The notes beneath the pieces were generated by a model that did no database searches, was not told where the DNA came from, and saw only the letters and a program-made list of their open reading frames with translations. A stretch of 64,000 nucleotides of DNA from Curtobacterium sp. UNCCL20 (GTDB lineage Bacteria > Actinomycetota > Actinomycetes > Actinomycetales > Microbacteriaceae): positions 665,378-729,377 of the forward strand of contig NZ_FNKG01000001.1 of the NCBI RefSeq assembly GCF_900101675.1, in the 5' to 3' direction. The translations under genes and the position numbers were made by a program. Of the stretch, positions 1-64,000 are shown piece by piece; position 1 is the first letter of the stretch; each line of letters opens with the position of its first letter.

Positions 1-504
1 CTCCGTGAGATCGGGGTCGACCTCGTCGAGATCGGCCACGCGGAACGGCGGTCCCTGTTCCACGAGACCGACGACGAGATCGCGGGGAAGGTGCATGCCG
101 CGTTCCGCAACCACCTGCGGCCGTTGATCTGCGTCGGGGAGGCGAGTCGTGCCTCCAGTCAGACCGCGGTCGCCGACGTGACCGCGCAGCTCGACCGGTT
201 CACCGCGACGGCCGTCGCCGACGGACTGGCCGGTTCCGTCATCGTGGCGTACGAGCCGGTCTGGTCGATCGGCGCGCCGCAGCCGGCGCCCGACGACCAC
301 ATCGTCGACGTGCTCGCCGGCATCGAGGCGCACCTGGCGTCCCGGCCGGAGCTCGCGGGCAGCGCCGTGATCTACGGCGGCAGCGCCGGGCCGGGCCTGC
401 TGACCCGGGGTCAGGGCCGGATCGGGGGGCTGTTCCTCGGCCGGTTCGCCCACGACCCCGAAGCGATCCGGACGATCCTCGACGAGGTGACCGCGCTCAG
501 TTGA
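1..504 (+). CDS. Triosephosphate isomerase-family protein (5' end outside window)
   Basis: The last 167 codons of a TIM-barrel sugar-phosphate isomerase; the start lies before the window. The catalytic histidine motif EIGHAERR (usually EIGHSERR) is near visible residues 11-18, the catalytic glutamate is in AYEPVWSIG, and the C-terminal phosphate-binding segments IYGGSAGP and GLFLGRF are present. The gripping loop reads SIGAPQPAPDDH instead of the usual AIGTGKTAT-type sequence. From family knowledge, that kind of loop occurs in second TIM paralogues of sugar-alcohol pathways, such as tetrulose-phosphate isomerases; this is inference. Its stop overlaps the stop of the convergent NmrA-like gene by 8 bp. 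Confidence 0.85.
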   Translation, partial: LREIGVDLVEIGHAERRSLFHETDDEIAGKVHAAFRNHLRPLICVGEASRASSQTAVADVTAQLDRFTATAVADGLAGSVIVAYEPVWSIGAPQPAPDDHIVDVLAGIEAHLASRPELAGSAVIYGGSAGPGLLTRGQGRIGGLFLGRFAHDPEAIRTILDEVTALS

Positions 505-1339
505 GCTGGTCCTCCACCGGTCGCGGTGCACGGCCGAGGAGTTCCCCGAGCAGCGGGTCCGTCCCGGCGAACAGCCCCTGGCCCGCCGCGCGGAACATGC
601 CGAGCAGGAAGCCGACCATGTGCGGGTCCTGCCCGGCGGCGATCGCCCGCGCCGTCCACTCGTCCTCGCCGAGGACCTCGTACCGGATCGTCAGTCCGGT
701 GCGGGCGGACGCGGCGTCGGCGAGCTCGGCGAAGGTCGGCGCTGCCGGTGCGGTCAGGGTCACCGGTCCGTCGTACGGCTCGTCGGCGAGGAGGATGCGG
801 GCTGCGGCTTCGGCGGCGTCCTCGCGTGCGGTCCACGAGACGGGGCCGTCGACCGGGACGGACACGACGCCGGTTGTCTGCCACGGGCCCATCAGCCACC
901 CGGTGCTGTGCGCGTAGAACCCGTTCCGGAGGCTCGTCCACGGCAGGCCGGACTCGCGGAGCAGGTCCTCGGTGCGGGCGTGGTCGTCGGCGGGTGCGAA
1001 CGGCGACCCGTGCGCTGCGCCCTGGTGGCTCGTGTAGAGGACCCGGCCGACCCCCGCCGTGACCGCGGCGTCGACGGCGGCGCGGTGCAGGGCGACGGCG
1101 TCGGCCGTCGGCTCGTTCGACGACACGAGCAGGAGCTGGTCGGCACCCGCGAACGCCGCCGGCAGGGTCTCCGGTTCCGCGTAGTCGCCGCGGCGGACCT
1201 CGACGCCCCGTGCGGCGAACCGGTCGGCCCTGGCGGGATCGCGGGTGACCACCGCGACCTCGGACGGCGAGAGGCGTTCGAGGAGGTGGTCGGTGGTGGC
1301 GCCGTTGAGGGCGCCGGTGGCTCCGGTGATGACGATCAT
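497..1339 (-). CDS. NmrA-like NAD(P)-binding protein (QorB-type)
   Basis: 280 aa atypical SDR. The N-terminal Rossmann motif TGATGALNG (residues 5-13) binds NAD(P), and the lack of a YxxxK catalytic pair fits the NmrA/QorB group of quinone reductases and redox sensors. The start is an ATG behind a GGAG Shine-Dalgarno. It is divergent from a TetR gene with about 80 bp between them that holds two inverted repeats, so the TetR protein probably represses it. A paralogue lies at 42105-42944. Substrate unknown; quinone or nitro-compound reduction is the family-based guess. Confidence 0.8.
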   Translation of the reverse strand: MIVITGATGALNGATTDHLLERLSPSEVAVVTRDPARADRFAARGVEVRRGDYAEPETLPAAFAGADQLLLVSSNEPTADAVALHRAAVDAAVTAGVGRVLYTSHQGAAHGSPFAPADDHARTEDLLRESGLPWTSLRNGFYAHSTGWLMGPWQTTGVVSVPVDGPVSWTAREDAAEAAARILLADEPYDGPVTLTAPAAPTFAELADAASARTGLTIRYEVLGEDEWTARAIAAGQDPHMVGFLLGMFRAAGQGLFAGTDPLLGELLGRAPRPVEDQLN

Positions 1340-1357
1340 GGTCGACTCCGATTCGTT

Positions 1358-1377
1358 GATAACTACTTGGTGTTATC
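1358..1377. promoter_or_regulatory. Inverted repeat GATAAC-N8-GTTATC
   Basis: Six-base perfect arms in the intergenic region between the NmrA-like gene and the tetR gene. It may be a second, weaker operator half or part of the promoter of the minus-strand gene. Confidence 0.4.
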
Positions 1378-1383
1378 GACGGT

Positions 1384-1405
1384 AACACACTGGTAGCAGT
1401 GTGTT
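1384..1405. promoter_or_regulatory. Probable TetR operator
   Basis: Perfect inverted repeat AACACACTG-GTAG-CAGTGTGTT (9-bp arms, 4-bp spacer) just upstream of the -10 box of the tetR gene and between it and the divergent NmrA-like gene. The size and position are typical of an autoregulatory TetR operator; binding is inferred. Confidence 0.7.
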
Positions 1406-1407
1406 GT

Positions 1408-1413
1408 TATCGT
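1408..1413 (+). promoter_or_regulatory. -10 box TATCGT, leaderless start of tetR
   Basis: TATCGT lies six bases before GTG 1420, the spacing expected when transcription starts at the start codon. This supports 1420 over upstream in-frame codons as the true start. Confidence 0.55.
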
Positions 1414-1419
1414 TGTTCC

Positions 1420-2142
1420 GTGATCGACCAGGGGACGCAGCGCGACGAGACACGAGCACGCATCGTCGAGGTCGCCGGGCGCATGCTCCGCGACGAGGGT
1501 GCGGCCGCGGTCACGACTCGAGCGGTCGCCGAGGGCGCCGGGGTGCAGGCACCGACGATCTACCGGCTCTTCGGCGACAAGGACGGTCTGCTCGAAGCCG
1601 TCGCCGAACACGCGATGACGACCTTCACCGCCGTCAAGGCCAATGCGGTCCGAGCGGCACGCGACGAGCAGGTCGACCCGCTGGAGGACCTCCGCGTCGG
1701 GTGGACGACCACCATCGGCTTCGGCCTGGCGAACCCCGACCTGTTCGTGCTCCTCAGCGATCCCGAGCGGGGACGGCGCTCGGCCGCAGCGCGGGCTGGC
1801 ACCGCCCTGCTCGCCGAACGCGTCCGCCGGGTCGCCGAGGCCGGACGGCTCGCCGTCCCGGAGCACCGCGCGGTGGACCTGATGCACGCCGCCGGCACCG
1901 GCGCCGTGCTGTCGATCCTGTCCAAGCCCCAGGCCGAGCGGGACGCCTCCCTGGCGGACGACGCGTTCGCGGCCGTCCTCGGGCGGATCATCGTCCGCGA
2001 CGAGGAGGCCGGGACGGATCGAGCCGCTGCGGTGACGAGCGCAGCGATCACCCTCCGGGCCGCGGCACCGGACCTCGACGTGCTGTCGTCGGCCGAGCGG
2101 ACCATGCTCGCCGAGTGGCTCGACCGGATCGCGAGCGCTTAA
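1420..2142 (+). CDS. TetR-family transcriptional regulator
   Basis: 240 aa. The N-terminal helix-turn-helix spans about residues 15-60: TTRAVAEGAGVQAPTIYR, then LFGDKDGLLEAV, the TetR signature. The rest is a ligand-binding domain without a recognised subfamily. GTG 1420 is chosen because a -10 box sits six bases upstream and codons before it run into the operator. It is divergent from the NmrA-like gene, which is the likely target together with its own gene. Its stop overlaps the stop of the convergent SDR gene by two bases. Confidence 0.88.
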   Translation: MIDQGTQRDETRARIVEVAGRMLRDEGAAAVTTRAVAEGAGVQAPTIYRLFGDKDGLLEAVAEHAMTTFTAVKANAVRAARDEQVDPLEDLRVGWTTTIGFGLANPDLFVLLSDPERGRRSAAARAGTALLAERVRRVAEAGRLAVPEHRAVDLMHAAGTGAVLSILSKPQAERDASLADDAFAAVLGRIIVRDEEAGTDRAAAVTSAAITLRAAAPDLDVLSSAERTMLAEWLDRIASA

Positions 2143-2867
2143 CCCCGGGGCTGCTCCTCCGGCGCGAGCATCTGGGCCAGGACCGCGTACAGCTCCTTGG
2201 GGTCGCGGGCGAGCATCTGCTTGATCGACGCGGTCTGCTCGTCCACCACGACCTCGTACTCACCGCGCTCCACCCCGTCCAGCGTCGCCCGCGCCACGTC
2301 CGCGGGGTCGATCTTGGCCATCGAGACCCCCGCAGTCATGTCCGTGTCCGCGACTCCGAGGTGCACGGACATCACCGACGTCCCCTGGTCGGCCAACTCG
2401 TGACGCAACGCGTTGCCCATGTTCCACAGGGCGGCTTTCGACACCGCGTAGGCGGACGCCCCCGGCATGGCGAGCCAGGAGGCGCCCGAGGCGATGTTCA
2501 CGATGGTCCCACCGCCGTTCGCGGACAGGACGGGGGCGAAGGCGCGGATCACCGACAGGGTGCCCCAGACGTTGGTGTCCATGTCGGCGTGGGCCGCGTC
2601 CAGGTCGCCCAGCAGGGTCGCGGTGGTGGCGATCCCGGCGTTGTTGACGAGGAGGTCGACGTCGGTCGCGACAGCAGCGGCGTCGGCGACGGACTGCGGC
2701 GACGTGATGTCGAGGGCGAGACGCTCCACGCCCTCGAGGTCGATCAGTTCGGGTCGTCGGGCGGTCGCGTACACCGTCGCCCCGCGTGCGATCAGCTGGG
2801 CGGCGAGGTGGCGTCCGATACCGCGGTTCGCGCCGGTGACGAGGGCAGTGGCTCCAGAGATGTCCAT
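2139..2867 (-). CDS. SDR-family oxidoreductase
   Basis: 242 aa classical short-chain dehydrogenase. TGANRGIG (residues 11-18) is the cofactor motif, NNAG stabilises the core, and the catalytic serine and YAVSK (Tyr, Lys) are present, so it should be an active NAD(P)-dependent oxidoreductase. The ATG at 2867 follows a TACCGT -10 box by six bases, so the mRNA is probably leaderless; the longer reading frame upstream would run through the operator. It is divergent from a merR gene whose product probably activates it. The substrate cannot be told from sequence. Confidence 0.87.
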   Translation of the reverse strand: MDISGATALVTGANRGIGRHLAAQLIARGATVYATARRPELIDLEGVERLALDITSPQSVADAAAVATDVDLLVNNAGIATTATLLGDLDAAHADMDTNVWGTLSVIRAFAPVLSANGGGTIVNIASGASWLAMPGASAYAVSKAALWNMGNALRHELADQGTSVMSVHLGVADTDMTAGVSMAKIDPADVARATLDGVERGEYEVVVDEQTASIKQMLARDPKELYAVLAQMLAPEEQPRG

Positions 2868-2873
2868 ACCGGT

Positions 2874-2905
2874 ACGGTAGAACCTGACGTTGACGTGAGG
2901 ATCAA
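2874..2905 (-). promoter_or_regulatory. MerR-type promoter with 20-bp spacer and operator
   Basis: On the minus strand: -35 TTGATC (2900-2905), a 20-bp spacer, and -10 TACCGT (2874-2879). The spacer holds the near-perfect inverted repeat CCTGACGT-TG-ACGTGAGG (2883-2900, 7 of 8 bases paired). An overlong spacer filled by a palindrome is the hallmark of MerR-activated promoters, and the merR gene starts 21 bp beyond the -35 box. Confidence 0.75.
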
Positions 2906-2925
2906 GCAGGGAAGCCGGGAAGAGC

Positions 2926-3321
2926 ATGCGGATCGGAGAACTCGCAGCACGCGCCGGCGTCAGCGTGCGGTCGCTGCGCTACTACGAGGAACAGGGCCTC
3001 CTCGAGTCCGAGCGGACCACGGGCGGGCACCGGGAGTACCGCGAGTCCGACGTGACGCGGGTGCGCTTCATGCAGATGCTCTACGCAGCGGGCATGCCCA
3101 GCCGCCGGATCATCGAGCTCCTGCCGTTCCTCGACACCGGGGTCGCGACACCGACGATGCTCGACCACTTCGACGAGGAGAGTGAGCGCATCCGACACCA
3201 GGTCGAGGCCCTCACCGCGACCCAGGATCGCCTCGCGCGGCTCCGCGAGATCGCGGCGGAGTCGATCGCGGGACGGTCACCGGACGAGTGCCGCTCGTCG
3301 GCCAACGCGGCCGCCGGCTGA
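2926..3321 (+). CDS. MerR-family transcriptional regulator
   Basis: 131 aa. The N-terminal winged helix begins MRIGELAARAGVSVRSLRYY, followed by EEQGLLES and the wing with GHREYRE; the C-terminal half is the long dimerisation helix. No cysteine cluster is present for metal or iron-sulfur sensing, so it fits the small-molecule or stress branch next to SDR and aldo-keto reductase genes. The likely target is the divergent SDR, whose promoter carries the operator. Start ATG with a GGGAAG purine stretch upstream. Confidence 0.88.
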   Translation: MRIGELAARAGVSVRSLRYYEEQGLLESERTTGGHREYRESDVTRVRFMQMLYAAGMPSRRIIELLPFLDTGVATPTMLDHFDEESERIRHQVEALTATQDRLARLREIAAESIAGRSPDECRSSANAAAG

Positions 3322-3387
3322 CGGCGAGGATCCTGCGCCGCCCGTTCGCACGACGCCCTGCCCCGCGAGCGGTTCGCCCCGAGACGA

Positions 3388-4062
3388 TCAGGCGTCGTCA
3401 CGCGCGCCGGCCAGCCCGTGGTCGTGCGCGTAGACGACGAGCTGCACCCGGTCACGCAGGGCCAGCTTCCCGAGGATGCTCGAGATCTGCGTCTTCACGG
3501 TCGACTCGGTGACGAACTCCTTCGCCGCGATCTCCGCGTTCGACAGCCCCCGCGATGCCCAGCCGAACACGATGCGCTCCCGGTCGGTCAGCGTCTGGAA
3601 GGCCGGCGGCTGCGGGAGCGGCGCGCGCTCCACGTCGGCACCGAACAGCTGCGACAGGTCGTTCGGAGCGATCACCGAGCTGCCCTCGTGCACCGCGCGG
3701 ACGGCTGCGAACAGGAACGGCGGCGTGGTGTCCTTCAGCAGGAACCCGCTCGCGCCGAGGCGGATCGCCGTCGCCGCTGCCGGGTCGAGCCCGAACGTCG
3801 TGAGGACGACCACGCGGGGGAGCGGCCCGTTCACCGCGCCGGAGAACAGCTGCCGGACTGTCTCGAGCCCGTCCATGCCGGCCATCCGCATGTCGAGCAG
3901 CATCACGTCCGGTCGGAGCTCCGGGATGCGCGCGAGTGCTTCGGCGCCGTCCGAGGCCTCGCCGACGACCACCATGTCGTCCTGTGCGTCGAGCACTACG
4001 CGGAGCCCCGCGCGGAACAGTGCCTGGTCGTCGGTGAGCAGGATGCGGATCGGATCGGTCAT
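3388..4062 (-). CDS. NarL/LuxR-family response regulator
   Basis: 224 aa. The receiver domain (1-125) has the acidic pair DD near residue 10, the phospho-acceptor Asp in MLLDMRM and the conserved Lys in LLKD. The C-terminal LuxR helix-turn-helix has LTDRERIVFGWASRGLSNAE and the recognition helix TESTVKTQISSI. It is encoded after the histidine kinase with an ATGA overlap, so the two are translated together and form a pair. Signal and regulon are unknown. Confidence 0.92.
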   Translation of the reverse strand: MTDPIRILLTDDQALFRAGLRVVLDAQDDMVVVGEASDGAEALARIPELRPDVMLLDMRMAGMDGLETVRQLFSGAVNGPLPRVVVLTTFGLDPAAATAIRLGASGFLLKDTTPPFLFAAVRAVHEGSSVIAPNDLSQLFGADVERAPLPQPPAFQTLTDRERIVFGWASRGLSNAEIAAKEFVTESTVKTQISSILGKLALRDRVQLVVYAHDHGLAGARDDA

Positions 4063-5270
4063 CGGATGGTCCCCCCATGGGCGTCGAACGGGATGCGGGC
4101 GCGTGCGGCGAACACGTCGTCCAGGACGGCGGCGTCGAAGGACCCGCCGAGGGCGTGGAGCCGGGACTGCATGCCCTCGACCCCGCGCCCGGAGCCCGCG
4201 GTGGTGCCGTCGCCGACGACGTTCTCCACCTCGAGCACGAGATCGGCGCTCCGCCAGGTCTCGCGCACCACGACCGGCTGGCCGGGGGCGCCGTGGCGGA
4301 GCGCGTTCGTGAGCATCTCCTGCAGGACCCGGCGAGCGGCGGTCCCGCTGTCCGGACCGAGCGGCCGGGCGGCGCCGCGCAGGGTGCGGTCCACCTCGAC
4401 GCCGGCTTCCCGGATGCCCTGCACGATCTCGTCGAGCGAGCCCGGGTCGGTGTCGGTCCCCGAACCGTCGATGTGCCCCAGGACCTGCCGGACCTCGACG
4501 AGCGAGCTGCGGGCGGTGCTGGCGATGGTGGCACTGACCTCGCGGATCCGGGCCTCGTCGTCGAGGAACGGCACCGAGTCGGCCTGCGCGATGATCACGG
4601 CGAGGGAGTGTCCGACGACGTCGTGCACGTCCCGTGCGATGTCGGCGCGGATGCGCTCCGCCTCGGCCTCGTCGATCGCCCGGGTGGCGACCTCTTCGGC
4701 GCGGGTGGCGACCTCGGCTGCTCGGGACGCTGCGGCTTCGGCGTCCGCGCGGCGCTCCGACTCGCGGTTGCGGGAGCGGAAGGCCCGCACGGCCAGGCCG
4801 CCGGCCCACACGCTGACGAGCGAGGTCGCCGGCGCTGCCAGCGCGAGGAAGGCCTGGTCACCGGGGCCGGTGACGAGCACGGCGAAGCGGAACCCGGTCA
4901 GGGCCAGGTACGCGGTCGCGCCGACACCCGCCACGAGGGCGAGGAGACCGGAGAGCACGACCTCGGCCTTGGAGCCGACGATCGCGGTCGTGCCGATCAC
5001 GACGAAGAGCGCCAGGTCGACGAGGGACGGTCGCTCGTACCCCTGCACCTGGATGACGCCGAGCACGACCGTCATGAGCATCGCGGCCGACGGCGAGATG
5101 CGGCGCAGGGCGATGGCACCGGAGGCGGCGACGACGGCGGAGAGGCTCGCGTGCTCGAGTTCGAGGTCGATCGGGGCGAGGAACGCGAGCGCCGCGATGA
5201 CCGCCCAGACCACGTCGATGATGATCGACCGGGTGGCGAGCGGCCGGATGAACGTGCGCCGTTCGGTCAC
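4059..5270 (-). CDS. Sensor histidine kinase (HisKA_3/NarX type)
   Basis: 403 aa. An N-terminal membrane domain with about five helices, then a coiled-coil linker rich in Ala, Glu and Arg, then the HisKA_3 box IARDVHDVVGHSLAVI with the phospho-accepting His, and a C-terminal ATPase domain with GRGVEGMQSR. The GTG start gives VTERRTFIRPLATRS before the first helix; upstream codons in this frame look non-coding and overlap the small gene at 5305. There is no large extracytoplasmic domain, so sensing is probably in the membrane, as in DesK-like kinases. Confidence 0.9.
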   Translation of the reverse strand: MTERRTFIRPLATRSIIIDVVWAVIAALAFLAPIDLELEHASLSAVVAASGAIALRRISPSAAMLMTVVLGVIQVQGYERPSLVDLALFVVIGTTAIVGSKAEVVLSGLLALVAGVGATAYLALTGFRFAVLVTGPGDQAFLALAAPATSLVSVWAGGLAVRAFRSRNRESERRADAEAAASRAAEVATRAEEVATRAIDEAEAERIRADIARDVHDVVGHSLAVIIAQADSVPFLDDEARIREVSATIASTARSSLVEVRQVLGHIDGSGTDTDPGSLDEIVQGIREAGVEVDRTLRGAARPLGPDSGTAARRVLQEMLTNALRHGAPGQPVVVRETWRSADLVLEVENVVGDGTTAGSGRGVEGMQSRLHALGGSFDAAVLDDVFAARARIPFDAHGGTIR

Positions 5271-5304
5271 GGCTCGATCATCGCACGGCGTCCGGACGCG
5301 GGGG

Positions 5305-5406
5305 TCACGGCATCGGCGACATCGCGACGAGCGCGATGGCGGTGACTGCGACGATCGCGGCGCAGAGCAGCAGCGTGGCGATCGTGTGCTTCGTCGAGGA
5401 CTCCAT
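5305..5406 (-). CDS. Putative 33-aa single-span membrane protein
   Basis: A short frame encoding MESSTKHTIATL, then a hydrophobic helix rich in Leu, Ala, Ile and Val, ending MSPMP. A good GGAGG Shine-Dalgarno lies nine bases before the ATG. It ends 34 bp upstream of the histidine kinase start on the same strand, so it could be the first cistron of that operon and a small modulator of the kinase. Only the ribosome site, the helix and the position support it; no homology was tested. Confidence 0.45.
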   Translation of the reverse strand: MESSTKHTIATLLLCAAIVAVTAIALVAMSPMP

Positions 5407-5496
5407 GCCATCAGCCTCCGGGGTGGAGGGGGTCGGCGGCATCAGGCCTGAGGGGGAAGGCGTTCATCCGACCGGCTGAAACGCACTTCCGCGCAC

Positions 5497-6123
5497 TCAC
5501 CCGGCGGTGCTGTCGCGGAGCATGGCCGGGCACGTGCCGCCGGGGTCCGTCGACAGCTCGTAGTGCCACGACTCGTTCTCGTACGTCTGGCACAGCCCGA
5601 AGTCCGATCCGTGCTCCTGCATCCACGAGGCCGCGTCGATCTGCCCGACGTCGACCGCCCGCCCCTGGACGTGCGCCGACCGCCCCGGGGTGTTCACCCA
5701 ACGGCGTGCTTCGCGGAGTGAGCCGTGCTCCTCGACGGCCTGGTCGAGGAGCGCCTGCTGGTACCGGGCAGTCCGCCACCCGGAGTTGATGCGCACCTCG
5801 ACCCCGTCAGCAGCAGCAGCTTCCGTCGCACGGTCCACCGCCCGACGGAGGTCCCGGTCGAGGTTCGCGATCTCCGGGGTGTCAGCGATCTCCGCCAACG
5901 GGTGGCTGTCAGCGGAGTAGCCGTCGGCGCTGCTGACCGAGACACCGGCGACCTGCGTGACGTCACCGGTCGGGACCTCCGCCGGTGCGCCGCGCGACCT
6001 GCTGGTCGGGTTCGGCGAGCCGTCACCGTCGTGGATCGAGGCGGCGGCGCACCCGGCGACGGTGAGCGCGAGGAGGCAGACGATGGAGGAGGCGATGACA
6101 TGAGGACGTGACTGGTGGTGCAT
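5497..6123 (-). CDS. M15-family D-Ala-D-Ala carboxypeptidase-like lipoprotein (VanY type)
   Basis: 208 aa. A signal peptide ends in the lipobox LTVAGC (Cys near residue 25), followed by a Ser/Thr/Pro-rich linker. The peptidase domain has the M15B zinc pattern: SAHVQGRAVDVG with the first His and Asp, and SWHYEL with the last His. INSGWRT is another conserved block. It would trim peptidoglycan stem peptides at the outer face of the membrane. It is monocistronic, with the RHS island behind it on the opposite strand. Confidence 0.88.
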   Translation of the reverse strand: MHHQSRPHVIASSIVCLLALTVAGCAAASIHDGDGSPNPTSRSRGAPAEVPTGDVTQVAGVSVSSADGYSADSHPLAEIADTPEIANLDRDLRRAVDRATEAAAADGVEVRINSGWRTARYQQALLDQAVEEHGSLREARRWVNTPGRSAHVQGRAVDVGQIDAASWMQEHGSDFGLCQTYENESWHYELSTDPGGTCPAMLRDSTAG

Positions 6124-6229
6124 GTCCCCAGCGTGCGGACCGACCCGGTTCGTCCGCGTCGGGCGCGGGGCCCAAGCGCATGGTCCCGTCGACGGAACCG
6201 GTCACTTCCCAGCGTGAGCAGGAGTCGGC

Positions 6230-6265
6230 CTGGAGGCGCGTGGCGGCGCCGCCTCGCGCCTCCAG
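6230..6265. repeat. Palindromic repeat, full copy 1
   Basis: Arms CTGGAGGCGCG and CGCGCCTCCAG are perfect. The inner GGCGGC/GCCGCC also pairs, leaving one T-T mismatch, so the whole 36 bp folds into one hairpin. It belongs to the dispersed repeat family also seen at 17672, 38139 and 54848. Confidence 0.85.
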
Positions 6266-6360
6266 TTCCGCCCGGTCGTCGCGATCAGGGCTGACATCTA
6301 GCGCTTTGTGTCGTGCCGCCCGGGCGCGTAGTGGGTCACGGCTTCTGGTTTCGACCCCCT

Positions 6361-6394
6361 TATTTGGGGGTTCGGTGTATTTGGGGGTTCGGTG
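6361..6394 (+). repeat. 17-bp tandem direct repeat, two perfect copies
   Basis: TATTTGGGGGTTCGGTG occurs twice in a row about 90 bp before the RHS start. Two head-to-tail copies upstream of a promoter suggest an activator or repressor site; no protein can be assigned. Confidence 0.7.
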
Positions 6395-6484
6395 GCGGGG
6401 GTAGTTCCGTAGCGTAACTTTTGGTTGCACGGCGCCGTCATGGGGGCGGCATTGCTGGTCGCGGCCTGTTGAGGGGTTCTGCGC

Positions 6485-9400
6485 GTGTTCGCGACGTCGC
6501 CGTTGTCTGTTCGTTCTCGTTGGGTGATGCTCGCGGTCGTCACGTTGGTGGCGTTGCTCGGGTCGCTGTTGGCGGTGGTGAGTCCGCCGCAGGCTGCGCA
6601 TGCTGCGGTGACGGGTACGGGTGGTCAGTTCGTGCCGATGACCACGAACGCGCGGGTGTTCGACGGCGCGACGGGGAAGGGCACCTACGCAAGCGTTCCG
6701 ATTGCGGGTGTGAAGGGGTTGCCGTCGTCGGGTGTGGGTGCGGTGACGATGATGGTCACGGTCGTGAACCCGCAGGGGCAGGGGCAGCTGTTCGGCCGGC
6801 CTTCGTCGGCGGATGCGTCGACGCTGATGATGGTCTACAACTCCGGGATCCCTGGCAACACGTCGAACTCGTCCCTGCTCGCGGTCGGTGATGACGGTTC
6901 GCTGCAGGTCATGACCGAGACCGCGCAGACGCGGCTCATCATCGATGTCACGGGCTACTACACGTCGACGAAGAACGGTGTTGGCGCTGGCGGCCTGGTG
7001 CCGATGGCACCGACGCGGATCGTCGACACGCGGAGCGCACTGGGGGCGCCGAAGGCGCAGCTGGATGGCGGTGACTCGATCACGTTCCAGGTGACCGGTA
7101 GGAACGGGATTCCTGCGGGTGCAGCGGCGATCGCGGCGAACATCATCGTGATCAACCAGGAGGGCCTGCCTGGTTGGGTGCGCCCGTCACCGTCGGGTGG
7201 GACGAAGAGCACCGGCTCGTTGAACTACAACTCGACCAAGGGGTGGTCGACGGCGATGAGCGCGCAGGTCGCGGTCGGCTCCGATGGGAAGGTCACGATC
7301 GACACCGCGACCGGTGGTGGGCTGATCGACGTCCTCGTTGACGTGCAGGGCTACTTCCTGCCCTCCAATCCCGGTGGCGGTTTCACGCCGCAGACTGGCC
7401 GGCTGATCGACACGCGGAAGACGGCGAGCATTGCCTCCGGTGCGACGTTCACCGTGCAGGTTGGCGGTGTCCTTGGTGCGCCCTCGGTCGAATCGGGTCT
7501 GTCGGCGGCTGCGCTGACGTTCACCGCGGTCAACAACAGTGCCAGCGACACGTACGCGCAGGTCTACGCAGACGGTGCGGCGGTCCCGACGGGGTCCGCG
7601 ATCAACAGTGATGCGACCTCGATCATCTCGAACACGATCGTCACCGCGGTCGGGGCGAACGGGAAGATCCGGGTCCGGAACAACGGGCCGACGGCGATGG
7701 ATTACGTCATCGACTTCCAGGGCACCTACAACTCGTTGCCTGCGGGGCCGGCGGACACGGGTCGGACGGGTCAGCGGACGTCCGCGACGACGCTGCCGTT
7801 CCCGATCTCGGACCAGACCACCGCCTCGGTGGACGTGGGAACGGGCAACGTGCTCGTCACGACCAGTGCATTGGCGCTGCCGGGGGTGACGGGGAACGCG
7901 ACGATCGGGGCTGCGTACAACTCGCGTGCGGCGAACGTGGCGAACAGCAACACGATGGACGCGAACCGGTGGCAGTACGCCCTCGCCGGCGCGGGGGACC
8001 TCACCGCGAACGCTGCCGGCGTGGTCTACACGGACGCTGCGGGCACGGCGTGGCAGTTCAAACCGACCGGCACGCAGGGCGCGTTCACGACCCCGGCGGG
8101 GCTGCAGCAGACCCTGTCACGGGTGAACACGTCGGGCACGAACTACGAGTACACGCTGAAGGGGTGGACGACGAACTCGGTGACGCACTTCAACCTCGCC
8201 GGGCAGCCCACCTCGATCGTTGACCGGAACGGTAACCAGACCAGCTTCAACACCAGCGACGGGTACTCCCTGACGACCCTCGTCTCGACAGCCGGAACGA
8301 GTGGTGCGAAGACGGCGAAGTCTGCGTACTCGGGCGGCACGCAGACGTTCTCCCAGACCAGTGGGTCGAGCAGTCGGAGCGTGTCCTGGGTGAAGAACAG
8401 CAACGGTGACATCACCACGTACACGGACGCCACGGGCAAGAAGACCACCTTCGGGTACGCGAACGGGGACCTGACCTCGATCACGGCGCCGACGGGCGGG
8501 GTGACCACCTTCACCTACGACAGCTCCGACCGCGCCACGCAGGTGCAGCAGCGCAACACCACGGCGGGTTCGCCGGGGACTGCGGTGACGCGGTTCTCGT
8601 ACGCGAACGACACGACGACGCAGGTCGCGGACCCGCGGTCGGATCAGTCCGCGACGGTCGCAGCCGCGAAGCACACCACCTACACGCTCGACAGCAACGA
8701 CCTGGTCACCAAGGCGGTGGACGCTGCCGGCCGTGAACGGTCCCGCACCTACAACTTCGCGAACAACGGCGTCGCGAGCTCGACGGTCGGCGCCGGCACG
8801 ACGAGCTCGACATCGACGAACACCTACGACGGCAACAACGGGCAGTCGCTGACGCAGTCGCAGTCCGCATCCGGCAGCACAGGCTCCGCCACCTACGGGT
8901 CGTCATCGCCGACCGCATACCTGCCGGCTTCCACGACGGACAGCTCGAAGAACAAGACCAGCTACGGCTACGACGGCCCGGGCAACCAGTCCTCGACCGG
9001 AACCGGCAGCGGCCCCGAAGCATCGACCGCGAAGCTGACCTACAACAGCAAAGACAACGGCGACAAGTACGCTTGGGGGGCCGTGAAGACGGCGGTCGCT
9101 CCCGGGAACACGTCCGGCACTGTTTACGCGTACGACGCGAACAACCAGCTCGGCTCGATCACTCCGCCGGCGGGAACGAGCCTCGGTGTGCAGAAGTACG
9201 CGTACGACGACCTCGGCCGGGTGAAAAGCCACACCGATGGCGACGGCGGCGTGACCTCCTACACGTATGACAATGACGACCGCATGCTGACGACCGTGTT
9301 CAGCGACGGCACGCCGACGGTGACGAACACCTACGACGGCAACGGGAACCAGCTTACCGAGCAGTCCGCGACCGGCACCGTCACTAACAGCTACGACCAG

Positions 9401-11023
9401 CGGAACCGGCTGATCAGCACGGTGAACACCGCCGGCGGCGGGACCGTGTCCTACAGCTACGACTTGGCCGGGAACACCGTACAGGTCACCGACCAACACG
9501 GCACTCTCACCCACGCATACGACCCGGCAAACGCGCTGCAGTCCACGACGTACCCAACTGGGAACGGTGACACCGCGGAGCAGCTGTACTGGACCGATGA
9601 CCACGGCCGCCGCACCGACACCTGGCTAAAGGCGGTTCCGAACGCCAACCCGACGGAGAGCCCGACGTCGTGGCAAGCGCACCAGAAGATCACTTACGGC
9701 GCCTCCAATAAGGTCACCCGCGTCCAGGCATGGCAAGCCAGCGACCAGTCGAAGCCCGTCGTAGACCTGTCCTACTGCTACATCACCGGGATCACCGCCG
9801 GCAGTGATTGCACTGCGAGCACGAGTCCGAACGACACCGACAAGATCCAATGGGTCAAGGACAACGTCACCGGGCAGACCACCACCTACACGTACGACTC
9901 GAACAGTCGCCTCACGAAGGCCGCCGAGGCTAGCGGCGAGACGAACGTCACCTGGGCGTATACCTACGACGCCGCCGGGAACCGGCTCACCGCTATCAAG
10001 ACCGGCGATGCGACCAGCTCGCAAGGGCTGACCTACAACGCGGTTGGGCAGATCACCACCACTGGGTACACGTACGACGGAGTCGGGAACCTCACCGCAT
10101 CACCGTCGGCAACGTTCACCTACAACGGTGCGCAGCAGCTGACCTCCTCCACGAAGGACGGCGTGAAGACCACCTACGACTACGCCGGTGCTGACATGAG
10201 CAACCTGCTGCATCAGTCCACGGACGGCGGCGCGGAGTACGACTACACCTATGGAACTTCTCTTCGCACACTCGAGGTTGCGAACGATGGGATCGCGAGC
10301 ATGATCAGCGACCCGACAACGGGGCAGCCGCTCGATCTGCAGACTTCCGATGGCACCACGAGCATGTGGATCGTCGATGGCACCGGTAGTCCAGCCGCCG
10401 CGATTGCTGACACCGGGAAGACGGCGTACACGGTTTCCTACGACCCATACGGAGGCGAGAGGATCTCGACGGACAGCACGGCGAGTAGGGAGTGGCAGCA
10501 GAACCCATTTGGATTCAAATCCGGACTCCGCTCCAGCGACGCAAACGGGATGACGAAGTTCGGATACCGGTGGCAGACTAGCGGCACTGGCGGATGGCTC
10601 GAACGCGACACCCTTGACGTACCCCTCAGCCCAACAAACGCAAATCGATATGCATACGCCGCGGATGATCCTATCAATGCATCCGACCCTAGCGGTCGGG
10701 ACTATCTCACGGCAGGCGTGTCTGGATGTGCGGGCTTCTGTTTCAACTTCCAGATCAGCCACGAGGCAGGCGGTCAGTGGGGTTTCACGCGAGGGATCGG
10801 GGGAGGCGGAGACGTTGGCATCACTGGATACCTCGGCGCGCAGACTGGGCATTTGACAGAGGGCAAGACGCAGGACACGACTCTTGGTTTCGCCGGTGGT
10901 TTCGGTTTCCAAGGAACCCGATCGACCGACCTCGAAGGGGGCAATCCCGCTGCTGGTGCCGCGGCAACTGTTGGAGCGGGTATCGGCGTCAGTTCAGTTA
11001 GCGATTACACGAGTACTTGGTGA
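6485..11023 (+). CDS. Secreted RHS/YD-repeat protein (polymorphic-toxin type)
   Basis: 1512 aa. Residues 1-41 are a Sec signal peptide with one hydrophobic helix ending AHAA. Residues about 45-415 hold three related beta-rich units with RIVDTR-type and DVxGYF-type motifs, probably for surface attachment. A link DVGTGNVLVTT leads into many YD repeats (about 570-1330, for example YDDLGRV, YDPANAL), which form an RHS cocoon. The core ends in NRYAYAADDPINASDPSG, and the last 108 residues (10697-11020) are a glycine-rich tip of no recognised family. Codon use turns AT-richer near the 3' end, as expected for an exchanged tip. The stop overlaps the next ATG (TGATG). A toxic role for the tip is inferred from architecture only. 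Confidence 0.88.
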   Translation: MFATSPLSVRSRWVMLAVVTLVALLGSLLAVVSPPQAAHAAVTGTGGQFVPMTTNARVFDGATGKGTYASVPIAGVKGLPSSGVGAVTMMVTVVNPQGQGQLFGRPSSADASTLMMVYNSGIPGNTSNSSLLAVGDDGSLQVMTETAQTRLIIDVTGYYTSTKNGVGAGGLVPMAPTRIVDTRSALGAPKAQLDGGDSITFQVTGRNGIPAGAAAIAANIIVINQEGLPGWVRPSPSGGTKSTGSLNYNSTKGWSTAMSAQVAVGSDGKVTIDTATGGGLIDVLVDVQGYFLPSNPGGGFTPQTGRLIDTRKTASIASGATFTVQVGGVLGAPSVESGLSAAALTFTAVNNSASDTYAQVYADGAAVPTGSAINSDATSIISNTIVTAVGANGKIRVRNNGPTAMDYVIDFQGTYNSLPAGPADTGRTGQRTSATTLPFPISDQTTASVDVGTGNVLVTTSALALPGVTGNATIGAAYNSRAANVANSNTMDANRWQYALAGAGDLTANAAGVVYTDAAGTAWQFKPTGTQGAFTTPAGLQQTLSRVNTSGTNYEYTLKGWTTNSVTHFNLAGQPTSIVDRNGNQTSFNTSDGYSLTTLVSTAGTSGAKTAKSAYSGGTQTFSQTSGSSSRSVSWVKNSNGDITTYTDATGKKTTFGYANGDLTSITAPTGGVTTFTYDSSDRATQVQQRNTTAGSPGTAVTRFSYANDTTTQVADPRSDQSATVAAAKHTTYTLDSNDLVTKAVDAAGRERSRTYNFANNGVASSTVGAGTTSSTSTNTYDGNNGQSLTQSQSASGSTGSATYGSSSPTAYLPASTTDSSKNKTSYGYDGPGNQSSTGTGSGPEASTAKLTYNSKDNGDKYAWGAVKTAVAPGNTSGTVYAYDANNQLGSITPPAGTSLGVQKYAYDDLGRVKSHTDGDGGVTSYTYDNDDRMLTTVFSDGTPTVTNTYDGNGNQLTEQSATGTVTNSYDQRNRLISTVNTAGGGTVSYSYDLAGNTVQVTDQHGTLTHAYDPANALQSTTYPTGNGDTAEQLYWTDDHGRRTDTWLKAVPNANPTESPTSWQAHQKITYGASNKVTRVQAWQASDQSKPVVDLSYCYITGITAGSDCTASTSPNDTDKIQWVKDNVTGQTTTYTYDSNSRLTKAAEASGETNVTWAYTYDAAGNRLTAIKTGDATSSQGLTYNAVGQITTTGYTYDGVGNLTASPSATFTYNGAQQLTSSTKDGVKTTYDYAGADMSNLLHQSTDGGAEYDYTYGTSLRTLEVANDGIASMISDPTTGQPLDLQTSDGTTSMWIVDGTGSPAAAIADTGKTAYTVSYDPYGGERISTDSTASREWQQNPFGFKSGLRSSDANGMTKFGYRWQTSGTGGWLERDTLDVPLSPTNANRYAYAADDPINASDPSGRDYLTAGVSGCAGFCFNFQISHEAGGQWGFTRGIGGGGDVGITGYLGAQTGHLTEGKTQDTTLGFAGGFGFQGTRSTDLEGGNPAAGAAATVGAGIGVSSVSDYTSTW

Positions 11024-11256
11024 TGAGCGACCTGCAGGGCGAGATGCTCGTCACCGGCCTGATCATAACGATCATTGGGGTGGTTGTTTTCCTGGCAGCC
11101 GCATCGGTGAGTGCCTCTATCCAGAGAGGTATCAGGTCGCTGTTTTCGTTGGATCTCGCCAGCAGTCGATCGGCGCTTTGGGGGGTTCGAGGGGCTGGAA
11201 TCTTTTTCGTGCTTTTCGGGCTAGCACTTGGGGCACTCGCGCTGTTCACAATTTAG
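11023..11256 (+). CDS. Small membrane protein coupled to the RHS gene, possible immunity protein
   Basis: 77 aa with two strongly hydrophobic helices (LVTGLIITIIGVVVFLAA and IFFVLFGLALGALALF) and a short basic/polar loop between them. Its ATG overlaps the RHS stop as TGATG, so it is translated by re-initiation. Position directly after a polymorphic-toxin tip is the classic place for the cognate immunity gene; no family is recognised, so that role is inference. Confidence 0.7.
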   Translation: MSDLQGEMLVTGLIITIIGVVVFLAAASVSASIQRGIRSLFSLDLASSRSALWGVRGAGIFFVLFGLALGALALFTI

Positions 11257-11515
11257 GAGAGTAGCTAGCGAAGACTGACAGGTCCACTACCGGCGAAGCC
11301 GAGCCCTGACGGTCGCGTCGGCTGGTCCTGGACTCGATGGCGAGAGGTTCCGGATGCAAGCCAAGGTCATGAACGGGTGATGGACGCTCGCTAGCAGCTT
11401 GAACCTGAGTGACTCCAATCTGTTCCGCCGCTAGGAGCACCCTCACCATGGCGATGTACCCGAGGGACGGGAATGCTGCAGGATTGGTTGACTCGTTCGT
11501 TTAGGCCGCGAGTGC
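11257..11515. other. Gap between the RHS unit and displaced tip 1
   Basis: 259 bp with no supported gene. It has several stop codons in all frames and the inverted motif GCTAGCGA/TCGCTAGC (about 11267 and 11389). Homology to the RHS core resumes abruptly near 11516. Confidence 0.5.
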
Positions 11516-11857
11516 GACGCCAACCGCTACGCCTACGCCGGTGACGACCCAACCAACTTTTTTGACCCCGTCGGTCTCGGCTTTGGTGAGGACCTGGCTA
11601 GCACCGTGATCGGTGGAGTCGTTGGAGTGGCGGTAGCTGGCTCGATCTGCGTGGCGACAGGCGCAGAATCACTCGGCACTGGATGCGCGCTGGGAGCTGT
11701 TGCTGGTAGCACCGTGGGGACTGCCGTCGGAAACGCCTCCGTTGGGCTTCTCGAAGGAGAAAGTGCGGGACAAGTTGGAACGCGACTCTGGCAAGGCGCT
11801 GTTGTAGGCGCCGTGGCCGGTGGCATCGCTGTTGGCGGCGCGGCACTATTCCTCTAA
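11516..11857 (+). pseudogene. Displaced RHS C-terminal tip 1 (no start, core truncated)
   Basis: The frame enters at GAC GCC AAC and reads NRYAYAGDDPTNFFDPVG, the end of an RHS core, followed by a new tip of about 90 aa with two glycine-zipper membrane segments (VIGGVVGVAVAGSI and AVVGAVAGGIAVGGAA). No start codon or signal exists for the core part, so it is not a complete gene. An internal ATG at 11606 could express the tip only. It fits a stored toxin-tip module that can be swapped by recombination with the intact RHS gene. Confidence 0.75.
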
Positions 11858-11866
11858 GGAGAAGGT

Positions 11867-12076
11867 ATGACGAAATCTGGTTCGCAGCGGCGGGCGTCGC
11901 TGAGTCTGATGGTCACCATTGCTACTTACTTCCTCGCGATCGTTTTCATCGTTCTCCCGCTGGTAAACGCCAATTGGGCGCGAGCTTCCGTTATTTCATT
12001 CATTGCAGCTGCAATATGTGTGGTCTGGGGCAGCGTGTTCATCTGGGTGAGGAAACGAAACTTGCGCCAAAGTTGA
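11867..12076 (+). CDS. Small membrane protein, possible immunity partner of tip 1
   Basis: 69 aa. Two membrane helices (IATYFLAIVFIVLPLV and ISFIAAAICVVWGSVFI) and basic ends (RKRNLRQS). The ribosome site GGAGAAGG overlaps the stop of the displaced tip upstream, nine bases apart, so the two were built as one unit. GC is well below the window average. The immunity role is inferred from position. Confidence 0.65.
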   Translation: MTKSGSQRRASLSLMVTIATYFLAIVFIVLPLVNANWARASVISFIAAAICVVWGSVFIWVRKRNLRQS

Positions 12077-12141
12077 TGTGCGAGCGGTCTTGGATGTGAG
12101 CGGGATAGTCGCTGTCGGAGCGCTGGCAGCGCCGTCGCGCT

Positions 12142-12152
12142 CCCCCCCCCCC
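12142..12152. repeat. Homopolymer tract C(11)
   Basis: Eleven consecutive C residues between the tip-1 unit and its terminator hairpin. It is not inside a gene here; such tracts are slippage-prone. Confidence 0.7.
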
Positions 12153-12162
12153 ACGTGACCAG

Positions 12163-12197
12163 GAAGAGGACCTCACATCAGCGGCGAGGTCCTCTTC
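12163..12197 (+). terminator. Hairpin after the tip-1 unit
   Basis: Arms GAAGAGGACCTC and GAGGTCCTCTTC (12 bp, perfect) with an 11-nt loop. A likely intrinsic terminator, though no long U tract follows. Confidence 0.7.
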
Positions 12198-12261
12198 GCT
12201 GTTCGCTCGTTATTGTCCGAGACCTCGCGCACGATAAGCACTATCCCGAAGACTCGCAGCT

Positions 12262-12586
12262 AACCCCTTCGCGTTCAAGGCTGGCATCGAGGACACCCGC
12301 ACCGGGCTCGTGAAGTTCGGACAGCGCTGGTACGACCCGTACTGGGGGTCCTGGACCCAGCAAGATACCCTCGACAGCCCCCTCGACAGCCCCCTCGACA
12401 GCCCCCTCGACCCCTCCAACGGCAACCGCTACGCCTACGCCGCCGCCGACCCCATCAGCCGGCGTTCTCGACAGTCGCTACGAGGTGTACACGGATACCG
12501 ACGCTTGCGATGCTCAGATCGCGAGGGATCGTGAGACCGGCGCTCGGTGGAAGGCCGGCTACGTGGCGCCTTGTCAGACCTTCTGA
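12262..12586 (+). pseudogene. Displaced RHS tip 2, frameshifted remnant
   Basis: Reads NPFAFKAGIEDTRTGLVKFG, then QRWYDPYWGSWTQQDTL, then NRYAYAAADPIS, a clear RHS core end with no start. A 12-bp in-frame repeat (12370-12405) gives LDSP three times. Around 12455-12464 the frame is lost: the core frame runs into ISRRSRQ, while a +1 frame continues as VLDSRYEVYTDTDAC and ends APCQTF at 12586. The last part looks like the end of an unrelated gene joined by a deletion. A hairpin follows at 12601. Confidence 0.7.
12370..12405 (+). repeat. Three tandem copies of a 12-bp unit
   Basis: CTCGACAGCCCC repeated three times, followed by a partial copy (CTCGACCCC). It keeps the frame of the RHS remnant and encodes LDSP three times, likely by replication slippage. 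Confidence 0.85.
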
Positions 12587-12600
12587 CGAGGAGCCCCCTA

Positions 12601-12637
12601 GGAAAGACGTCTCGCTCGTCGGGCGAGGCGTCTTTCC
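12601..12637 (+). terminator. Hairpin after RHS remnant 2
   Basis: Arms GGAAAGACGTCTCGC and GCGAGGCGTCTTTCC pair except for one position, with a short loop. It shares the core AGACGTCTCGC with the hairpin at 13022-13055. Confidence 0.7.
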
Positions 12638-12685
12638 CCGCCGCTCTCAACCCGCATCATCTGGTGGGTGTCCATTGGATCGGAG

Positions 12686-12691
12686 TAGCGT
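12686..12691 (+). promoter_or_regulatory. -10 box TAGCGT, leaderless start
   Basis: TAGCGT is followed by seven bases and then ATG 12699, which supports that short frame as a real gene. Confidence 0.5.
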
Positions 12692-12698
12692 CACCGAT

Positions 12699-12893
12699 AT
12701 GACTGACGATCAGACGAGGGGGTGTTACGGCCTTGTGACCGGGAGTGTCCTTCTCCTGGTCGGTCTTGCATTTCTCGTGAGTCAAGCAAACGTGGTCGCC
12801 GGCGTCATATTCGTTTTCGTTGGCGCTGTCATGCTCATCGTAGGAACCCTCGTGCCTTGGGCGCGTGGCGGGCGTCCTCGGCCTCCTCGTTGA
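12699..12893 (+). CDS. Small two-helix membrane protein
   Basis: 64 aa: MTDDQTRGCYG, then two hydrophobic helices (LVTGSVLLLVGLAFLVS and GVIFVFVGAVMLIVGTLV) and a basic tail GGRPRPPR. The size and two-helix layout resemble the two other small membrane genes of this island, so it may be a third immunity-type gene, or unrelated. A -10 box seven bases upstream supports this start rather than the longer frame that begins inside the RHS remnant. Confidence 0.6.
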   Translation: MTDDQTRGCYGLVTGSVLLLVGLAFLVSQANVVAGVIFVFVGAVMLIVGTLVPWARGGRPRPPR

Positions 12894-12901
12894 GGTTCGC
12901 C

Positions 12902-13393
12902 GTCTAACCGTGTGCACGCCGGCACAGCCGCTGAGTGGCTTCGGCTGACGAGAATTGGCGCCATGGATCGTGGGCTGATTGACGATTCGCATCACGTCGA
13001 CGACGACGATGGCGCCCGACAAGACGTCTCGCATCGCTAGGGTTGCGAGACGTCTCGCCGACACCTTGGTCATGGGTGCGGGAACGGCGGAAGTTCTCGG
13101 TCGGCGAGTTTCGTAACCGTGTATCGCAAGTGCGCTCGATGATCGCTGTCCTGCAAGTGGGTTGCGAGACGGCAGCCGCATCCTGGAGAAGCTGCTCGAG
13201 CAGGCGCGAACGTCGACCCGAAAGCAGGACTCTGACCCGCGGGAACAGGATTCGCTTGTCGCTGAGGTCTTCCGCGATGCGCTGAAGGGAGACGGTGTCC
13301 GGCTCGACGGAGTCGGGTCCGGTCGCCAGCGCACCCCTCGACGGGACGGTCTCCGTCGAAACGATCGCGATCGCGGTCACGGCCGCTCGTCCG
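12902..13393. other. Region without a supported gene
   Basis: About 490 bp. It holds one strong hairpin (13022-13055). Frames here are long only because of GC content; a plus-strand stretch from 13162 (RILEKLLEQART...) could be a gene fragment but has no start, partner or recognised family. Probably decayed DNA at the right edge of the RHS island. Confidence 0.5.
13022..13055. terminator. Hairpin AGACGTCTCGCA / TGCGAGACGTCT
   Basis: Perfect 12-bp arms and a 10-nt loop. The sequence is a variant of the hairpin at 12601, so the two may mark the borders of one small cassette. Confidence 0.6.
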
Positions 13394-14203
13394 TCACCCG
13401 ACCCCGCTGCCAGCTGCTGCTGGCCGGACGTCGTCGACGCGCTCGAGCCAGTCCCGGATCAGGGCCCCGGTCAACGCGGGCCGTTCCAGGTGGACACCGT
13501 GGCCCGCGGTGTCGAGGACCGCGTACGTCCCGCGCGGGTAGTGCTCGCGCAGCAGCCATCCGTCCTCGTAGCCGACCACGTCGTCCTGCCGCCCGAACAG
13601 GTGGAGCGACGGGGCCGTGAACGGCTGCGGGTGAGCGACCTCGGGTTGGACGGGCAGGCCGTAGTGCTCCGCGATGCGGTCCAGCACCGTCTGGTCGGAG
13701 CCCTGTTCACCGGGCAGGACGGAGGTCATGAACGCGGTGAGGGTCTCGGTCGTCTGGACGACGTGGGCGGCCGTGAAGTCCTCCAGCGCATCGCCCGCCA
13801 GGTCGAGCGCGGCCGGTTCGACGACCAGGACCGTGCGGTCCGGGACCCGCCGAGCGCTGTGGTCTGCCTCGACGACGCCGGCGATGGTGGCGAGCCCGAG
13901 GACCTGGGCGCGGAGCTCGTGCGCGACGTGGCGGGCGAGCATCCCGCCGAACGACTGCCCGAGCAGGGCGAACGGCTCGTCCCCGAGGAGCGCGCGGATG
14001 TCCGCGATGACCTCGTCGGCGACGTCGAGGGCGCTCGCCGCCGTCGAGCCGGGAGCTCCTTCGGCCCACGGGAGGTCGAAGTAGAGCCGACGCCACGGCA
14101 GGTCGCCCGTCGTCTGCTCGAGCGGCAGCATGATCCGGTGGTCGACCCCGAACCCGTGGAGGACGACGAGGGGACGACCGGAACCCCGGGCAGACGCGAG
14201 CAC
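13394..14203 (-). CDS. Alpha/beta-fold hydrolase
   Basis: 269 aa. HGFGVDHR forms the oxyanion segment near residue 16, GQSFGG holds the nucleophile Ser, and GHGVHLE near the C-terminus holds the catalytic His; an Asp in GRQDD is the likely third member. Typical of small-molecule esterases or peroxidase-like hydrolases, with no substrate evident. GTG 14203 is chosen because a TAGGTT -10 box lies six bases upstream. Confidence 0.85.
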   Translation of the reverse strand: MLASARGSGRPLVVLHGFGVDHRIMLPLEQTTGDLPWRRLYFDLPWAEGAPGSTAASALDVADEVIADIRALLGDEPFALLGQSFGGMLARHVAHELRAQVLGLATIAGVVEADHSARRVPDRTVLVVEPAALDLAGDALEDFTAAHVVQTTETLTAFMTSVLPGEQGSDQTVLDRIAEHYGLPVQPEVAHPQPFTAPSLHLFGRQDDVVGYEDGWLLREHYPRGTYAVLDTAGHGVHLERPALTGALIRDWLERVDDVRPAAAGSGVG

Positions 14204-14209
14204 GCCTCG

Positions 14210-14215
14210 AACCTA
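14210..14215 (-). promoter_or_regulatory. -10 box TAGGTT, leaderless start of hydrolase
   Basis: TAGGTT, six bases, then GTG 14203 on the minus strand. Confidence 0.5.
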
Positions 14216-14298
14216 CCGTCCACGAGGACGTGCCCGCTCGGGGTGTCCCCGTGTGACGAGCAGCCCGGGTCAGCCGCTGGTGAGGGTGGTGGTCTGCC

Positions 14299-14709
14299 TC
14301 AGTGGTCGTCACCGACAGCAGCGCGGATCGGCAGGATCACCCGACTCGCGATCAGCCAACGACCGTCGTGGAGCGCGACCGTGTCGTCGTACACCACCCC
14401 GTGCACGGCCCCGTCGTGCATGATCATCAGCCCCTTCGACCGCACCGAGGCCGCCGTCTCGTCGACAGGGGTGATGACGATGTTCGTCACGAAGTGCGAG
14501 AGCGGCGCGTGCCCGGAGGCGAACAGCTGCCCGGCCGCGGCCCGCAGGGCGTCGAGGCCCTGGAAGGCACCCATCCCCGTGCTCGTCATGTCGTAGGTGG
14601 CGTCGGGGGTGAACACCTCCCCGAGCTGGTCCAACTGGTTCTCGTCCACGACGAACGCATGGCGGGCGAGCGTCTCCGAGATCTGCTGGCGATCCACGTC
14701 AGTGAGCAT
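14299..14709 (-). CDS. SnoaL/NTF2-like protein
   Basis: 136 aa with the cone-fold layout: an N-terminal helix (IsETLARHAFVVDENQLDQL), then YDMTS-type and HFVTNIVITPV strands and a C-terminal WLIASRVI strand. The family includes ketosteroid-isomerase-like enzymes and ligand-binding proteins. ATG 14709 is preceded by GAGGAGG; the longer frame upstream would cross the operators. Divergent from a TetR gene that likely controls it. Confidence 0.8.
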   Translation of the reverse strand: MLTDVDRQQISETLARHAFVVDENQLDQLGEVFTPDATYDMTSTGMGAFQGLDALRAAAGQLFASGHAPLSHFVTNIVITPVDETAASVRSKGLMIMHDGAVHGVVYDDTVALHDGRWLIASRVILPIRAAVGDDH

Positions 14710-14724
14710 GGTTCCTCCTCGTTT

Positions 14725-14737
14725 GGTACTCAGTACC
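14725..14737. promoter_or_regulatory. Palindrome GGTACT-C-AGTACC
   Basis: Six-base arms, one-base centre, in the shared SnoaL/tetR promoter region. Candidate TetR operator close to the SnoaL start. Confidence 0.5.
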
Positions 14738-14753
14738 GTAACACACTCGATTC

Positions 14754-14769
14754 CACTTGGTATCAAGTG
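14754..14769. promoter_or_regulatory. Palindrome CACTTG-GTAT-CAAGTG overlapping a -35 box
   Basis: Six-base arms with a four-base spacer, the same layout as the operator at 1384. It covers the -35 TTGGTA (14757-14762) of the tetR promoter, so binding would block transcription. Confidence 0.6.
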
Positions 14770-14786
14770 TGATCGGTCGGTACGGT
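14757..14786 (+). promoter_or_regulatory. Promoter of tetR, leaderless
   Basis: -35 TTGGTA (14757-14762), 18-bp spacer, -10 TACGGT (14781-14786), six bases, ATG 14793. The best-formed promoter in the window. Confidence 0.65.
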
Positions 14787-14792
14787 GGAGGC

Positions 14793-15425
14793 ATGGCCGA
14801 GCAACCAGACCCCGTGGAGCAGCCTGCGCTGTCCCTGCTCGAGCGGAAGCAGCGTGCCGCGCGCCGGCGGATCATCGAAGCGGCCGACGAACTGTTCGCG
14901 GAGCGAGGCTTCGACGCCGTCTCGGTCACGGACATCGCCGAGCGTGCCGAGGTGGGGCGGACCACGTTCTTCCGACACTTCGGCGACAAGACCGAGGTGG
15001 TCTTCGCCAAGGAGCAGGCGATGTTCGACGCGATCGCTGCCGTCACGTCTCCGGGGTTGGATCCCTCGCAGTCCGTCGAGTCGCTCGCCGGCGCCGTGAG
15101 TGCACTCGAACCGCTGGTACTCCAGCTGTGCGCCGAGGCGACCGCCGACCGCGCGACCTACCGACGGCACGTCCTGCTCGTCGACGCGCACGAGGAACTC
15201 CGCGCACGCGAGGCAGTGAAGCACCAGTACGTCGCGAGCGAGTTCGCACGGGTGCTCGTCGAGCACGGCGCTCCGCCCAGGGTCGCCACCATCGCGGGAC
15301 AACTCGCGGTCGCCTGTTACTCCAGCGGCCGTCTCCTCGCCACCGACCCGTCCGACCTCGTCAGCACGACGGCCGACGCGTTCCGGGAGACGCTGGCGAT
15401 GCACCCGGCGGGGTCGGCACGCTGA
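14793..15425 (+). CDS. TetR-family transcriptional regulator
   Basis: 210 aa. HTH near residues 25-70: IIEAADELFAERGFDAVSVT, then IAERAEVGRTTFFRHFGDK. The start at 14793 follows a -10 box by six bases and also has GGAGG in front. The C-terminal domain resembles MftR-type TetR proteins. Divergent from the SnoaL-like gene, with two palindromes between them, so repression of that gene and of itself is likely. Confidence 0.87.
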   Translation: MAEQPDPVEQPALSLLERKQRAARRRIIEAADELFAERGFDAVSVTDIAERAEVGRTTFFRHFGDKTEVVFAKEQAMFDAIAAVTSPGLDPSQSVESLAGAVSALEPLVLQLCAEATADRATYRRHVLLVDAHEELRAREAVKHQYVASEFARVLVEHGAPPRVATIAGQLAVACYSSGRLLATDPSDLVSTTADAFRETLAMHPAGSAR

Positions 15426-15919
15426 GCGACCCGGGTCGAGTCCGTGTCCGGCGCTTCGCGGAGACCGATCGTGCCGCCTTCCTGGCCTACCAGGGACTTC
15501 CCGAGGTGCGCCGGTTCCAACCGGGCGGGACCATGAGCGAGCAGGAAGCATCGGCCTTCGTGTCGGAGCAGGCGCGGCGAGGCACTGACGAGCGCGGGGC
15601 GTGGCACGGCCGGGTCGTCGAGCTCATCGCCGAGCGGCGCGTGATCGGTGACGTGGGCATCTGGGTTCCTCCGGAGGGGAGCGGCCCTGTGGTCGGCGAC
15701 CTCGGTTTCCAGTTCGACCCTCGGTACCACGGCCAGGGCTACGCCATCGAGGCGCTCGGGGCCTTCGTCCCGGTCGCGTTCCGGGTCTTCGCGCTCGACC
15801 GGGTGACCGCCACCTGCCGAGAGGAGAACCGGTCGTCCTGGCACCTCATGGAGCGGTTGGGGATGCGGCTGCAGTCCGCGTCGGACGGGGAGCGCGGGTA
15901 CGCACTCGAGCGCGACTGA
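15422..15919 (+). CDS. GNAT-family N-acetyltransferase (RimJ type)
   Basis: About 165 aa. The N-terminal strand VRVRRFAETDRAAFLAY, the central DLGFQFDPRYHGQGYAIEAL with the acetyl-CoA loop, and the late TCREENRSSWHLMERLGM match the RimJ/RimL group. The frame has no ATG, GTG or TTG between the TetR stop and the first strand; the best start is CTG at 15422, overlapping the TetR TGA, so it is probably translated by coupling. The exact start is uncertain. Confidence 0.75.
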   Translation: MSDPGRVRVRRFAETDRAAFLAYQGLPEVRRFQPGGTMSEQEASAFVSEQARRGTDERGAWHGRVVELIAERRVIGDVGIWVPPEGSGPVVGDLGFQFDPRYHGQGYAIEALGAFVPVAFRVFALDRVTATCREENRSSWHLMERLGMRLQSASDGERGYALERD

Positions 15920-15923
15920 GACA

Positions 15924-15971
15924 GGGTCCGGGTCCGGACCAGGACCAGGACCCGGACCAGGACCCGGACCC
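15924..15971. terminator. Hexanucleotide-repeat hairpin between convergent genes
   Basis: GGGTCCGGGTCC and GGACCCGGACCC form perfect 12-bp arms around a run of GGACCA and GGACCC units. It lies between the stops of the GNAT and MFS genes and can terminate in both directions. Confidence 0.7.
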
Positions 15972-15975
15972 GCGC

Positions 15976-17190
15976 CTACGCCCCTCGTCCACCCGTCGGG
16001 GGGAACGCGTGCCGACGCGCGACGATCGCGGCGATCGCACTGGGGACCATGACGGCGAACGCGACCCAGGACAGCGAGCCGGTGCCGAAGGCGCCGATGA
16101 GCGCACCACCGACGAGTGCGCCAGCGCCGATCATGGCGTTGACGAGCGTGACCATGACGGCAGCGATCGAGTCGGATCCCGCGGCTCGGAAGCCCGCGGT
16201 GAGGAACCAGGTCGCTCCTCCTCCGAAGCCGAGCCCCCACAGCACGGCCGCGACGTACACGAGCACCGGGCTGACCGTCACGAAACCGAGCAGCAGGAAC
16301 GCCGCCGCCAGGAGCAGCAAGCCGCCGACGGTGAGGTGACGGTGGTGCCGGTCGATCCACAGTCCCGTGACGAGGATGCTCACGAACGCGGCGACCCCGA
16401 ACGAGAGGAGGACCCACTCGACCTGGCTCGCGATGCCGGCGGTGTCGACCAGCGCGGCGATGTACGTGTACAGGACGTTGTGCGCCAGGAAGAAGCCGCT
16501 CATCACGGCGAGGATCGTCAGCACGCCCGGAGCTCCGCGCAGGAAGCGGCTCCGCGGGCGTTCCCCGCGCGGCTGCCGGGGCACGACGACCGCGGGCAGT
16601 GCGGGGAGTGCGATGAGGACCCACACGATGGTCGCCGCGCCGGCGATCCCGGTCGCCGCGAACGTGAAGTGCCAGCCGGTCGTGTTGCCGAGCAGGGTCC
16701 CCAGGGGGAGACCGAGTGACAGTGCAACGGGTGTCCCGGCGTTCGCGATGGACATCGCCCGTCCCTGGTGTCGTTCCGACACGAGCCGTGCGGCGGCGGC
16801 GGCGAGGTTGGTCCAGACGAGCCCGGCGCCCACGCCCGCGACGAACCGTGCGACCAGGATGACGGCGAAGTCATCGGTCACGGCGATGGCGAGGTTCGAC
16901 ACCACGAACGCCGCCAGGGCGGTCACGAGGAGGGTCCTCCTGCCCCACCGACGGAGCGCGATGCTCAGGGGCACGGCGCTGACCGCCGTCGCCAGGGCGT
17001 ACACGGTCACCGTCTGGCCGGCGACCGCCTCGGTGACGTGCAGGGTCGCGGCGATCTCGGGGAGCAGTCCCGCTGGGGTCGTCTCGTTGATGATGCTCAG
17101 GAAGCCGGCGAAGAACAGGGCGAGGAGGCCGGCCCACGGCAGCCTCGTGTCCTGCAGCCGGCGGGTGTCGCCGATGGTCTCGGTGGTCAT
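15976..17190 (-). CDS. MFS transporter (DHA1 drug-efflux type)
   Basis: 404 aa with 12 predicted helices. LRRWGRRTLLV after helix 2 is the motif A loop region, and ARFVAGVGAGLVWTNLAA is the helix-4 motif of drug:proton antiporters. ATG 17190 follows a short leader, and a longer in-frame extension would run through the operators. Divergent from an ArsR-type regulator with two copies of the same operator between the genes, so it is likely repressed until the efflux substrate appears. Confidence 0.87.
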   Translation of the reverse strand: MTTETIGDTRRLQDTRLPWAGLLALFFAGFLSIINETTPAGLLPEIAATLHVTEAVAGQTVTVYALATAVSAVPLSIALRRWGRRTLLVTALAAFVVSNLAIAVTDDFAVILVARFVAGVGAGLVWTNLAAAAARLVSERHQGRAMSIANAGTPVALSLGLPLGTLLGNTTGWHFTFAATGIAGAATIVWVLIALPALPAVVVPRQPRGERPRSRFLRGAPGVLTILAVMSGFFLAHNVLYTYIAALVDTAGIASQVEWVLLSFGVAAFVSILVTGLWIDRHHRHLTVGGLLLLAAAFLLLGFVTVSPVLVYVAAVLWGLGFGGGATWFLTAGFRAAGSDSIAAVMVTLVNAMIGAGALVGGALIGAFGTGSLSWVAFAVMVPSAIAAIVARRHAFPPTGGRGA

Positions 17191-17201
17191 GCGTTCACTC
17201 C

Positions 17202-17223
17202 AGGTAAGACGAATGTCGTACCT
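17202..17223. promoter_or_regulatory. Operator copy 1 of the MFS/ArsR divergon
   Basis: AGGTAAGAC-GAAT-GTCGTACCT, 9-bp arms with one mismatch, 12 bp upstream of the MFS start. Copy 2 lies 42 bp away. Confidence 0.7.
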
Positions 17224-17243
17224 GGAGTGAAGCACGAGCCGAT

Positions 17244-17263
17244 GGTACGATGCAAGTCGTACC
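17244..17263. promoter_or_regulatory. Operator copy 2 of the MFS/ArsR divergon
   Basis: GGTACGA-TGCAAG-TCGTACC, perfect 7-bp arms. It shares the GTCGTACCTG half with copy 1, at a distance of four helical turns, which would suit two dimers on one DNA face. Confidence 0.7.
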
Positions 17264-17277
17264 TGAGGGGAGTGAGT

Positions 17278-17610
17278 GTGAGCGAAGAACGGTTGCCGAC
17301 CCGCGACGAGATCGAGATCGGACAGGTCCTGAGTGCCCTGTCGGATCCCAACCGGCGACAGGTGGTCCAGGACCTGCTCGCCGAACCCGAGGGCACCGAG
17401 CGGACGTGTACGAGCTTCCAGCTCCCGGTCACCAAGGCCACGAGCACGTACCACTTCCGGGTCCTGCGGCAGGCAGGGCTGACCTACGACCTCAGCTACG
17501 GCAACCGACGAGGCGTCTCACTGCGACGGGCAGACGTGGACGCGCGGTTCCCCGGCCTGCTCGACGCGATCGCCGGCGCGAAAGCGGTCGAGGACGCGCC
17601 GGCGTCCTGA
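17278..17610 (+). CDS. ArsR-family helix-turn-helix regulator
   Basis: 110 aa. The winged helix includes LSALSDPNRRQVVQDLL, a spacer, then TKATSTYHFRVLRQAGLTYD (recognition helix and wing). No metal-binding ELCVCDL motif, so it is a non-metal ArsR, often of efflux or redox genes. GTG 17278 is chosen because GAGGGG lies eight bases upstream; GTG 17272 is too close. Likely represses the divergent MFS pump and itself. Confidence 0.85.
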   Translation: MSEERLPTRDEIEIGQVLSALSDPNRRQVVQDLLAEPEGTERTCTSFQLPVTKATSTYHFRVLRQAGLTYDLSYGNRRGVSLRRADVDARFPGLLDAIAGAKAVEDAPAS

Positions 17611-17671
17611 CGCCGTGACCGTGCGCGGCCGTCGTGTCCCACGGGTCGCCGTCCCAGCGTGACCAGATGCG

Positions 17672-17713
17672 GGCCTGGAGGCGCGTGGCGGCGCCGCCAC
17701 GCGCCTCCAGGCC
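17672..17713. repeat. Palindromic repeat, full copy 2 (perfect 42 bp)
   Basis: Left arm begins GGCCTGGAGGCGCGTGGCGG and the right arm is its exact reverse complement, 21 bp each with no spacer. It lies between the arsR stop (17610) and the SDR stop (17715), so it can act as a two-way terminator as well as being a repeat-family member. Confidence 0.9.
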
Positions 17714-17714
17714 G

Positions 17715-18401
17715 TCAGATCGTGAGTTGGCCGAGCACCCGGTGCGCGATCGAGATCGACTCGCCGGACACCGCGGACCGCGGTGAGGCGAGGAACGCGA
17801 CGAGGTCCGCGATCTGCTGCGGGCTGGACTCGCCGCCGGCACCCCGCTGCACCTCGGCGGCGGGTTCGTCCGTCACCGTCCCCGGGTTCACGACGTTCAC
17901 CGTGACGCCGGAGCCGGCGGACTCGTCGGCGAGGTTCTTCGCGATGACGTTCACGGCCGTGTTCCGCAGTGACGCGGTGATGTTGCCGGACAGGTACGCG
18001 TTCTGCCCGCTCACCACGACGACCCGTCCGAAGCCGGCGTCGCGCTGCCCGGGGAGCACCACGTTCGCGACCCGGAGGAACCCGAGCGCCTTCCCGTCGA
18101 TCGCCGTCAGCACCTGCTCCGGGTCGGACTTCTTCGCGGGGTCGAGGGTCCCCGCACTCGGCGCGGCGGTGACGACGAGCACGTCGATCCGGCCGTGCTG
18201 CTCGAGCACCTTCGCCACGCCCGCGTCGACCGAGCCCTGGTCGGCGGTGTCGATGCCGACGCTGTCCGCGGAGTCGGACGCGCTGCGGGAGGCGACGACG
18301 ACGGTCGCCCCCTCGGCACGGAGACGTTCGGCGACGGCTGCGCCGATGTAGCCCTTCCCGCCGACGACGAGCGCGACGCGGCCGGTGAGTTCGAGGTCCA
18401 C
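17715..18401 (-). CDS. SDR-family NAD(P)-dependent oxidoreductase
   Basis: 228 aa. The cofactor motif is GGKGYIG (residues about 13-19), an unusual form of TGxxxGxG. The catalytic region is also atypical: after VVVVSGQNAYLSGN there is ITASLRNTAVNVIAKNLA, so the usual YxxxK is not clear and catalysis is doubtful. GTG 18401 starts one base after the DoxX stop. Last gene of a three-gene operon; the palindrome at 17672 follows. Confidence 0.8.
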   Translation of the reverse strand: MDLELTGRVALVVGGKGYIGAAVAERLRAEGATVVVASRSASDSADSVGIDTADQGSVDAGVAKVLEQHGRIDVLVVTAAPSAGTLDPAKKSDPEQVLTAIDGKALGFLRVANVVLPGQRDAGFGRVVVVSGQNAYLSGNITASLRNTAVNVIAKNLADESAGSGVTVNVVNPGTVTDEPAAEVQRGAGGESSPQQIADLVAFLASPRSAVSGESISIAHRVLGQLTI

Positions 18402-18402
18402 C

Positions 18403-18993
18403 TCAGGCGCCCTTCGGGTCCGTCGAACCCTGGGATTCGGGTGTCTCGGCGGGGGAGTCGGCCGGCGGCGTCGCGGCGTCCGCCGCGAGTGCCTTCCGGC
18501 GCTGCGCCACCTGCACGGCGATCGCCACCGGGACGGCTGCCAGGGCGATCGCGCGGAGCCACGGGCGGTCGAAGACGTGCCGCGTGGCGTGGTCGAGCGA
18601 GACCGGACCGGGGCCACCGAGCGCGAACATCGCCGCGGTGAAGCCGAGGTACGCCGGGAACTCGAGCCCGCCGTCCGCGTTGAAGAAGCCGTTCGGGGTG
18701 TGCACGCTCGAGGCGACGCCCATCGTCGTCGCGGCACCCGCACCCGCGATCGGTGTCGCGAGGCCGAGCACGAGTCCGGCGCCGGACCCGGCCTCCCCGA
18801 GGCCGGCGAGGACGGCGTTCCGACGGGCCGGACGGAAGCCCATCGCGTGCATCCCCTGGGCGGTGCCCTCGATGCCGCCGCCGCCGAACGCGCCGAACAG
18901 CTTCTGTGAGCCGTGCGAGACGAGGACGGCGCCGAGGGCGATGCGGAGCAGGGTCTTGGCGGTGACCGAGGCGGTGGTGGTGCTCGTGCTCAT
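18403..18993 (-). CDS. DoxX-family membrane protein
   Basis: 196 aa with four predicted helices. Typical DoxX segments are ISHG-like VLVSHGSQKLFGAFGG, MGFRPA and GEAGSGAGLVLGLATPI. A charged, Pro/Ala-rich C-terminal tail follows the last helix. DoxX proteins are linked to oxidative stress and electron transfer. The start overlaps the upstream stop (ATGA) and AGGAGG precedes it. Coupled to the SDR downstream. Confidence 0.88.
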   Translation of the reverse strand: MSTSTTTASVTAKTLLRIALGAVLVSHGSQKLFGAFGGGGIEGTAQGMHAMGFRPARRNAVLAGLGEAGSGAGLVLGLATPIAGAGAATTMGVASSVHTPNGFFNADGGLEFPAYLGFTAAMFALGGPGPVSLDHATRHVFDRPWLRAIALAAVPVAIAVQVAQRRKALAADAATPPADSPAETPESQGSTDPKGA

Positions 18994-19256
18994 GGAGTTC
19001 CTCCTGTTCGTCGGTCGTGTGCGGGGACGATCGTCTTCCGCAGCACGGTCTTGCTCTTGCCGATGTGTCGTTCGAACGTGAACCCAGCCTGCTCGAACAT
19101 GGCTCTGGTCCCGTTGTGCAAGAAGGACGACGAGGTCCGCTTGCCCGGTGTGAGCTCGTTCGGGAACGAGACGACCTCGCCGCCTCCCGCCTGGGCGATG
19201 AGGTCGAGCGCGCCGTCAGGGGTGAGCGGCTCGATCACGTGCGTCGTCGTCGTCAT
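18990..19256 (-). CDS. Short GNAT-like protein (C-terminal half only)
   Basis: 88 aa. The segment SSFLHNGTRAMFEQAGF and GKSKTVLRKTI is the C-terminal signature of a GNAT subfamily, but the N-terminal strands and acetyl-CoA-binding loop are missing; MTTTTHVIEPLTPDGA precedes it directly. It may be a truncated gene kept as the first cistron of the DoxX operon (ATGA overlap) or a stand-alone small protein. Enzyme activity is unlikely. Confidence 0.6.
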   Translation of the reverse strand: MTTTTHVIEPLTPDGALDLIAQAGGGEVVSFPNELTPGKRTSSSFLHNGTRAMFEQAGFTFERHIGKSKTVLRKTIVPAHDRRTGGTP

Positions 19257-19410
19257 GGCGTCACCCGGCCCTGTCCGTCCTCGTCATCCTGCCACCGCGC
19301 CGCGCGATCCGGCCAGGATCGCCGCGTCAATCGTCCACTCCGGACAGGCACCCAGACCGCGACGCCGACCATCGCCCCTGCACACGGACCGACACGAGTG
19401 GAGGAACGCC

Positions 19411-20244
19411 ATGCCCGACCAGCAGCAGCCGCCCGGGAGCGAACAGGAACTCACCCCGAAGGCCGACCACGGCGAGGAGTCGTACCGCGGCTCCGGCAAG
19501 CTCACCGGCAAGCGGGCCGTCATCACCGGCGGGGACAGCGGCATCGGGCGGGCCGTCGCGATCGCGTTCGCCCGCGAGGGTGCCGACGTCCTCATCAGCT
19601 ACCTGCCGGAGGAGCAGGAGGACGCCGACGAGACGAAGCGCTGGATCGAGGACGCCGGGCGCAAGGCCGTCCTCAGCCCGGGCGACGTCAGCGACCCCGC
19701 CTACTGCCGGTCGGTGATCGACCAGGCGGTCTCGGAGCTCGGCGGGATCGACGTGCTGGTCAACAACGCCGCGTACCAGATGACCCACGAGACGCTCGAG
19801 GAGATCAGCGACGAGGAGTGGGACCACACCCTCGCGACGAACCTCAGCGCCTACTTCCACCTCGTCAAGGCCGCGCTCCCGCACATGCCCGCCGGCGCCT
19901 CGATCATCGGCTCGAGCTCCGTCAACTCCGACAACCCGGTGCCGACGCTGCTGCCCTACGACGTGACGAAGGCCGGCATCGCGAACTTCTCGGCCGCCCT
20001 CGCACAGCTCGTCGGATCGCGGGGCATCCGCGTGAACAGCGTCGCCCCCGGGCCGATCTGGACCCCGCTCATCCCGTCGACGATGCCGCCGGAGCAGGTC
20101 GAGCAGTTCGGCAGCCAGTCGCCGCTCGGACGCGCGGGGCAGCCCGCCGAGCTCGCGCCCGTGTACGTCCTGCTCGCCAGCGACGACGGCAGCTACGTCT
20201 CCGGCGCCCGCATCGCGGTCACCGGCGGCACCCCGATCCTCTGA
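19411..20244 (+). CDS. SDR oxidoreductase, general-stress type
   Basis: 277 aa. A 35-residue hydrophilic N-terminal extension (MPDQQQPPGSEQELTPKADH...) leads to the cofactor motif TGGDSGIGRA, then NNAAYQM, the catalytic Ser in GSSSVNS, and YDVTKAG with Tyr and Lys. The extension and the TGGDSGIG form match the B. subtilis YdaD/YhdF stress proteins. GAGGAACG precedes the ATG. The manganese catalase gene follows after 31 bp, so the pair is probably one stress operon. Confidence 0.88.
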   Translation: MPDQQQPPGSEQELTPKADHGEESYRGSGKLTGKRAVITGGDSGIGRAVAIAFAREGADVLISYLPEEQEDADETKRWIEDAGRKAVLSPGDVSDPAYCRSVIDQAVSELGGIDVLVNNAAYQMTHETLEEISDEEWDHTLATNLSAYFHLVKAALPHMPAGASIIGSSSVNSDNPVPTLLPYDVTKAGIANFSAALAQLVGSRGIRVNSVAPGPIWTPLIPSTMPPEQVEQFGSQSPLGRAGQPAELAPVYVLLASDDGSYVSGARIAVTGGTPIL

Positions 20245-20275
20245 CCCACCACCGAAGAGAACGAAGGAGCACGAT

Positions 20276-21157
20276 TTGTACTTCCACAAGCAGGAACTCC
20301 AGTTCAAGGCGACCCCCGAGAAGCCCGACGCGGTCTACGCACGGAAGCTCCAGGAGGTGCTCGGCGGGCAGTACGGGGAGATCTCCGTCGCCCTGCAGTA
20401 CCAGTTCCAGGCGTGGAACATGCACATCCCGGGCAAGTACCGCGACCTGGTGTTCGGCATCGGTGCCGAGGAGATGGGCCACGTCGAGATGCTCGCGACG
20501 ATGATCGCGCAACTGCTCGAGAAGTCGCCCCTCGGGATCACCGAGGACGCGCTGCAGGACGACCCGACCGTCGCCGCGATCGTCGGCGGCACCGACGTGC
20601 AGCACGCCATCGTCGCCGGTGCCGGTGCGCGCCCCGTGGACAGCAACGGCAACCCCTGGCAGGGCTCGTACATCACCGCCAGCGGCAACCTCCTCGCCGA
20701 CTTCACGGCGAACGAGAACGCCGAGATGCAGGGACGTGTGCAGGCCGCCCGGCTCTACCACATGACCGACGACAAGGGGGTCCGGGACCTCCTCGGCTTC
20801 CTCATCGCCCGTGACACGATGCACCAGAACATGTGGGCGTCCGCCGCCGCCGAGCTCCGCGAGAAGGGCGTCGAGGACTTCCCCGTCCCGAGCAACTTCC
20901 CGCAGTCGAAGGAGCACACCGAGTTCAGCTACCAGTACCTGAACTTCTCCGACGGCGCCGAGGCGGCCGACGGCCCGTGGGCGAGCGGCCCCTCGTTCGA
21001 CGGCAAGGGCGAGTACTCGTACCACGACGGCCCCACGTCGTCGGTGCCGATGCCGCCGCCCACCCACCCGGACGTGCGCCTCTACGGCACGACCGAGCTG
21101 CCGAACATCGTCGAGAAGACGGCCGGAGTGGTGCAGGACACCCTCAACAAGGAGTGA
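20276..21157 (+). CDS. Manganese catalase
   Basis: 293 aa non-heme catalase that splits hydrogen peroxide at a di-manganese site. First-half ligands fall at Glu35 (YGEISVALQ), Glu66 and His69 (EEMGHVEM), the same positions as in the Lactobacillus plantarum enzyme; second-half ligands are in NENAEMQGR and RDTMHQNMW. TTG 20276 is the start, with GAAGGAG upstream. The C-terminal tail is rich in Pro and Gly. It follows the stress SDR and ends at a strong terminator. Confidence 0.93.
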   Translation: MYFHKQELQFKATPEKPDAVYARKLQEVLGGQYGEISVALQYQFQAWNMHIPGKYRDLVFGIGAEEMGHVEMLATMIAQLLEKSPLGITEDALQDDPTVAAIVGGTDVQHAIVAGAGARPVDSNGNPWQGSYITASGNLLADFTANENAEMQGRVQAARLYHMTDDKGVRDLLGFLIARDTMHQNMWASAAAELREKGVEDFPVPSNFPQSKEHTEFSYQYLNFSDGAEAADGPWASGPSFDGKGEYSYHDGPTSSVPMPPPTHPDVRLYGTTELPNIVEKTAGVVQDTLNKE

Positions 21158-21173
21158 TCGCACCCGCAGACGG

Positions 21174-21212
21174 ACGGGAGGCCCGGCGCACGACGTGCAC
21201 CGGGCCTCCCGT
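21174..21212 (+). terminator. Terminator after manganese catalase
   Basis: ACGGGAGGCCCGG and CCGGGCCTCCCGT form perfect 13-bp arms with an inner CAC/GTG pairing, followed by GTCTGTCTG. It is flanked by the convergent gene end at 21227, so it may serve both. Confidence 0.85.
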
Positions 21213-21226
21213 CTGTCTGCTGCCGG

Positions 21227-21550
21227 TCACCGGAGCTGCCGGCCGGCCCCGCCGACCGTCACCACCGCTCCGGTGTCCGTTCCCTCCGGACGAGGCGGGT
21301 CGAACAGGCCCCAGTACGCGCGCACGGCGCTCCACCCCGCGATGAGCAGGACCGTGCCCGCGACCGCGGCGACCCAGGGCAGGACTGGCGACTGCTCCCA
21401 CACGCGTGGGAGCGCGAGCCACAGCAGGAAGTTCCCGGCGAGGCTCCCGGTCGCGCCGAGCAGGGCAGCCGTGCGCCGGTCGAGGCTGGACAGCGTGAGG
21501 GCGACGGTCACGGCGGCCACCGCAGCGAGCGCGTTGACGAGGTCGAACAC
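21227..21550 (-). CDS. Membrane protein of unknown function
   Basis: 107 aa with three predicted helices (LAAVAAVTVALTL, LAGNFLLWLALP, WVAAVAGTVLLIAGW) and a polar C-terminal tail. Starts with GTG only 11 bp after the hsp20 stop, with TAGGAG upstream, so it is the second gene of the heat-shock unit. No family recognised; co-expression suggests an envelope-stress role. Confidence 0.7.
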   Translation of the reverse strand: MFDLVNALAAVAAVTVALTLSSLDRRTAALLGATGSLAGNFLLWLALPRVWEQSPVLPWVAAVAGTVLLIAGWSAVRAYWGLFDPPRPEGTDTGAVVTVGGAGRQLR

Positions 21551-21561
21551 CGCTGTCGCTC

Positions 21562-21993
21562 CTACTCCCCGGTGCCGACGGCGAGCTGCTCGCGACCGCC
21601 ACCGGTGGTGACCGCGATCTTCCGCGGCTTCGCGGACTCCTTCACCGGCAGGGTGACGCTCAGCACGCCGTTGTCGTAGCCGGCCGCGATGCGCTCGGTG
21701 TCGAGCCCGTCACCGAGGGTGAGCTGGCGGACGTACGTGCCGGGCTGCCGCTCCCTCGTGAGCCACTGCGAGCCCTCCGGTGCACCGAGCGTGCGCTCCG
21801 CCCGGATGGTCAGGACGGAGCCGTCCACGTCGATGTCGACGGAGCCCGGGTCGATGCCGGGCAGGTCGACGTCGAGGACGTAGTGGTCCCCGGTGCGGTA
21901 GAGGTCCATCGGCATCGAGCGCGGTCCGGTGGACCCGAGGAGGGAACCAGCGAGACGGTCGAGCTCGCGGAACGGGTCGAAGTTCATCGTCAT
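21562..21993 (-). CDS. Hsp20-family small heat-shock protein
   Basis: 143 aa holdase chaperone. N-terminal MTMNFDPFRELDRLAGSLLG, an alpha-crystallin domain from MDLYRTGDHYVLDVDLPGI to NGVLSVTLPV, and a short basic tail with the KPRKIAV interface motif. ATG 21993 has AAGGAG upstream; codons before it would run through the HAIR operator. Expression is likely heat-induced: the promoter region holds both HspR-type and HrcA-type operators. Confidence 0.93.
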   Translation of the reverse strand: MTMNFDPFRELDRLAGSLLGSTGPRSMPMDLYRTGDHYVLDVDLPGIDPGSVDIDVDGSVLTIRAERTLGAPEGSQWLTRERQPGTYVRQLTLGDGLDTERIAAGYDNGVLSVTLPVKESAKPRKIAVTTGGGREQLAVGTGE

Positions 21994-22018
21994 CGAAATC
22001 AACTCCTTCGTGTCTGCT

Positions 22019-22039
22019 GTTGAGTCCCCTCGACTCAAC
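22019..22039. promoter_or_regulatory. HAIR operator (HspR site) of hsp20
   Basis: GTTGAGT-N7-ACTCAAC. The TTGAGT-N7-ACTCAA core equals the HspR consensus CTTGAGT-N7-ACTCAAG except for the outermost pair. It lies about 25 bp upstream of the hsp20 ATG, in the leader or just after the promoter. Confidence 0.85.
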
Positions 22040-22049
22040 TGCCAACGTT

Positions 22050-22076
22050 TTAGCACTCGACCCTGGAGAGTGCCAA
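22050..22076. promoter_or_regulatory. CIRCE operator (HrcA site) of hsp20
   Basis: TTAGCACTC-N9-GAGTGCCAA; consensus TTAGCACTC-N9-GAGTGCTAA, one mismatch. On the minus strand it covers a plausible -35 TTGGCA and -10 TAAAAC with 18 bp between, so HrcA would block the promoter. Eleven bp separate it from the HAIR site. Confidence 0.85.
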
Positions 22077-22129
22077 GAACACGCTCGGAAACCGCTCGGA
22101 ACGCAGCTCGAGGGGTCGGCCGCAGGCGG

Positions 22130-23110
22130 TCAGGCGGCGGAGTCGAGGAGCCGTTCGGTGAAGTCCCTCAGCGCTTGCGTGGCCCGCTGGGACAGAACCG
22201 CTTCCGGCATCATGCTCGTCGACCCGTGGAACGCGCCCGGCCACACGTGCAGCTCCGCTTGGACCCCGGCGGCCCAGAGCGCGCCGGCGAAGGCGACGGT
22301 CTCGTCGCGGAACACCTCGGCGCTGCCGCAGTCGACGTACGCGGGCGGGAGCCCGGCGAGGTCGGTCGCGCGGCCGGGTGCGGCGTAGACGGAGACATCG
22401 TCGCCACCGCGTCGGTCGCCGAGGTAGGCGTCCCATCCGAACCCGGTCATCTCACGGTCGGCGACGCCCACCCCGTCGAACTGCCGTGCGGACAAGGTGG
22501 CGTCACGGTCATCCAGCATGGGGCTGACGAGGACCTGCCCGATGACGCCCGGCCCCTGGCGATCACGGGCCAGGAGGGCGGTGCCGGCGGCGAGGCCGGC
22601 GCCGGCGCTCTGTCCGACGAGGACGATGCGGGCCGGGTCGATGCCGAGCTCGTCGGCGTGCTCGGCGGTCCAGACGAGACCGGCGTAGCAGTCCTCGACC
22701 GGGTACGGGTCGGGGTGTTCCGGCGCGAGGCGGTAGTCGGGACTGACGAGGACGACGTCGTGCACGAGCAGCCACTCGTCGTAGGAGTCGAGGTTGCCGA
22801 GGTGGTGGCCGAACACCATCCCGCCGCCGTGGATCGCGTAGGCGCAGGCCGCCGGTCCCGTCCGGCCGATGCGCTGGATCACGGCGAGGGTGATCGGGTC
22901 GCCGAGATGTCCGGGGACGGTGACGCTGCGCCGCTCCAGGCCGCGGGCGTGCAGCCCTTCGTCGAGCTGCGCTTCGGTCATGTCGAGCTGTCGCATCGGC
23001 GGCAGCATCTCGGTGGTGAGGTGGAAGCGGCCGCGTTCGTCCATCGCGGTGAGGAAGGGGACGAATTCGGGGTCGAACGGTGGGCGGGGAAGCGTGGTGG
23101 TCTCAGGCAC
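22130..23110 (-). CDS. HSL-family alpha/beta hydrolase (esterase)
   Basis: 326 aa. The oxyanion motif HGGGMVFG, the nucleophile in GQSAGAGLA, the Asp in the DCGSAEVFRDE region and the His in GAFHGS define the hormone-sensitive-lipase-like family acting on short-chain esters. YRLAPEHPDPYP is another family signature. The start overlaps the end of the upstream MFS gene by 8 bp, so the two form an operon, perhaps export plus hydrolysis of one compound. Confidence 0.9.
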   Translation of the reverse strand: MPETTTLPRPPFDPEFVPFLTAMDERGRFHLTTEMLPPMRQLDMTEAQLDEGLHARGLERRSVTVPGHLGDPITLAVIQRIGRTGPAACAYAIHGGGMVFGHHLGNLDSYDEWLLVHDVVLVSPDYRLAPEHPDPYPVEDCYAGLVWTAEHADELGIDPARIVLVGQSAGAGLAAGTALLARDRQGPGVIGQVLVSPMLDDRDATLSARQFDGVGVADREMTGFGWDAYLGDRRGGDDVSVYAAPGRATDLAGLPPAYVDCGSAEVFRDETVAFAGALWAAGVQAELHVWPGAFHGSTSMMPEAVLSQRATQALRDFTERLLDSAA

Positions 23111-24596
23111 GGGCGGTCTCCTCGGCGTGGGTGGTCGATCGGGTCAGGTCGGTGTTCCGTGACTGGAGCACGCCGATGACGACGAGCAGGGCGGCGACGA
23201 CGGTGAGCCCGAGCCCCGCGGCTGCGAGGGCGTCCTGGAAGTCGCCCAGGCGGGCGGCCGTCCAGTGGGTCGTGGTGATGCTCCCCGTCACGAAGGCGGC
23301 GACGATGGTCCCCGCTGCGGTGACCGCGGCGCCTCCTGCGAGTTCGCTCGAGGTGTCGACGAGCGCGGCGCCCACCGAGGTCTGGTCCACGGGCAGGCCG
23401 GTGAGCACGGAGGCACCCGCGACGACGCCGACGACGCGCATGCCGGCGGCGACGAGCACGAGCGCGACGAGCACCCACACGTAGCCGTGGCGGCTCAGGG
23501 CGCCGAAGACTGCGAGGCCCGAAACGACCCCGGCTGCACTGATCCAGGCAGCCCGGCCGAGGCCGACCCGCTGGACGAACGGTCCGACGAACCTGCCCCC
23601 GGCCAGCAGCACGACGACCTGCGGCAGCGTCCCGACGGCGGCAAGGGCCGGCGGCCACCCCCAGGCGAACTGCAGCTGCAGTGTCACGAGGTACGACAGC
23701 CCGGCGACGGCGAGGCCGGACGCGGCCTTGAACGCCAGGCCGCTCGACACCAGGGGGCGGGCGAGCAGCGGCAGGTCGATCAGCGGGTGCCGTGCCGTCC
23801 GTTCCCGGACGACGAAGCCTGCCGCGCACAGGGCGGTGAGGATGAGGGTGAGCGAGCCCCACGGGGACGCGCTCCCCGCATCGACGAGCACGGTCGGCGT
23901 CAGGAGCGCCCCGGCCACCGTGGCGGTCCCGAGCAGCGCACCGACGACGTCGACCGGGTCGCGTCGGAGTCCAGCGGGCTCGTCACGAGCGACACCGAGC
24001 CGGATGCCGACGAGGGCGAGCAGCGCGATCGGCACGTTGGCCAGCAGCAGCACCTGCCACGGTGCCACGGCGAGCACGAAACCACTGGCGGTCGGTCCGA
24101 CGGCCAGGCCGACGAGCCCCGCGGTCGAGATGACGGTGAGTGCCCGCACGCGGAGACCCTCGTCGTCGAAGAGCCGGAACGCCAACGCCATCGACCCGGG
24201 CGTGGTCATCGCTGCGGCGACGCCCATGACGACCCGTACGGCGATGAGCTGTCCGGTCGTCGAGATCACCGTGGTCGAGAGGCTCGCCACCGCGAGCAGG
24301 ACCAGCCCGGAGAGCATCACCCGGCGGCGGCCGACACGGTCCGCCACGGCGCCGAAGAGCAACATGAGCCCGCCGAAGGCGACCGAGTAGGCGCTCGACA
24401 CCCACTGCAGGCCCGTCGTCGACGACCCCAGGTCGCGGCCGATCGTCGGCAGGGCGACGTTGAGCACGGAGTTGTCGAGCATCTCGAACAGGAACACCGC
24501 CGACAACCCAGCGAGGGCCATCCAGGCGTCGGAGAGACGAGCCGGCGCAGCGCTTGCCGACAAGCGACCGCGGGAGAGAGATGGGCTGGGCGACAC
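23103..24596 (-). CDS. MFS transporter, DHA2 type (14 helices)
   Basis: 497 aa. LDNSVLNVALPTIGRDL is the motif D1 of the DHA2 family, GAVADRVGRRRVMLSG is motif A, and GVAAAMTTPGSMAL belongs to motif C. Fourteen helices are predicted, as in EmrB/QacA multidrug pumps. GTG 24596 is chosen: GAAGGAG lies seven bases before it, whereas the longer frame has a poor, basic N-terminus. Translationally coupled to the esterase. Confidence 0.88.
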   Translation of the reverse strand: MSPSPSLSRGRLSASAAPARLSDAWMALAGLSAVFLFEMLDNSVLNVALPTIGRDLGSSTTGLQWVSSAYSVAFGGLMLLFGAVADRVGRRRVMLSGLVLLAVASLSTTVISTTGQLIAVRVVMGVAAAMTTPGSMALAFRLFDDEGLRVRALTVISTAGLVGLAVGPTASGFVLAVAPWQVLLLANVPIALLALVGIRLGVARDEPAGLRRDPVDVVGALLGTATVAGALLTPTVLVDAGSASPWGSLTLILTALCAAGFVVRERTARHPLIDLPLLARPLVSSGLAFKAASGLAVAGLSYLVTLQLQFAWGWPPALAAVGTLPQVVVLLAGGRFVGPFVQRVGLGRAAWISAAGVVSGLAVFGALSRHGYVWVLVALVLVAAGMRVVGVVAGASVLTGLPVDQTSVGAALVDTSSELAGGAAVTAAGTIVAAFVTGSITTTHWTAARLGDFQDALAAAGLGLTVVAALLVVIGVLQSRNTDLTRSTTHAEETARA

Positions 24597-24861
24597 GGGG
24601 CACACTCCTTCGAGAGAAGAAGTGGCGACTCGTTCGATGCCGCGTGCTGGTGCGCCGCGGTGAGCGGCGCCTTTTACCTCAGTGATCGAGACCATACACG
24701 GACGGGCCGCGGAAGCGCCAGCCGGACAGCAGGCCGCCATGAGCGCGGGAGCCACGCCGAGCCCACGACGACAGCCGCGATCCACGCGTCGTGACGAGGT
24801 CCGACATCGTCGAACGCCTGCAAGAATCGCTGCGGCTTCATTTCAGACCGGGAGAGCTGCG

Positions 24862-25131
24862 ATGTCAGAAAGGCATGAACCCGCGACACGACGCGACTTC
24901 GTGGTTGATGGAGAGACCTTTTCGTTGACGATCCGCGCCGACTCGTTCCAGTTCACGTGGATCAAGGGGCCGAACCCTGACTACGGCTTCGGTGGAACTC
25001 TGGCCGGTGCCGGAACCGAGGCAGATCGAGCGGCGATGCTCGCGAACCTGATGACCGATCAGGAGGCGACGTCCCAGATACGCGCCTTCCTCAAGGACAT
25101 CGATCCGGCTACCGGCTACCTGTGGGACTAG
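24862..25131 (+). CDS. Hypothetical protein
   Basis: 89 aa, soluble and acidic. MSERHEPATRRDFVVDGETF opens it, then beta-strand-like SLTIRADSFQFTWI, a Gly-rich turn YGFGGTL and a helix ending IRAFLKDIDP. No recognised family. The start has a GGGAGAGC purine stretch upstream; a longer frame upstream overlaps the MFS leader on the other strand and looks non-coding. Confidence 0.6.
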   Translation: MSERHEPATRRDFVVDGETFSLTIRADSFQFTWIKGPNPDYGFGGTLAGAGTEADRAAMLANLMTDQEATSQIRAFLKDIDPATGYLWD

Positions 25132-25399
25132 CTCGCGCCTGCCTCGTTCGACGATCGACTTTCGAGAAGCTCCCACCTCACCGCCCTCAAGGGTTGCGGC
25201 ACACTCGGGGCATCTCGATCACGACCTGTCGGCTCAGCGGGAGAAAGCGTTGCGGGCGCCCCGTTGTTCTCACGCCGGTAGGTCGGTTCGGTCGAGTGCG
25301 CGGGCGAGCTGCCGGGCGGAGGTGAAGCAGGCGCGCGCGGCTCCCTCGTAAGATCTCGCTCGACGAGTCCCATGTCGACCGTCAGAAAGCGGGCCAGCG
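25132..25399. other. Intergenic region
   Basis: 268 bp with no supported gene. A TAAGAT -10-like box at 25349-25354 may serve the small membrane gene at 25400. The motif CCGGTAGGTCG occurs here (about 25269) and again after that gene (about 25680). Confidence 0.4.
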
Positions 25400-25669
25400 A
25401 TGAGCGGCGACACATTCCGGCCGAGAGGGTCTGCAGGACGGGTGCGGCCGGCGCTGCTTGCCGTTCTGATCCTCCTGCAAGCACTCAGCAATGCCGTCGT
25501 TCCCGGTCTGGGACTCGCGTTCCTCGCACTGCTGTTGTGGAGGCCCGCCAGGCGGTCGCGTGCATTCGTGGCAACGCTCATCGTCGTCGCCACGATGAGC
25601 GCGGTCCTCCTCGCGAGCGTGATCGCGGAGTTCGTCGGAGGTCCGACAGTCGGCTACAGCTTCGGCTGA
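25400..25669 (+). CDS. Small membrane protein of unknown function
   Basis: 89 aa, N-terminal basic stretch then two or three helices (LLAVLILLQALSNAVVPGLG, LAFLALLLW, FVATLIVVATMSAVLLAS) with a short C-terminal tail. ATG 25400 follows a GAAAGCGGG purine-rich stretch. No recognised family or partner. Confidence 0.6.
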   Translation: MSGDTFRPRGSAGRVRPALLAVLILLQALSNAVVPGLGLAFLALLLWRPARRSRAFVATLIVVATMSAVLLASVIAEFVGGPTVGYSFG

Positions 25670-25872
25670 ATCCGGCAGACCGGTAGGTCGCCACCGCGCT
25701 GCGAAGCGAGCTCGGGGTGCCTACCCAGGCGATCGACCCTCCACGCCGCTGCGCGGGCGCTCCTCACGCTGGCGCACTCGCCGATCGAGGTTGTTCGTCT
25801 CATTCGCCGATCGGCTACCGGGCGTCTCAGTTACCGAGCACCGCCGCTCGGAACGGAAGGACCGCCACGAAG

Positions 25873-26091
25873 TTGTTCACCACCACCCCAGGACGCACCG
25901 CCCTTGTCGCGGCCGCCATCGCAGCCATGTTCGGGTCGATGCTCGTCGCCGGTCCCGCGAACGCCGCCGAGTCCCGCGTCACGGATACGGAAACCGAAGC
26001 CATCCGAACGGCGATGACCGACGCCGGCATCCGTCGGTTCGTGAGCGCTGCGCCTGTCTGGCCGATCATCGAACCATGCCGCCAGTGGTGA
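25873..26091 (+). CDS. Small secreted protein, possible
   Basis: About 72 aa from a TTG start at 25873 with GGAAGGA upstream. LFTTTPGRTALVAAAIAAMF opens a signal peptide that ends PANAAES, giving a mature peptide of roughly 45 residues with one Cys near the end (IIEPCRQW). The next gene starts 13 bp later. The start codon is uncertain and no family is recognised. Confidence 0.5.
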   Translation: MFTTTPGRTALVAAAIAAMFGSMLVAGPANAAESRVTDTETEAIRTAMTDAGIRRFVSAAPVWPIIEPCRQW

Positions 26092-26104
26092 CGGAGACGA
26101 CACG

Positions 26105-26503
26105 ATGACCACCACCACTCGACCCAGTTACGTGCCGCGCACTCGTGGAGGCCTGCTGATCAGTTGTCTGGGGTTCGCCGCTCTTGCGGCATCCGCGGCG
26201 GTCCCGGAGCTGGCAGCTGCTGTCGGCCCGGTCATGGGCGTCGGGTTCGTGGTCGCCATCACGGTGATCGTGTCCGTGCCGCGGCTGATCCGGCCGGGGC
26301 CGACCTGGTCTCGGGCGGCGTTGCCTCGAACCTTCGCGACGGCTGTGTTCATCGGCTCCGCCACCGTCGCACTGATCGCGCTGACGGTCCGCATGGGGAA
26401 CGACTCGCCCGCATGGGGCTACGCCGCGGCGGGAGTGATCATCGGGGAATCGGTCGCCGTCGCGCTCGTCGCGCCGGAAGTCGCTCGTCGCGATCGTTCC
26501 TGA
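26105..26503 (+). CDS. Membrane protein of unknown function
   Basis: 132 aa with four predicted helices (LISCLGFAALAASAAVPELA, GVGFVVAITVIVSV, FATAVFIGSATVALIALTV, GYAAAGVIIGESVAVALV). ATG with CGGAGACG upstream, 13 bp after the small secreted gene, so the two are probably co-transcribed. No recognised family. Confidence 0.65.
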   Translation: MTTTTRPSYVPRTRGGLLISCLGFAALAASAAVPELAAAVGPVMGVGFVVAITVIVSVPRLIRPGPTWSRAALPRTFATAVFIGSATVALIALTVRMGNDSPAWGYAAAGVIIGESVAVALVAPEVARRDRS

Positions 26504-26548
26504 GGTCGTCGCTGCGCCCCGCCGAGCGGTGCAGCCCGGCCGCAGTCG

Positions 26549-27208
26549 TCAGCCGAGCAACGGCTCCAGCTTCGCCACCGCCCCGCGCAGCACCGCCAGC
26601 GCCTCCCCGGGCCGGTCGATCCGGGCCGCGGGCGCCGAGAGCGTCAGACCCGCGACCAGGACACCGCCCTCCCCGAGCACCGGCAGGGCGAGGCACCCGA
26701 ACCCCTTCGCGAATGCGCCCGTCTGCTGCACCGGTCCGCCCCCGCCGAGGATGTGCAGTCGGCCGATGGCGCTCCGGTCCGGCTGCCGTCGCAGGGCACC
26801 CTCGTCGAGCAGCGGGAAGTCCGGGTCGACGTCGAGGTCGCGCAGTCCGGCGTCGTCGTAGCGTGCGAGGTGCACGCCGGCACGGACGGCGGAGCGCACG
26901 TCGGCGAGCACGGACCGCACGGCACGGGGGAGCGGCGGCAGGGGAGCGACCGCCGCCGGTGCGGACACCCCGGCCAGGTCGGCGACCTTGTGCCCGAGTG
27001 CGAAGCCACGCAGGTCCGGCAGCCGCACGAGGTACTCGTCCTCGACGAGCAGGGTGATGAGTCGGTACGTGGTCGCCCGCGGCATCCCGAGGGCGTCGGA
27101 GAGCTGCTGAGCGGTGATGCCGGGCCCGGCGTGCGCGACCGCCTCCAGCACGGCGAGGGCGTTCTGGATCGCCTTCGGCTGCCGGGCGCGCAGGCCGGGT
27201 TCGCTCAT
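26549..27208 (-). CDS. IclR-family transcriptional regulator
   Basis: 219 aa. HTH from KAIQNALAVLEAVAHAGPGI to LSDALGMPRATTYRLITLL, then a shortened ligand domain. It starts inside the stop of the APC permease (TGATG), so both are on one transcript. The neighbouring amine-oxidase cluster points to control of amine uptake and oxidation. The palindrome at 28778 in the permease divergon is its best candidate site. Confidence 0.85.
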   Translation of the reverse strand: MSEPGLRARQPKAIQNALAVLEAVAHAGPGITAQQLSDALGMPRATTYRLITLLVEDEYLVRLPDLRGFALGHKVADLAGVSAPAAVAPLPPLPRAVRSVLADVRSAVRAGVHLARYDDAGLRDLDVDPDFPLLDEGALRRQPDRSAIGRLHILGGGGPVQQTGAFAKGFGCLALPVLGEGGVLVAGLTLSAPAARIDRPGEALAVLRGAVAKLEPLLG

Positions 27209-28722
27209 CACGCCTCCGTCGTGTGGTCGGTCCCCGCCGGGGGCCTGGAGGCGCGGAGCAGGTCCGCCTCGACCGGCACGTCGTAGACGGCGCGGCTCGC
27301 ACCCCGCCACCAGGGCCGCCGACGCGTGGCCACCAGGAACGCGGTCACCACGGCCGCCACCGACCCGACGGCGAGGGCGACGCTCGGCCAGTGCGGCGAT
27401 GCGGCCTCGACGCCGAGGTAGGTGAGGAGCACCGCGGTGAGGAGCACACCCGTGCTGACGGCGACGACGGCGACCCCGGCCGTCAGCTCGCCGATCCGGC
27501 GGAGGAACGCCGGCGCTGCGAAGCACGTCAGCGCGTAGGCGGTGAGGTAGCCGAGGGCGGCGACGACGAGCTCGGCCTCCATCAGCGACCACGTCGGGAT
27601 CCCGAACGCCAGGCCGATGACGGGCAGCACGGTGAGCAGCGCGCACGCGACCGCACCCGCGACGAACGGGGTCCGGAAGCGCGGTGACGCCCGCCCGAAC
27701 GCCCGGGGGAGCACTCCCTCGCGACCCATCGCGAACAGGACCCGGACGAGTGCCGTCGTCGAGGCGATCGCGCACGCCGCGAACGACGCCGCGATGCCGA
27801 GGTCGAGCAGCCACCCGATCCACTGCACGCCGGACGCGTTCGCCAGCTCGTTGACGGGCGAGGCGCTCGCCGCGAGGTCGCCGCCCATCGCGGCGAACCC
27901 CATCTGCTGCGCCGCCGCACTCGCCACGTAGAGGACCCCGGCGACGAGGACGGTCCACGAGATCGCGCGGGGGATCGCCTGGAACGGTCGTCGTGCCTCC
28001 ACGCCGAGCACCGACGCGCTCTCGAACCCGACGAACGCGGTGACCGCCAGGGCCGTGCCGACCGCGAACGGTGCGGGTGCGGTCGGTCCGAGCGCCAGCG
28101 CGGAGGCGTCGACCGGGTGGAGCCGGGCGACGAGGGCGACGATGAGCACCACGATGACGGCGACCGAGAGGGACTCGACGAGGAGCGTCAGCCGGGTGGA
28201 CAGCCGGACGCCGAGCGCGATGACGGCGAACACCGCGGCACCCATGACCACGACGACGACCGAGGTGACGAGCGCGCTGTCCCCGGCGGTGGGGACGAAG
28301 CGAGACAGCAGGTAGTCGAGGTAGTACCCGCTGCCGGTGAGCGAGAACATCGCGATGAACCCGTAGCCGAGCAGGAGCGCTGCGCCCGCGACCACGCCGG
28401 CGACCGGCCCGAGGCCGAGCGAGACGTAGGTGTAGAGGGAGCCGGTGCCGGCCACGCGCCGGACGAACTGGTTCACCGTGCGACCGACCAGGAACGACAA
28501 CGCCATCGCCGCGAGCAGCGACCACGTGGCCCCCGGTCCGGCGACGGTCGCGACGAGCACCGGGATCGTGGTCGCCGCGGCGGACGGGGCCACCGCGGAC
28601 ACCGACTGCGCGAAGACGTCGACCGGGCCGACACTGCGGCGGGACAGGCCGTCGACCGGGGAGCGCGTGCCGACACCGGGCACCCGGGGCGGGTCGGCGA
28701 TGGCACGGTCGAGCGCGGTCAT
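27208..28722 (-). CDS. APC-superfamily amino acid/amine permease
   Basis: 504 aa, about 12 helices. The early segment SVSAVAPSAAATTIPVLVA and the helix-6 type GFESASVLGVEARRP (consensus GFE...E) mark the APC family. The C-terminus LRASRPPAGTDHTTEA is partly encoded by a half-site of the dispersed repeat. ATG 28722 follows a TACCGT -10 box by six bases. Divergent from a second APC permease and next to an amine oxidase, so a biogenic amine is the likely substrate. Confidence 0.87.
   Translation of the reverse strand: MTALDRAIADPPRVPGVGTRSPVDGLSRRSVGPVDVFAQSVSAVAPSAAATTIPVLVATVAGPGATWSLLAAMALSFLVGRTVNQFVRRVAGTGSLYTYVSLGLGPVAGVVAGAALLLGYGFIAMFSLTGSGYYLDYLLSRFVPTAGDSALVTSVVVVVMGAAVFAVIALGVRLSTRLTLLVESLSVAVIVVLIVALVARLHPVDASALALGPTAPAPFAVGTALAVTAFVGFESASVLGVEARRPFQAIPRAISWTVLVAGVLYVASAAAQQMGFAAMGGDLAASASPVNELANASGVQWIGWLLDLGIAASFAACAIASTTALVRVLFAMGREGVLPRAFGRASPRFRTPFVAGAVACALLTVLPVIGLAFGIPTWSLMEAELVVAALGYLTAYALTCFAAPAFLRRIGELTAGVAVVAVSTGVLLTAVLLTYLGVEAASPHWPSVALAVGSVAAVVTAFLVATRRRPWWRGASRAVYDVPVEADLLRASRPPAGTDHTTEA
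27241..27256. repeat. Repeat half-site H1 (inside permease C-terminus)
   Basis: GGGCCTGGAGGCGCGG, one arm of the dispersed palindrome. It encodes LRASRPP at the end of the permease on the minus strand. Confidence 0.8.
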
Positions 28723-28728
28723 GCGGCA

Positions 28729-28734
28729 ACGGTA
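28729..28734 (-). promoter_or_regulatory. -10 box TACCGT, leaderless start of permease
   Basis: TACCGT, six bases, ATG 28722 on the minus strand. Confidence 0.55.
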
Positions 28735-28777
28735 CGGCGGGGTCGTTGCACCGGTGTGCCGTCCGTGTTTCGCGGGT

Positions 28778-28795
28778 GTCTCACGCAAATGAGAC
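28778..28795. promoter_or_regulatory. Palindrome GTCTCA-CGCAAA-TGAGAC
   Basis: Perfect 6-bp arms, six-base centre, in the 224-bp region between the two divergent APC permeases. Candidate site for the IclR regulator of this cluster. Confidence 0.55.
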
Positions 28796-28946
28796 AGCGG
28801 TGCGCGGGCGGTCCCATTCGGGTGCGACGGGGTTTCACGGCGGCGGAACGGGACCGCAACCGCAGCGCGGGACCGTGGTCGCACCCGCTGCTCCACGGAA
28901 GCGGCACCCCACCGTCACCCCGCCCCACCCGAACCGGAAGGCCACG

Positions 28947-30440
28947 ATGTCCAGCATCACGAAGGACCCCGCGTCACTCGGAGCCGTTCCCGCGCCGCAC
29001 CGGACCATGCGCGGTTCGCTCGGCGTCACCGCGATCGTGTTCATGGTCGTCGCGGCCGCCGCCCCGCTCACCGTCGTCGGCGGTGCCGCCCCGCTCGGCA
29101 TGCTCCTCGGCAACGGTGTCGGGTTCCCGTCGCTGTACGCCGCGTCGGCGGTCGTGCTGCTGCTGTTCTCGGTCGGTCTCGCGGCGATGACCCGGCACGT
29201 GCCGCGGCCCGGGGCGTTCTTCACCTTCGTCGGCCACGGGCTCGGTCGTCCCGCCGGAGCCGGTGCCGCGACGCTCGCGCTCCTGACGTACACGACGATC
29301 CAGGTCAGCGTGCACGGCTACATCGGGTACCTGCTCGGCGTGACCGTCACCGGCCTCGGCGGTCCGGACATCCCCTGGTACGTCTGGTCCCTGGTGGTCG
29401 TGGCGCTCGTCGGCGTGCTCGGCTACCGGCACATCGACCTGTCCAGCCGGGTCCTCGGTGTCCTGCTGGTCGGCGAGGTCGGCATCGTGCTCGTGCTCGT
29501 CGCCGCGATCGTGTTCCGCGGTGGTGCCGACGGGCTGTCGCTGGCACCGTTCGAGCCGGCGCAGGTGATGTCGGGCTCGCCGGGTGTCGGGCTGATGTTC
29601 GCGATCGCGGCGTTCATCGGCTTCGAGGCCACGGCGATCTTCCGCGACGAGGCCAGGGACCCGGAGCGGACCATCCCGCGGGCGACCTACACGGCTGTGA
29701 TCGGCATCGGGGTGTTCTACACGCTCGCGTCCTGGGGCCTCGTCATGGCGTGGGGGCCCGACGGTGTGCTCGCCGAGGCCGCGAAGGACCCGGGCTCGCT
29801 CATCCTCACGACCGCGGCGCGCTACATCGGCAGTGCGGGCGAGGCCGTCCTCAACGTGCTGCTGCTGACGAGCATGTTCGCCTGCGTGCTGTCCTTCCAC
29901 AACGTCATCACGCGGTACCAGCACTCGATGGCGAACGCCTCGCTGCTGCCCGGGCGGTTGGCCGACGTGCACCGCAAGCACGCCTCCCCGCACACCTCGA
30001 GCATCGTGCAGACGGTCACCGCCGCCGTCCTGATGGTCCTGTTCGCCGTGCTCGGGCTCGACCCGGTGCTGCAGGTCTTCAGCTGGTTCGCCGGCGTCGC
30101 CACCCTCGGCGTCGCGATCCTGATGGCCGCGACGAGCCTCGCCGTGATCGTGTACTTCCGCCGGAACCGCTCCGACACCCGCATCTGGAACACCGTGGCC
30201 GCGCCGCTCCTCGGGTTCGTCGGACTGATCGCGTCGGCCGCGCTCATCTGGGCGAACTTCCCGACGCTCGTCGGCGACGTCGACGGCTCCGGGAAGAGCG
30301 TCTTCGGCGTCGTGAGCATCGTGCTCACCGGCCTCGTCGTCGTGGTCCCCGCCATCGGCGTGGTGCAGGCGGTGGTGCTGCGCCGTCGGAACCGCAGCCG
30401 CTACGACCTGATGCTCGACCGTCTCGCCACCGAGAGCTGA
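28947..30440 (+). CDS. APC-superfamily amino acid/amine permease
   Basis: 497 aa, about 12 helices. MVVAAAAPLTVVGGAAPLGM near the N-terminus and FIGFEATAIFRDEARDPERT (helix 6 and following loop) match the AAT/AgaP-like APC group. ATG 28947 has GGAAGG upstream. It lies 78 bp before the copper amine oxidase on the same strand, with one repeat half-site between, so it probably feeds that enzyme with substrate. Confidence 0.88.
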   Translation: MSSITKDPASLGAVPAPHRTMRGSLGVTAIVFMVVAAAAPLTVVGGAAPLGMLLGNGVGFPSLYAASAVVLLLFSVGLAAMTRHVPRPGAFFTFVGHGLGRPAGAGAATLALLTYTTIQVSVHGYIGYLLGVTVTGLGGPDIPWYVWSLVVVALVGVLGYRHIDLSSRVLGVLLVGEVGIVLVLVAAIVFRGGADGLSLAPFEPAQVMSGSPGVGLMFAIAAFIGFEATAIFRDEARDPERTIPRATYTAVIGIGVFYTLASWGLVMAWGPDGVLAEAAKDPGSLILTTAARYIGSAGEAVLNVLLLTSMFACVLSFHNVITRYQHSMANASLLPGRLADVHRKHASPHTSSIVQTVTAAVLMVLFAVLGLDPVLQVFSWFAGVATLGVAILMAATSLAVIVYFRRNRSDTRIWNTVAAPLLGFVGLIASAALIWANFPTLVGDVDGSGKSVFGVVSIVLTGLVVVVPAIGVVQAVVLRRRNRSRYDLMLDRLATES

Positions 30441-30453
30441 CCCGACCAGCCGA

Positions 30454-30469
30454 CCCGCGCCTCCAGGCC
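30454..30469. repeat. Repeat half-site H2
   Basis: CCCGCGCCTCCAGGCC, one arm, between the APC permease and amine oxidase genes. Confidence 0.8.
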
Positions 30470-30517
30470 GACACCCCTTCCCCACGCCCGACGCAACGCG
30501 CAAGGAGCACCACGCAC

Positions 30518-32476
30518 ATGACCATCACCGACCCGATCACCGCCACCACCCACCCGCTCGCGACCCTGACGCCGGACGAGTTCACGGCGGTCCGCGACCT
30601 GGTCACGGCGCAGCCGGACTGGACCGACACCACCCGCTTCGCGTACGTCGGGCTCGAGGAACCGCACAAGCGGGAGGTGCTCGCCTGGCAGGCCGGCGAC
30701 GGCCCCCTCCCGGACCGCCGCGCCCGCGTGATGCTGCTCGACATGGCGACCGGCCGGTCCACGGACAGCGTCGTGTCGATCACGTCCGGCTCGGTCCTGT
30801 CGACCGACGTGCTCGACGGCTCCCGCGGCCAGCTCCCCGTCCTCATCGAGGAGTTCGACGCCGTCGGCGAGATCGCGAACGCGGACGAGCGGTGGGTCGA
30901 GGCGCTGGCGAAGCGTGGCCTGACGCCGGACGAGGTGAAGTGCGTCCCGCTGTCCGCCGGGTACTACGACTACCCGGAGGAGGAAGGCCGGCGCATCCTG
31001 CGCGTCCTCGCGTTCCGGCAGGACCACCCGGCCGACCACGTCTGGGCGCACCCGGTCGACGGCCTGTCCGTCTACGTCGACGCCGCGAACCGCACCGTCA
31101 CCCGCATCGTCGACGTGGCGGACATGCCGATCCCGGCGACGTCGGGCAACTTCGACGACCCGGAGCTCCAGGGCGAGCCGCTCGCCCTGAAGCCGATCGT
31201 CATCACGCAGCCGGAGGGACCCTCGTTCTCGGTCGACGGCGAGTTCGTCGAGTGGGCGAACTGGCGCTTCCAGATCGGCTTCGACGCCCGTGAGGGCCTC
31301 GTGCTCCGCCAGCTGTCGTGGCAGGACGGCGAGCGGCTCCGGCCGATCGTCTACCGGGCCTCGATCGACGAGATGCTCGTGCCGTACGGCGACCCGTCGC
31401 CCGTGCGGTTCTGGCAGAACTACTTCGACACCGGCGAGTACCTGTTCGGCCGCTTCACGAACTCGCTCGAGCTCGGCTGCGACTGCGTCGGTGAGATCCA
31501 GTACTTCGACGCCGTCCTCGCCGACGAGCTCGGCAACCCGCAGACCATCCGGAACGGCATCTGCATGCACGAGGAGGACTTCGGCACCCTCTGGAAGCAC
31601 GGCGACATCTACACCGGTTCGCAGGAGGTCCGCCGCTCCCGCCGCCTGGTGATCTCGTTCTTCACGACCGTGGGCAACTACGACTACGGGTTCTACTGGT
31701 ACCTGTACCTCGACGGCACGATCGAGTGCGAGGCGAAGCTCACCGGCGTGCTCTTCACCTCGTCGTACCCGGGGCGTTCGGACTCCGGCGCGGACTACCC
31801 GTACGCGTCCGAGGTGGCGCCCGGCCTCGGTGCCCCGTACCACCAGCACCTGTTCTCGGCGCGGCTCGACATGATGGTCGACGGGCTGTCCAACGCGGTC
31901 GACGAGGTCGACGCCGTCCGGGTACCGGTCGGGCCCGGGAACGAGCACGGCAACGCGTTCACGAAGTCGGTCACCCGCCTGTCGTCCGAGGCCACGTCGG
32001 GTCGTCTCGCGGACGCGTCGAAGGCCCGCACGTGGTTCATCTCGAACACCGAGGAGCGCAACCACCTCGACCGCCCCACCGGGTACGTGCTGTACCCGCA
32101 GGACGCCCCGGTGCTGCTCGCCGACGACTCGTCGTCCGTCGCCGCCCGCGCCGAGTTCGCCCGCAAGCACCTGTACGTCACCCAGTACGACCCGGCGGAG
32201 CGCTTCGCCGCCGGTGACTTCGTGCACCAGAACCCGGGCGGGGACGGCGTCGCCCGGTACGTGCAGGGCGACCGGCCCCTCGACGGCGAGGACATCGTGG
32301 TCTGGCACACCTTCGGGCCGACGCACTTCCCGCGGCCGGAGGACTGGCCCGTGATGCCGGTGGACTACGCCAAGTTCACGTTGAAGCCGTACGGGTTCTT
32401 CCCGCGGAACCCGGCGCTCAACGTCCCCGCGTCGACCTCGGCCGCGTCGCACTGCTCGCACCACGACGGGCACTGA
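30518..32476 (+). CDS. Copper-containing primary amine oxidase
   Basis: 652 aa. Oxidises primary amines to aldehydes with release of ammonia and hydrogen peroxide. The topaquinone precursor is Tyr388 in VGNYDYGF, the catalytic base is Asp304 in YFDTGEYLFG, and copper ligands are His442 and His444 (YHQHLF) and His603 (GPTHFPRPEDWPVMP). The C-terminus ends in a His-rich SHCSHHDGH tail. CAAGGAG precedes the ATG. Closest in layout to Arthrobacter phenylethylamine/histamine oxidases. The upstream permease likely imports the amine. Confidence 0.95.
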   Translation: MTITDPITATTHPLATLTPDEFTAVRDLVTAQPDWTDTTRFAYVGLEEPHKREVLAWQAGDGPLPDRRARVMLLDMATGRSTDSVVSITSGSVLSTDVLDGSRGQLPVLIEEFDAVGEIANADERWVEALAKRGLTPDEVKCVPLSAGYYDYPEEEGRRILRVLAFRQDHPADHVWAHPVDGLSVYVDAANRTVTRIVDVADMPIPATSGNFDDPELQGEPLALKPIVITQPEGPSFSVDGEFVEWANWRFQIGFDAREGLVLRQLSWQDGERLRPIVYRASIDEMLVPYGDPSPVRFWQNYFDTGEYLFGRFTNSLELGCDCVGEIQYFDAVLADELGNPQTIRNGICMHEEDFGTLWKHGDIYTGSQEVRRSRRLVISFFTTVGNYDYGFYWYLYLDGTIECEAKLTGVLFTSSYPGRSDSGADYPYASEVAPGLGAPYHQHLFSARLDMMVDGLSNAVDEVDAVRVPVGPGNEHGNAFTKSVTRLSSEATSGRLADASKARTWFISNTEERNHLDRPTGYVLYPQDAPVLLADDSSSVAARAEFARKHLYVTQYDPAERFAAGDFVHQNPGGDGVARYVQGDRPLDGEDIVVWHTFGPTHFPRPEDWPVMPVDYAKFTLKPYGFFPRNPALNVPASTSAASHCSHHDGH

Positions 32477-32477
32477 C

Positions 32478-33083
32478 GTGAGCGACCTCATCGGGCTCGC
32501 CGCCATCGTCCCGGCGTCGGCGGGAGCCTGTTGCACGGTCGGGGCGTGGCGCCCCGGCCGTGCGGTCGACGTGGTCGCCGCCGTCGTGATGGTCGCGTCG
32601 ATGGTGGACGGGGTGTTCGCGCCGCGCGTGCTGCCCGGCGTCGTCTGGTTCGTGGTGCTCGCACTCCTCGCCGTCACGCTGGCAGCGGTGCACCGGATCC
32701 AGACGGGGTCGGCCCCGACTGCCTGGAGGCGCGGGTCGGCTCCCGCCGTCCGGGTCGCCTCCGCGCATGGTCGGTTCGGCCGACTGCACGCGGCGCTCGG
32801 GCTGCTGGTGATGGGGGCGCTGGGGGTCGGTGGCACCGTCGGTGTCGGAGCATCGGCGGCGGGCGGCGCGTCGGCGATGTCCGGGATGGCGATGGCGCAG
32901 CACCACGCCGGGACGGTGGGCGTCACCTGGCAGGTCGTCCTCGTCGGACTCACCCTCGGCTACCTGCTGCTCACCGCACACATGGTGCGCGACGGGGTGC
33001 GGCATCGGGCCCGGGCGCTGCCCCTGATCGAGACGCTGACGATGGGCATCGCGGTCGCCGTGATGAGCGTCGCGATGGTGTGA
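32478..33083 (+). CDS. DUF5134 membrane protein
   Basis: 201 aa, five or six helices; the last part contains AHHHAG-like AMAQHHAGTVGVTW and the stretch YLLLTAHMVRDGV with conserved His residues, as in DUF5134 proteins. GTG 32478 starts one base after the amine-oxidase stop, so it is translated with it. A repeat half-site encodes TAWRRGSAP in the cytosolic loop. The paired His/Met residues and the context suggest copper handling for the oxidase, which is inference. Confidence 0.8.
   Translation: MSDLIGLAAIVPASAGACCTVGAWRPGRAVDVVAAVVMVASMVDGVFAPRVLPGVVWFVVLALLAVTLAAVHRIQTGSAPTAWRRGSAPAVRVASAHGRFGRLHAALGLLVMGALGVGGTVGVGASAAGGASAMSGMAMAQHHAGTVGVTWQVVLVGLTLGYLLLTAHMVRDGVRHRARALPLIETLTMGIAVAVMSVAMV
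32721..32735. repeat. Repeat half-site H3 (inside DUF5134 gene)
   Basis: GCCTGGAGGCGCGGG, translated as AWRRG in a loop of the DUF5134 protein. Confidence 0.8.
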
Positions 33084-33112
33084 CGGGACGGGTCGTTCGA
33101 GCGCGAGAACCA

Positions 33113-33175
33113 TTCAGTGCGTGAAACGTACAGATCGCGAACAGTTCGTTGCACTGATCGTTCAGCCCGTGAAAC
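33113..33175 (+). promoter_or_regulatory. Direct repeats TTCAGNNCGTGAAAC with a central palindrome
   Basis: TTCAG-TG-CGTGAAAC (33113-33127) and TTCAG-CC-CGTGAAAC (33161-33175), 48 bp apart, with CGAAC-A-GTTCG (33138-33148) between. Upstream of the small gene and marR, so a candidate control region for MarR. Confidence 0.55.
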
Positions 33176-33225
33176 AGTTCTGTCGTCCGCAGGGGACAGC
33201 AAGGCAGCAGGAAGGCGGGATCGCT

Positions 33226-33408
33226 ATGCACAGCACGTACACCGGGATGCCGCGACAGGCACGACTCGTCGGGACGCACACCCGCGTCGGCCTCACCGAT
33301 CCCGCCGTCATCGACGCGTACGTCGAACGGCGCATCCAGGACCCCTCGCTCCTGTCGGGGCGCTCCGAGCCGTCGTACGCCGACTTCTTCTCGGTCACCG
33401 CCGCGTAG
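33226..33408 (+). CDS. Hypothetical 60-aa protein upstream of marR
   Basis: MHSTYTGMPRQARLVGTHTR opens it, followed by LTDPAVIDAYVERRIQDPS and SYADFFSV. Soluble, basic to neutral. ATG 33226 follows AGGAAGG; an earlier GTG at 33121 in the same frame would place the direct repeats inside the gene. It ends 49 bp before marR and is probably in the same operon. Function unknown. Confidence 0.55.
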   Translation: MHSTYTGMPRQARLVGTHTRVGLTDPAVIDAYVERRIQDPSLLSGRSEPSYADFFSVTAA

Positions 33409-33457
33409 GGTCCAGCAGACACACCCAGAACACCAGGCAGAGAGAACACCCGACCAG

Positions 33458-34015
33458 ATGCCGCTGACCGTCGTCCGCCGTGAGCACATGCACCTCTACG
33501 CCCGGGAACCCCGGTCGCGTGCCGCCAAGGTCGCGGTCGATGCCCTCCTCCGGCTGCAGCACGCGGAGGAGCAGCAGCTCGAGCAGGCCCGCAGCGAGAG
33601 CGGACTCACGAAGAACGAGTTCCTCGCCGTCCGGTACATGCTCCAGGCACACCGGGACGGTCGGGCGATGGGTCCGAAGGACCTCGCCGTCATGCTCAAC
33701 GTCTCCAACGCCTCGGTGACGAAGATCGTGGACGGGCTCGTCGAGAAGGGCGACTTCGTCCGCGCCCCGCACCCGACGGACCGCCGCGCGCAGGTGCTCG
33801 AGCCCACCGTGCAGGCGGCCAAGAAGATCGACGCGTCCTACGCCCGGTTCCACGAAGCCGTGGTCGAGGTCATGGACCACCTGTCGAACGAGGAGAACGG
33901 CGTCCTCGCCCGCTGCCTCGAGCAGATCACCGAGGCCCTGGCTGGCGGTGGGCCCGCGCCGGTCGACGAGTACGTGGTCGACCCGGACGGCGACGCGGAG
34001 CTGAACGACAACTGA
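33458..34015 (+). CDS. MarR-family transcriptional regulator
   Basis: 185 aa. An N-terminal extension of about 20 residues, then dimerisation helix, winged HTH (PKDLAVMLNVSNASVTKIVD, then LVEKGDFVRAPHPTDRRAQV, with the DxR wing) and a C-terminal helix. The acidic tail (VDPDGDAELNDN) is unusual. Likely controls its own operon through the direct repeats upstream; ligand unknown. Confidence 0.87.
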   Translation: MPLTVVRREHMHLYAREPRSRAAKVAVDALLRLQHAEEQQLEQARSESGLTKNEFLAVRYMLQAHRDGRAMGPKDLAVMLNVSNASVTKIVDGLVEKGDFVRAPHPTDRRAQVLEPTVQAAKKIDASYARFHEAVVEVMDHLSNEENGVLARCLEQITEALAGGGPAPVDEYVVDPDGDAELNDN

Positions 34016-34068
34016 CGGGGCTCCCGGACGGTGTCCCCACGCGCCTCCCGGAAAAAACCTTCCAGCGG

Positions 34069-34074
34069 TAAGTT
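34069..34074 (+). promoter_or_regulatory. -10 box TAAGTT, leaderless start of tetR
   Basis: TAAGTT, six bases, ATG 34081. GGAAAAAACCTTCC just upstream could be an operator. Confidence 0.55.
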
Positions 34075-34080
34075 GGCAGG

Positions 34081-34695
34081 ATGACGCACCCCGCCGACGA
34101 CGACGAAGCGGCCACGCCGCGACGCGGCGGGTACCGCAAGGGGGCCGAGCGACGGACCCAGATCCTCGACGAGATGATCCGCATCATCGCCGACCAGGGC
34201 GTCGACGCGTCCTCGCTCCGCTCCGTGGCCGAAGCCCTCGGGATCACCCACGCGGCGCTGCGGCACTACTTCCCCAGCCGTGACGAACTGCTACTCGCCG
34301 TCTACCGCGAGCACGAGGTCCGTGAACAGGGGGCGCCCGACCGGATGAAGTCCGCGATCGGGGACATGCGCGAGAGCGCGTCGCGGAACCGCGCCGTGCC
34401 GGGCCTGGTGCAGCTCTACACGACGCTCGCCGCCGATGCCGTGCAAGAGGGGCACCCGACCACGCGTGCGTTCATGCGGGAGCGGTTCACCCGGCTCCGC
34501 GCAGACCTGGCGACCCTCATCGAGGCGGACCAGGCGGCCGGTCGGATCCGTGCCGACCTCGACCCGGTCGACCTGGCGTCGCTGAGCATCGCGGCGTCGG
34601 ACGGGCTGCAGGTGCAGTGGCTGCTCGACCCGGACGCCGTCGACGGCGAACGCGTGCTCCGGCTGCTCGAGCAGATCGTGCCGCCCGCAAGCTGA
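34081..34695 (+). CDS. TetR-family transcriptional regulator
   Basis: 204 aa. HTH: ILDEMIRIIADQGVDASSLR, then SVAEALGITHAALRHYFPSRDELL. The C-terminal domain resembles BetI/TetR_C_6 proteins often found near sugar or glycoside genes. Followed by a very strong terminator and, convergent, the sugar oxidoreductase/isomerase operon, which it may control. Confidence 0.87.
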   Translation: MTHPADDDEAATPRRGGYRKGAERRTQILDEMIRIIADQGVDASSLRSVAEALGITHAALRHYFPSRDELLLAVYREHEVREQGAPDRMKSAIGDMRESASRNRAVPGLVQLYTTLAADAVQEGHPTTRAFMRERFTRLRADLATLIEADQAAGRIRADLDPVDLASLSIAASDGLQVQWLLDPDAVDGERVLRLLEQIVPPAS

Positions 34696-34714
34696 CCGCG
34701 ACGCTCGTGCGTCC

Positions 34715-34765
34715 GTGAGCAGGAGTGGTCGGGTTCCCGAACGGGACCCGACCACTCCTGCTCAC
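34715..34765. terminator. Long bidirectional terminator
   Basis: GTGAGCAGGAGTGGTCGGGT and its exact reverse complement (20-bp arms) with a loop that pairs further as TCCCG/CGGGA. It lies between the convergent tetR and oxidoreductase genes. Confidence 0.9.
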
Positions 34766-34809
34766 TCGACGGCGCTTCGACGGCGCCGCAGGTGACGACG
34801 TCACATGCG

Positions 34810-35913
34810 CTACGCGGTGAGGACCGCGGCCGCGGGGTCGAAGTCCTCCGGCAGCGGCGGGATCCGGTCCACCGTCGACGTGATGTCGACCGCCGAGCCG
34901 GACGCCGCAGCGTCGCGGATGCCGAGCAGCACGTCGAGGACGTGCAGGGCGACCGCACCGGAGGCGCGCTCCGGACGGTCCTCGGCGATGGCCCGCGCGA
35001 GCTCGACGACGCCGGTGCCACGACCCCAGGTGGAGCCGACCGCTTCGAGCGTCTCCGGTTCCTCCTGCCCGTACCGCCAGAGCTGCGACGCACCCTCGAA
35101 CGTGTTCGGGTCCGGGAGCGAGATCGTGCCGAGCGTGCCGTTGATCTCGACGAAGCCCATGCGCGGCAGGGCGTGCTGGAACGAGAACGTCGACTGGGCG
35201 GACTGGCCGCCGGCGAACTCGATGAGGGCCGCGTGGTGCGTCGGGACCTCGACCGGGAACGTCTCGCCGGCACGGGGGCCGGACGCGATCGTGCGACGGT
35301 CGAGCGACTTCGAGGACACGGCCTGCACGCGGGAGGCGGTGCCGAACGCGTGCACCAGGGTCGTCACGTAGTACGGCCCCATGTCGAACAGCGGCCCGGC
35401 TCCCTCGGCGAAGAGGAAGTCCGGGTTCGGGTGCCACGCCTCGGGTCCGGGGACGTGGAACAACGTCGTCGCGGAGAGCGGCTCGCCGATGTCCCCGCGG
35501 GCGATGGCCCGGAGCGCGGTCTGGATGCCCGCGCCGAGCACGGTGTCCGGCGCCGTCGCGACCCGCAGTCCCTTGGCCTTGGCCGACTCGAGCACCGCGG
35601 CGGCCGACGCGTGGTCGGTCGCGATCGGCTTCTCGCTCCACACGTGCTTGCCCGCGTCGATGATCTGCTGGTCGACCTCGGCGTGCGCTGCCGGGATCGT
35701 CAGGTTGATCACGATCTGGACGTCGTCACGGGCGAGGAGCTCCTCGACGCTGCCGGATGCGCCGACCCCGTACGCCTCTGCCTGGGCAGCGGCACGGTCG
35801 AGCAGGACGTCGGCGACGAAGCGGACCTCGACGTCGGCGAACTTCGTCAGGTTCTCGAGGTACTGCGTGGAGATGTTGCCGGCACCGATGATGCCGATCC
35901 CGACACGGCTCAC
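34810..35913 (-). CDS. Gfo/Idh/MocA-family oxidoreductase
   Basis: 367 aa. Rossmann motif GIIGAGNIS (residues about 6-14), the conserved EKP (HVWSEKPIATD) near residue 95, and the C-terminal beta-sheet domain with GPLFDMGPYYVTTLVHAFG, which carries the family's DxGxYxxH-like site. It would reduce or oxidise sugars, inositols or sugar lactones with NAD(P). GTGA overlap with the upstream TIM-barrel gene makes a two-gene operon for sugar use. Confidence 0.9.
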   Translation of the reverse strand: MSRVGIGIIGAGNISTQYLENLTKFADVEVRFVADVLLDRAAAQAEAYGVGASGSVEELLARDDVQIVINLTIPAAHAEVDQQIIDAGKHVWSEKPIATDHASAAAVLESAKAKGLRVATAPDTVLGAGIQTALRAIARGDIGEPLSATTLFHVPGPEAWHPNPDFLFAEGAGPLFDMGPYYVTTLVHAFGTASRVQAVSSKSLDRRTIASGPRAGETFPVEVPTHHAALIEFAGGQSAQSTFSFQHALPRMGFVEINGTLGTISLPDPNTFEGASQLWRYGQEEPETLEAVGSTWGRGTGVVELARAIAEDRPERASGAVALHVLDVLLGIRDAAASGSAVDITSTVDRIPPLPEDFDPAAAVLTA

Positions 35914-36710
35914 TTGTCGTTGGCCTTCAGCCAGGTGAGCGACTCGGTGATGCCCTCGAAGACGTCGCCCTTGTACGCGTCGAACTCGACGACGCGGATC
36001 GCCTGGGGCGCGGCAGCGAGGATGGACGTCACGTCGACGTCGCCCTGGCCGGCCGGGGTCTGGTTCTCGAAGGCACGCTGGAGCGCCTCGGGGACGATGA
36101 GGGCGCTCTCGGACGAGGGCAGTGCGGTGCGGATGTCACCGTCGACCTTGCCGTCCTTGACGTGGATCGCGACGACGCGGTCGCCGAGGGACCGCAGGAC
36201 GGCGGGGGCGTCGGCGCCACCGACGGTCGCCCAGAAGGTGTCGACCTCGAGGACGGTCTCCGGCGAGAGCTGGTCGACGAAGAGCTCGTAGACCGTGCGG
36301 CCGTCGACCTTGTTCGTGAACTCCCACTGGTGGTTGTGGTAGCCGAACTGCAGGCCACGCGACGCGGCCTCGGCGGTGAGCTCGTTGACCCGCTCGGCGA
36401 TCTTCGCGACGTCGTCGGCGGTCTGCCAGCGGTCGGTCGGGATGAACGGGTCGATGACGGTGTGGATGCCGAGACGCTCCGCGGCGTCCCAGATCGGTGC
36501 CGTGTCCTCGGCGTCGATCACGGCGACGTGGCCGGACGGCGCCTTGAGGCCGGTGGCGGCGAACGCGCGCTCGAGGTCGGCAGCGCGCTCGACGAACGCG
36601 TAGGGCTCGACGTTCTCGTAGCCGATGTCGCGAACCCGGGCGATGGCCTTGTCGAGGTCTTCGGCGATGGCGTCGCGCAGCGAGTACAGCTGCACAGAAG
36701 TGGTGGGCAT
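35910..36710 (-). CDS. Xylose isomerase-like TIM-barrel protein
   Basis: 266 aa. AP_endonuc_2 family: VQLYSLRDAI at the N-terminus, YHNHQWEF with metal-binding His and Glu, EVDTFWATVGGAD, and VVEFDAYKGD at the C-terminal end with the last Glu/Asp. Such proteins are sugar isomerases or epimerases, often next to Gfo/Idh/MocA enzymes, as here (GTGA overlap). The promoter is in the 36711-36926 region, which holds an AT-rich palindrome. Confidence 0.88.
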   Translation of the reverse strand: MPTTSVQLYSLRDAIAEDLDKAIARVRDIGYENVEPYAFVERAADLERAFAATGLKAPSGHVAVIDAEDTAPIWDAAERLGIHTVIDPFIPTDRWQTADDVAKIAERVNELTAEAASRGLQFGYHNHQWEFTNKVDGRTVYELFVDQLSPETVLEVDTFWATVGGADAPAVLRSLGDRVVAIHVKDGKVDGDIRTALPSSESALIVPEALQRAFENQTPAGQGDVDVTSILAAAPQAIRVVEFDAYKGDVFEGITESLTWLKANDK

Positions 36711-36794
36711 TGCAGAGGCTCCTTCGGTCCTGACTGGGTGTCGCGACCCGACGAGGAGCGATGCTCCGCGGCGAGATCGAGGACGACGCTACCC

Positions 36795-36821
36795 CAAAAA
36801 CCACCCGCTGTGTAGTTTTTG
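36795..36821. promoter_or_regulatory. AT-rich inverted repeat CAAAAAC-N13-GTTTTTG
   Basis: Seven-base perfect arms upstream of the TIM-barrel/oxidoreductase operon. It stands out in GC-rich DNA and is a likely operator for a sugar regulator. Confidence 0.6.
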
Positions 36822-36926
36822 CTGCCCCGTGTGACGGCGTGCTCCCCACCTGATGCTCTGGGTGCGGGAGCAGCCGAGGTCCTCGAGCCCTTGCCGTGAT
36901 CCCCCTCAAGCGGGTTCGATGGCGGG

Positions 36927-38135
36927 ATGCACTCGCTCGGCGTCGACGTGGACCGCAGACAGCTCGCCCGGTGGCGGAACGCCGTCATCGTCGCCTTCGC
37001 GATCGGCGGGGTGAGCCTGGCTGCCTGGGGTCCGCGTCTCCCCGAGCTCCGCGTCGAGCTCGGCGTCGACGTCGGCACGATCGGGCTCATGCTCGGCGGT
37101 GTCACCGTCGGTTCGATCGGCGGTCTCCTGAGCGCCGCGCCGCTGCTCCGTCGCCTCGGCAGCAGGCGGGCGCTCAGCGCCGTCGTCGTGCTCGTGCCCG
37201 CGTCCATCGCGGTCCTCGGCGTCGCGGCGGCGGTCCACTCCGTCCCGCTCGCGACGGTCGCGTTCGTGGTCGCCGGCGCCGGCATCGGGTGCCTCGACGT
37301 GATGGCCAACATCGAGGGCACGGCGATCGAGGCGCTCGCGGGGCGCACGCTGCTCCCGCTCATGCACGCCGCCTGGTCGGGAGGCGCGGCACTCGGCGCC
37401 GGGATCGCAGCCCTGTGCGCATGGCTGGCCATCAGCCCGTCGGCCCAGCTCATGGGAGAGGCCGTCGTCATCCTCGTGGTCGGCGTCATCGCCGTGCGCG
37501 GCGTCCCGGACGGCAGCCGCGCCGAGGCGCCCGACCACACGCTCACCCCGCGGCAGCGCCTCACGCAGTGGGCGCGTGGGTGGACGGACGTGCGCCTCCT
37601 GCTCATCGGCGTCGTCATGCTCGGCGTCGAACTCGGCGAGGGCTCCGCCAACAACTGGCTCGCCCTCGCCACCACCGACGGGCACGGCCAGAGCGCAGCC
37701 GTCGGCGCCCTGTTCTTCACGGTGTTCGCCGTGTCCGAGGCAGCCACCCGCGTGTTCGCCGGACCCGTCGTGGACCGGCTCGGACGTGTCCGCACCATCC
37801 GGTGGACCACCGCCCTCGGCATCGTCGGCGCGGTCCTCTTCATCGTCGGCGGCAGCTGGTGGCTCACGCTGATCGGCGTGGTGCTCTGGGCGGTCGGCGT
37901 CTCGATGGGGTTCCCCCTCGGCATGTCCGCCGCCGCGCAGAGCGGCCCGAACCCGGCGAAGCGGGTCAGCGTGGTCGCGTCGATCGGCTACTTCGCGAAC
38001 TTCGCCGGTCCGCCGGTCGTGGGCGCGATCGCCGAGCACGTCGGCGCGCTCAGCGCGCTCTGGCTGGTCGCCGTCCTGTTCGTCGCGGCGTTCGCGGCGT
38101 CCGGTTCGCTGCGGCCCGTCGCCGGTCGCGACTGA
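36927..38135 (+). CDS. MFS transporter (YbjJ-like)
   Basis: 402 aa, 12 helices. ARWRNAVIVAFAIGGVSLAAW opens helix 1; ELGEGSANNWLAL after helix 6 and SMGFPLGMSAAAQSGPNP late in the protein are shared with the paralogue at 45731 ([25 protein letters not shown]), so the two belong to one subfamily. A TTCGAT box lies six bases before the ATG, a weaker leaderless promoter. Substrate unknown. A full repeat hairpin follows the stop. Confidence 0.86.
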   Translation: MHSLGVDVDRRQLARWRNAVIVAFAIGGVSLAAWGPRLPELRVELGVDVGTIGLMLGGVTVGSIGGLLSAAPLLRRLGSRRALSAVVVLVPASIAVLGVAAAVHSVPLATVAFVVAGAGIGCLDVMANIEGTAIEALAGRTLLPLMHAAWSGGAALGAGIAALCAWLAISPSAQLMGEAVVILVVGVIAVRGVPDGSRAEAPDHTLTPRQRLTQWARGWTDVRLLLIGVVMLGVELGEGSANNWLALATTDGHGQSAAVGALFFTVFAVSEAATRVFAGPVVDRLGRVRTIRWTTALGIVGAVLFIVGGSWWLTLIGVVLWAVGVSMGFPLGMSAAAQSGPNPAKRVSVVASIGYFANFAGPPVVGAIAEHVGALSALWLVAVLFVAAFAASGSLRPVAGRD

Positions 38136-38138
38136 CGA

Positions 38139-38183
38139 GGGCCTGGAGGCCCGTGGCGGCCCCGCCCCGCGCCTCCAGGGCCC
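38139..38183. repeat. Palindromic repeat, full copy 3 (imperfect)
   Basis: GGGCCTGGAGGCCCGTGGCG on the left and GCGCCTCCAGGGCCC on the right, with mismatches in the middle and one bulged base. It starts four bp after the MFS stop and could act as its terminator. Confidence 0.8.
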
Positions 38184-38199
38184 CTCCTGGTCACCTCGA

Positions 38200-38205
38200 T
38201 AGCGT
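38200..38205 (+). promoter_or_regulatory. -10 box TAGCGT, leaderless start of carboxylesterase
   Basis: TAGCGT, six bases, ATG 38212. Confidence 0.55.
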
Positions 38206-38211
38206 GAGCGG

Positions 38212-39534
38212 ATGCTCGACGCCGCCTCGCTGACCTTCGACCCACCTGCCGGACGCATCACCGGCGTCGTCGACGGGAGCGTCGTCCGTGCCCTCGGGAT
38301 CCCCTACGCGCACGCGGATCGCTTCGCGGCGCCGGAGCCCGTCCCGCCCTTCACGGAACCGTTCGCAGCGACCGCACCGTCGCCGGTGTCGCCGCAGCCC
38401 GCCGCGACCTTCGTCGACCAGCTGCTCCGACCGATCGAGGGCCTCGAGGTCGACGAGCACTGCCAGCGCCTGTCCATCACCGTGCCCGCCGACGTCCAGC
38501 CGGGCGAGCAGTTGCCCGTCATGGTCTGGATCCACGGCGGCTCGTACGTCATCGGCGGTGGCGACCTGCCGATCTACGACGCCCGCGACCTCGTCACCGA
38601 GCAGCGCGTGGTCTTCGTGTCCGTGACCTTCCGGCTCGGTGTCCTCGGGTTCCTCGGCGACGGCGACGCCGTCCCCGCGAACCTCGGCCTCCTCGACATC
38701 GTCGAGTCGCTCCGCTGGGTGCAGGCGAACATTGCCGCGTTCGGCGGAGACCCCGACCTCGTCACGGTGTTCGGCCAATCCGCCGGCGGGGACGCGGCCG
38801 CCCACCTCATGATCAGCGAGGGCACCGCCGGGCTCTTCCGACGCGCGATCATCCAGAGCGCGCCGCTCGGGCTGTCCCGTGGCCGTGCACGGATGAACCG
38901 TGCCATGGTCCGCGCGGTCGGTGCCGTGCACCCGGACACGCCGCTCGACGACCTGCTCGAACGGCAGACGCTCGGCACCAAGGCCGCTGCGCCGTTCGGC
39001 CTGCCGGGAGGGATGCCCTACGGCACCCAGTACGGGTTCGCGCCGCTGCCCGCCGAACGCGACCTCGACGACGCGTGGAGCGCGGTGGCGCCGGACGTCG
39101 ACGTCCTCATCGGTTCCGGCAGCGACGAGACCGGCATGTACGTGCCGCTCATCCCGGGCCTCCGGTCCGTCGCCCGGATCGGCGTGGTGCGGCCCCTGCT
39201 GCGGTGGCTGCTCGTCCGGCCACTGTCGGACGTCATCTACGGGCGGGACGTCCGACGCTTCACCGCACGACACCGGGCCGCCGGTGGCCGTGCGATCTCG
39301 TACCGGCTGCACCGCGGCGTGACGACGAAGCCCACCGGCGCCGTGCACATGAGCGACCTGCCACTGCTGCTCGGCGGCCGGGAGGCCTGGGCCGGCACGC
39401 GCTTCGTCCCCGAGCGGGACTGGCCCGAGGTGGAGCGGCGCGGCACGGCCTTCCGCGCGGTGTGGGCCGAGTTCGCCCGGACCGGGCGGGTCACCGCGCC
39501 CGACGACGAGACGCTGACCTTCGACCGCGGGTGA
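38212..39534 (+). CDS. Type-B carboxylesterase
   Basis: 440 aa, shorter than typical (about 500). The oxyanion motif is WIHGGSYVIGG, the nucleophile is in FGQSAGGDAAA, the acid is likely the Glu in GSGSDETGMY, and the His is in RAVHMSDLP-like TGAVHMSDLPLLLG. LGLLDIVESLRWVQANIAAF is another family signature. Hydrolyses carboxylic esters. Monocistronic with a leaderless promoter. Confidence 0.9.
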   Translation: MLDAASLTFDPPAGRITGVVDGSVVRALGIPYAHADRFAAPEPVPPFTEPFAATAPSPVSPQPAATFVDQLLRPIEGLEVDEHCQRLSITVPADVQPGEQLPVMVWIHGGSYVIGGGDLPIYDARDLVTEQRVVFVSVTFRLGVLGFLGDGDAVPANLGLLDIVESLRWVQANIAAFGGDPDLVTVFGQSAGGDAAAHLMISEGTAGLFRRAIIQSAPLGLSRGRARMNRAMVRAVGAVHPDTPLDDLLERQTLGTKAAAPFGLPGGMPYGTQYGFAPLPAERDLDDAWSAVAPDVDVLIGSGSDETGMYVPLIPGLRSVARIGVVRPLLRWLLVRPLSDVIYGRDVRRFTARHRAAGGRAISYRLHRGVTTKPTGAVHMSDLPLLLGGREAWAGTRFVPERDWPEVERRGTAFRAVWAEFARTGRVTAPDDETLTFDRG

Positions 39535-39802
39535 GCCGCGGGGTCCGCCCGGGCCCCGCGCCCCTTCCCGCCCCCCGCGCCCCTTCCCCTCCCTCCCGCC
39601 AAAGCGACAGTCTGCCGCCGGACTTCCGGGGACATCTGTCGCTCGTGCGGGCGCCTCCGCACTGGATGCCGCACATCTGTCGCTCTGCCGCACCGATTCC
39701 GCGCGGCCGGGTCTGACCCCCAGCCGTCGGCGGACCCGACTCGGCCAGCGCCCCCAGAACAGGCGGTCGCGCTCCCGTCACCGGGGCCGGAGAATCGACG
39801 GC
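39535..39802. other. Intergenic region with AGCGACAG motifs
   Basis: 268 bp without a supported gene. A C-rich stretch (about 39555-39600) follows the esterase, then the inverted and direct AGCGACAG/CTGTCGCT motifs. Confidence 0.5.
39603..39684. repeat. AGCGACAG / CTGTCGCT motif set
   Basis: One AGCGACAG (39603-39610) and two copies of ACATCTGTCGCT (39632-39643 and 39673-39684). The first pairs with either of the others to make a stem of 8 bp. Confidence 0.6.
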
Positions 39803-40432
39803 ATGCCCGAGTCCGATGCAGATCTTCGTGCCCGCATCGTCACGGGCGCGATCGACGCCTACCGCGCCGCCGACTTCCACACCGTCGGTCCCGCCCAGGT
39901 AGCGGCGCACGCCGGTGTGACCGAGGCCGAGGTCCGACGGGTCTACCCGCTGTGGGAGCTCCTCGTCGTCGCCGTCATGGACCGTTGGAACAACGGCAGC
40001 CGCCGGGCACTCTGGGTCGTCGCCGAACGCTCCGGCGCCGTGGCGTACCTGCGCGCCCGACTCGAGGCCGGCTGTGACGAACCCGCCCTCGTCCGACTCC
40101 GCGTCGCCCTGCTCAGCGCCGCCTCCAATCCGGACCACCCCGCGGCCGGGTGGTTCCGCGCGCAGTACACCCGCTCGTTCGAGGACATCACCCTCGCCCT
40201 CGTGCGTGACGTCGTCGCCGGGCGCGAACCCCGCGGCGCCTCACCCCGGCACGCGGCCGAGCAGCTCGTCGCCCTGTTCGAGGGACTCCAGCTGCAGTCG
40301 ATGATCCGCGACGACGCCGATCCCCTGGCCGGCTTCGACCGGGCCGTCGCACGGATGCGTGTCGGCTGGGCCGCCGCCGCGGCCGCCGCCTCGACCGCCC
40401 CGCCGACCGACGTCACGACGATCGTCTCCTGA
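39803..40432 (+). CDS. TetR-like transcriptional regulator
   Basis: 209 aa. The HTH reads ARIVTGAIDAYRAADFHTVG, then PAQVAAHAGVTEAEVRRVYP, a diverged TetR motif with LWELLVVAV in place of the usual SKxxLL. The C-terminal domain has the HAAEQLVALFEGLQLQSMI helix common in TetR_C. An Ala-rich stretch follows (GWAAAAAAASTAPP). Regulon unknown. Confidence 0.75.
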   Translation: MPESDADLRARIVTGAIDAYRAADFHTVGPAQVAAHAGVTEAEVRRVYPLWELLVVAVMDRWNNGSRRALWVVAERSGAVAYLRARLEAGCDEPALVRLRVALLSAASNPDHPAAGWFRAQYTRSFEDITLALVRDVVAGREPRGASPRHAAEQLVALFEGLQLQSMIRDDADPLAGFDRAVARMRVGWAAAAAAASTAPPTDVTTIVS

Positions 40433-40450
40433 CCGCAGGCGGTCGACTCG

Positions 40451-40464
40451 GCCTGGAGGCGCGG
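40451..40464. repeat. Repeat half-site H4
   Basis: GCCTGGAGGCGCGG between the tetR-like and Nudix genes, 18 bp after the stop. Confidence 0.8.
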
Positions 40465-40508
40465 CGCGGCTCGACCGTTCCGGACTGGCTTCCTGGCATG
40501 GTCGGGAG

Positions 40509-40949
40509 ATGGAGTACACGGACTACGACACCCGGCTCGCCGCCTACGGCGTGATCACCGAGGGCGACCGCGTGCTCCTGGCGAAGCTGCGGTTCCCCGA
40601 GGCCGGGACGTGGACGCTGCCGGGCGGCGGCGTCGAGTTCGACGAGACCGTCGAGCAGGCAGTCGTGCGGGAGATCCGGGAGGAGACCGGGTACGAAGCC
40701 ACCGTCGGACCGCTCCTCGGCATCCGGCACCACATCGTCCCCGCCGAACGCCGGATCCACGCGAACGGCCGACCGATGAAGGCCGTGCAGGTGGTGTTCC
40801 GGGCGTCGATCGTCGGGGGTGCGCTCCGGTCCGAGCTCGACGGTTCGACCGACGAGGCCGCCTGGATGGCCATCGCGGACCTGCCGCACCACCGCCACGG
40901 ACTGGTCGTCCCGATCGCCCTCGGTTGGGCGGGCGCGCTCAGCCGCTGA
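40509..40949 (+). CDS. Nudix hydrolase
   Basis: 146 aa. The Nudix box is complete: GGGVEFDETVEQAVVREIRE then ETG, with GTWTLPGGG before it. These enzymes split nucleoside diphosphates linked to other groups; MutT-like clean-up or signalling roles are possible. RIHANGRPMKAVQVVFRA is a further strand region. Start ATG with TCGGGAG upstream. Confidence 0.9.
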   Translation: MEYTDYDTRLAAYGVITEGDRVLLAKLRFPEAGTWTLPGGGVEFDETVEQAVVREIREETGYEATVGPLLGIRHHIVPAERRIHANGRPMKAVQVVFRASIVGGALRSELDGSTDEAAWMAIADLPHHRHGLVVPIALGWAGALSR

Positions 40950-41001
40950 GGTGGGACACCGTCTCGTGCGTGGTTGCGGACTGCGTGCGGGGATCGCGTC
41001 G

Positions 41002-41370
41002 CTACAGCTCGAGGACGCTCAGCACGTTGCCGGAGGGGTCGGTGAACCACGCGATGAGCGGGCCGCCCCTGCGGTTCACGCCCTTCTCGTCGGTCATCCC
41101 CTCGTAGTGCAGGAACGAGACACCCTTCGCGGCGAGCTCGTCCACGGCGTCGTCGACCGAGGGCACCGGGAAGTTCAGGACGGTGAAGGACGCCGGCTCG
41201 TGGGCCGGCCCCTTCGGGTAGACGAGCACGCCGTGTCCGTCGCCGAGGTGCAGGGTGAGCATGCCGTGGTCCTCGGAGACCTCGACCCCCAGGACGTCCT
41301 GGTAGAACGCCTTCGCCTCGGACACGTCACGCACCGAGAACCCGCTGAACGCCTTCGTCGCATCGACCAT
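41002..41370 (-). CDS. VOC-family (glyoxalase-like) protein
   Basis: 122 aa. Two beta-alpha-beta-beta-beta units: [20 protein letters not shown] with [20 protein letters not shown], and [20 protein letters not shown] with [19 protein letters not shown] 41370 lies opposite the kinase gene upstream sequence. Metal-dependent lyase, dioxygenase or resistance protein; substrate unknown. Confidence 0.87.
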
Positions 41371-41425
41371 GCGGCAAGTGAACCACCGCCGGACCGCCGT
41401 CGGTGTGCTCTGCCAGGATGAATGC

Positions 41426-42067
41426 GTGTTCCCGCCCGAGATGTCCGTCGACGAAGCGGTCGACCGCGCGGTCGCACTCGCCGAGGGCGCCGGCCGGACC
41501 GTCCTCGGCATCGCAGGGGCGCCGGGCGCCGGCAAGTCCACGCTGGCGCGGCGGATCGTCGTCGCCGTCGACGACGCCCTCGGCAGCGGCACGGCGGTGC
41601 AGGTCCCGATGGACGGCTTCCACCTGTCGAACCAGGCGCTCGACTCCCTCGGCCGGCACGACCGCAAGGGTGCGATCGACACGTTCGACGGCGACGGGTA
41701 CGTCGCGCTGGTCCGACGCCTGGTCACGGCCGACGAGCCGGTCGTCTGGGCGCCGGACTTCGACCGCCGCGTCGACGAACCCGTGGCGGGCAGCATCCCG
41801 GTGCCGACGGCAGCGCGGCTCGTGGTGTCCGAGGGCAACTACCTCCTCGACGACAGTGAACCCTGGGCAGCACTCCGCGAGCTCTTCACCGAGACCTGGT
41901 TCTGCACCGTCGACGACACCGTCCGCGTCGATCGTCTGGTCGGCCGGCACATGCGGCACGGTCGTGACCACGAGGCGGCCCGCAGCTGGGCGGTGGAGGT
42001 CGACGGCGTGAACGCGGCGAGGGTGCAGACCACGGTGATCCGCGCCTCCAGGACCGTGCGGACGTGA
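41426..42067 (+). CDS. Nucleoside/phosphoribulokinase-like kinase
   Basis: 213 aa P-loop kinase. Walker [14 protein letters not shown] near residue 32, then [19 protein letters not shown] (the substrate-binding Asp region), [15 protein letters not shown] and [11 protein letters not shown], a pattern shared with fructose-transport kinases and uridine-kinase-like proteins. GTG 41426 chosen for AGGATG upstream. The last residues [10 protein letters not shown] are encoded by a repeat half-site, so the tail is not conserved sequence. Confidence 0.85.
42039..42051. repeat. Repeat half-site H5 (inside kinase C-terminus)
   Basis: CCGCGCCTCCAGG, read as IRASR at the end of the kinase. Confidence 0.75.
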
Positions 42068-42104
42068 CCCCACGCACCGCGTGACCGACAGATCAGGAGC
42101 GACC

Positions 42105-42944
42105 ATGACCATCGCACTCACCGGTGCCACCGGCAAGATCGGCGGCGCCGTCGCCCGCGCACTCGCGGCGGACGGCGTGCCGTTCCGCATGGTCGTCCGC
42201 GACGCGTCGCGCGCACCCGACCTGCCCGGCACCGAGGTGGCGGTCGCGTCGTTCGGCGACGCCGAGGCGAGCCGGACCGCGCTCGAGGGCGTCGACCTGC
42301 TCCTCATGGTCTCCGGCGCCGAGGCACAGGACCGTCTCGCGCAGCACCGCTCGTTCGTGGGCGCTGCCGCGACCGCGGGGGTCCGCCACGTCGTCTACAC
42401 GTCGTTCGCGGGCGCGGCGGCGGACGCGACCTTCACGCTGGGTCGCGACCACTGGGCGACCGAGCAGGCGATCCGCGCGACCTCGATGGCGCACACGTTC
42501 CTGCGGGACTCGTTCTACCTGGACTTCGTCGAGGACCTCGTCGGCGAGGACGGCGTAATCCGCGGTCCCGCGGCGGACGGTGCGATGGCCGCGGTCGCCC
42601 GTGCCGACGTCGCCCGCGTCGCGACCGAGGTCCTGCGGAACCCGTCGGCGCACCTCGACCGGACGTACGAACTGACCGGGCCGGCGGCGATCACGCTCGA
42701 GCAGGCGGCGGCGACCGTGTCCGAGGTCCGGGGGCGCGCGGTGACGTACCACCCGGAGACGCTGGAGGAGGCCTACGCCTCGCGGGCGCAGTGGGATCCG
42801 GAGCCGTGGCAGGCCGATGCGTGGGTGAGCACCTACACGGCGATCGCCGAAGGTGCGCTCGCGCGGGTGTCCGGCGACGTGGAGCGGATCACGGGGCGCC
42901 GGCCCCTGACGCTGCGCGAGGTGCTCGAGGCGTCCGCGCGCTGA
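42105..42944 (+). CDS. NmrA-like NAD(P)-binding protein
   Basis: 279 aa. TGATGKIGGAVARALAADGV is the Rossmann motif at residues 6-25; VVYTSFAGAAADATFTLGRD follows the fourth strand, and FLRDSFYLDFVEDLVGEDG is typical of the QorB-like group. AGGAGCG precedes the ATG. Paralogue of 497-1339, with the same length and layout, but without a linked TetR gene. Confidence 0.85.
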   Translation: MTIALTGATGKIGGAVARALAADGVPFRMVVRDASRAPDLPGTEVAVASFGDAEASRTALEGVDLLLMVSGAEAQDRLAQHRSFVGAAATAGVRHVVYTSFAGAAADATFTLGRDHWATEQAIRATSMAHTFLRDSFYLDFVEDLVGEDGVIRGPAADGAMAAVARADVARVATEVLRNPSAHLDRTYELTGPAAITLEQAAATVSEVRGRAVTYHPETLEEAYASRAQWDPEPWQADAWVSTYTAIAEGALARVSGDVERITGRRPLTLREVLEASAR

Positions 42945-42982
42945 TCTGCGTCACCCGACGCGACGCGCGTCACGCCACCGCG

Positions 42983-44242
42983 TCACGCCACCCGACGCGC
43001 TGCGAACGTCCCCACGATGCCGAGCGTCAGCACCGCGGCGAGCACCACGAGCAGCGGCGCCGTCCAGTCGCCAGTGGCCCCGTGCAGGGACCCGGCGACG
43101 AGCGGCCCCGCCGAACCGATCAGGTACCCACCGCCCTGCACGAACGCGGACATCCGGCGGGCATCGGCGTCGCTCGAGACGATCCGCACGATCACGATGA
43201 AGATCACCGTGATGCCACCGCCCTGCGCAGCGCCGCCGAGCACCGACCACAGCAGCCAGAGCTGCGGGGCGAACAGCAGCCCGAGTGGCATCGCCAGCCA
43301 GAGGAACGCCACGAGGGCGATGATCGCCCGCGGGCGCCACTTCGACGCGAGCACCGGGACGCCGAGCGCGCCGACGACCGCCAGGATCTGGAACACCGAG
43401 GAGCTCGCGCCGGACGATGCCTTCGAGAACCCGATCTCGTCGTGCAGGAGCGTCGGGATCCAGGCGGTGAGCGCGTAGTACGAGAACGCCTGCCCGCCGA
43501 AGGCCAGCGTCAGGCCCCAGGTGATGAGGCGACGGGCGGGTCGAACGGGCTCGCCGGCCGCGGCAGGTGATGACACCGTCCGGATCGATCCGGTCCCGAG
43601 CACCTGGTCGATCGGCCCGGTGACGGGGACGGGCTCACCGGCGGGCGCCGGACGGAGCCACGCGGCGCGACCGCCGACCGCGTAGGTCCACGCGAACCCG
43701 GCGATCACGGCGAAGACGGCCCAGATCGCGATCGCGACCGGCCATCCCCACGCGGCCGCGACGGGGGCGGTGCCGAGCGAGGTGATCATCGACCCGACGT
43801 TGAGTGCCGACGTGTAGACGCCGGTGACGAGGCCGACGCGCTCCGGCGAGGTGTCCCGCCGGATCACCACCGGGATGACGACGTTGCCGATCGTGATGCC
43901 GATGCCGATGACGGCGGTGCCGATGAGCAGGGCGGCCGCCGAGGGCATCGACCGGACCACGGTGCCGGCAAGCACGATGACGAGCGACAGGGACACCGCG
44001 CGCTCGGGGTCGGCCTTCGCGATCACCCAGCTGGCGAAGGGCGTCGCGAGGGCGAAGCAGAGGACCGGGATCGTCGTCAGCAGCCCGGCGACCGTCGCGG
44101 TCAGCCCGAGGTCGGCGCGGACGTCCCCGATGACCGGGGCCGTCGCGACGATCGGACCGCGGAAGTTCAGTGCGATGAGGACGATCGCAGCGGGGAGCAG
44201 CCAGGCAGCGCCACGGAGCCCGGTGCGGACGGAGGTGCTCAC
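42983..44242 (-). CDS. MFS transporter, CynX/NimT type
   Basis: 419 aa with 12 helices. ALNFRGPIVATAPVIGDVRA is the N-terminal signature of the CynX/NimT group; LLTTIPVLCFALATPFASWV and GITIGNVVIPVVIRRDTSPE are further family blocks. GTG 44242 overlaps the stop of the HAD gene (GTGA), so the two are translated together. Uptake or export of small anions or nitroimidazole-like compounds is the family's known range. Confidence 0.88.
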   Translation of the reverse strand: MSTSVRTGLRGAAWLLPAAIVLIALNFRGPIVATAPVIGDVRADLGLTATVAGLLTTIPVLCFALATPFASWVIAKADPERAVSLSLVIVLAGTVVRSMPSAAALLIGTAVIGIGITIGNVVIPVVIRRDTSPERVGLVTGVYTSALNVGSMITSLGTAPVAAAWGWPVAIAIWAVFAVIAGFAWTYAVGGRAAWLRPAPAGEPVPVTGPIDQVLGTGSIRTVSSPAAAGEPVRPARRLITWGLTLAFGGQAFSYYALTAWIPTLLHDEIGFSKASSGASSSVFQILAVVGALGVPVLASKWRPRAIIALVAFLWLAMPLGLLFAPQLWLLWSVLGGAAQGGGITVIFIVIVRIVSSDADARRMSAFVQGGGYLIGSAGPLVAGSLHGATGDWTAPLLVVLAAVLTLGIVGTFAARRVA

Positions 44243-44907
44243 GAAGCCGAGGTCGGCAGCAGGATCGGCAGCAGGTCGAGCGGGGTCGCCGCGCTGGCGA
44301 TCGTGCCCTCGGCCTCGGCGGGGGAGCCGTAGCCCCACTCCGCGAAGACCACCGGGACGCCGTGCACGGTGGCACCCTCGACGTCGTGCTTCCGGTCGCC
44401 GATGAGCACCGGACGGCTGGTGTCGACGCCGCGGGCCGCCAGTCGGCGGAGGGCTTCTTCCACCACGTCGGCCTTCGAGGAGCGGACCTCGTCGTCGCTC
44501 GCACCCGTGATGATGTCGATGTACCCGGTGAGCCCGTAGTGCTCGAGGATGTACGTCGCGGGCGTCTCGGGCTTGCTGGTCGCCGTGGAGATCGGCAGCC
44601 CGGCCTCGTGCAGCGTCTTCAGGACCACGTCGATCCCGGGGAACATCTCGGAGTCGAGCGCCCCGTGCGAGAAGTAGTGCTCGCGGTAGACGGCGAGCGT
44701 GTGCTCCGCCTGCTCGAGGTCCATCCCCATGGCCGTGCGGAACGTGTCCATGATCGGCGGACCGACGAACGACATCAGCGTCGCGTGGTCGGGCACGGGG
44801 ACGCCGACCTTGCGGAACGTGTACGAGAGGCTCTCGAGGATGCCCGGAGCGGAATCGCTGATGGTGCCGTCGAGGTCGAAGAGGATTGCGCTGAACGGGC
44901 TGGTCAT
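44239..44907 (-). CDS. HAD-superfamily hydrolase (phosphoglycolate phosphatase-like)
   Basis: 222 aa. Motif I LFDLDGTISDS (nucleophile Asp), motif II TATSKPE, motif III Lys in RSSKADVVEEAL and motif IV LIGDRKHDVEGA. The cap domain lies between motifs I and II. Closest to Gph-like phosphatases, which clear phosphoglycolate or similar esters. GGACAGGA precedes the ATG. First gene of a two-gene unit with the MFS transporter. Confidence 0.92.
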   Translation of the reverse strand: MTSPFSAILFDLDGTISDSAPGILESLSYTFRKVGVPVPDHATLMSFVGPPIMDTFRTAMGMDLEQAEHTLAVYREHYFSHGALDSEMFPGIDVVLKTLHEAGLPISTATSKPETPATYILEHYGLTGYIDIITGASDDEVRSSKADVVEEALRRLAARGVDTSRPVLIGDRKHDVEGATVHGVPVVFAEWGYGSPAEAEGTIASAATPLDLLPILLPTSAS

Positions 44908-44957
44908 GTCCTGTCCACCCTACCGGCGCGCTGCCGAGCGGACGTGGCGGAGGCGAT

Positions 44958-44974
44958 CCGTGCCTCCAGGCCCG
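44958..44974. repeat. Repeat half-site H6 (variant)
   Basis: CCGTGCCTCCAGGCCCG between the HAD and nucS genes, with T in place of C in the arm. Confidence 0.65.
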
Positions 44975-45024
44975 TGGTCTCGGAACCGGCGAACGCGCGA
45001 ACGCGCGACGGCGCGAACATCCGC

Positions 45025-45720
45025 TCAGAACAGGCGGGTGTGCCCGCCCTCGATGCCGCGCATCGCGTCGTAGTCGAGCACGAGGACGCGGATCCCGCGG
45101 TCCTCGGCGAGGGTGCGCGCCTGCGGCGCGACCGTCTGCGCTGCCAGCACGCCCTGCACCGGACGCAGGTGCGGGTCGCGGTTCATGAGCTCGAGGTAGC
45201 GGGTGAGCTGCTCGACCGCGTCGATGTTGGCGTTCCGCTTCATCTCGACGGCGACGCTCGCCCCGGCTTCGTCCCGCGCGAGGATGTCGACCGGCCCGAT
45301 CGCGGTCATGTACTCGCGACGGACCAGCGTGTGCCCGTCGCCGAGCAGTTCGATCTGCTCCGCGAGGAGCTGCTGCAGGTGCGCCTCGACCCCGTCCTTC
45401 ACGAGCCCCGGGTCGACGCCGAGGTCGTGGGTCTCGTCGGCGACGACCTCGTACAGGGACACGATGAGCTTGTCCTGCGTCTTCTTCTGCGTGACCGTCC
45501 ACACCTGCGTGATCCCGGCGCTCGACTGCTCGTCGTCCGGCTCGGTGATCTCGATCGAGCAGGGCGGGCTCATCCAGTTGAGCGGCTTGTAGCTGCCGCC
45601 GTCGGAGTGCACGAGCAGCGAACCGTCGGCCTTCAGCATGAGCAGACGGGTCGCGAGCGGCAGGTGGGCTGAGAGCCGCCCCGCGTAGTCGACGGAGCAG
45701 CGGGCGATGACGAGACGCAC
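45025..45720 (-). CDS. nucS: NucS/EndoMS mismatch-specific endonuclease
   Basis: 231 aa, the usual length of NucS. It cuts both strands at mismatches and replaces MutS/MutL repair in actinobacteria. The C-terminal PD-(D/E)XK site is seen in GPVDILARD (Asp) and VAVEMKR (Glu, Lys). The N-terminal DNA-binding part begins [20 protein letters not shown] and includes the [11 protein letters not shown] loop. GTG 45720 follows a TAGGCT box by seven bases, whose TAG is also the stop codon of the MFS gene 10 bp upstream on the same strand. Confidence 0.95.
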
Positions 45721-45727
45721 GCCGGGA

Positions 45728-45733
45728 AGCCTA
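45728..45733 (-). promoter_or_regulatory. Possible -10 box TAGGCT of nucS
   Basis: TAGGCT, seven bases, GTG 45720. The box overlaps the stop codon of the upstream MFS gene; read-through from that gene is the alternative. Confidence 0.4.
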
Positions 45734-47050
45734 CCTGCGGTCGGCCGCGTCCTCGGTTGCGCTGACGCGGTCGGCCTGGAGGCGCGGCTCGCCTCCGCCG
45801 TCCACGTCGCCTCGGCGGCGGGCCGGGCGGGTGGCGGCGCCGGTCTCACGGGCAGCACCCGACGCGAGTCCCGCCGCGATGATGAACACGAAGACGACCA
45901 GCAGCGCACCGAGCAGTCCGATGTGCTCACCGAGGAACCCGATGAGGGGCGGTCCCGCGAGGAACGCCACGTACCCGATCGTCGCGACCGCGCTGACCTT
46001 CGCGGCGGCGGTGCGCGGGTCGTCCGCCGCGGCCGACATGCCCATCGGGAACCCGAGGCTGGCGCCCAGGCCCCAGAGCACGACGCCGACGATCGCGAGC
46101 GGCACGTTGTCGATGAAGATCAGCATGCCGAGGCCGACCACCGCGACGGCGGCGCTGATGCGGAGGATCGGCACCCGGCCGAACCTGTCGATGAGCGGGC
46201 TGCCGGCGACCCGACCGGCGGTCATCGCCGCGAGGAACACCGTGAGGACGGCGGCGCCGGCGGCGTTGTCGAGCCCGTGGCCGTCGATCATGGCGAGCGG
46301 CAGCCAGTCGTTCGCCGATCCCTCGGCCAGCGCCATGCCGAGCACGATCACGCCGATCAGCAGCGTGGAGGGCTGGGCCCACACCTGCCAGCGGGTGAGC
46401 GGCGTCGCGACCGGGCTGGTGTCCGTGGAGACCGGCTCCGCGAAGCGGTGCTCGTCCTGGAACTTCGCGACGGCGACGAGCATGGCGGCGCTCGTGACGA
46501 TCACCAGCACGATGAAGTGCCACGCGACCGGGATCTCGAGCGCTTCTGCCAGGGCCCCGAGGCCGGCGCCGGCCAGCGTGCCGAGGCTGAACGCGGCGTG
46601 GAACAGCGGCATGATCGTGCGCCCACCGGCCTTCTCGGCGGCAGCACCGGACACGTTCATCGACACGTCGCACAGGCCGTTGCCGAACCCGAACGCGATG
46701 AGCGCGATCCAGATGGCGGCGAAGCCCCACTCGAGCGTGACCGCGACGCCGGCGAACACCATGCCGAGCGCCAGGCAGGCCGCGGCGATCTGCACGCCCC
46801 GGCGGGCTCCGAGCTTCGCGACGATGTGGCCGGCGAACGTCAGGCCGCCGATCGAGCCGACTGCCATGCCGAGCACGAGCAGGCCCATCTCGAACGTGCT
46901 CGCGCCGAGGGAGTCGCGGACGCTCGGGATCCGGCCGAGCCAGGTCGCGATGTCGAGGCCGGACAGGGTGAACACCACGAACACCGCGATGATCCAGGCC
47001 CTGGTGGTCGGGACGGTGCGGGTGGACGGCGTCGTCATGGTGGTTCCCAT
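45731..47050 (-). CDS. MFS transporter (YbjJ-like), LacI-controlled
   Basis: 439 aa, 12 helices. Shares [17 protein letters not shown] and [15 protein letters not shown] with the paralogue at 36927. The C-terminus ([20 protein letters not shown]...) is a tail partly encoded by a repeat half-site. Start ATG 47050, or ATG 47038 ([10 protein letters not shown]). Divergent from a lacI gene with a perfect 20-bp palindrome between them, so it is repressed by that regulator and may export or import its inducer. nucS follows after 10 bp. Confidence 0.87.
45773..45787. repeat. Repeat half-site H7 (inside MFS C-terminus)
   Basis: GGCCTGGAGGCGCGG, read on the minus strand as PRLQA near the end of the MFS protein. 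CTCGCCTCCGCCGTCC follows and continues the pattern weakly. Confidence 0.8.
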
Positions 47051-47086
47051 CGTGCTGCGGTGCGGGTCGTGCTGCGTGTCCTGCGT

Positions 47087-47106
47087 CGGTCGAATCGATT
47101 CGACCG
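47087..47106. promoter_or_regulatory. LacI-type operator, perfect 20-bp palindrome
   Basis: CGGTCGAATCGATTCGACCG, fully symmetric with the central CG pair typical of LacI/GalR sites, in the 81 bp between lacI and the divergent MFS gene. Confidence 0.85.
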
Positions 47107-47131
47107 CGTGTTCCGGTTACGCTAACGGGCG

Positions 47132-48253
47132 ATGGACGAACCGGCAACAGGACTCGGCGCGTCGCCTTCCCGCGGCGGCGTCACCCGTTCGTCGCGCCCG
47201 ACGCTGGCCGCGGTCGCCCGTGCCGCCGGTGTCGCGCCGTCGACGGCTTCGCTCGCGTTCAGCGGGAGTGGCCCCGTGTCCGAGGACGCCAAGGCCCGCG
47301 TGCTCGCCGCCGCCGCCGAGCTCGGCTACGGCGGTCCCGATCCCCGCGCCCGGTCGCTGCGCCGAGGCCGCTCCGGCGTCATCGGTGTCGTGATGGACGA
47401 GCGCCTGAGCGATGCGTTTCGCGATCCCGTCAACGTCCTGACGCTCGACGGCATCGCCGAGGTCGCCGGTGCCGCAGGCGTGTCGCTGCTGCTCGTGCGG
47501 AGCCCGCTCGACGACGAGCAGGGTGCCGGTCCCCTCGTGGACGCCCCGATGGACGCCGTCGTGCTCGTCGGGTGCAACGTCCGGATCGACCCCGCGGTCG
47601 CCGTGCTGCGTCGTCGACAGATCCCCGTCGTCGCGATCGAGGCGGACGAGATCGAGGGCGCGGTGCCCGTGCAGCTCGACAACCGGGACGCCTCACGCCG
47701 TGCTGCGGAGTACCTGCAGGGGCTCGGGCACCGGGACGTGACCGTCGTGACGCTGCCCCTCGAGGCTGCACGCCGACGTGGGCCGATCGACGATGCCCGC
47801 CAGGCGTCCGGCATCGCCTTCACGACGCTCGAACGGCTGCGGGGTGTGCGGGAGGTCTACCCGTCCGCGGCCGCGATCGAGACCGCGGGCAGCTCGGTGG
47901 AAGAGGGACGGCTCGCCGGCGTGGCCTTGTTCGAGACCGACGGGGCGCGTCCCACGGCGGTCATCGCCCAGAGTGACCTGATCGCCGTCGGGGTGATCTC
48001 GGCCGCACTCGACGCCGGGCTCCGTGTTCCGGAGGACGTCAGCGTCGTCGGGTTCGACGGCATCACGGTGGACGACAGCCTGCTCCACCGCACTCCCATC
48101 CGGCACCTGACGACGCTCGTGCAGCCCTTCGTGCAGAAGGGGCAGGCCGCCGCACGCGCCGCCCTGGCCATGCTCGAGGGGGCGGAGCCGCAGCCGGCGT
48201 CGTTCACGTCGGAGTTGCGGGTGGGGGACACGACGGGGCCGCCGCCGGCGTAG
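47132..48253 (+). CDS. LacI-family transcriptional regulator
   Basis: 373 aa. HTH and hinge: RPTLAAVARAAGVAPSTASL, then AFSGSGPVSEDAKARVLAAA, preceded by an 18-residue extension. The periplasmic-binding-like core has GVIGVVMDERLSDAFRDPV, and the late PEDVSVVGFDGITVDD signature. A TACGCT box lies eight bases before the ATG, so the leader is absent or very short. Controls the divergent MFS gene and itself through the palindrome at 47087. Its last 48 codons have a diverged second copy at 52754-52897. Confidence 0.9.
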   Translation: MDEPATGLGASPSRGGVTRSSRPTLAAVARAAGVAPSTASLAFSGSGPVSEDAKARVLAAAAELGYGGPDPRARSLRRGRSGVIGVVMDERLSDAFRDPVNVLTLDGIAEVAGAAGVSLLLVRSPLDDEQGAGPLVDAPMDAVVLVGCNVRIDPAVAVLRRRQIPVVAIEADEIEGAVPVQLDNRDASRRAAEYLQGLGHRDVTVVTLPLEAARRRGPIDDARQASGIAFTTLERLRGVREVYPSAAAIETAGSSVEEGRLAGVALFETDGARPTAVIAQSDLIAVGVISAALDAGLRVPEDVSVVGFDGITVDDSLLHRTPIRHLTTLVQPFVQKGQAAARAALAMLEGAEPQPASFTSELRVGDTTGPPPA

Positions 48254-48299
48254 GGGAGCTGGCCCGGCCGCGACGCGGGTGGCATCGCGACATCGCACT

Positions 48300-48833
48300 T
48301 CAGGATTCCGGGTCCCCGTCCTGCAACAGCGTCGGCACGAACAGGCCGAGCGCGAGTGCGAGGAGCCCGACCGCACCGGCGACCGCGAGCCAGACGCCCC
48401 CGATCGGCCCGGCACCCGCGGACGGTGCGACCACCACGAAGGCGACTGCCTGCGCACCGATCTGCACCGATGCGAACCGCAGGCCCGACGGCCGGAGCGC
48501 TCGCAGTTGCACGCGAGCCGTCCGCGGCGTCCACGCCCAGAGCAGGCTCGTGGCGAGGACGAGGTGCGTCGTCAGGAGGAGCACCGGGAGGTTCGTCCCG
48601 TTGAGCCCTGCGATGGCGAGCTGCACCACGAGCAGGGCGGCGAACGGACCGCGGGGCAGGAGCGCAGCGGCCACGGCGAGGACCGCGGCGACGACGAGCC
48701 AACCGCTCGCTCCGATGACGACGGCCGATCCGACGAGCCCCGCCGCCAGGCCGAGCGCACCGATCGTCCACGCCGGGACGGCCGCGCCGATCGACGGGGC
48801 CCCGGTCCGCTCCGCTCGCGAGCCGGCCCTCAT
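48300..48833 (-). CDS. Membrane protein, last gene of MoxR/DUF58 operon
   Basis: 177 aa with five or six predicted helices, starting MRAGSRAERTGAPSIGAAVP and ending VPTLLQDGDPES. The segment LLLTTHLVLATSLLWAW contains the only conserved-looking polar residues. ATGA overlap with the DUF58 gene. No recognised domain; it may hold the place of the transglutaminase membrane protein that usually accompanies MoxR and DUF58. Confidence 0.75.
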   Translation of the reverse strand: MRAGSRAERTGAPSIGAAVPAWTIGALGLAAGLVGSAVVIGASGWLVVAAVLAVAAALLPRGPFAALLVVQLAIAGLNGTNLPVLLLTTHLVLATSLLWAWTPRTARVQLRALRPSGLRFASVQIGAQAVAFVVVAPSAGAGPIGGVWLAVAGAVGLLALALGLFVPTLLQDGDPES

Positions 48834-50158
48834 CCGGCCCGCCGCGGGCGGCTGAGGAGCCGCAGCTGCACTGCGGGCGAGCCGTCGTCGCCCGTCTGCC
48901 AGTGGATCTGCTCGACACCGGCGGCGGCCATGTCCGCCAGCCGGTCGTCGCGTTCGAGGGCGACGAGCCGGAACGCCGTCCGCTCGTGCTTGCTCGCCCT
49001 GCGTACGTCCGGTGTCGGGAGCACGTCCACCGCGACGACCCGGTGCCCGGTGGCCGCCCACGTCATCGCCATCGTCGCGGCCTGGTCGTCGATGAACGTG
49101 GACAGGACGACCACGAGGGACTCGGCCGGGACCAGGGGCATCCTCGCCGCCGCCGTCGCGTCGCCCGTCGGGGTCACCGTGGCGATGGTCGATCTCAGGC
49201 GTTCGAGGTGCCGCGTCCCACCGCCCGGTTCCACCGAGCGCGCGGTGCCGGACAGGGCGCGGAAGCCAACCCGGTCCCCGGCGGCGATGTACGCGGTCGC
49301 GAGGGACAGAGCGGCCTCGCGCGCGAGGTCGAGCGAGGTCGCCTCGTGCGCCCGGTGGCGGGAGATGCCCCACTCCGCGACGTCGGAGCCGAGGTCGTCG
49401 CGGCCGTCGACGACGAGGACGACGAGCGCGTCGGCGGTGGCGAAGGTGCGCCGGACGTAGAGGTCCCCGGGGCGTTCGGCACGCCGTGCGGTGCGCCGCC
49501 AGTCGATCCGCCGGAGGCGGTCCCCGGGGGTGAACAGGGCCACGTCGCGGAACTCGCCGCCGTCGCCCGGTCGGGCGGTGTCGTGCGCACCGGTGATGCC
49601 CGTCACGCGACGCGGCATCGGCAGGTGCTGCATGCGGAGGTGCGGCGGCGGGACGACCGCTTCACCGATCGGTCCCGCAGCCGGTACCGACACCGCGGTG
49701 CCGCCCCGTCCGAGGAGCGAGACGTGCGTCCGCAGGATCTCCTGGGGCCCGGAGTGCGAGACCGGCACGGTCCCGGAGAGCGACGCCGCCGTCCGGCGAT
49801 CGACCACGACGACGTGCCGTCGGTCGACCGCGACGCGGAGCTCGAGGGCGACGGCCTCGGCGGAGGCCGGCAGTGCGACCTCCGTCCGGTACCCGACGCC
49901 GCGGCCCGAGTCGGACGGGGCGAGCGTCGTCCTCACCCGGACCGGTTCTCGGCCGAGGTGCCGACGGGCGCCGAAGCCGGCGGTCACGAGGGCCGGCAGC
50001 GCGACGACGGCGAGCTCCGGGCGTCCGGTGACGAGGGCGAGACCGGCGAGGAACACCCCGGCTGCGAGCCCGAACACGAGCGCCGGGTTGCGCGCCCAGA
50101 CCGGTGCGCCGTCGGATCCGGGCGCCTGGCCGGCGGGAGGCGGGTCGGGAACGCTCAC
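48830..50158 (-). CDS. DUF58 domain protein
   Basis: 442 aa. Two N-terminal helices (LVFGLAAGVFLAGLALV and VVALPALVTAGF), a beta-rich region, then the DUF58 signature FTPGDRLRRIDWRRTARR near residue 245, followed by a von Willebrand-like fold (LVVLVVDGRDDLGSD). DUF58 proteins work with MoxR ATPases, probably in maturation of secreted or membrane complexes. GTG 50158 overlaps the MoxR stop by four bases. Confidence 0.9.
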   Translation of the reverse strand: MSVPDPPPAGQAPGSDGAPVWARNPALVFGLAAGVFLAGLALVTGRPELAVVALPALVTAGFGARRHLGREPVRVRTTLAPSDSGRGVGYRTEVALPASAEAVALELRVAVDRRHVVVVDRRTAASLSGTVPVSHSGPQEILRTHVSLLGRGGTAVSVPAAGPIGEAVVPPPHLRMQHLPMPRRVTGITGAHDTARPGDGGEFRDVALFTPGDRLRRIDWRRTARRAERPGDLYVRRTFATADALVVLVVDGRDDLGSDVAEWGISRHRAHEATSLDLAREAALSLATAYIAAGDRVGFRALSGTARSVEPGGGTRHLERLRSTIATVTPTGDATAAARMPLVPAESLVVVLSTFIDDQAATMAMTWAATGHRVVAVDVLPTPDVRRASKHERTAFRLVALERDDRLADMAAAGVEQIHWQTGDDGSPAVQLRLLSRPRRAG

Positions 50159-51201
50159 CGCGCCTCCAGGCCGGCACCGGACCCACCGGACGCACCCGCA
50201 GCGCCGGACGCACCGACCCCGACCACCGGCGGCCCCGGCACCTGCGCGACGATGCCGCGAACGATCCCCGCCGGGTCCACCCCGTTCGCCCATGCCTGCG
50301 GCGTCAGCGAGATCCGGTGCGCCAGCACTGCGACCGCGGTGCCCTTGACGTCCTCCGGCGTGACGAAGTCCCGCCCGTCGATGACCGCGCGTGCACGGCC
50401 CACGAGCATGAGCGCCTGCGCCCCGCGCGGCGACGCCCCGACCTGCACGTCGCGGTGGCTCCGCGTCGCGCTCGCGAGGTCGACGCAGTACAGGGCGATG
50501 TCCTCGTCGACGTGCACGCCCTCGACGCTGGCCTGCATGCGGAGCATCTCGGACGCGCTGACCACGGCGTCGACCTCCGCGACCTCGTGCCGCCGACCGA
50601 TCCGGTTGAGGAGCACGCGCTGCTCGCCCTCACGGGTCGGGTAGCCGACGGCGAGCCGCACCATGAACCGGTCGAGCTGCGCCTCCGGGAGGGCGTACGT
50701 CCCCTCGTACTCGATCGGGTTCGACGTCGCGATGACGTGGAACGGTCGGGGGAGCGGGAAGCGCTCACCCTCGACCGTGACCTGCCCCTCCGCCATCGCC
50801 TCGAGCAGCGCCGACTGCGTCTTCGGTGACGTCCGGTTGATCTCGTCGGCGAGGAACATCCCGGTGAAGACGGGGCCCGGCCGGAAGACGAACTCGGCGG
50901 TCGCAGGGGCGTAGACGAACGACCCGGTGATGTCGGCGGGCAGCAGGTCCGGGGTGCACTGGAGCCGACGGAAGTCGAGCCCGCACGCGGCGGCGAGGCT
51001 CCGCGCCGCCAGGGTCTTGCCGAGCCCGGGGACGTCCTCGAAGAGCACGTGCCCGCCGGCGAGGACGCTCGCGAAGGCGAGGGCGAGCGGCTCACGCATC
51101 CCGACGACGACGTCGCCGACCGCGTCGAGGACGTCACGGGCTCGGGCGGCGACGTCGGCGATGGCCATCGGGGCCTCGTTCTGGGGCTGGGGCACGGTCA
51201 C
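50155..51201 (-). CDS. MoxR-family AAA+ ATPase
   Basis: 348 aa. Walker A VPGLGKTLAARSLA, Walker B FLADEINRTSPKTQSALLEA, sensor 1 HVIATSNPIEYEGTYALPEA and arginine-finger region DRFMVRL define the MoxR group, a chaperone-like ATPase. The C-terminus runs into a Gly/Ala-rich tail GVGASGAAGASGGSGAGLEAR; the final GLEAR is encoded by a repeat half-site whose edge touches the stop codon. Overlaps both neighbours by 4 bp. Confidence 0.93.
   Translation of the reverse strand: MTVPQPQNEAPMAIADVAARARDVLDAVGDVVVGMREPLALAFASVLAGGHVLFEDVPGLGKTLAARSLAAACGLDFRRLQCTPDLLPADITGSFVYAPATAEFVFRPGPVFTGMFLADEINRTSPKTQSALLEAMAEGQVTVEGERFPLPRPFHVIATSNPIEYEGTYALPEAQLDRFMVRLAVGYPTREGEQRVLLNRIGRRHEVAEVDAVVSASEMLRMQASVEGVHVDEDIALYCVDLASATRSHRDVQVGASPRGAQALMLVGRARAVIDGRDFVTPEDVKGTAVAVLAHRISLTPQAWANGVDPAGIVRGIVAQVPGPPVVGVGASGAAGASGGSGAGLEAR
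50158..50172. repeat. Repeat half-site H8 (MoxR C-terminus)
   Basis: CCGCGCCTCCAGGCC; read on the minus strand as GLEAR followed at once by the MoxR stop, inside the GTGA overlap with the DUF58 start. Confidence 0.8.
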
Positions 51202-51692
51202 GGCTGCCTCTCGGTCGTGGTGCGGTCGGTGAGGGGTGCGAGCGACTCGACCGCGGTGAGGACGGTCCCGAACGCGGCGAGGTCGAGTTCGGGCCGCCGT
51301 TCGCTCCGCAGCACCGCGACGACGGCCGGCGGGAGGACCGCCTCGATCGCGGCGCGGTCGTCCGGGTCGTCCAGGTCAAGGCGGTGGAGCGTCCGGAGAC
51401 GACGGCGAGCGACGGCACGGACGCGGGCGAGTGCCCGCTCCGGCACGCCGCCGCGGGACCGGAGGGCCCAGGCGGTCTCGGACAGGTCGCGTCGGGCGCC
51501 GGGTGCGGATCGGACGGGAGGCACGGGCCAGGCCAGCGACGGACCGTCACGGATCGCGGTCCACGTCAGTCCCACGGCGGCGACCACGCCGCCGACGGCG
51601 AGGGACAGCGGGACGCCGACGCCGAAGAACCAGACGACGCCGGACGCGATCACAGCGAGCACGAGGACGCCTGCCACGGCCCGGGGGTTCAC
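51198..51692 (-). CDS. Membrane-anchored protein of the MoxR/DUF58 operon
   Basis: 164 aa. Two N-terminal helices (VAGVLVLAVIASGVVWFFGV and LSLAVGGVVAAVGLTWTAI), then a cytosolic helical domain rich in Arg (VRAVARRRLRTLHRLDL). No catalytic motif and no recognised family. GTG 51692 overlaps the DUF4129 stop and its own stop overlaps the MoxR start, so it is part of the same complex or pathway. Confidence 0.8.
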   Translation of the reverse strand: MNPRAVAGVLVLAVIASGVVWFFGVGVPLSLAVGGVVAAVGLTWTAIRDGPSLAWPVPPVRSAPGARRDLSETAWALRSRGGVPERALARVRAVARRRLRTLHRLDLDDPDDRAAIEAVLPPAVVAVLRSERRPELDLAAFGTVLTAVESLAPLTDRTTTERQP

Positions 51693-52423
51693 GATCGCTC
51701 CGTCGGTGCCACGGCCCACTGCTGCTCCAGTGTCCGCAGTGCGGCACGGACCGCCTCGACGTCCTGATCGGTGGCCGGTACGCCGCCGAACCGAACCGCG
51801 AGGTAGCAGCGACGGAGGGTGCTCAGGGCGGTCTCGTCGACGTGGAGCTGCTGGAGGATGCGCGTGGTGAACTCGGTCGGGGTCTCCGCTGAACCGCGTC
51901 GGAACCCGGCGTCCTCTGCGGACTCCTGCAGTCCGAGCCACGCCGCGGTGACGGCGTCGGACGGGTCGCGGTGTTCCGCCAGCACCGCGAGCGCGCGACC
52001 GAGCCCACGGCGGATGTGCTGCAGCCCGACCTCGGCCGACGGGTCCGTGGTCACGTCCACCGCGAGTCCGGCGACGTCGATCCGTTCCGGGCTGCCACGG
52101 CGGCGTCGGCCGCGGAGGACGTACACCACCGCCAGGACGGCGAGCGCGGCGATCACGACCACCGCGACGACGAGGAGCCAGGTCGCGTCGACGTGGTGGG
52201 CGGACGGTGCCCCGAGCGGTTGCGGCGCGGTGCTGGCCGGCGCTGATGCGACCTGCTCCGGCGGCGGCGCGGTGGCCCGGGCGACGGTCGGGGACCACCG
52301 GGCGCCGGTCAGGACGGGATGTGCCCCGAGGGCCGCCGCGGCGACGACGAGACCGCCGAGGGCGAAGGCGATGACGGGGACGAACGGGAAGCCGCCGCGT
52401 TGCGGACCGTCGTCGTGCGCCAT
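51689..52423 (-). CDS. DUF4129 domain protein
   Basis: 244 aa. One N-terminal helix (FVPVIAFALGGLVVAAAAL), a Pro/Ala-rich outer stretch, a second helix (WLLVVAVVVIAALAVLAVVYV) and a cytosolic DUF4129 domain with PTEFTTRILQQLHVDETAL and LRRCYLAVRFGG. DUF4129 is usually fused to or next to transglutaminase proteins of MoxR/DUF58 operons. First gene of five; the ATG follows a TAGCGT box by six bases. Confidence 0.87.
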   Translation of the reverse strand: MAHDDGPQRGGFPFVPVIAFALGGLVVAAAALGAHPVLTGARWSPTVARATAPPPEQVASAPASTAPQPLGAPSAHHVDATWLLVVAVVVIAALAVLAVVYVLRGRRRRGSPERIDVAGLAVDVTTDPSAEVGLQHIRRGLGRALAVLAEHRDPSDAVTAAWLGLQESAEDAGFRRGSAETPTEFTTRILQQLHVDETALSTLRRCYLAVRFGGVPATDQDVEAVRAALRTLEQQWAVAPTERS

Positions 52424-52429
52424 GCCGTC

Positions 52430-52435
52430 ACGCTA
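52430..52435 (-). promoter_or_regulatory. -10 box TAGCGT, leaderless start of the DUF4129/MoxR operon
   Basis: TAGCGT, six bases, ATG 52423 on the minus strand. The only promoter seen for the five-gene unit. Confidence 0.55.
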
Positions 52436-52507
52436 CCCCGGGTGCGGACCGCGGGTCCCGGCGCTCGCTGCCTTCCGCCACGGCGGCTGCCGCCCACGAC
52501 CATCCCC

Positions 52508-52751
52508 TCACCGCGCCAACGCCTGTTCCACCCAGCCGCGCCGGTGCGCGCGCACCCCGAGCGTCACCGCCCGGACCCCGATGTACCCGAGCGCGAACGC
52601 CGCCCACAGCCCGGCGAGCGTGCTGCCGGCCAACCAGAGCAGCGGCAGGTACACGACGAGGTTCACGCCTCCGGCGATCGCCAGGTACCGCGCGTCCCCG
52701 GCGCCGATCAGCACTCCGTCGAGCACGAACACGTACCCGGCGACGGGCATC
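52508..52751 (-). pseudogene. 3' fragment of a second MATE efflux gene
   Basis: Encodes the last 80 residues of a MATE protein (MPVAGYVFVLDGVLIGAGDA ... ending EQALAR) almost identical to the C-terminus of the intact gene at 53445 (ending EAALSR), with scattered changes. The match stops at 52751, where lacI-like sequence on the other strand begins. No start or ribosome site; it is a remnant. Confidence 0.85.
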
Positions 52752-52753
52752 TC

Positions 52754-52897
52754 GTGCAGAAGGGGCAGGCCGCCGCCCGCGCTGCCCTGGCCATGCTCGA
52801 GGGGGCGGAGCCGCAGCTGGCGTCGTTCACGTCGGAGCTGCGGATCGGCAACACGACGGGGCCGCCGCCCGCGGACGACCGCCCGGATCGAGCCTGA
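52754..52897 (+). pseudogene. 3' fragment of a second lacI gene
   Basis: Encodes VQKGQAAARAALAMLEGAEP, then QLASFTSELRIGNTTGPPPA, a diverged copy of the end of the LacI protein at 47132 (QPASFTSELRVGDTTGPPPA). The frame continues DDRPDRA before its stop. Joined head-on to the MATE fragment at about 52752, so both 5' halves and the promoter between them were deleted. Confidence 0.85.
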
Positions 52898-52958
52898 CCG
52901 TTCGGGCGACTCCCGGCGTCAAGCGGTGACGGTTGCCCGCTGGACAGTGCGACCGGTG

Positions 52959-53372
52959 CTACTCGTTGGCGGTGATGGTGTAGGTCACGGAGATGCCCGG
53001 CGTGCTGATGTAGACCGTGTACTCGTCACTGCTGAAGAGCGCACGGTTCTTGCTGGCGCTGGCGCTGGCGCTCTGCGTGAACCCCTTGGCGGTGAGTGCG
53101 GCCCGCGCGTCAGCGAAGCCCGTCTTCGAAGTCGGATCGATGGTGACGGACCAGCCGTTGACCTCGTCTCCACCGGCGACCGCGACGGTTCCGGGGATGA
53201 GCGGGACGTCGCTCTTCGGGAAGTCTGCGGGCAGCGGCTCGGACTTCGGCGAGGACGTGGCCGTGGGGGTGGCGGTGTCGTTCGATCCCTGTGCAGTGGC
53301 GCAAGCGGCGAGGGAACCGATGGTGAGGGCAGCGACGAGGATGGCCGGAACCACGGACGAGCGTGTAGACAA
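52959..53372 (-). CDS. Small lipoprotein of unknown function
   Basis: 137 aa. TTG start with CAGGAG upstream; signal peptide with lipobox GSLAAC (Cys near residue 24), a Ser/Thr/Pro linker, then a beta-rich domain (GTVAVAGGDEVNGWSVTID, TYTITANE). A helix ADARAALTAKGF precedes the last strands. No recognised family, but the fold pattern resembles small PASTA- or BLIP-like extracytoplasmic domains; this is only a guess. Confidence 0.75.
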   Translation of the reverse strand: MSTRSSVVPAILVAALTIGSLAACATAQGSNDTATPTATSSPKSEPLPADFPKSDVPLIPGTVAVAGGDEVNGWSVTIDPTSKTGFADARAALTAKGFTQSASASASKNRALFSSDEYTVYISTPGISVTYTITANE

Positions 53373-53444
53373 TGTTTCTCCTGTTGCATTTGCAGCGTTT
53401 GTAGCCCACCGAGGCTATCTCGTCCGCGTCCCGACACCGGTACC

Positions 53445-54779
53445 TCAGCGGCTCAACGCCGCCTCCACCCACCCCCGCCGGTGCGCGCGCACCCCGAGCG
53501 TCACCGCCCGGACCCCGATGTACCCGAGCGCGAACGCCGCCCACAGCCCGGCGAGTGTGCCGCCCGCCCACCACAGCAGCGGCAGGTACACGACGAGGTT
53601 CACGCCTCCGGCGATGGCCAGGTACCGCGCGTCCCCGGCGCCGATCAGGACCCCGTCGAGCACGAACACGTACCCGGCGACGGGCATCCCGACCGCGACG
53701 AGCACCAGCACGACGGGCAGGGCGTCGCGCACCGCCTGCGAGTCGGAGAAGACCGGCCCGAGCACCCCGCTGGCCGCCAGCGTCAGCAGGCCGAGGAGCA
53801 CACCACCGGCGATCCCGAGCAGCACGAGCCGCCGCGTGACCAACCGCACCCGCGATGCATCCCGTGCCCCGAGCCCGTGCCCGACGAGCGCCTGCCCGGC
53901 GATCGCGAGGGCGTCGAGCGCGAACGCCAGGGTGGAGAACACCGTCAGCCCGACCTGCGTCGTCGCCAGCCCGGTGGTCCCCAGCCCGGCGGCCGCCGCT
54001 ACGGTCGCGAGCATCGCCACGCGCAGTGACGCGGTCCGGAGGAACAGCCAGGCGCCGGATCGCAGGGCCCGTGCGACGCCCGAGGCGCCGGGTCGCAGCG
54101 GCGCTCCCGACGACCGGGCTGCACGGATCGCGATGCGCACGTAGACGACGGCCATCGCCCACTGCACGATGACGGTGCCCGCGGCGGAGCCCTCGACGCC
54201 CCAGCCGGCGCCGTAGATGAGGACGGCGTTGAGGAGCCCGTTCGCGACGAACCCGACGGTCGCGACGACGAGCGGGGTCCTCGTGTCCTGCAGCCCGCGC
54301 AGCAGTCCGGTCGACGCGGTCACGACGAGGATCCCGGGGAGTCCGATGAGCGACAGCGTCAGGTAGGCGGTCGCCGCCGCCGACACCTCGGGAGCAGCGC
54401 CGAACAGGGACACGAGCGGTCCGGCGAGCGGCCACCCGACGAGCGCGAGGACCACACCCAGCACCAGCGCGAGCCACATGCCGTCGATGCCCGCGTGCAC
54501 GGCTCCGCGACGGTCGCCACCGCCGAGCGCGCGCGCCACGGCCGGGGTCGTCGAGTACGCCAGGAACACGAGCAGTCCGGTCACGGTCTGCAGCACGACG
54601 CTCGCGAGTCCGACGGCGGCGAGGGGTGTCGCCCCGAGGTGGCCGACGAGCGCGGTGTCGGTGAGCAGGAACAGCGGCTCGACCACGAGCGCCCCGAGCG
54701 CGGGCACCGCCAATCGCACGATGTCGCGGTCGACCGCGCGCCGTTGGGCGGTCGCAGCGTGTCGCGTCGGTCGGTGCAC
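53445..54779 (-). CDS. MATE-family efflux transporter
   Basis: 444 aa, 12 helices, DinF-like. RDIVRLAVPALGALVVEPLF opens the first helix; TALVGHLGATPLAAVGLASV is the conserved segment after helix 1, and its second-half counterpart is DALAIAGQALVGHGLGARD. Sodium- or proton-driven drug export. GTG 54779 has a CAGAAT box six bases upstream. The last 80 codons are duplicated at 52508. A repeat hairpin lies between it and the divergent SfLAP gene. Confidence 0.9.
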   Translation of the reverse strand: MHRPTRHAATAQRRAVDRDIVRLAVPALGALVVEPLFLLTDTALVGHLGATPLAAVGLASVVLQTVTGLLVFLAYSTTPAVARALGGGDRRGAVHAGIDGMWLALVLGVVLALVGWPLAGPLVSLFGAAPEVSAAATAYLTLSLIGLPGILVVTASTGLLRGLQDTRTPLVVATVGFVANGLLNAVLIYGAGWGVEGSAAGTVIVQWAMAVVYVRIAIRAARSSGAPLRPGASGVARALRSGAWLFLRTASLRVAMLATVAAAAGLGTTGLATTQVGLTVFSTLAFALDALAIAGQALVGHGLGARDASRVRLVTRRLVLLGIAGGVLLGLLTLAASGVLGPVFSDSQAVRDALPVVLVLVAVGMPVAGYVFVLDGVLIGAGDARYLAIAGGVNLVVYLPLLWWAGGTLAGLWAAFALGYIGVRAVTLGVRAHRRGWVEAALSR

Positions 54780-54847
54780 CGACCCATTCTGGCGGCGATG
54801 CCGACACGACGTGGCCGGCCGACGGGGTGGGCGTCACCCGTGACGGA

Positions 54848-54883
54848 CTGGAGGCCCGTGGCGGCGCCGCCACGGGCCTCCAG
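54848..54883. repeat. Palindromic repeat, full copy 4 (perfect 36 bp)
   Basis: CTGGAGGCCCGTGGCGGC and its exact reverse complement, 18 bp each; ACGG/CCGT extends the stem after one mismatch. Unlike the other copies it lies between two divergent genes, where a terminator is not needed. Confidence 0.88.
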
Positions 54884-54964
54884 GCCGTCGCTCCCCACGT
54901 CGTCGGGCGGCTGGCTGCGTCCGGCTGCGGACCACGGGGGTCGGCACGGGAGCTCGCCCGGGAA

Positions 54965-54970
54965 TACGAT
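54965..54970 (+). promoter_or_regulatory. -10 box TACGAT, leaderless start
   Basis: TACGAT, six bases, GTG 54977. Confidence 0.55.
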
Positions 54971-54976
54971 CCTGCC

Positions 54977-55639
54977 GTGGACGTCCTCGCGCTGGTCCCC
55001 GGAGCGGTCGGGATCGCGCTCAGCCCGCTGCCGATCGCGTCGGTGGTGTTCCTGCTCGGCCACCGGCGCGGCTCCGCATCGGCGTTGGCGTGCGCGCTCG
55101 GATGGATCGCCGCGGTCGCCGTCGCGCTCGTGGCGTCGGTGCTCGTGGGCGAGTCGCTGCCTTCGCAGGCGGTCGCGGGGTCGCGGGTGCAGGCCGTGAT
55201 CGCGCTGTGCGCGGCCGTGCTGCTCGCCGGACTCGCCGTGTGGCAGTGGCTGCGGCGGCGATTGCCGGACGGGTCGCCGGCGAGCTCGAGGTGGGCGGAC
55301 GCCATGGAGGCCATCGGACCAGGCCGGGCGTTCGGGCTCGGCGCGCTCCTGTTCCTCAGCCCGAAGTCACTCGTGCTGGCGCTGGCCGCCGGACTGGCGT
55401 TCGGCGATGCGGATCCGAGCGCTCCGGAGACCGTGCTGGTGGCGGTCCTGTTCGTGGCCGTGTCCGGGGCCGCGGTCCTGCTGCCGGTCGTGCTGGCGGT
55501 GACGATGCGGTCCGGCGCGCAGCGGGTGCTCGCCGCCGTGCGCGACTGGATCGCCCGGTGGGGGTCGATCTCGCTCGTCGTCCTGCTCGTCGTGCTGGCG
55601 GTGGTGCAGCTGGTGATCGGGCTGGTCGGGTTGCGCTGA
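54977..55639 (+). CDS. SfLAP/GAP-family membrane protein
   Basis: 220 aa, six helices. VDVLALVPGAVGIALSPLPI begins the first, and the second-half counterpart is LGALLFLSPKSLVLALAAGL, the LysE-like inverted repeat of the GAP/Sap family, whose mycobacterial members move lipids. GTG 54977 is chosen for its leaderless promoter; the longer frame would run through the palindromic repeat. Cargo unknown. Confidence 0.82.
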   Translation: MDVLALVPGAVGIALSPLPIASVVFLLGHRRGSASALACALGWIAAVAVALVASVLVGESLPSQAVAGSRVQAVIALCAAVLLAGLAVWQWLRRRLPDGSPASSRWADAMEAIGPGRAFGLGALLFLSPKSLVLALAAGLAFGDADPSAPETVLVAVLFVAVSGAAVLLPVVLAVTMRSGAQRVLAAVRDWIARWGSISLVVLLVVLAVVQLVIGLVGLR

Positions 55640-55667
55640 CCCGCCCTCGGACGGTCCCGCGCCCTCG

Positions 55668-57005
55668 TCAGTCCGCGCGCGGTTCCGCGGGGACGGCTCC
55701 GGTGGCGGCGTGGGCCGGGTCGGGGACCTCGGTCGAGGGTTCGTCGGTCCCGCGAGCCCGGCCGATGACGTCCATCAGGTGGAAGACGACGATCGCGGCG
55801 ACCGTGCCGACGATGATGCCGCCGAAGCTGGCCCCACCGAACGAGAACGTGAAGTCCGCGATGCCCATGATGAGCGCGATGCCGGCGGTGAGCTGGTTCT
55901 TCGGCTTCGAGAAGTCGACCCGGTTCTCGACCCAGATGCGGATGCCGATGACGCCGATCAGGCCGTAGAGCGCGGTGGTGGCACCGCCGAGGACCCCCGG
56001 CGGCACCGACGAGATGACCGCGCCGATCTTCGGGGACATCCCGAGCAGGACGGCGACGATCGCCGCGACCCAGTACGCGGCGGTCGAGAACACGCGGGTC
56101 GCCGCCATCACACCGATGTTCTCGCCGTACGTGGTCGTCGCGGACCCGCCACCGACGCCCGCGAGCACCGTCGAGATGCCGTCCGCGAAGAGCGCCCGTC
56201 CGGTGAGCGGGGTGAGGTCGCGGCCGGTGAGCTGACCGACGCCCTTCACGTGGCCGACGTTCTCGGCGACGAGTGCGAGGACGACCGGCACGAAGCCGAG
56301 GTAGATCGCGAGCTGGCCGGGATCGAACGCCGGGGCGGTGAACGTCGGCAGGCCGATCCACGGCGCCTTCGTGGCCGCGTCGAACGAGACCTCGCCGGCG
56401 ACGAGGGCGGCGACGTACCCGATGACGACACCGATCACGATGGACAGGCGTCCGAGCAGGCCCTTGAAGAGGACCGTCACCAGGATGATCGCGGCGAGGG
56501 TGATGACCGCGATGACCGGTGCCTTCGTGAAGTTGTCGCGGGCGGCTGGGGCGAGGTTGAAGCCGATGAGGGCCACGATCGCGCCGGAGACCACCGGCGG
56601 CATCAGGCGGTCGATCCAGCCGGCACCAGCCAGGTGCACGACGAGCCCGACGATCGCGAGCAGCGCACCGACGACGATGATGCCGGAGAGCGCGAGCGGG
56701 ATGCCGCCGATCTTCGTCGCGGCGCCGATCGGTGCGATGAACGCGAACGACGACCCGAGGTAGCTCGGCAGCCGGTTGCCGGTGATGAGCAGGAACAGGA
56801 TCGTGCCGATGCCGCTGAAGACCAGTGTCGTCGACGGCGGGAACCCGGTGAGGAGCGGGACGAGGAACGTCGCCCCGAACATCGCCACCACGTGCTGCAC
56901 GCCCAGGCCGATCGTGCGGGGCCAGGTGAGGCGTTCGTCCGGTGCCACGATCGTCGTCGCCGAGACGGTCTTGCCGTCTCCGTGCAGCTTCCACGGGAGT
57001 CCCAT
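55668..57005 (-). CDS. Uracil/xanthine permease (NCS2 family)
   Basis: 445 aa, 14-helix UraA fold. GLGVQHVVAMFGATFLVPLL is the helix-1 QH motif, LVAENVGHVKGVGQLTGRDL holds the substrate-binding Glu of helix 8, and GGGSATTTYGENIGVMAATR is the NCS2 signature with the second Glu. Proton-coupled uptake of uracil or a related base. ATG 57005 follows a TACGGT box by six bases. Divergent from the M13 peptidase. Confidence 0.93.
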   Translation of the reverse strand: MGLPWKLHGDGKTVSATTIVAPDERLTWPRTIGLGVQHVVAMFGATFLVPLLTGFPPSTTLVFSGIGTILFLLITGNRLPSYLGSSFAFIAPIGAATKIGGIPLALSGIIVVGALLAIVGLVVHLAGAGWIDRLMPPVVSGAIVALIGFNLAPAARDNFTKAPVIAVITLAAIILVTVLFKGLLGRLSIVIGVVIGYVAALVAGEVSFDAATKAPWIGLPTFTAPAFDPGQLAIYLGFVPVVLALVAENVGHVKGVGQLTGRDLTPLTGRALFADGISTVLAGVGGGSATTTYGENIGVMAATRVFSTAAYWVAAIVAVLLGMSPKIGAVISSVPPGVLGGATTALYGLIGVIGIRIWVENRVDFSKPKNQLTAGIALIMGIADFTFSFGGASFGGIIVGTVAAIVVFHLMDVIGRARGTDEPSTEVPDPAHAATGAVPAEPRAD

Positions 57006-57011
57006 GCGACG

Positions 57012-57017
57012 ACCGTA
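57012..57017 (-). promoter_or_regulatory. -10 box TACGGT, leaderless start of permease
   Basis: TACGGT, six bases, ATG 57005 on the minus strand. Confidence 0.55.
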
Positions 57018-57073
57018 CCGGCAGCCGTCCACAGGTGACGACGCGGATCGACCTGCCCCATGGCGACGGTGGC

Positions 57074-57079
57074 TATCGT
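57074..57079 (+). promoter_or_regulatory. -10 box TATCGT, leaderless start of peptidase
   Basis: TATCGT, seven bases, ATG 57087. Supports 57087 over the in-frame ATG at 57060. Confidence 0.55.
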
Positions 57080-57086
57080 GGACCGC

Positions 57087-59051
57087 ATGACCGACGTCGC
57101 AAGCACCTCCGGGATCCACACCGACGAGCTGGACGCCACGGTCCGCCCGCAGGACGACCTGTACCGCCACGTGAACGGCTCGTGGATCGACGCCACACCG
57201 ATCCCCGACGACAAGGCGCGGTACGGCTCGTTCACGGTGCTGGCCGAGGAAGCCGAGATCGCCGTCCGGGACATCATCGAGCGCTCCCAGCAGGCTGCGC
57301 CCGGCACCGAGGAGCGCAAGGTCGGTGACCTCTTCACCTCCTTCACCGACGAAGAACGGCTCGAGGCGCTCGGCACCGCGCCGATCGAACCCCTCCTCGC
57401 CGAGGTCGCGGCGATCGACTCCGTCGACGACGTCGTGCGGATGGTCGGCCGCTTCGAGCGGATCGGGCTGCCCAGCTTCCTGCAGCTCTTCGTCGACAAC
57501 GACCCGGGCGCCCCGGAGTCCTACGTCGTCTTCCTCGAGCAGTCCGGACTCGGTCTGCCCGACGAGTCGTACTACCGCGAGGAGCGCTTCGCCGACATCC
57601 GGACGAAGTACCGCGAGTTCGTCGCCGCGATGTTCCCCCTCGCCGGGTTCGTCGACGGTGGGGAGCGCACCGACAACGTGATCGCGCTCGAGACCGCACT
57701 GGCGTCGAAGCACTGGGACAACGTCACCACGCGCGACAGCCAGAAGACCTACAACAAGCTGCCCTGGGCCGAGGTCGCGGCGCTCGCCGGGGACGTCGAC
57801 CTGCAGCAGTGGTGGCAGGCCATCGACGCTCCGGCCGGGGCGTTCGAGACGGTCGTCGTCCGCGAGCCCTCGTTCGTCACGGGCCTCGCCGAACTCCTCC
57901 GTGGTGAGCCGCTGGAGATGTGGAAGGACTGGCTGCGCTGGCAGGTCATCCGCGGTTCGGCCGCCTACCTGACGAGCGCCTTCTCCGCGACCAACTTCTC
58001 CTTCTACGGCACCGCGCTCACGGGTGCACCGAAGCAGCGGGAGCGCTGGAAGCGCGGCGTCTCCCTGGTGGAGGGCGCGATGGGCGAAGCCGTCGGCCGC
58101 ATCTACGTGCAGGAGCACTTCGACGAGACGTCGAAGGCGACGATGGACGTCCTCGTCGCGAACCTGGTCGAGGCGTACCGGCAGAGCATCTCGGCGCTCG
58201 ACTGGATGACCGACGAGACCCGTGCGCGCGCGCTCGACAAGCTCGACAAGTTCACGCCGAAGATCGGCTACCCGGTGAAGTGGCGGGACTACTCGGCACT
58301 CCCGGTGACGGCCGACGACCTCATCGGCAACGTCCGCGCGGTGGCGTCGTTCCAGGTCGACCGCGAGCTCGGGAAGATCGGGAAGCCGATCGACCGCGAC
58401 GAGTGGTTCATGACGCCCCAGACGATCAACGCGTACTACAACCCCGGCTTCAACGAGATCGTGTTCCCGGCGGCGATCCTGCAGTTCCCGTTCTTCGAGG
58501 CCGGCCGTGACGCCGCCGCGAACTACGGGGCGATCGGTGCCGTCATCGGCCACGAGATCGGGCACGGCTTCGACGACCAGGGTTCGCAGTACGACGGTGA
58601 CGGGCGTCTCGAGAACTGGTGGACCGAGGCCGACCGCACGGCGTTCGAGGAGCGCACCAAGGCCCTCATCGCGCAGTACGACGCCCTCGTGCCGACCGAG
58701 GTCCCGGACGGCCACGTCAACGGTGCCCTGACGATCGGCGAGAACATCGGCGACCTCGGCGGACTGTCGATCGCGTGGAAGGCGTACCTGCTGTCCCTCG
58801 ACGGTCAGGAGCCCCCCGTGGTCGAGGGGCTCACCGGCGCCGAGCGGTTCTTCCTGAGCTGGGCACAGGCCTGGCGGATGGCGATCCGTCCGGAGGAGGC
58901 AGCCCGTCTGCTCAGCATCGACCCGCACTCGCCCAACGAGTTCCGCTGCAACCAGGTCGTCCGCAACATCGACGTCTGGTACGACACCTTCGGCGTGACC
59001 GAGGGGGACGCGATGTTCCTCGACCCGGCCGAGCGCGTCTCGATCTGGTGA
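57087..59051 (+). CDS. M13-family (neprilysin-like) zinc metallopeptidase
   Basis: 654 aa, close to PepO of other bacteria. Zinc motif HEIGH at residues 489-493, third ligand Glu552 in GENIGDLGG, and substrate-binding QTINAYYNPGFNEIVFPAAI. PQDDLYRHVNGSWIDATPIP is the N-terminal family block. No signal peptide, so cytosolic. Its stop overlaps the start of the next gene (TGATG). Confidence 0.95.
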   Translation: MTDVASTSGIHTDELDATVRPQDDLYRHVNGSWIDATPIPDDKARYGSFTVLAEEAEIAVRDIIERSQQAAPGTEERKVGDLFTSFTDEERLEALGTAPIEPLLAEVAAIDSVDDVVRMVGRFERIGLPSFLQLFVDNDPGAPESYVVFLEQSGLGLPDESYYREERFADIRTKYREFVAAMFPLAGFVDGGERTDNVIALETALASKHWDNVTTRDSQKTYNKLPWAEVAALAGDVDLQQWWQAIDAPAGAFETVVVREPSFVTGLAELLRGEPLEMWKDWLRWQVIRGSAAYLTSAFSATNFSFYGTALTGAPKQRERWKRGVSLVEGAMGEAVGRIYVQEHFDETSKATMDVLVANLVEAYRQSISALDWMTDETRARALDKLDKFTPKIGYPVKWRDYSALPVTADDLIGNVRAVASFQVDRELGKIGKPIDRDEWFMTPQTINAYYNPGFNEIVFPAAILQFPFFEAGRDAAANYGAIGAVIGHEIGHGFDDQGSQYDGDGRLENWWTEADRTAFEERTKALIAQYDALVPTEVPDGHVNGALTIGENIGDLGGLSIAWKAYLLSLDGQEPPVVEGLTGAERFFLSWAQAWRMAIRPEEAARLLSIDPHSPNEFRCNQVVRNIDVWYDTFGVTEGDAMFLDPAERVSIW

Positions 59052-60007
59052 TGACCGAGCCGGACGCGGCTCCGTCGTCGGAGCCGGGAGCGGCTCGACG
59101 GTCGCGTCGACGACAGCACGCCGTGGGTGCGGACGGTCGCACCCGCGGTCGGCACCGCGGCGGTGCCGACGAGCGGTTCGGGGCGACCCTGGAGGCACTG
59201 GGCACGTTGGCGAGGGACGGTGCGGGGGTCAGCGCCTCCGTCATCGACACCTCGACCGGCAAGGCGCTGCTGGCCGTCGACGACACCCTCGTGCAGCCGG
59301 TGGCGAGTCTCGGCCGGGTGCTGCTGCTCGTCGAGGTCGCCGCGCGTCTCGAGGACGGCGGGCTCCACGGCGACCGACTGCAGCGGATGGCGCGCGACAC
59401 CGCGACGGGTGCGGGGCTGTGGCAGTTCCTGCAGGAGCCGACGATGCAGGTGCCGGACCTCGCGACCCTGGTGGGTGCGACGGCCGACGCCTGGGCGATG
59501 AACGCCCTGCTGTCCACCGTCGGGATCGACGCTGTGCGCGAGCGTGCCGAGTCGCTCGGCATCGAGCGGACCGCGCTCATCGACCGGGTGCGGGACCGCC
59601 GCGGGCCGGACGACGCCCCGGACGCCTCGGTCGCGCCGACCGGTGAGCTCGCCTGGCTGATGCGTGGGCTCGCGCTCGGCGAGGTCGTCGACGAAGCGGT
59701 CTCGAACCGGGTGCTCGGCTGGCTGTCGCTCGCGAGTGACCTCAGTCTCGTCGCGGGGTCGTTCGGCCTCGATCCGCTGGCGCACCGTGCGCTCGACCAC
59801 GGGCTGCAGGCGGTCGCGGTGACCGGAGCGGGCACGGGGGTCCGGGCCGAGGCGGGGATCCTCCGCGGGCCGTCGTCGTCGGTCAGCTACGCGGTGACGG
59901 TCACCTTCGACGACGCTTCGCTGCAGCGGCGACTGTCGGTGGTGGAGGCGCTGCGGGCGATGGGCACCGAGGTGCTCGAGGCCGTGCACGCACCACCGCA
60001 CCGCTGA
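59051..60007 (+). CDS. Serine hydrolase-like protein (class A beta-lactamase fold)
   Basis: 318 aa. A basic N-terminal stretch of about 45 residues without a signal helix, then SVIDTSTGKALLAVDDTLVQ and PVASLGRVLLLVEVAARL, which aligns with the beta-lactamase SxxK helix, except that the active Ser-x-x-Lys reads SLGR: the general-base Lys is Arg. The later VGATADAWAMNALLSTVGID fits the SDN/AAN helix region loosely. Probably catalytically inactive. Co-translated with the M13 peptidase, so perhaps a partner. Confidence 0.75.
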   Translation: MTEPDAAPSSEPGAARRSRRRQHAVGADGRTRGRHRGGADERFGATLEALGTLARDGAGVSASVIDTSTGKALLAVDDTLVQPVASLGRVLLLVEVAARLEDGGLHGDRLQRMARDTATGAGLWQFLQEPTMQVPDLATLVGATADAWAMNALLSTVGIDAVRERAESLGIERTALIDRVRDRRGPDDAPDASVAPTGELAWLMRGLALGEVVDEAVSNRVLGWLSLASDLSLVAGSFGLDPLAHRALDHGLQAVAVTGAGTGVRAEAGILRGPSSSVSYAVTVTFDDASLQRRLSVVEALRAMGTEVLEAVHAPPHR

Positions 60008-60022
60008 CCGGCTGGCGTGCGT

Positions 60023-60046
60023 CGCCCGGTGGGCGGCGGCCGGGCG
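60023..60046. terminator. Weak hairpin between convergent genes
   Basis: CGCCCGG and CCGGGCG arms (7 bp) with a 10-nt GC-rich loop, between stops at 60007 and 60048. Confidence 0.35.
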
Positions 60047-60047
60047 C

Positions 60048-60902
60048 TCAGCTCCCGACGCGGCTTCCGATCAGGGACGCGACCCAGGCGTCGAAGCGCT
60101 GCCGGAGCACCCGCCCGGTGACCTCCGGCCGCCCGATGCCGGCGTAGTTCGGCGCCCAGGTCTCGACGTACGTGTCGGCCCGTGCGGCTGCCACCACGTC
60201 CCACGCGTGCACGTCGCGGACCCGCCGACCGGCCGTCGCCTCGTACGCCGCCAGGAACCGGTCGGCCGCAGCCGGGGAGCCGAGCAGCACGAGGTCCTGC
60301 CGGCACCAGGCGAGGTCGACTCCGCGCGGCGCCGAGAGCGCCCCGGACCAGTCGACGACCCCGGTCAGCCGATCGCCCGCCCACACGGTGTTGCCGCTCC
60401 AGAAGTCGCCGTGCGTGAGCACCCGGTCGAGGTCGGCCTCCTGCCAGGCCTCGTGCGCCGCCGCCGCGAGCCGGCCCGCTCGCTGGGTCGGCTGGCGGAC
60501 CTCGTCGGGCAGGCCGACCGGGTCCAGCCCGTGGACCGCGGCGAGGGCGACGCCGAGCTGCTCCCCGATCACCACAGGGTCGAGCGTCGGGGCGGGCGGT
60601 CCTCCGGGTACGGCCTCGGTGACGATGACGGGGTGTCCGTCCGCTTCACCGTGCGCCGACAGCCGGGGCACCAGGGAGCCCAGCGGGCCGAGGCGACCCA
60701 GCACCTCGCGCTCGCGGTCGACGGCGTCGTCCCCGCGGGGGAACATCCGCACGACGACCCGTTCGTCTCCGTCGACGGCCATCAGCGTGCGTGCGTGCTG
60801 GCCGCCGGTCAGCGCACGGTCGAGCGTCAGCGGTCGTCCGAGCAGCCGGGCGGCCGCATCCACGAGTGCCGGTGACGACGGGGCCGAGGTGGTCTGGGAC
60901 AC
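60048..60902 (-). CDS. Aminoglycoside phosphotransferase-family kinase
   Basis: 284 aa. LTHGDFWSGNTVWAGDRLTG is the Brenner/catalytic loop (HGDxxxxN), and GVVDWSGALSAPRGVDLAW the metal-binding DxD-type segment. ERVVVRMFPRGDDAVDRERE is the N-lobe lysine/arginine region. Phosphorylates a small hydroxyl compound; antibiotic resistance is possible but not implied. GTG 60902 follows a TACGCT box by seven bases. Confidence 0.87.
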   Translation of the reverse strand: MSQTTSAPSSPALVDAAARLLGRPLTLDRALTGGQHARTLMAVDGDERVVVRMFPRGDDAVDREREVLGRLGPLGSLVPRLSAHGEADGHPVIVTEAVPGGPPAPTLDPVVIGEQLGVALAAVHGLDPVGLPDEVRQPTQRAGRLAAAAHEAWQEADLDRVLTHGDFWSGNTVWAGDRLTGVVDWSGALSAPRGVDLAWCRQDLVLLGSPAAADRFLAAYEATAGRRVRDVHAWDVVAAARADTYVETWAPNYAGIGRPEVTGRVLRQRFDAWVASLIGSRVGS

Positions 60903-60909
60903 GGCGACG

Positions 60910-60915
60910 AGCGTA
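60910..60915 (-). promoter_or_regulatory. -10 box TACGCT, leaderless start
   Basis: TACGCT, seven bases, GTG 60902 on the minus strand. Confidence 0.5.
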
Positions 60916-60931
60916 CTGTCCCGCGGCGGAC

Positions 60932-61350
60932 TCAGCGCAGCCGCACGAACGAGCGCAGTGGGGCCGGCTCGACGTCGTGCGCCTCGACGAACCCGCGGGA
61001 CTCGTAGAACGCCCGCTGCCCCGGTTCCGCGTCGGTGGTGAGGACCGTCTGCCGGACGCCCGCGTACCGCTCGAGCACGGCGTCGAGGAGCCGTCCGCCC
61101 ACGCCGGAGCGCTGGTGTGTCGGGACGACGAGGAGGTCCTGCACGTACACGATCGTGATCCCGTCCGAGACGGTCCGGACGAGCCCGATGAGCGCACCGG
61201 CGGTGTCCCGGGCCGTCAGGACGAGGTGCGACGCTGCGACGGCCGCGACGAGGTCGTCCGGCTGCTGCGTGTAGGCGCTCCACCCACCGCGTCGTAGAGC
61301 GCCAGGAGCTCGGCGGCGTCGGGGTGTCCGGGCCGGATCAGGACGGTCAC
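60932..61350 (-). pseudogene. GNAT acetyltransferase with a frameshift
   Basis: GTG 61350 starts inside the stop of the lipoprotein gene (GTGA) and reads VTVLIRPGHPDAAELLALYD, then AVG. At about 61281-61287 the frame shifts: the rest of the GNAT domain, WSAYTQQPDDLVAAVAASHL through YVQDLLVVPTHQRSGVGGRL to FYESRGFVEAHD, is in another frame. One missing base near GGGTGG explains it. Either a real mutation, a sequencing error or rare programmed shifting. The acetyl-CoA loop QRSGVGG is intact. Confidence 0.85.
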
Positions 61351-62027
61351 TCCGTCGCTTGCCCCTCCGGCACCAGCGCCTGGACCGAGAGCACCTGCGC
61401 ACTCGACACGCTGCACGCGGTGAGGCCCGTGTCGCGCACGAACAGCGAGGCCTTCGAGCCCGGCGGGTAGACGCGGAACCCGTCGGCTGCCTTCGGTCCG
61501 CAATCGGCCGCGGCGAAGTTGCTCGCGGTGACGATCTGCAGCGGGGCCACCGCGGTGTCGCCGGCCCGCAGGGTCACGGTCGGGTGCGGAGCGGACTTCT
61601 CCTGCCGCGCTGCGGCACCGATCTGGGCGCCGTCGCCACCGCCGACGAAGGAGACGCCGGGCCACCCCTGCAGCGTGCACGTCGTCGCGCCGGTGTTGCG
61701 GAGCGCGAGGTGCACGATCTGACTGCCGGCCGCCCCGCCACTGCCGGGCTCGATCGAGCCGGTCAGGTCGTCTGCGGCGCAGCGCGCCGGTCCGCCCGCC
61801 GAGCCGCCGGTGCCGGTGCCGCCCGCGACCGACGATGCGGAGCTGGACGGATCCGCAGGCGACGACGCCGCGGAACCCGACGACGACGTGGTCGGAGCGG
61901 GTGTGGCGGTCACGGTCTCGGTCGCCGTCGGGGTGCTGGTCCCGCCCGACGAGCACCCGGTCAGCACGGTGGCAGCCGCGGCTCCCACCAACGACACCAG
62001 GATCAGGGATCGGTTGCTGCGTTGCAT
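61347..62027 (-). CDS. DUF4232 lipoprotein
   Basis: 226 aa. Signal peptide with lipobox TVLTGC (Cys near residue 25), a long Ser/Thr/Pro/Ala linker (about residues 30-75), then a DUF4232 beta-domain with paired Cys: GGPARCAADDL, TTCTLQGWPGVSFVGG and CGPKAADGFRVYPP. Found on the outer face of actinobacterial membranes, function unknown. ATG 62027 (MQRSNRSL) is the best start. Coupled to the frameshifted acetyltransferase. Confidence 0.87.
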   Translation of the reverse strand: MQRSNRSLILVSLVGAAAATVLTGCSSGGTSTPTATETVTATPAPTTSSSGSAASSPADPSSSASSVAGGTGTGGSAGGPARCAADDLTGSIEPGSGGAAGSQIVHLALRNTGATTCTLQGWPGVSFVGGGDGAQIGAAARQEKSAPHPTVTLRAGDTAVAPLQIVTASNFAAADCGPKAADGFRVYPPGSKASLFVRDTGLTACSVSSAQVLSVQALVPEGQATE

Positions 62028-62133
62028 GACACAACGCAATCACCCCGGGACGCGCAGAGGTTCGGTTCGCGCTCAGGCACCGGGAGCACACTCGCGGGGG
62101 ACGAGCCAGGTACACGAGCGACGGAGGTCGGAC

Positions 62134-62418
62134 ATGGCAGGCAAGCACGAACAGGCACGCGGCGACGAGGGTCGGGCCGACGGTGTCGAGCCGCGCGCCG
62201 GAGCCTTCACGGACAGCGAGATCCCGGGGGAACCGCCCGTGACGACGAACGAGCCCGCGGGTGAGTTCGTCTCGAGCGACATCCCCGGTGAAGCGCGGCC
62301 CCAGGGCGCCGGCGACGGCAAGGCCGAGGGGGAGTACGTCGAGTCGGACATCCCCGGCGAGGCCGAGCCCACGTCGGACGGTGAGGTCGGCCACTACACC
62401 GACCGCGACCAGGGCTGA
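62134..62418 (+). CDS. Short SDIPGE-repeat protein
   Basis: 94 aa, acidic, without hydrophobic segments or Cys, probably disordered. Three near-identical units occur: GAFTDSEIPGE, GEFVSSDIPGE and GEYVESDIPGE, and a decayed fourth, GHYTDRDQG, at the end; period about 26 residues. ACGGAGG precedes the ATG. No family is recognised; the repeated aromatic-acidic-IPGE unit looks like a short linear binding motif. Confidence 0.75.
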   Translation: MAGKHEQARGDEGRADGVEPRAGAFTDSEIPGEPPVTTNEPAGEFVSSDIPGEARPQGAGDGKAEGEYVESDIPGEAEPTSDGEVGHYTDRDQG

Positions 62419-62421
62419 CGC

Positions 62422-62802
62422 CTAGTCGATGAGCTCCGCCGCCACCAGGCGGCGGAGCGTCTCGACACCCGCGGGCGGGCACCGGTCGGCGTCTGCCGAG
62501 GTGACCCACTCGACCTCGTCCACCTCTGCCGAGGCGACGGGCGTGGCGGTGTCCAGCGCGCCTCCAGGCCGGACCAGGAACAGGGCCATAGCGACCATCG
62601 TGCCGGGCCCCTGTCCGTGCGCCAGCTCGGTCACGGTGCCGAACGCGTCGACGTCGTCGGCGGTCAGCCGCAGACCGGTCTCCTCGTACGCCTCGCGGAC
62701 AGCGGCCTCGACGTCGGTCTCGTGCGGTTCCGCCTTGCCGCCGGGCAGGTAGAGGACGTCGCGCGCTCGCGCGCGCACCATCAGCACCTTCCGGTCACGC
62801 AC
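62422..62802 (-). CDS. Nudix hydrolase
   Basis: 126 aa from GTG 62802. Nudix box GGKAEPHETDVEAAVREAYE then ETG. The first strand of the fold (LRVSALLLV) lies upstream in the same frame without an ATG, GTG or TTG, so translation may start at a CTG or the protein is slightly shortened. A repeat half-site encodes RPGGALD in a loop. It lies 47 bp after hemA on the same strand and may be co-transcribed. Confidence 0.83.
   Translation of the reverse strand: MRDRKVLMVRARARDVLYLPGGKAEPHETDVEAAVREAYEETGLRLTADDVDAFGTVTELAHGQGPGTMVAMALFLVRPGGALDTATPVASAEVDEVEWVTSADADRCPPAGVETLRRLVAAELID
62557..62570. repeat. Repeat half-site H9 (inside Nudix gene)
   Basis: CGCGCCTCCAGGCC, read on the minus strand as PGGALD between two strands of the Nudix fold. 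Confidence 0.8.
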
Positions 62803-62849
62803 CAGCAGCAGCGCACTGACGCGCAGGGTGCGCGGGGCGGCCGGGAGGC

Positions 62850-64000
62850 TCAGCTCGCGTCCGCCTGGTCGTCGCGATCGCGGGTGGACCGGTCGGGCGC
62901 GGTGCGCTCCGCGAGCGGCACGACCGGGGACGGCAGCTCCGCCTCGGGTTCGGGGCGGACGCCGAAGAGGGCGTCGAGGGCGCCGACGAACTCCTCGCCG
63001 CGTCCGGCACGGCCGAGCTCGCGGGCCCGCACGGACGGACGGTGCAGCAGGACGCCGACGAGGTGCCGGAGGGCACGTTCGGTCTGCTCGGCGGACTCGG
63101 TGTCGCCGTCGCTCCGTCGCTTCGCGCGCTCGATCTCGTCGTCGAGGATGTCGAACACGTGCTTGCGGAAGGCCACGAGCGCCGGGGTGGTGGACTGCTC
63201 GAGGGCCTGGGCGCGGAACCGGGAGACCGCGTCGTCGACCATCGCGCGGGCCTCGGACTCGGCGTTCAGCTCGGCGATCGGTGCGTGGATGCTGATGGTC
63301 TCGAGGTCGAGCAGCTCGACACCGTCGACGCCGGCGGCCGCGGGGTCGACGTTGCGGGGGAGCCCGAGGTCGATCACGATGCGCCGGACCCCGTCGTCGA
63401 GGTCGGCCGGCGCGACGACCGGGACCTCGCTGGAGGTGCAGGTGATGACGACGTCGCTCGCGGCGATCGCGTGCCGGAGGTCGTGCGCGGCGACGAGGTC
63501 GTGCTTCGCCGCGAACCAGGCGGCGCGGCCGGAGGGGGAGAAGACCTGGATGGTGGTGGCGCCGCGGTCGCGCAGGGCAGCGATCGTGGTGGCCGCGTAG
63601 CTGCCGGTGCCGACGAGCAGCACGCGGGCGCGGCCCCAGTCGGTGACGCGGGACGACGCGAGCTCGAGGCCGAGGCGGACCAGCGACCGGCCGGCGGCGC
63701 CGATGCGGGTCCGGGTCTTGACGCCGCGGGAGGTGTGCGCGGCCTCTTGGAAGAGGCGCTCGAGGTCGGAGGTGGTGGTGCCGTTGGAGCGGGCGTCCTC
63801 GAGCGAGCGACGAACCTGCCCGGAGATCTCGGTCTCGCCGACGACGACGGACTCGAGGCCGCTCGACACGGCGAAGAGGTGCTGCACGACGTCCTTGCCG
63901 CCGAGCACGTTGACCGAATCGAGGACCTCGGCGGGGTCGAGGTCGCTCGCGGCGGCGACGGCATCGACGGTGGCCGAGACGGCGGAGTCGCGGTCGTCGC
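62850..64000 (-). CDS. hemA: Glutamyl-tRNA reductase (start outside window)
   Basis: The last 383 codons of HemA, which makes glutamate-1-semialdehyde from Glu-tRNA with NADPH, the first step of C5 heme synthesis. Seen: VQHLFAVSSGLESVVVGETE (substrate domain), EISGQV, the NADPH motif VLLVGTGSYAATTIAALRD, and SDVVITCTSSEVPVV. The catalytic Cys lies before the window. The C-terminal dimerisation domain is followed by a charged tail (TAPDRSTRDRDDQADAS). Confidence 0.95.
   Translation of the reverse strand, partial: DDRDSAVSATVDAVAAASDLDPAEVLDSVNVLGGKDVVQHLFAVSSGLESVVVGETEISGQVRRSLEDARSNGTTTSDLERLFQEAAHTSRGVKTRTRIGAAGRSLVRLGLELASSRVTDWGRARVLLVGTGSYAATTIAALRDRGATTIQVFSPSGRAAWFAAKHDLVAAHDLRHAIAASDVVITCTSSEVPVVAPADLDDGVRRIVIDLGLPRNVDPAAAGVDGVELLDLETISIHAPIAELNAESEARAMVDDAVSRFRAQALEQSTTPALVAFRKHVFDILDDEIERAKRRSDGDTESAEQTERALRHLVGVLLHRPSVRARELGRAGRGEEFVGALDALFGVRPEPEAELPSPVVPLAERTAPDRSTRDRDDQADAS

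Follow-up and report, generated by a model that had tools for sequence, protein, structure and literature searches.

The window analysed here is a 64,000-nucleotide stretch of DNA from Curtobacterium sp. UNCCL20. The main feature of the locus is an RHS gene of the polymorphic-toxin type on the forward strand (6485–11023, stop included), a single frame of 1512 aa that begins with GTG and matches RHS_repeat (E 3.6e-30) and Rhs_assc_core (E 1.1e-9) in profile searches. With this gene as query, it is the only full RHS gene in the genome. The N terminus of the protein is hydrophobic and signal-like, ending in AHA-A near residue 40 as judged by eye and by hydropathy. The gene is thus intact with a signal-peptide-like start and predicted secretion, as an earlier sequence-only reading of this DNA had proposed.

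Residues 427–1404 (7763–10696, forward strand) are predicted to form a closed shell of YD/RHS repeats, the fold expected of Rhs polymorphic toxins. The AlphaFold model of the piece 7763–11020 has a pLDDT of 79 and a pTM of 0.80, and Foldseek matches the shell model to Rhs shells including Tse5 (E 4e-41, TM 0.43) and RhsA (E 3e-39, TM 0.44), with both TM-scores below 0.5. The shell region ends in a conserved core end (10616–10696, forward strand) carrying paired aspartates of the DPxG autoprotease type, encoded by GAC at 10616 and GAC at 10685, which is the predicted autoproteolytic cut site before the tip. The 23-residue spacing of this pair is that of the core-end motif described for Tse5, DPXGX19DPXG (PMC10684867). 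An Asp 23 residues ahead of the core-end Asp is present in 24 of 24 active genes of this class, in which the first motif reads DTLDxPL, not DPxG. A promoter scan returned no sigma-70-like promoter, a consensus that says little for an actinobacterium. The upstream DNA common to relatives starts at most ~136 bp ahead of the start codon. A common chromosomal insertion site was considered and rejected: none of seven flanking window proteins is closely matched in the remaining loci (flanks of ~5–7 kb), which gave only three weak matches, at 29–37%.

Beyond the core end lies the active, or main, tip (10697–11020, forward strand). It is Gly-rich, as already described (108 aa, 25% Gly), with two cysteines at tip residues 11 and 15. 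Its glycine zippers do not exceed composition shuffles (p 0.43) and its pattern is that of a β structure; we place it in a β class to which its link is weak (E 0.008 to the tip of G061), and a β pattern is also seen in the G048 tip, which is hydrophobic but of a different type. The structural model of the tip is weak (pLDDT 60.6), and within the shell prediction the tip is unmodelled. Foldseek with the tip model gave no match at E ≤ 0.001 and no significant PDB match, and a PDB sequence search with the β-class alignment gave flagellin only, at E 0.96. A word-limited search of 5.8 billion proteins matched the main tip to itself only, and the β-class profile matched 3 of 394 genomes (that of the window, G261 and G326), every match being at an RHS C terminus; that in G326 (L119) has four cysteines and is followed by a 45-aa one-helix gene. 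Neither search placed these sequences in non-toxic wall proteins, the possibility that the sequence-only reading had itself set against a toxin. Its statement that the window tips match no known toxin family also stands, since neither the main tip nor tip 1 (below) is in Pfam or NCBIfam. Across 25 tips, profile searches gave no Pfam match at E 0.01 and a single chance-level match in NCBIfam, to a carboxykinase (E 0.0086). The ATG of small membrane gene 1 (11023–11256, forward strand; 77 aa, two hydrophobic helices, a predicted immunity protein) overlaps the RHS stop as ATGA at 11023, which agrees with the coupling proposed previously.

Two core-end fragments follow. As reported from the sequence, they share 19 identical bases: CAACCGCTACGCCTACGCC occurs exactly at 11521 and 12423 only, and no other window site matches with three or fewer mismatches, against a chance expectation of 0.01. 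Displaced core end 1 (11519–11575, forward strand; ANRYAYAGDDPTNFFDPVG) is abutted by a remnant of the 3′ end of an IS3-like transposase on the reverse strand (11469–11518). The remnant is 90% identical over 50 bp to a site (G000:C3:457372) whose frame has weak rve_3/rve_2 matches, and a copy lies inside a transposase (rve E 1e-23) near the RHS gene of G049. Displaced tip 1 (11576–11857, forward strand) is an open frame of 93 aa with two cysteines and the glycine zippers ascribed to it earlier, which exceed composition shuffles (p 0.024). No ATG, GTG or TTG precedes the tip, so it is a silent cassette as it stands. Searched together with its core end against a protein database, it gave none of 294 candidates at E ≤ 0.01. 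Also as first described, tip 1 has its own small membrane gene 2 (11867–12076, forward strand; 69 aa, two helices, predicted orphan immunity), whose ribosome site, AAGGAG before the ATG at 11867, overlaps the tip 1 stop. Displaced core end 2 (12262–12459, forward strand; QRWYDPYWGSWTQQDTLD) belongs to a different core lineage, resembling QRWY..WTQQDT unlike the window RHS gene. This second fragment is decayed: its core stays in frame until about 12459, whereas the final 42 residues of the tip (12458–12583; remnant at 12458–12586 with its stop, forward strand, two cysteines) lie in another reading frame. The two different tips that had been claimed are both present, but tip 1 is start-less and tip 2 is broken by the frame change. 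Tip 2 too has a small membrane gene of its own behind it, gene 3 (12699–12893, forward strand; 64 aa, two hydrophobic stretches), again a predicted orphan immunity gene. The small proteins had been described as sharing two helices; this is borne out by hydropathy for those of 77 and 69 aa and by eye for that of 64 aa, in which the script scored one segment only.

The absence of a start codon in tip 1, the frame change in tip 2, the adjacent IS3-like remnant and the odd cysteine numbers of displaced remnants in the sister genome G022 would all suit a reading in which the downstream fragments are no more than decaying leftovers of rearrangement and the orphan small genes no longer serve a function. 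This is compatible with the toxin reading of the active pair, and we regard it as possible though doubtful: all three window small genes are still open, and two displaced small genes common to G022 and G062 are 90–92% identical with dN/dS of about 0.5, which indicates at best weak selection.

To place the locus among relatives, regions were fetched by size class rather than for every match (20 + 16 + L008). Genes were counted as active if they had an intact frame of 1349–1698 aa and the core-end motif (n = 24, window included). Tips of L052, L057, L059, L064, L066, L067 and L074 were counted as other; L053, L068, L069 and L071–L073 were excluded, as was the one core end from L070 (G058). Of a further 42 loci, those of Curtobacterium came from genomes already included, L104, L106, L107 and L111 yielded no core-end motif, and L095 and L112–L116 were left out.

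In these genomes the variable C-terminal tip is exchanged at the core end, where conservation drops from 0.78 to 0.62 to 0.15 over successive 13-residue bins. The cores of G015, G016 and G055 are 94–96% identical and carry three unrelated tips, whereas those of G044 and G062a are 56% identical and carry tips that are 97% identical; near-identical cores thus bear unrelated tips, and distant cores a common tip. Of eight displaced tips located behind active genes, five have a counterpart among the active tips of other species, including window tip 1, which is similar to the active tip of G038, a third species (39% over 64 aa). For the main tip, the C-terminal 56 residues recur in a displaced remnant of G022, a sister Curtobacterium (86%, E 1e-29), and the G063 main tip is likewise found displaced in G022, that of G008 in G015 and that of G055 in G035. 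The tip exchange proposed from the window is accordingly visible in related genomes, and the 19-mer is weaker evidence for it than was claimed. We reject the 19-mer as a recombination site, since none of the 24 active genes in the class, the window gene among them, carries it. The 19 bases code for the conserved NRYAYA core end, and the nearest versions in related genes are a single base away; they are therefore a mark of homology between core ends and not necessarily a signal for recombination.

These patterns bear on whether the tips might instead anchor a non-toxic surface protein in the membrane or wall, or serve as its partner-binding tails, with the small membrane proteins as docking partners. 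An anchor could explain why the tips are short and for the most part hydrophobic, and why they nearly always have a small membrane gene behind them. We nevertheless consider this quite unlikely, since the diversity of tips (35 families on a conserved core), their reshuffling between similar and dissimilar cores, and the displaced, spent cassettes would be surprising for an anchor.

The RHS gene is followed by a small ORF with two or more hydrophobic segments at 23 of 24 Curtobacterium loci and 14 of 17 others (37/41), compared with 4 of 157 control genes. In G061 the two-helix gene is absent and a 235-aa ORF with hydrophobic stretches takes its place, no two-helix gene follows the RHS gene of Streptomyces L108, and the β-class tips of L109, L118 and L119 are followed by a one-helix gene of 44–45 aa. 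Tip and small gene are inherited together. Among the 630 pairs formed by 36 modules (G061 main, G052 and window tip 2 left out), 11 of the 23 pairs with homologous tips also have homologous small genes, against 1 of 607 others (Fisher p 1e-16, not corrected for relatedness). The other 12 tip-homologous pairs have no detectable small-gene match and include G032/G063, whose tips are 59% alike over 29 aa. The small gene 1 homologue in G022 (55%) sits beside the displaced copy of the main tip and changes frame near its end; small gene 2 is 35% identical to the small gene beside a G055 tip, which itself has no direct match to tip 1. In position and co-inheritance, the small gene directly behind the tip is a candidate for its cognate immunity gene. 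Where tips are at least 57% identical and both parts can be aligned, the small protein has diverged more than the tip in nine of nine pairs. Purifying selection on the tips is predicted from dN/dS values of 0.01–0.19 by NG86 (8 of 11 pairs, those with defined dS), with 0.05 for the main tip against its remnant; YN00 gives weaker selection, 0.12–0.88 in seven pairs, and dS is often near saturation.

One feature absent from the earlier reading is cysteine parity. All 60 open tips examined have an even number of cysteines, 58 of them two or four, whereas 41 of 170 control C termini have an odd number. The main count comprises 57 tips in 35 sequence families: 24 active tips (19 with two Cys, 5 with four), 12 displaced or partial-locus tips (11 with two, 1 with four), 19 from other genera (15 with two, 2 with four, 2 with none) and two from additional Curtobacterium loci (four and two). 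It omits decayed remnants, namely G022 dispA (3 Cys) and dispB (1), both odd, G058_9112 (0) and window tip 2 (2); three tips added later have even numbers too (two in L015, four in L017 and four in L119). Cysteine makes up 3.0% of tip residues compared with 0.19% in the core, and between relatives cysteines are absent in pairs, as between G012/G049 and G013/G053/G001 and between the main tip and other β-class tips. Parity hinges on a cut at DPxG, and some core ends have one extra Cys (VGCDP) just ahead of it. The even numbers suggest that the tips are disulfide-stapled and may act outside the cytoplasm.

Two further readings can be weighed against this chemistry. In one, which we judge very unlikely, tip and small membrane protein would be a ligand and receptor for kin recognition or signalling without killing. 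Co-inherited, fast-diverging pairs and even cysteine numbers would also fit secreted recognition ligands, but displaced orphan small genes fit immunity better than a receptor that has lost its ligand, and the Rhs shells matched by fold, Tse5 and RhsA, carry toxins. In the other, the tips would be translocated into the cytoplasm of the target cell and act on a target there, the membrane proteins blocking their entry; two-helix immunity proteins have been suggested as possibly preventing toxin uptake (Zhang et al. 2012, PMC3482391). We give this no better prospects than signalling: at 53–111 aa the tips are short, most are hydrophobic, no enzyme family is matched beyond the one chance-level case, and paired cysteines argue for an oxidising place of action.

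Considered together, these data make it probable that this is a secreted Rhs polymorphic-toxin locus with an exchangeable, disulfide-stapled, membrane-permeabilising antibacterial tip and a membrane immunity gene behind it, toxicity and protection being predicted. The protein would leave the cell by Sec, the Asp pair would cut the tip free inside the shell, and enclosure would keep the hydrophobic tip harmless. Outside the cell the tip would be oxidised and then enter a neighbouring bacterium's cytoplasmic membrane, tip 1 being of a helical glycine-zipper type and the main tip of an amphipathic β type, while the small membrane protein would keep tips from inserting or assembling in the membrane of the producer itself. 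A new tip and immunity cassette would recombine in at the core end and push the old pair downstream, where the old tip would go silent and decay; the old small gene could be kept as protection against neighbours still firing that tip.

Several known systems share parts of this arrangement. Tse5, the Rhs pore-forming effector of Pseudomonas aeruginosa, has the Rhs shell fold predicted here and the same Asp spacing before the tip (PMC10684867); it also has a membrane-acting tip (PMC10684867) and a membrane-bound immunity protein, Tsi5 (PMC12744356), whose counterparts in the window are predicted. In contrast to the window lineage, with its signal-peptide-like start, tips of 53–111 aa and paired cysteines, Tse5 is described as a Gram-negative effector that exits by type VI secretion and has a CT of about 16 kDa (PMC10684867). 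The bacterial Teneurin-like protein BiTLP, as characterised in PMC13018210, hides a C-terminal domain of roughly 93 aa in its shell, as predicted for the window class; E. coli growth was inhibited by this domain only if it was exported, and nearly every TLP gene has immunity genes downstream, much like the small genes here. The BiTLP disulfide joins the tip to an N-terminal plug, whereas those of the window class appear, by prediction, to lie within the tip. The shell subtypes differ; of the FN-plug, NHL and YD-shell superfold of Teneurin-like proteins, the model of the window protein covers the YD/RHS shell part, and the portion of that account used here mentions no displaced cassette array such as the one in the window locus (PMC13018210).

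CDI ionophore toxins are polymorphic depolarising tips, as predicted for the window class, and show the same asymmetry, with two toxins about 78% identical whose immunity proteins are 36% identical (PMC11630599). Unlike the window locus they use CdiA delivery with an entry domain and a five-helix bundle (PMC11630599), and profile searches of the locus proteins gave no match to a CdiA-type scaffold. The glycine-zipper LXG toxins EsxX and TelE, and the related TspA, are reported to have a depolarising C terminus, polytopic membrane immunity proteins and orphan immunity genes in islands (PMC12744356), all resembling features proposed here. They use type VII secretion (PMC12744356), whereas in the window class just 8 of 25 tips have zippers above shuffles, and of the window tips tip 1 does but the main tip does not; the RHS protein has no Pfam match to an N-terminal LXG domain at E 1. 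Loci of Rhs orphans and WapA differ from the window locus in tip chemistry, the known enterobacterial tips being mostly cytoplasmic enzymes. They resemble it in their truncated core ends and in the old effector–immunity pairs pushed downstream (PMC12704120, PMC3967940). Circular bacteriocins are likewise antibacterial peptides of small size whose immunity protein is small, cationic and hydrophobic, but are backbone-circularised, with ABC transporter and DUF95 genes and no Rhs shell in the account cited (PMC6131525); no DUF95 or ABC transporter gene was matched among ten flanking ORFs scanned or the locus proteins.

Evenly balanced in our view is the broader proposal of an actinobacterial, Sec-secreted Rhs lineage with one kind of warhead: bacteriocin-like mini-tips of 53–111 residues, folded extracellularly on a single disulfide or a pair of them. 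These would comprise dozens of families unrelated in sequence and two types of fold, helical glycine-zipper and a new amphipathic β type, each tip with a tiny membrane immunity protein, and with discarded pairs downstream as an immunity archive. The 2012 catalogue of polymorphic-toxin immunity proteins describes them as cytoplasmic and globular, bar a few (PMC3482391). If the proposal is true, a whole Rhs lineage would be specialised in short membrane-acting tips, recognisable by an even cysteine number, richness in Gly, a length of 53–111 aa and a small membrane gene behind. It would account for the use of secreted Rhs proteins by Gram-positive bacteria without moving the tip across the target membrane, would render many unannotated small proteins interpretable, and would provide a natural, testable library of peptide/immunity pairs in which the immunity proteins evolve apart more quickly than the toxins.

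The only full RHS gene matching the window's RHS query in its own genome (3.85 Mb, 6 contigs) lies at 6485–11023 and encodes a 1512 amino acid protein with RHS profile matches; the second match of the query is displaced core end 2, described below. Of the 66 Curtobacterium genomes, 55 contain TIGR03696, and the 24 intact RHS genes retained from these all fall in a single size class. In 20 of these 24 frames the N-terminal region has a signal-like, strongly hydrophobic stretch, followed in 19 by an AxA-type site; none was seen within the first 115 residues of the remaining four open frames. AlphaFold predicts residues 427–1512 (33 sequences) as a shell (pLDDT 79, pTM 0.80), for which Foldseek finds known Rhs shells, among them those of Tse5, RhsA and RhsP (E 4e-41 to 2e-37, TM-scores 0.32–0.44). 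Within this prediction the main tip, the 108-residue C terminus (10697–11020), has no confident model, in agreement with Rhs cryo-EM maps, which mostly leave the tip unresolved (PMC10684867).

Ahead of the tip, all 24 genes carry an Asp pair with a 23-residue spacing, which is that of the Tse5 protease motif DPXGX19DPXG (PMC10684867), although the first motif here is DTLDxPL. Column conservation is 0.69–0.85 across the final 143 core residues, then 0.62 and 0.15 in the following two 13-residue bins. Third-position GC of the window gene is 0.83–0.97 for the greater part of the shell, then declines gradually to 0.77 and reaches 0.60–0.63 in the last windows. Other RHS classes examined in the genus have longer tips, roughly 150–260 amino acids (9 plus-strand loci, with several minus-strand loci alike).

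Comparison of these genes across genomes shows exchange of tips between cores, with core and tip identity uncoupled. The cores of genomes G015, G016 and G055 are 94–96% identical, yet carry three unrelated tips, while the tips of G044 and G062a are 97% identical on cores only 56% identical. Eight displaced tips were found behind active genes, five of which match active tips of other genomes: the C-terminal 56 residues of the main tip have a displaced match in G022 (86%), as does the G063 tip (91% over 32 amino acids), the G008 tip has one in G015 (58%) and the G055 tip one in G035 (74%), and tip 1 of the window matches the active G038 tip (39%). The displaced tips of G002 and G061 and tip 2 of the window have no match among the compared active tips. 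The small membrane genes behind the tips, predicted to confer immunity, are exchanged together with them. Small gene 1 (11023–11256) has a counterpart beside the displaced G022 tip (55%), and those accompanying three other exchanged tips match at 63%, 39% and 53%; the small genes of tip 1 and G038 do not match each other. Among 630 pairs from 36 modules, uncorrected for kinship, 11 of the 23 pairs with homologous tips also have homologous small genes, versus 1 of 607 others.

In the window, displaced core end 1 with tip 1 (11519–11857), which has no start codon ahead of it, directly follows the 50 bp that remain of an IS3-like transposase end (11469–11518). The same stretch occurs in G049 (locus L056) within a transposase (rve E 1e-23), about 1–3.3 kb behind the RHS gene, as does a serine recombinase (Resolvase E 5e-38). 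A weak remnant at 13192–13347 resembles this G049 resolvase (46% over 52 amino acids), placing mobile-element genes near RHS loci in two species. Displaced core end 2 (12262–12459), which contains three copies of a 12-bp unit coding LDSP (12370–12405), represents a second lineage of cores; of its tip 2, only a 42-residue C terminus is left, in a different frame. Behind each of the two cassettes is an open small membrane gene (11867–12076 and 12699–12893). A palindromic repeat, matching at about 90% across 59 bp in either orientation, occurs upstream of the RHS gene (6207–6271) and about 4.8 kb beyond the last small gene (17652–17714); G022 has further copies at about 80%. Two displaced small genes behind the G022 RHS gene (L008) are 90–92% identical to two on a G062 contig (L064), apparently an archive common to two species. 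Loci L097, L103 and L094, outside Curtobacterium, share this arrangement of tandem core ends and tips, with three tips in Leifsonia aquatica, two in Frondihabitans and, in Arthrobacter, a decayed extra core end.

In this RHS class, a small membrane gene follows the tip as a rule. An ORF of 45–130 amino acids with at least two hydrophobic segments, starting −60 to +150 from the stop, follows 23 of 24 Curtobacterium RHS genes and 14 of 17 further ones (16 loci outside Curtobacterium plus G053), against 4 of the 157 other long genes that the window and the retrieved loci contain. The exceptions are G061, L108 and the beta-class L109 and L118. A one-helix protein of 44–45 amino acids stands behind L109, L118 and L119 (also beta-class, outside the 41 genes counted), and, in Streptomyces L102, behind a beta-class tip that is displaced; these four proteins, from other actinobacteria, look similar and take the place of a two-helix one. 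In a word-limited search covering 5.8 billion proteins, small protein 1 has one match besides itself, which lies on a 2162-bp ENA contig and is 82% identical.

The tips have NG86 dN/dS of 0.01–0.19 (8 of 11 pairs with defined dS, often near saturation), including 0.05 for the main tip against its G022 remnant; YN00 gives 0.12–0.88 in the 7 pairs where it ran. Small genes have NG86 values of 0.15–0.57 in 7 of 13 pairs. Where the tips share 57% identity or more and both tip and small protein can be aligned (9 pairs, some of them related), the small proteins are in every case less alike than the tips by local identity. A like asymmetry is reported for CDI ionophores, their immunity proteins being the less conserved side (PMC11630599).

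The number of cysteines, counted with the tip starting after DPxG, is even in all 60 open tips counted: 24 active Curtobacterium tips (two in 19, four in 5), 12 displaced or partial-locus tips (two in 11, four in 1), 19 tips of other genera (two in 15, four in 2, none in 2), two at additional Curtobacterium loci (four in L013, two in L014) and the later L015 (two), L017 (four) and L119 (four). At the observed Cys content, the chance of all 24 active tips being even is 7e-8; single-linkage clustering places 57 tips in 35 families, and with one tip per family it is about 4e-11, assuming 80-residue tips and independent families. Cys content is 3.0% in the active tips versus 0.19% in the cores; small proteins show no parity, and 41 of 170 control C termini have odd counts. 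Cysteines are also missing pairwise. Most beta-class tips have C-x3-C and two distal cysteines, both of the latter being absent from the main tip, and the four-cysteine tips of G013, G053 and G001 have relatives in G012 and G049 without the first two. We read the even numbers and the pairwise losses as suggesting disulfides formed after export. Odd counts (3 and 1) occur in two decayed G022 remnants, as loss of the constraint would predict.

The tips appear to be of two types, beta-class and glycine-zipper, as judged from sequence patterns and modeling. An amphipathic beta pattern exceeds shuffles in four beta-class tips, the main tip and those of G032, G061 and G063 (p 0.003–0.02), and also in G048, of another type (p 0.01). 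In its own AlphaFold model, the main tip is nearly all strands at low confidence (pLDDT 60.6), and its sequence tie to the beta class is weak (E 0.008 to G061). RHS genes of Micromonospora (L109), G261 and G326 also terminate in beta-class relatives, and Streptomyces (L102) has a displaced one. Of 25 tips, 8 have glycine zippers above the level of shuffles, including tip 1.

In the proposed model, the RHS protein would be secreted, the Asp pair would release the tip, the tip would fold outside the cell via disulfides and insert into a target membrane, and the small membrane protein would protect. The nearest experimentally tested parallels are Tse5, whose Rhs shell delivers a pore-forming tip to membranes (PMC10684867), and BiTLP, a bacterial Teneurin-like shell with a small C-terminal domain that inhibits growth only if exported (PMC13018210). 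The literature searched, mostly without subscription papers, held no description of this actinobacterial RHS class or of Cys parity in Rhs tips. Zhang et al. (2012) name two families of immunity proteins with two helices, and a single pore-forming domain among tips, which was at that time confined to proteobacteria (PMC3482391). We file the locus among the Rhs polymorphic toxins, as a variant.
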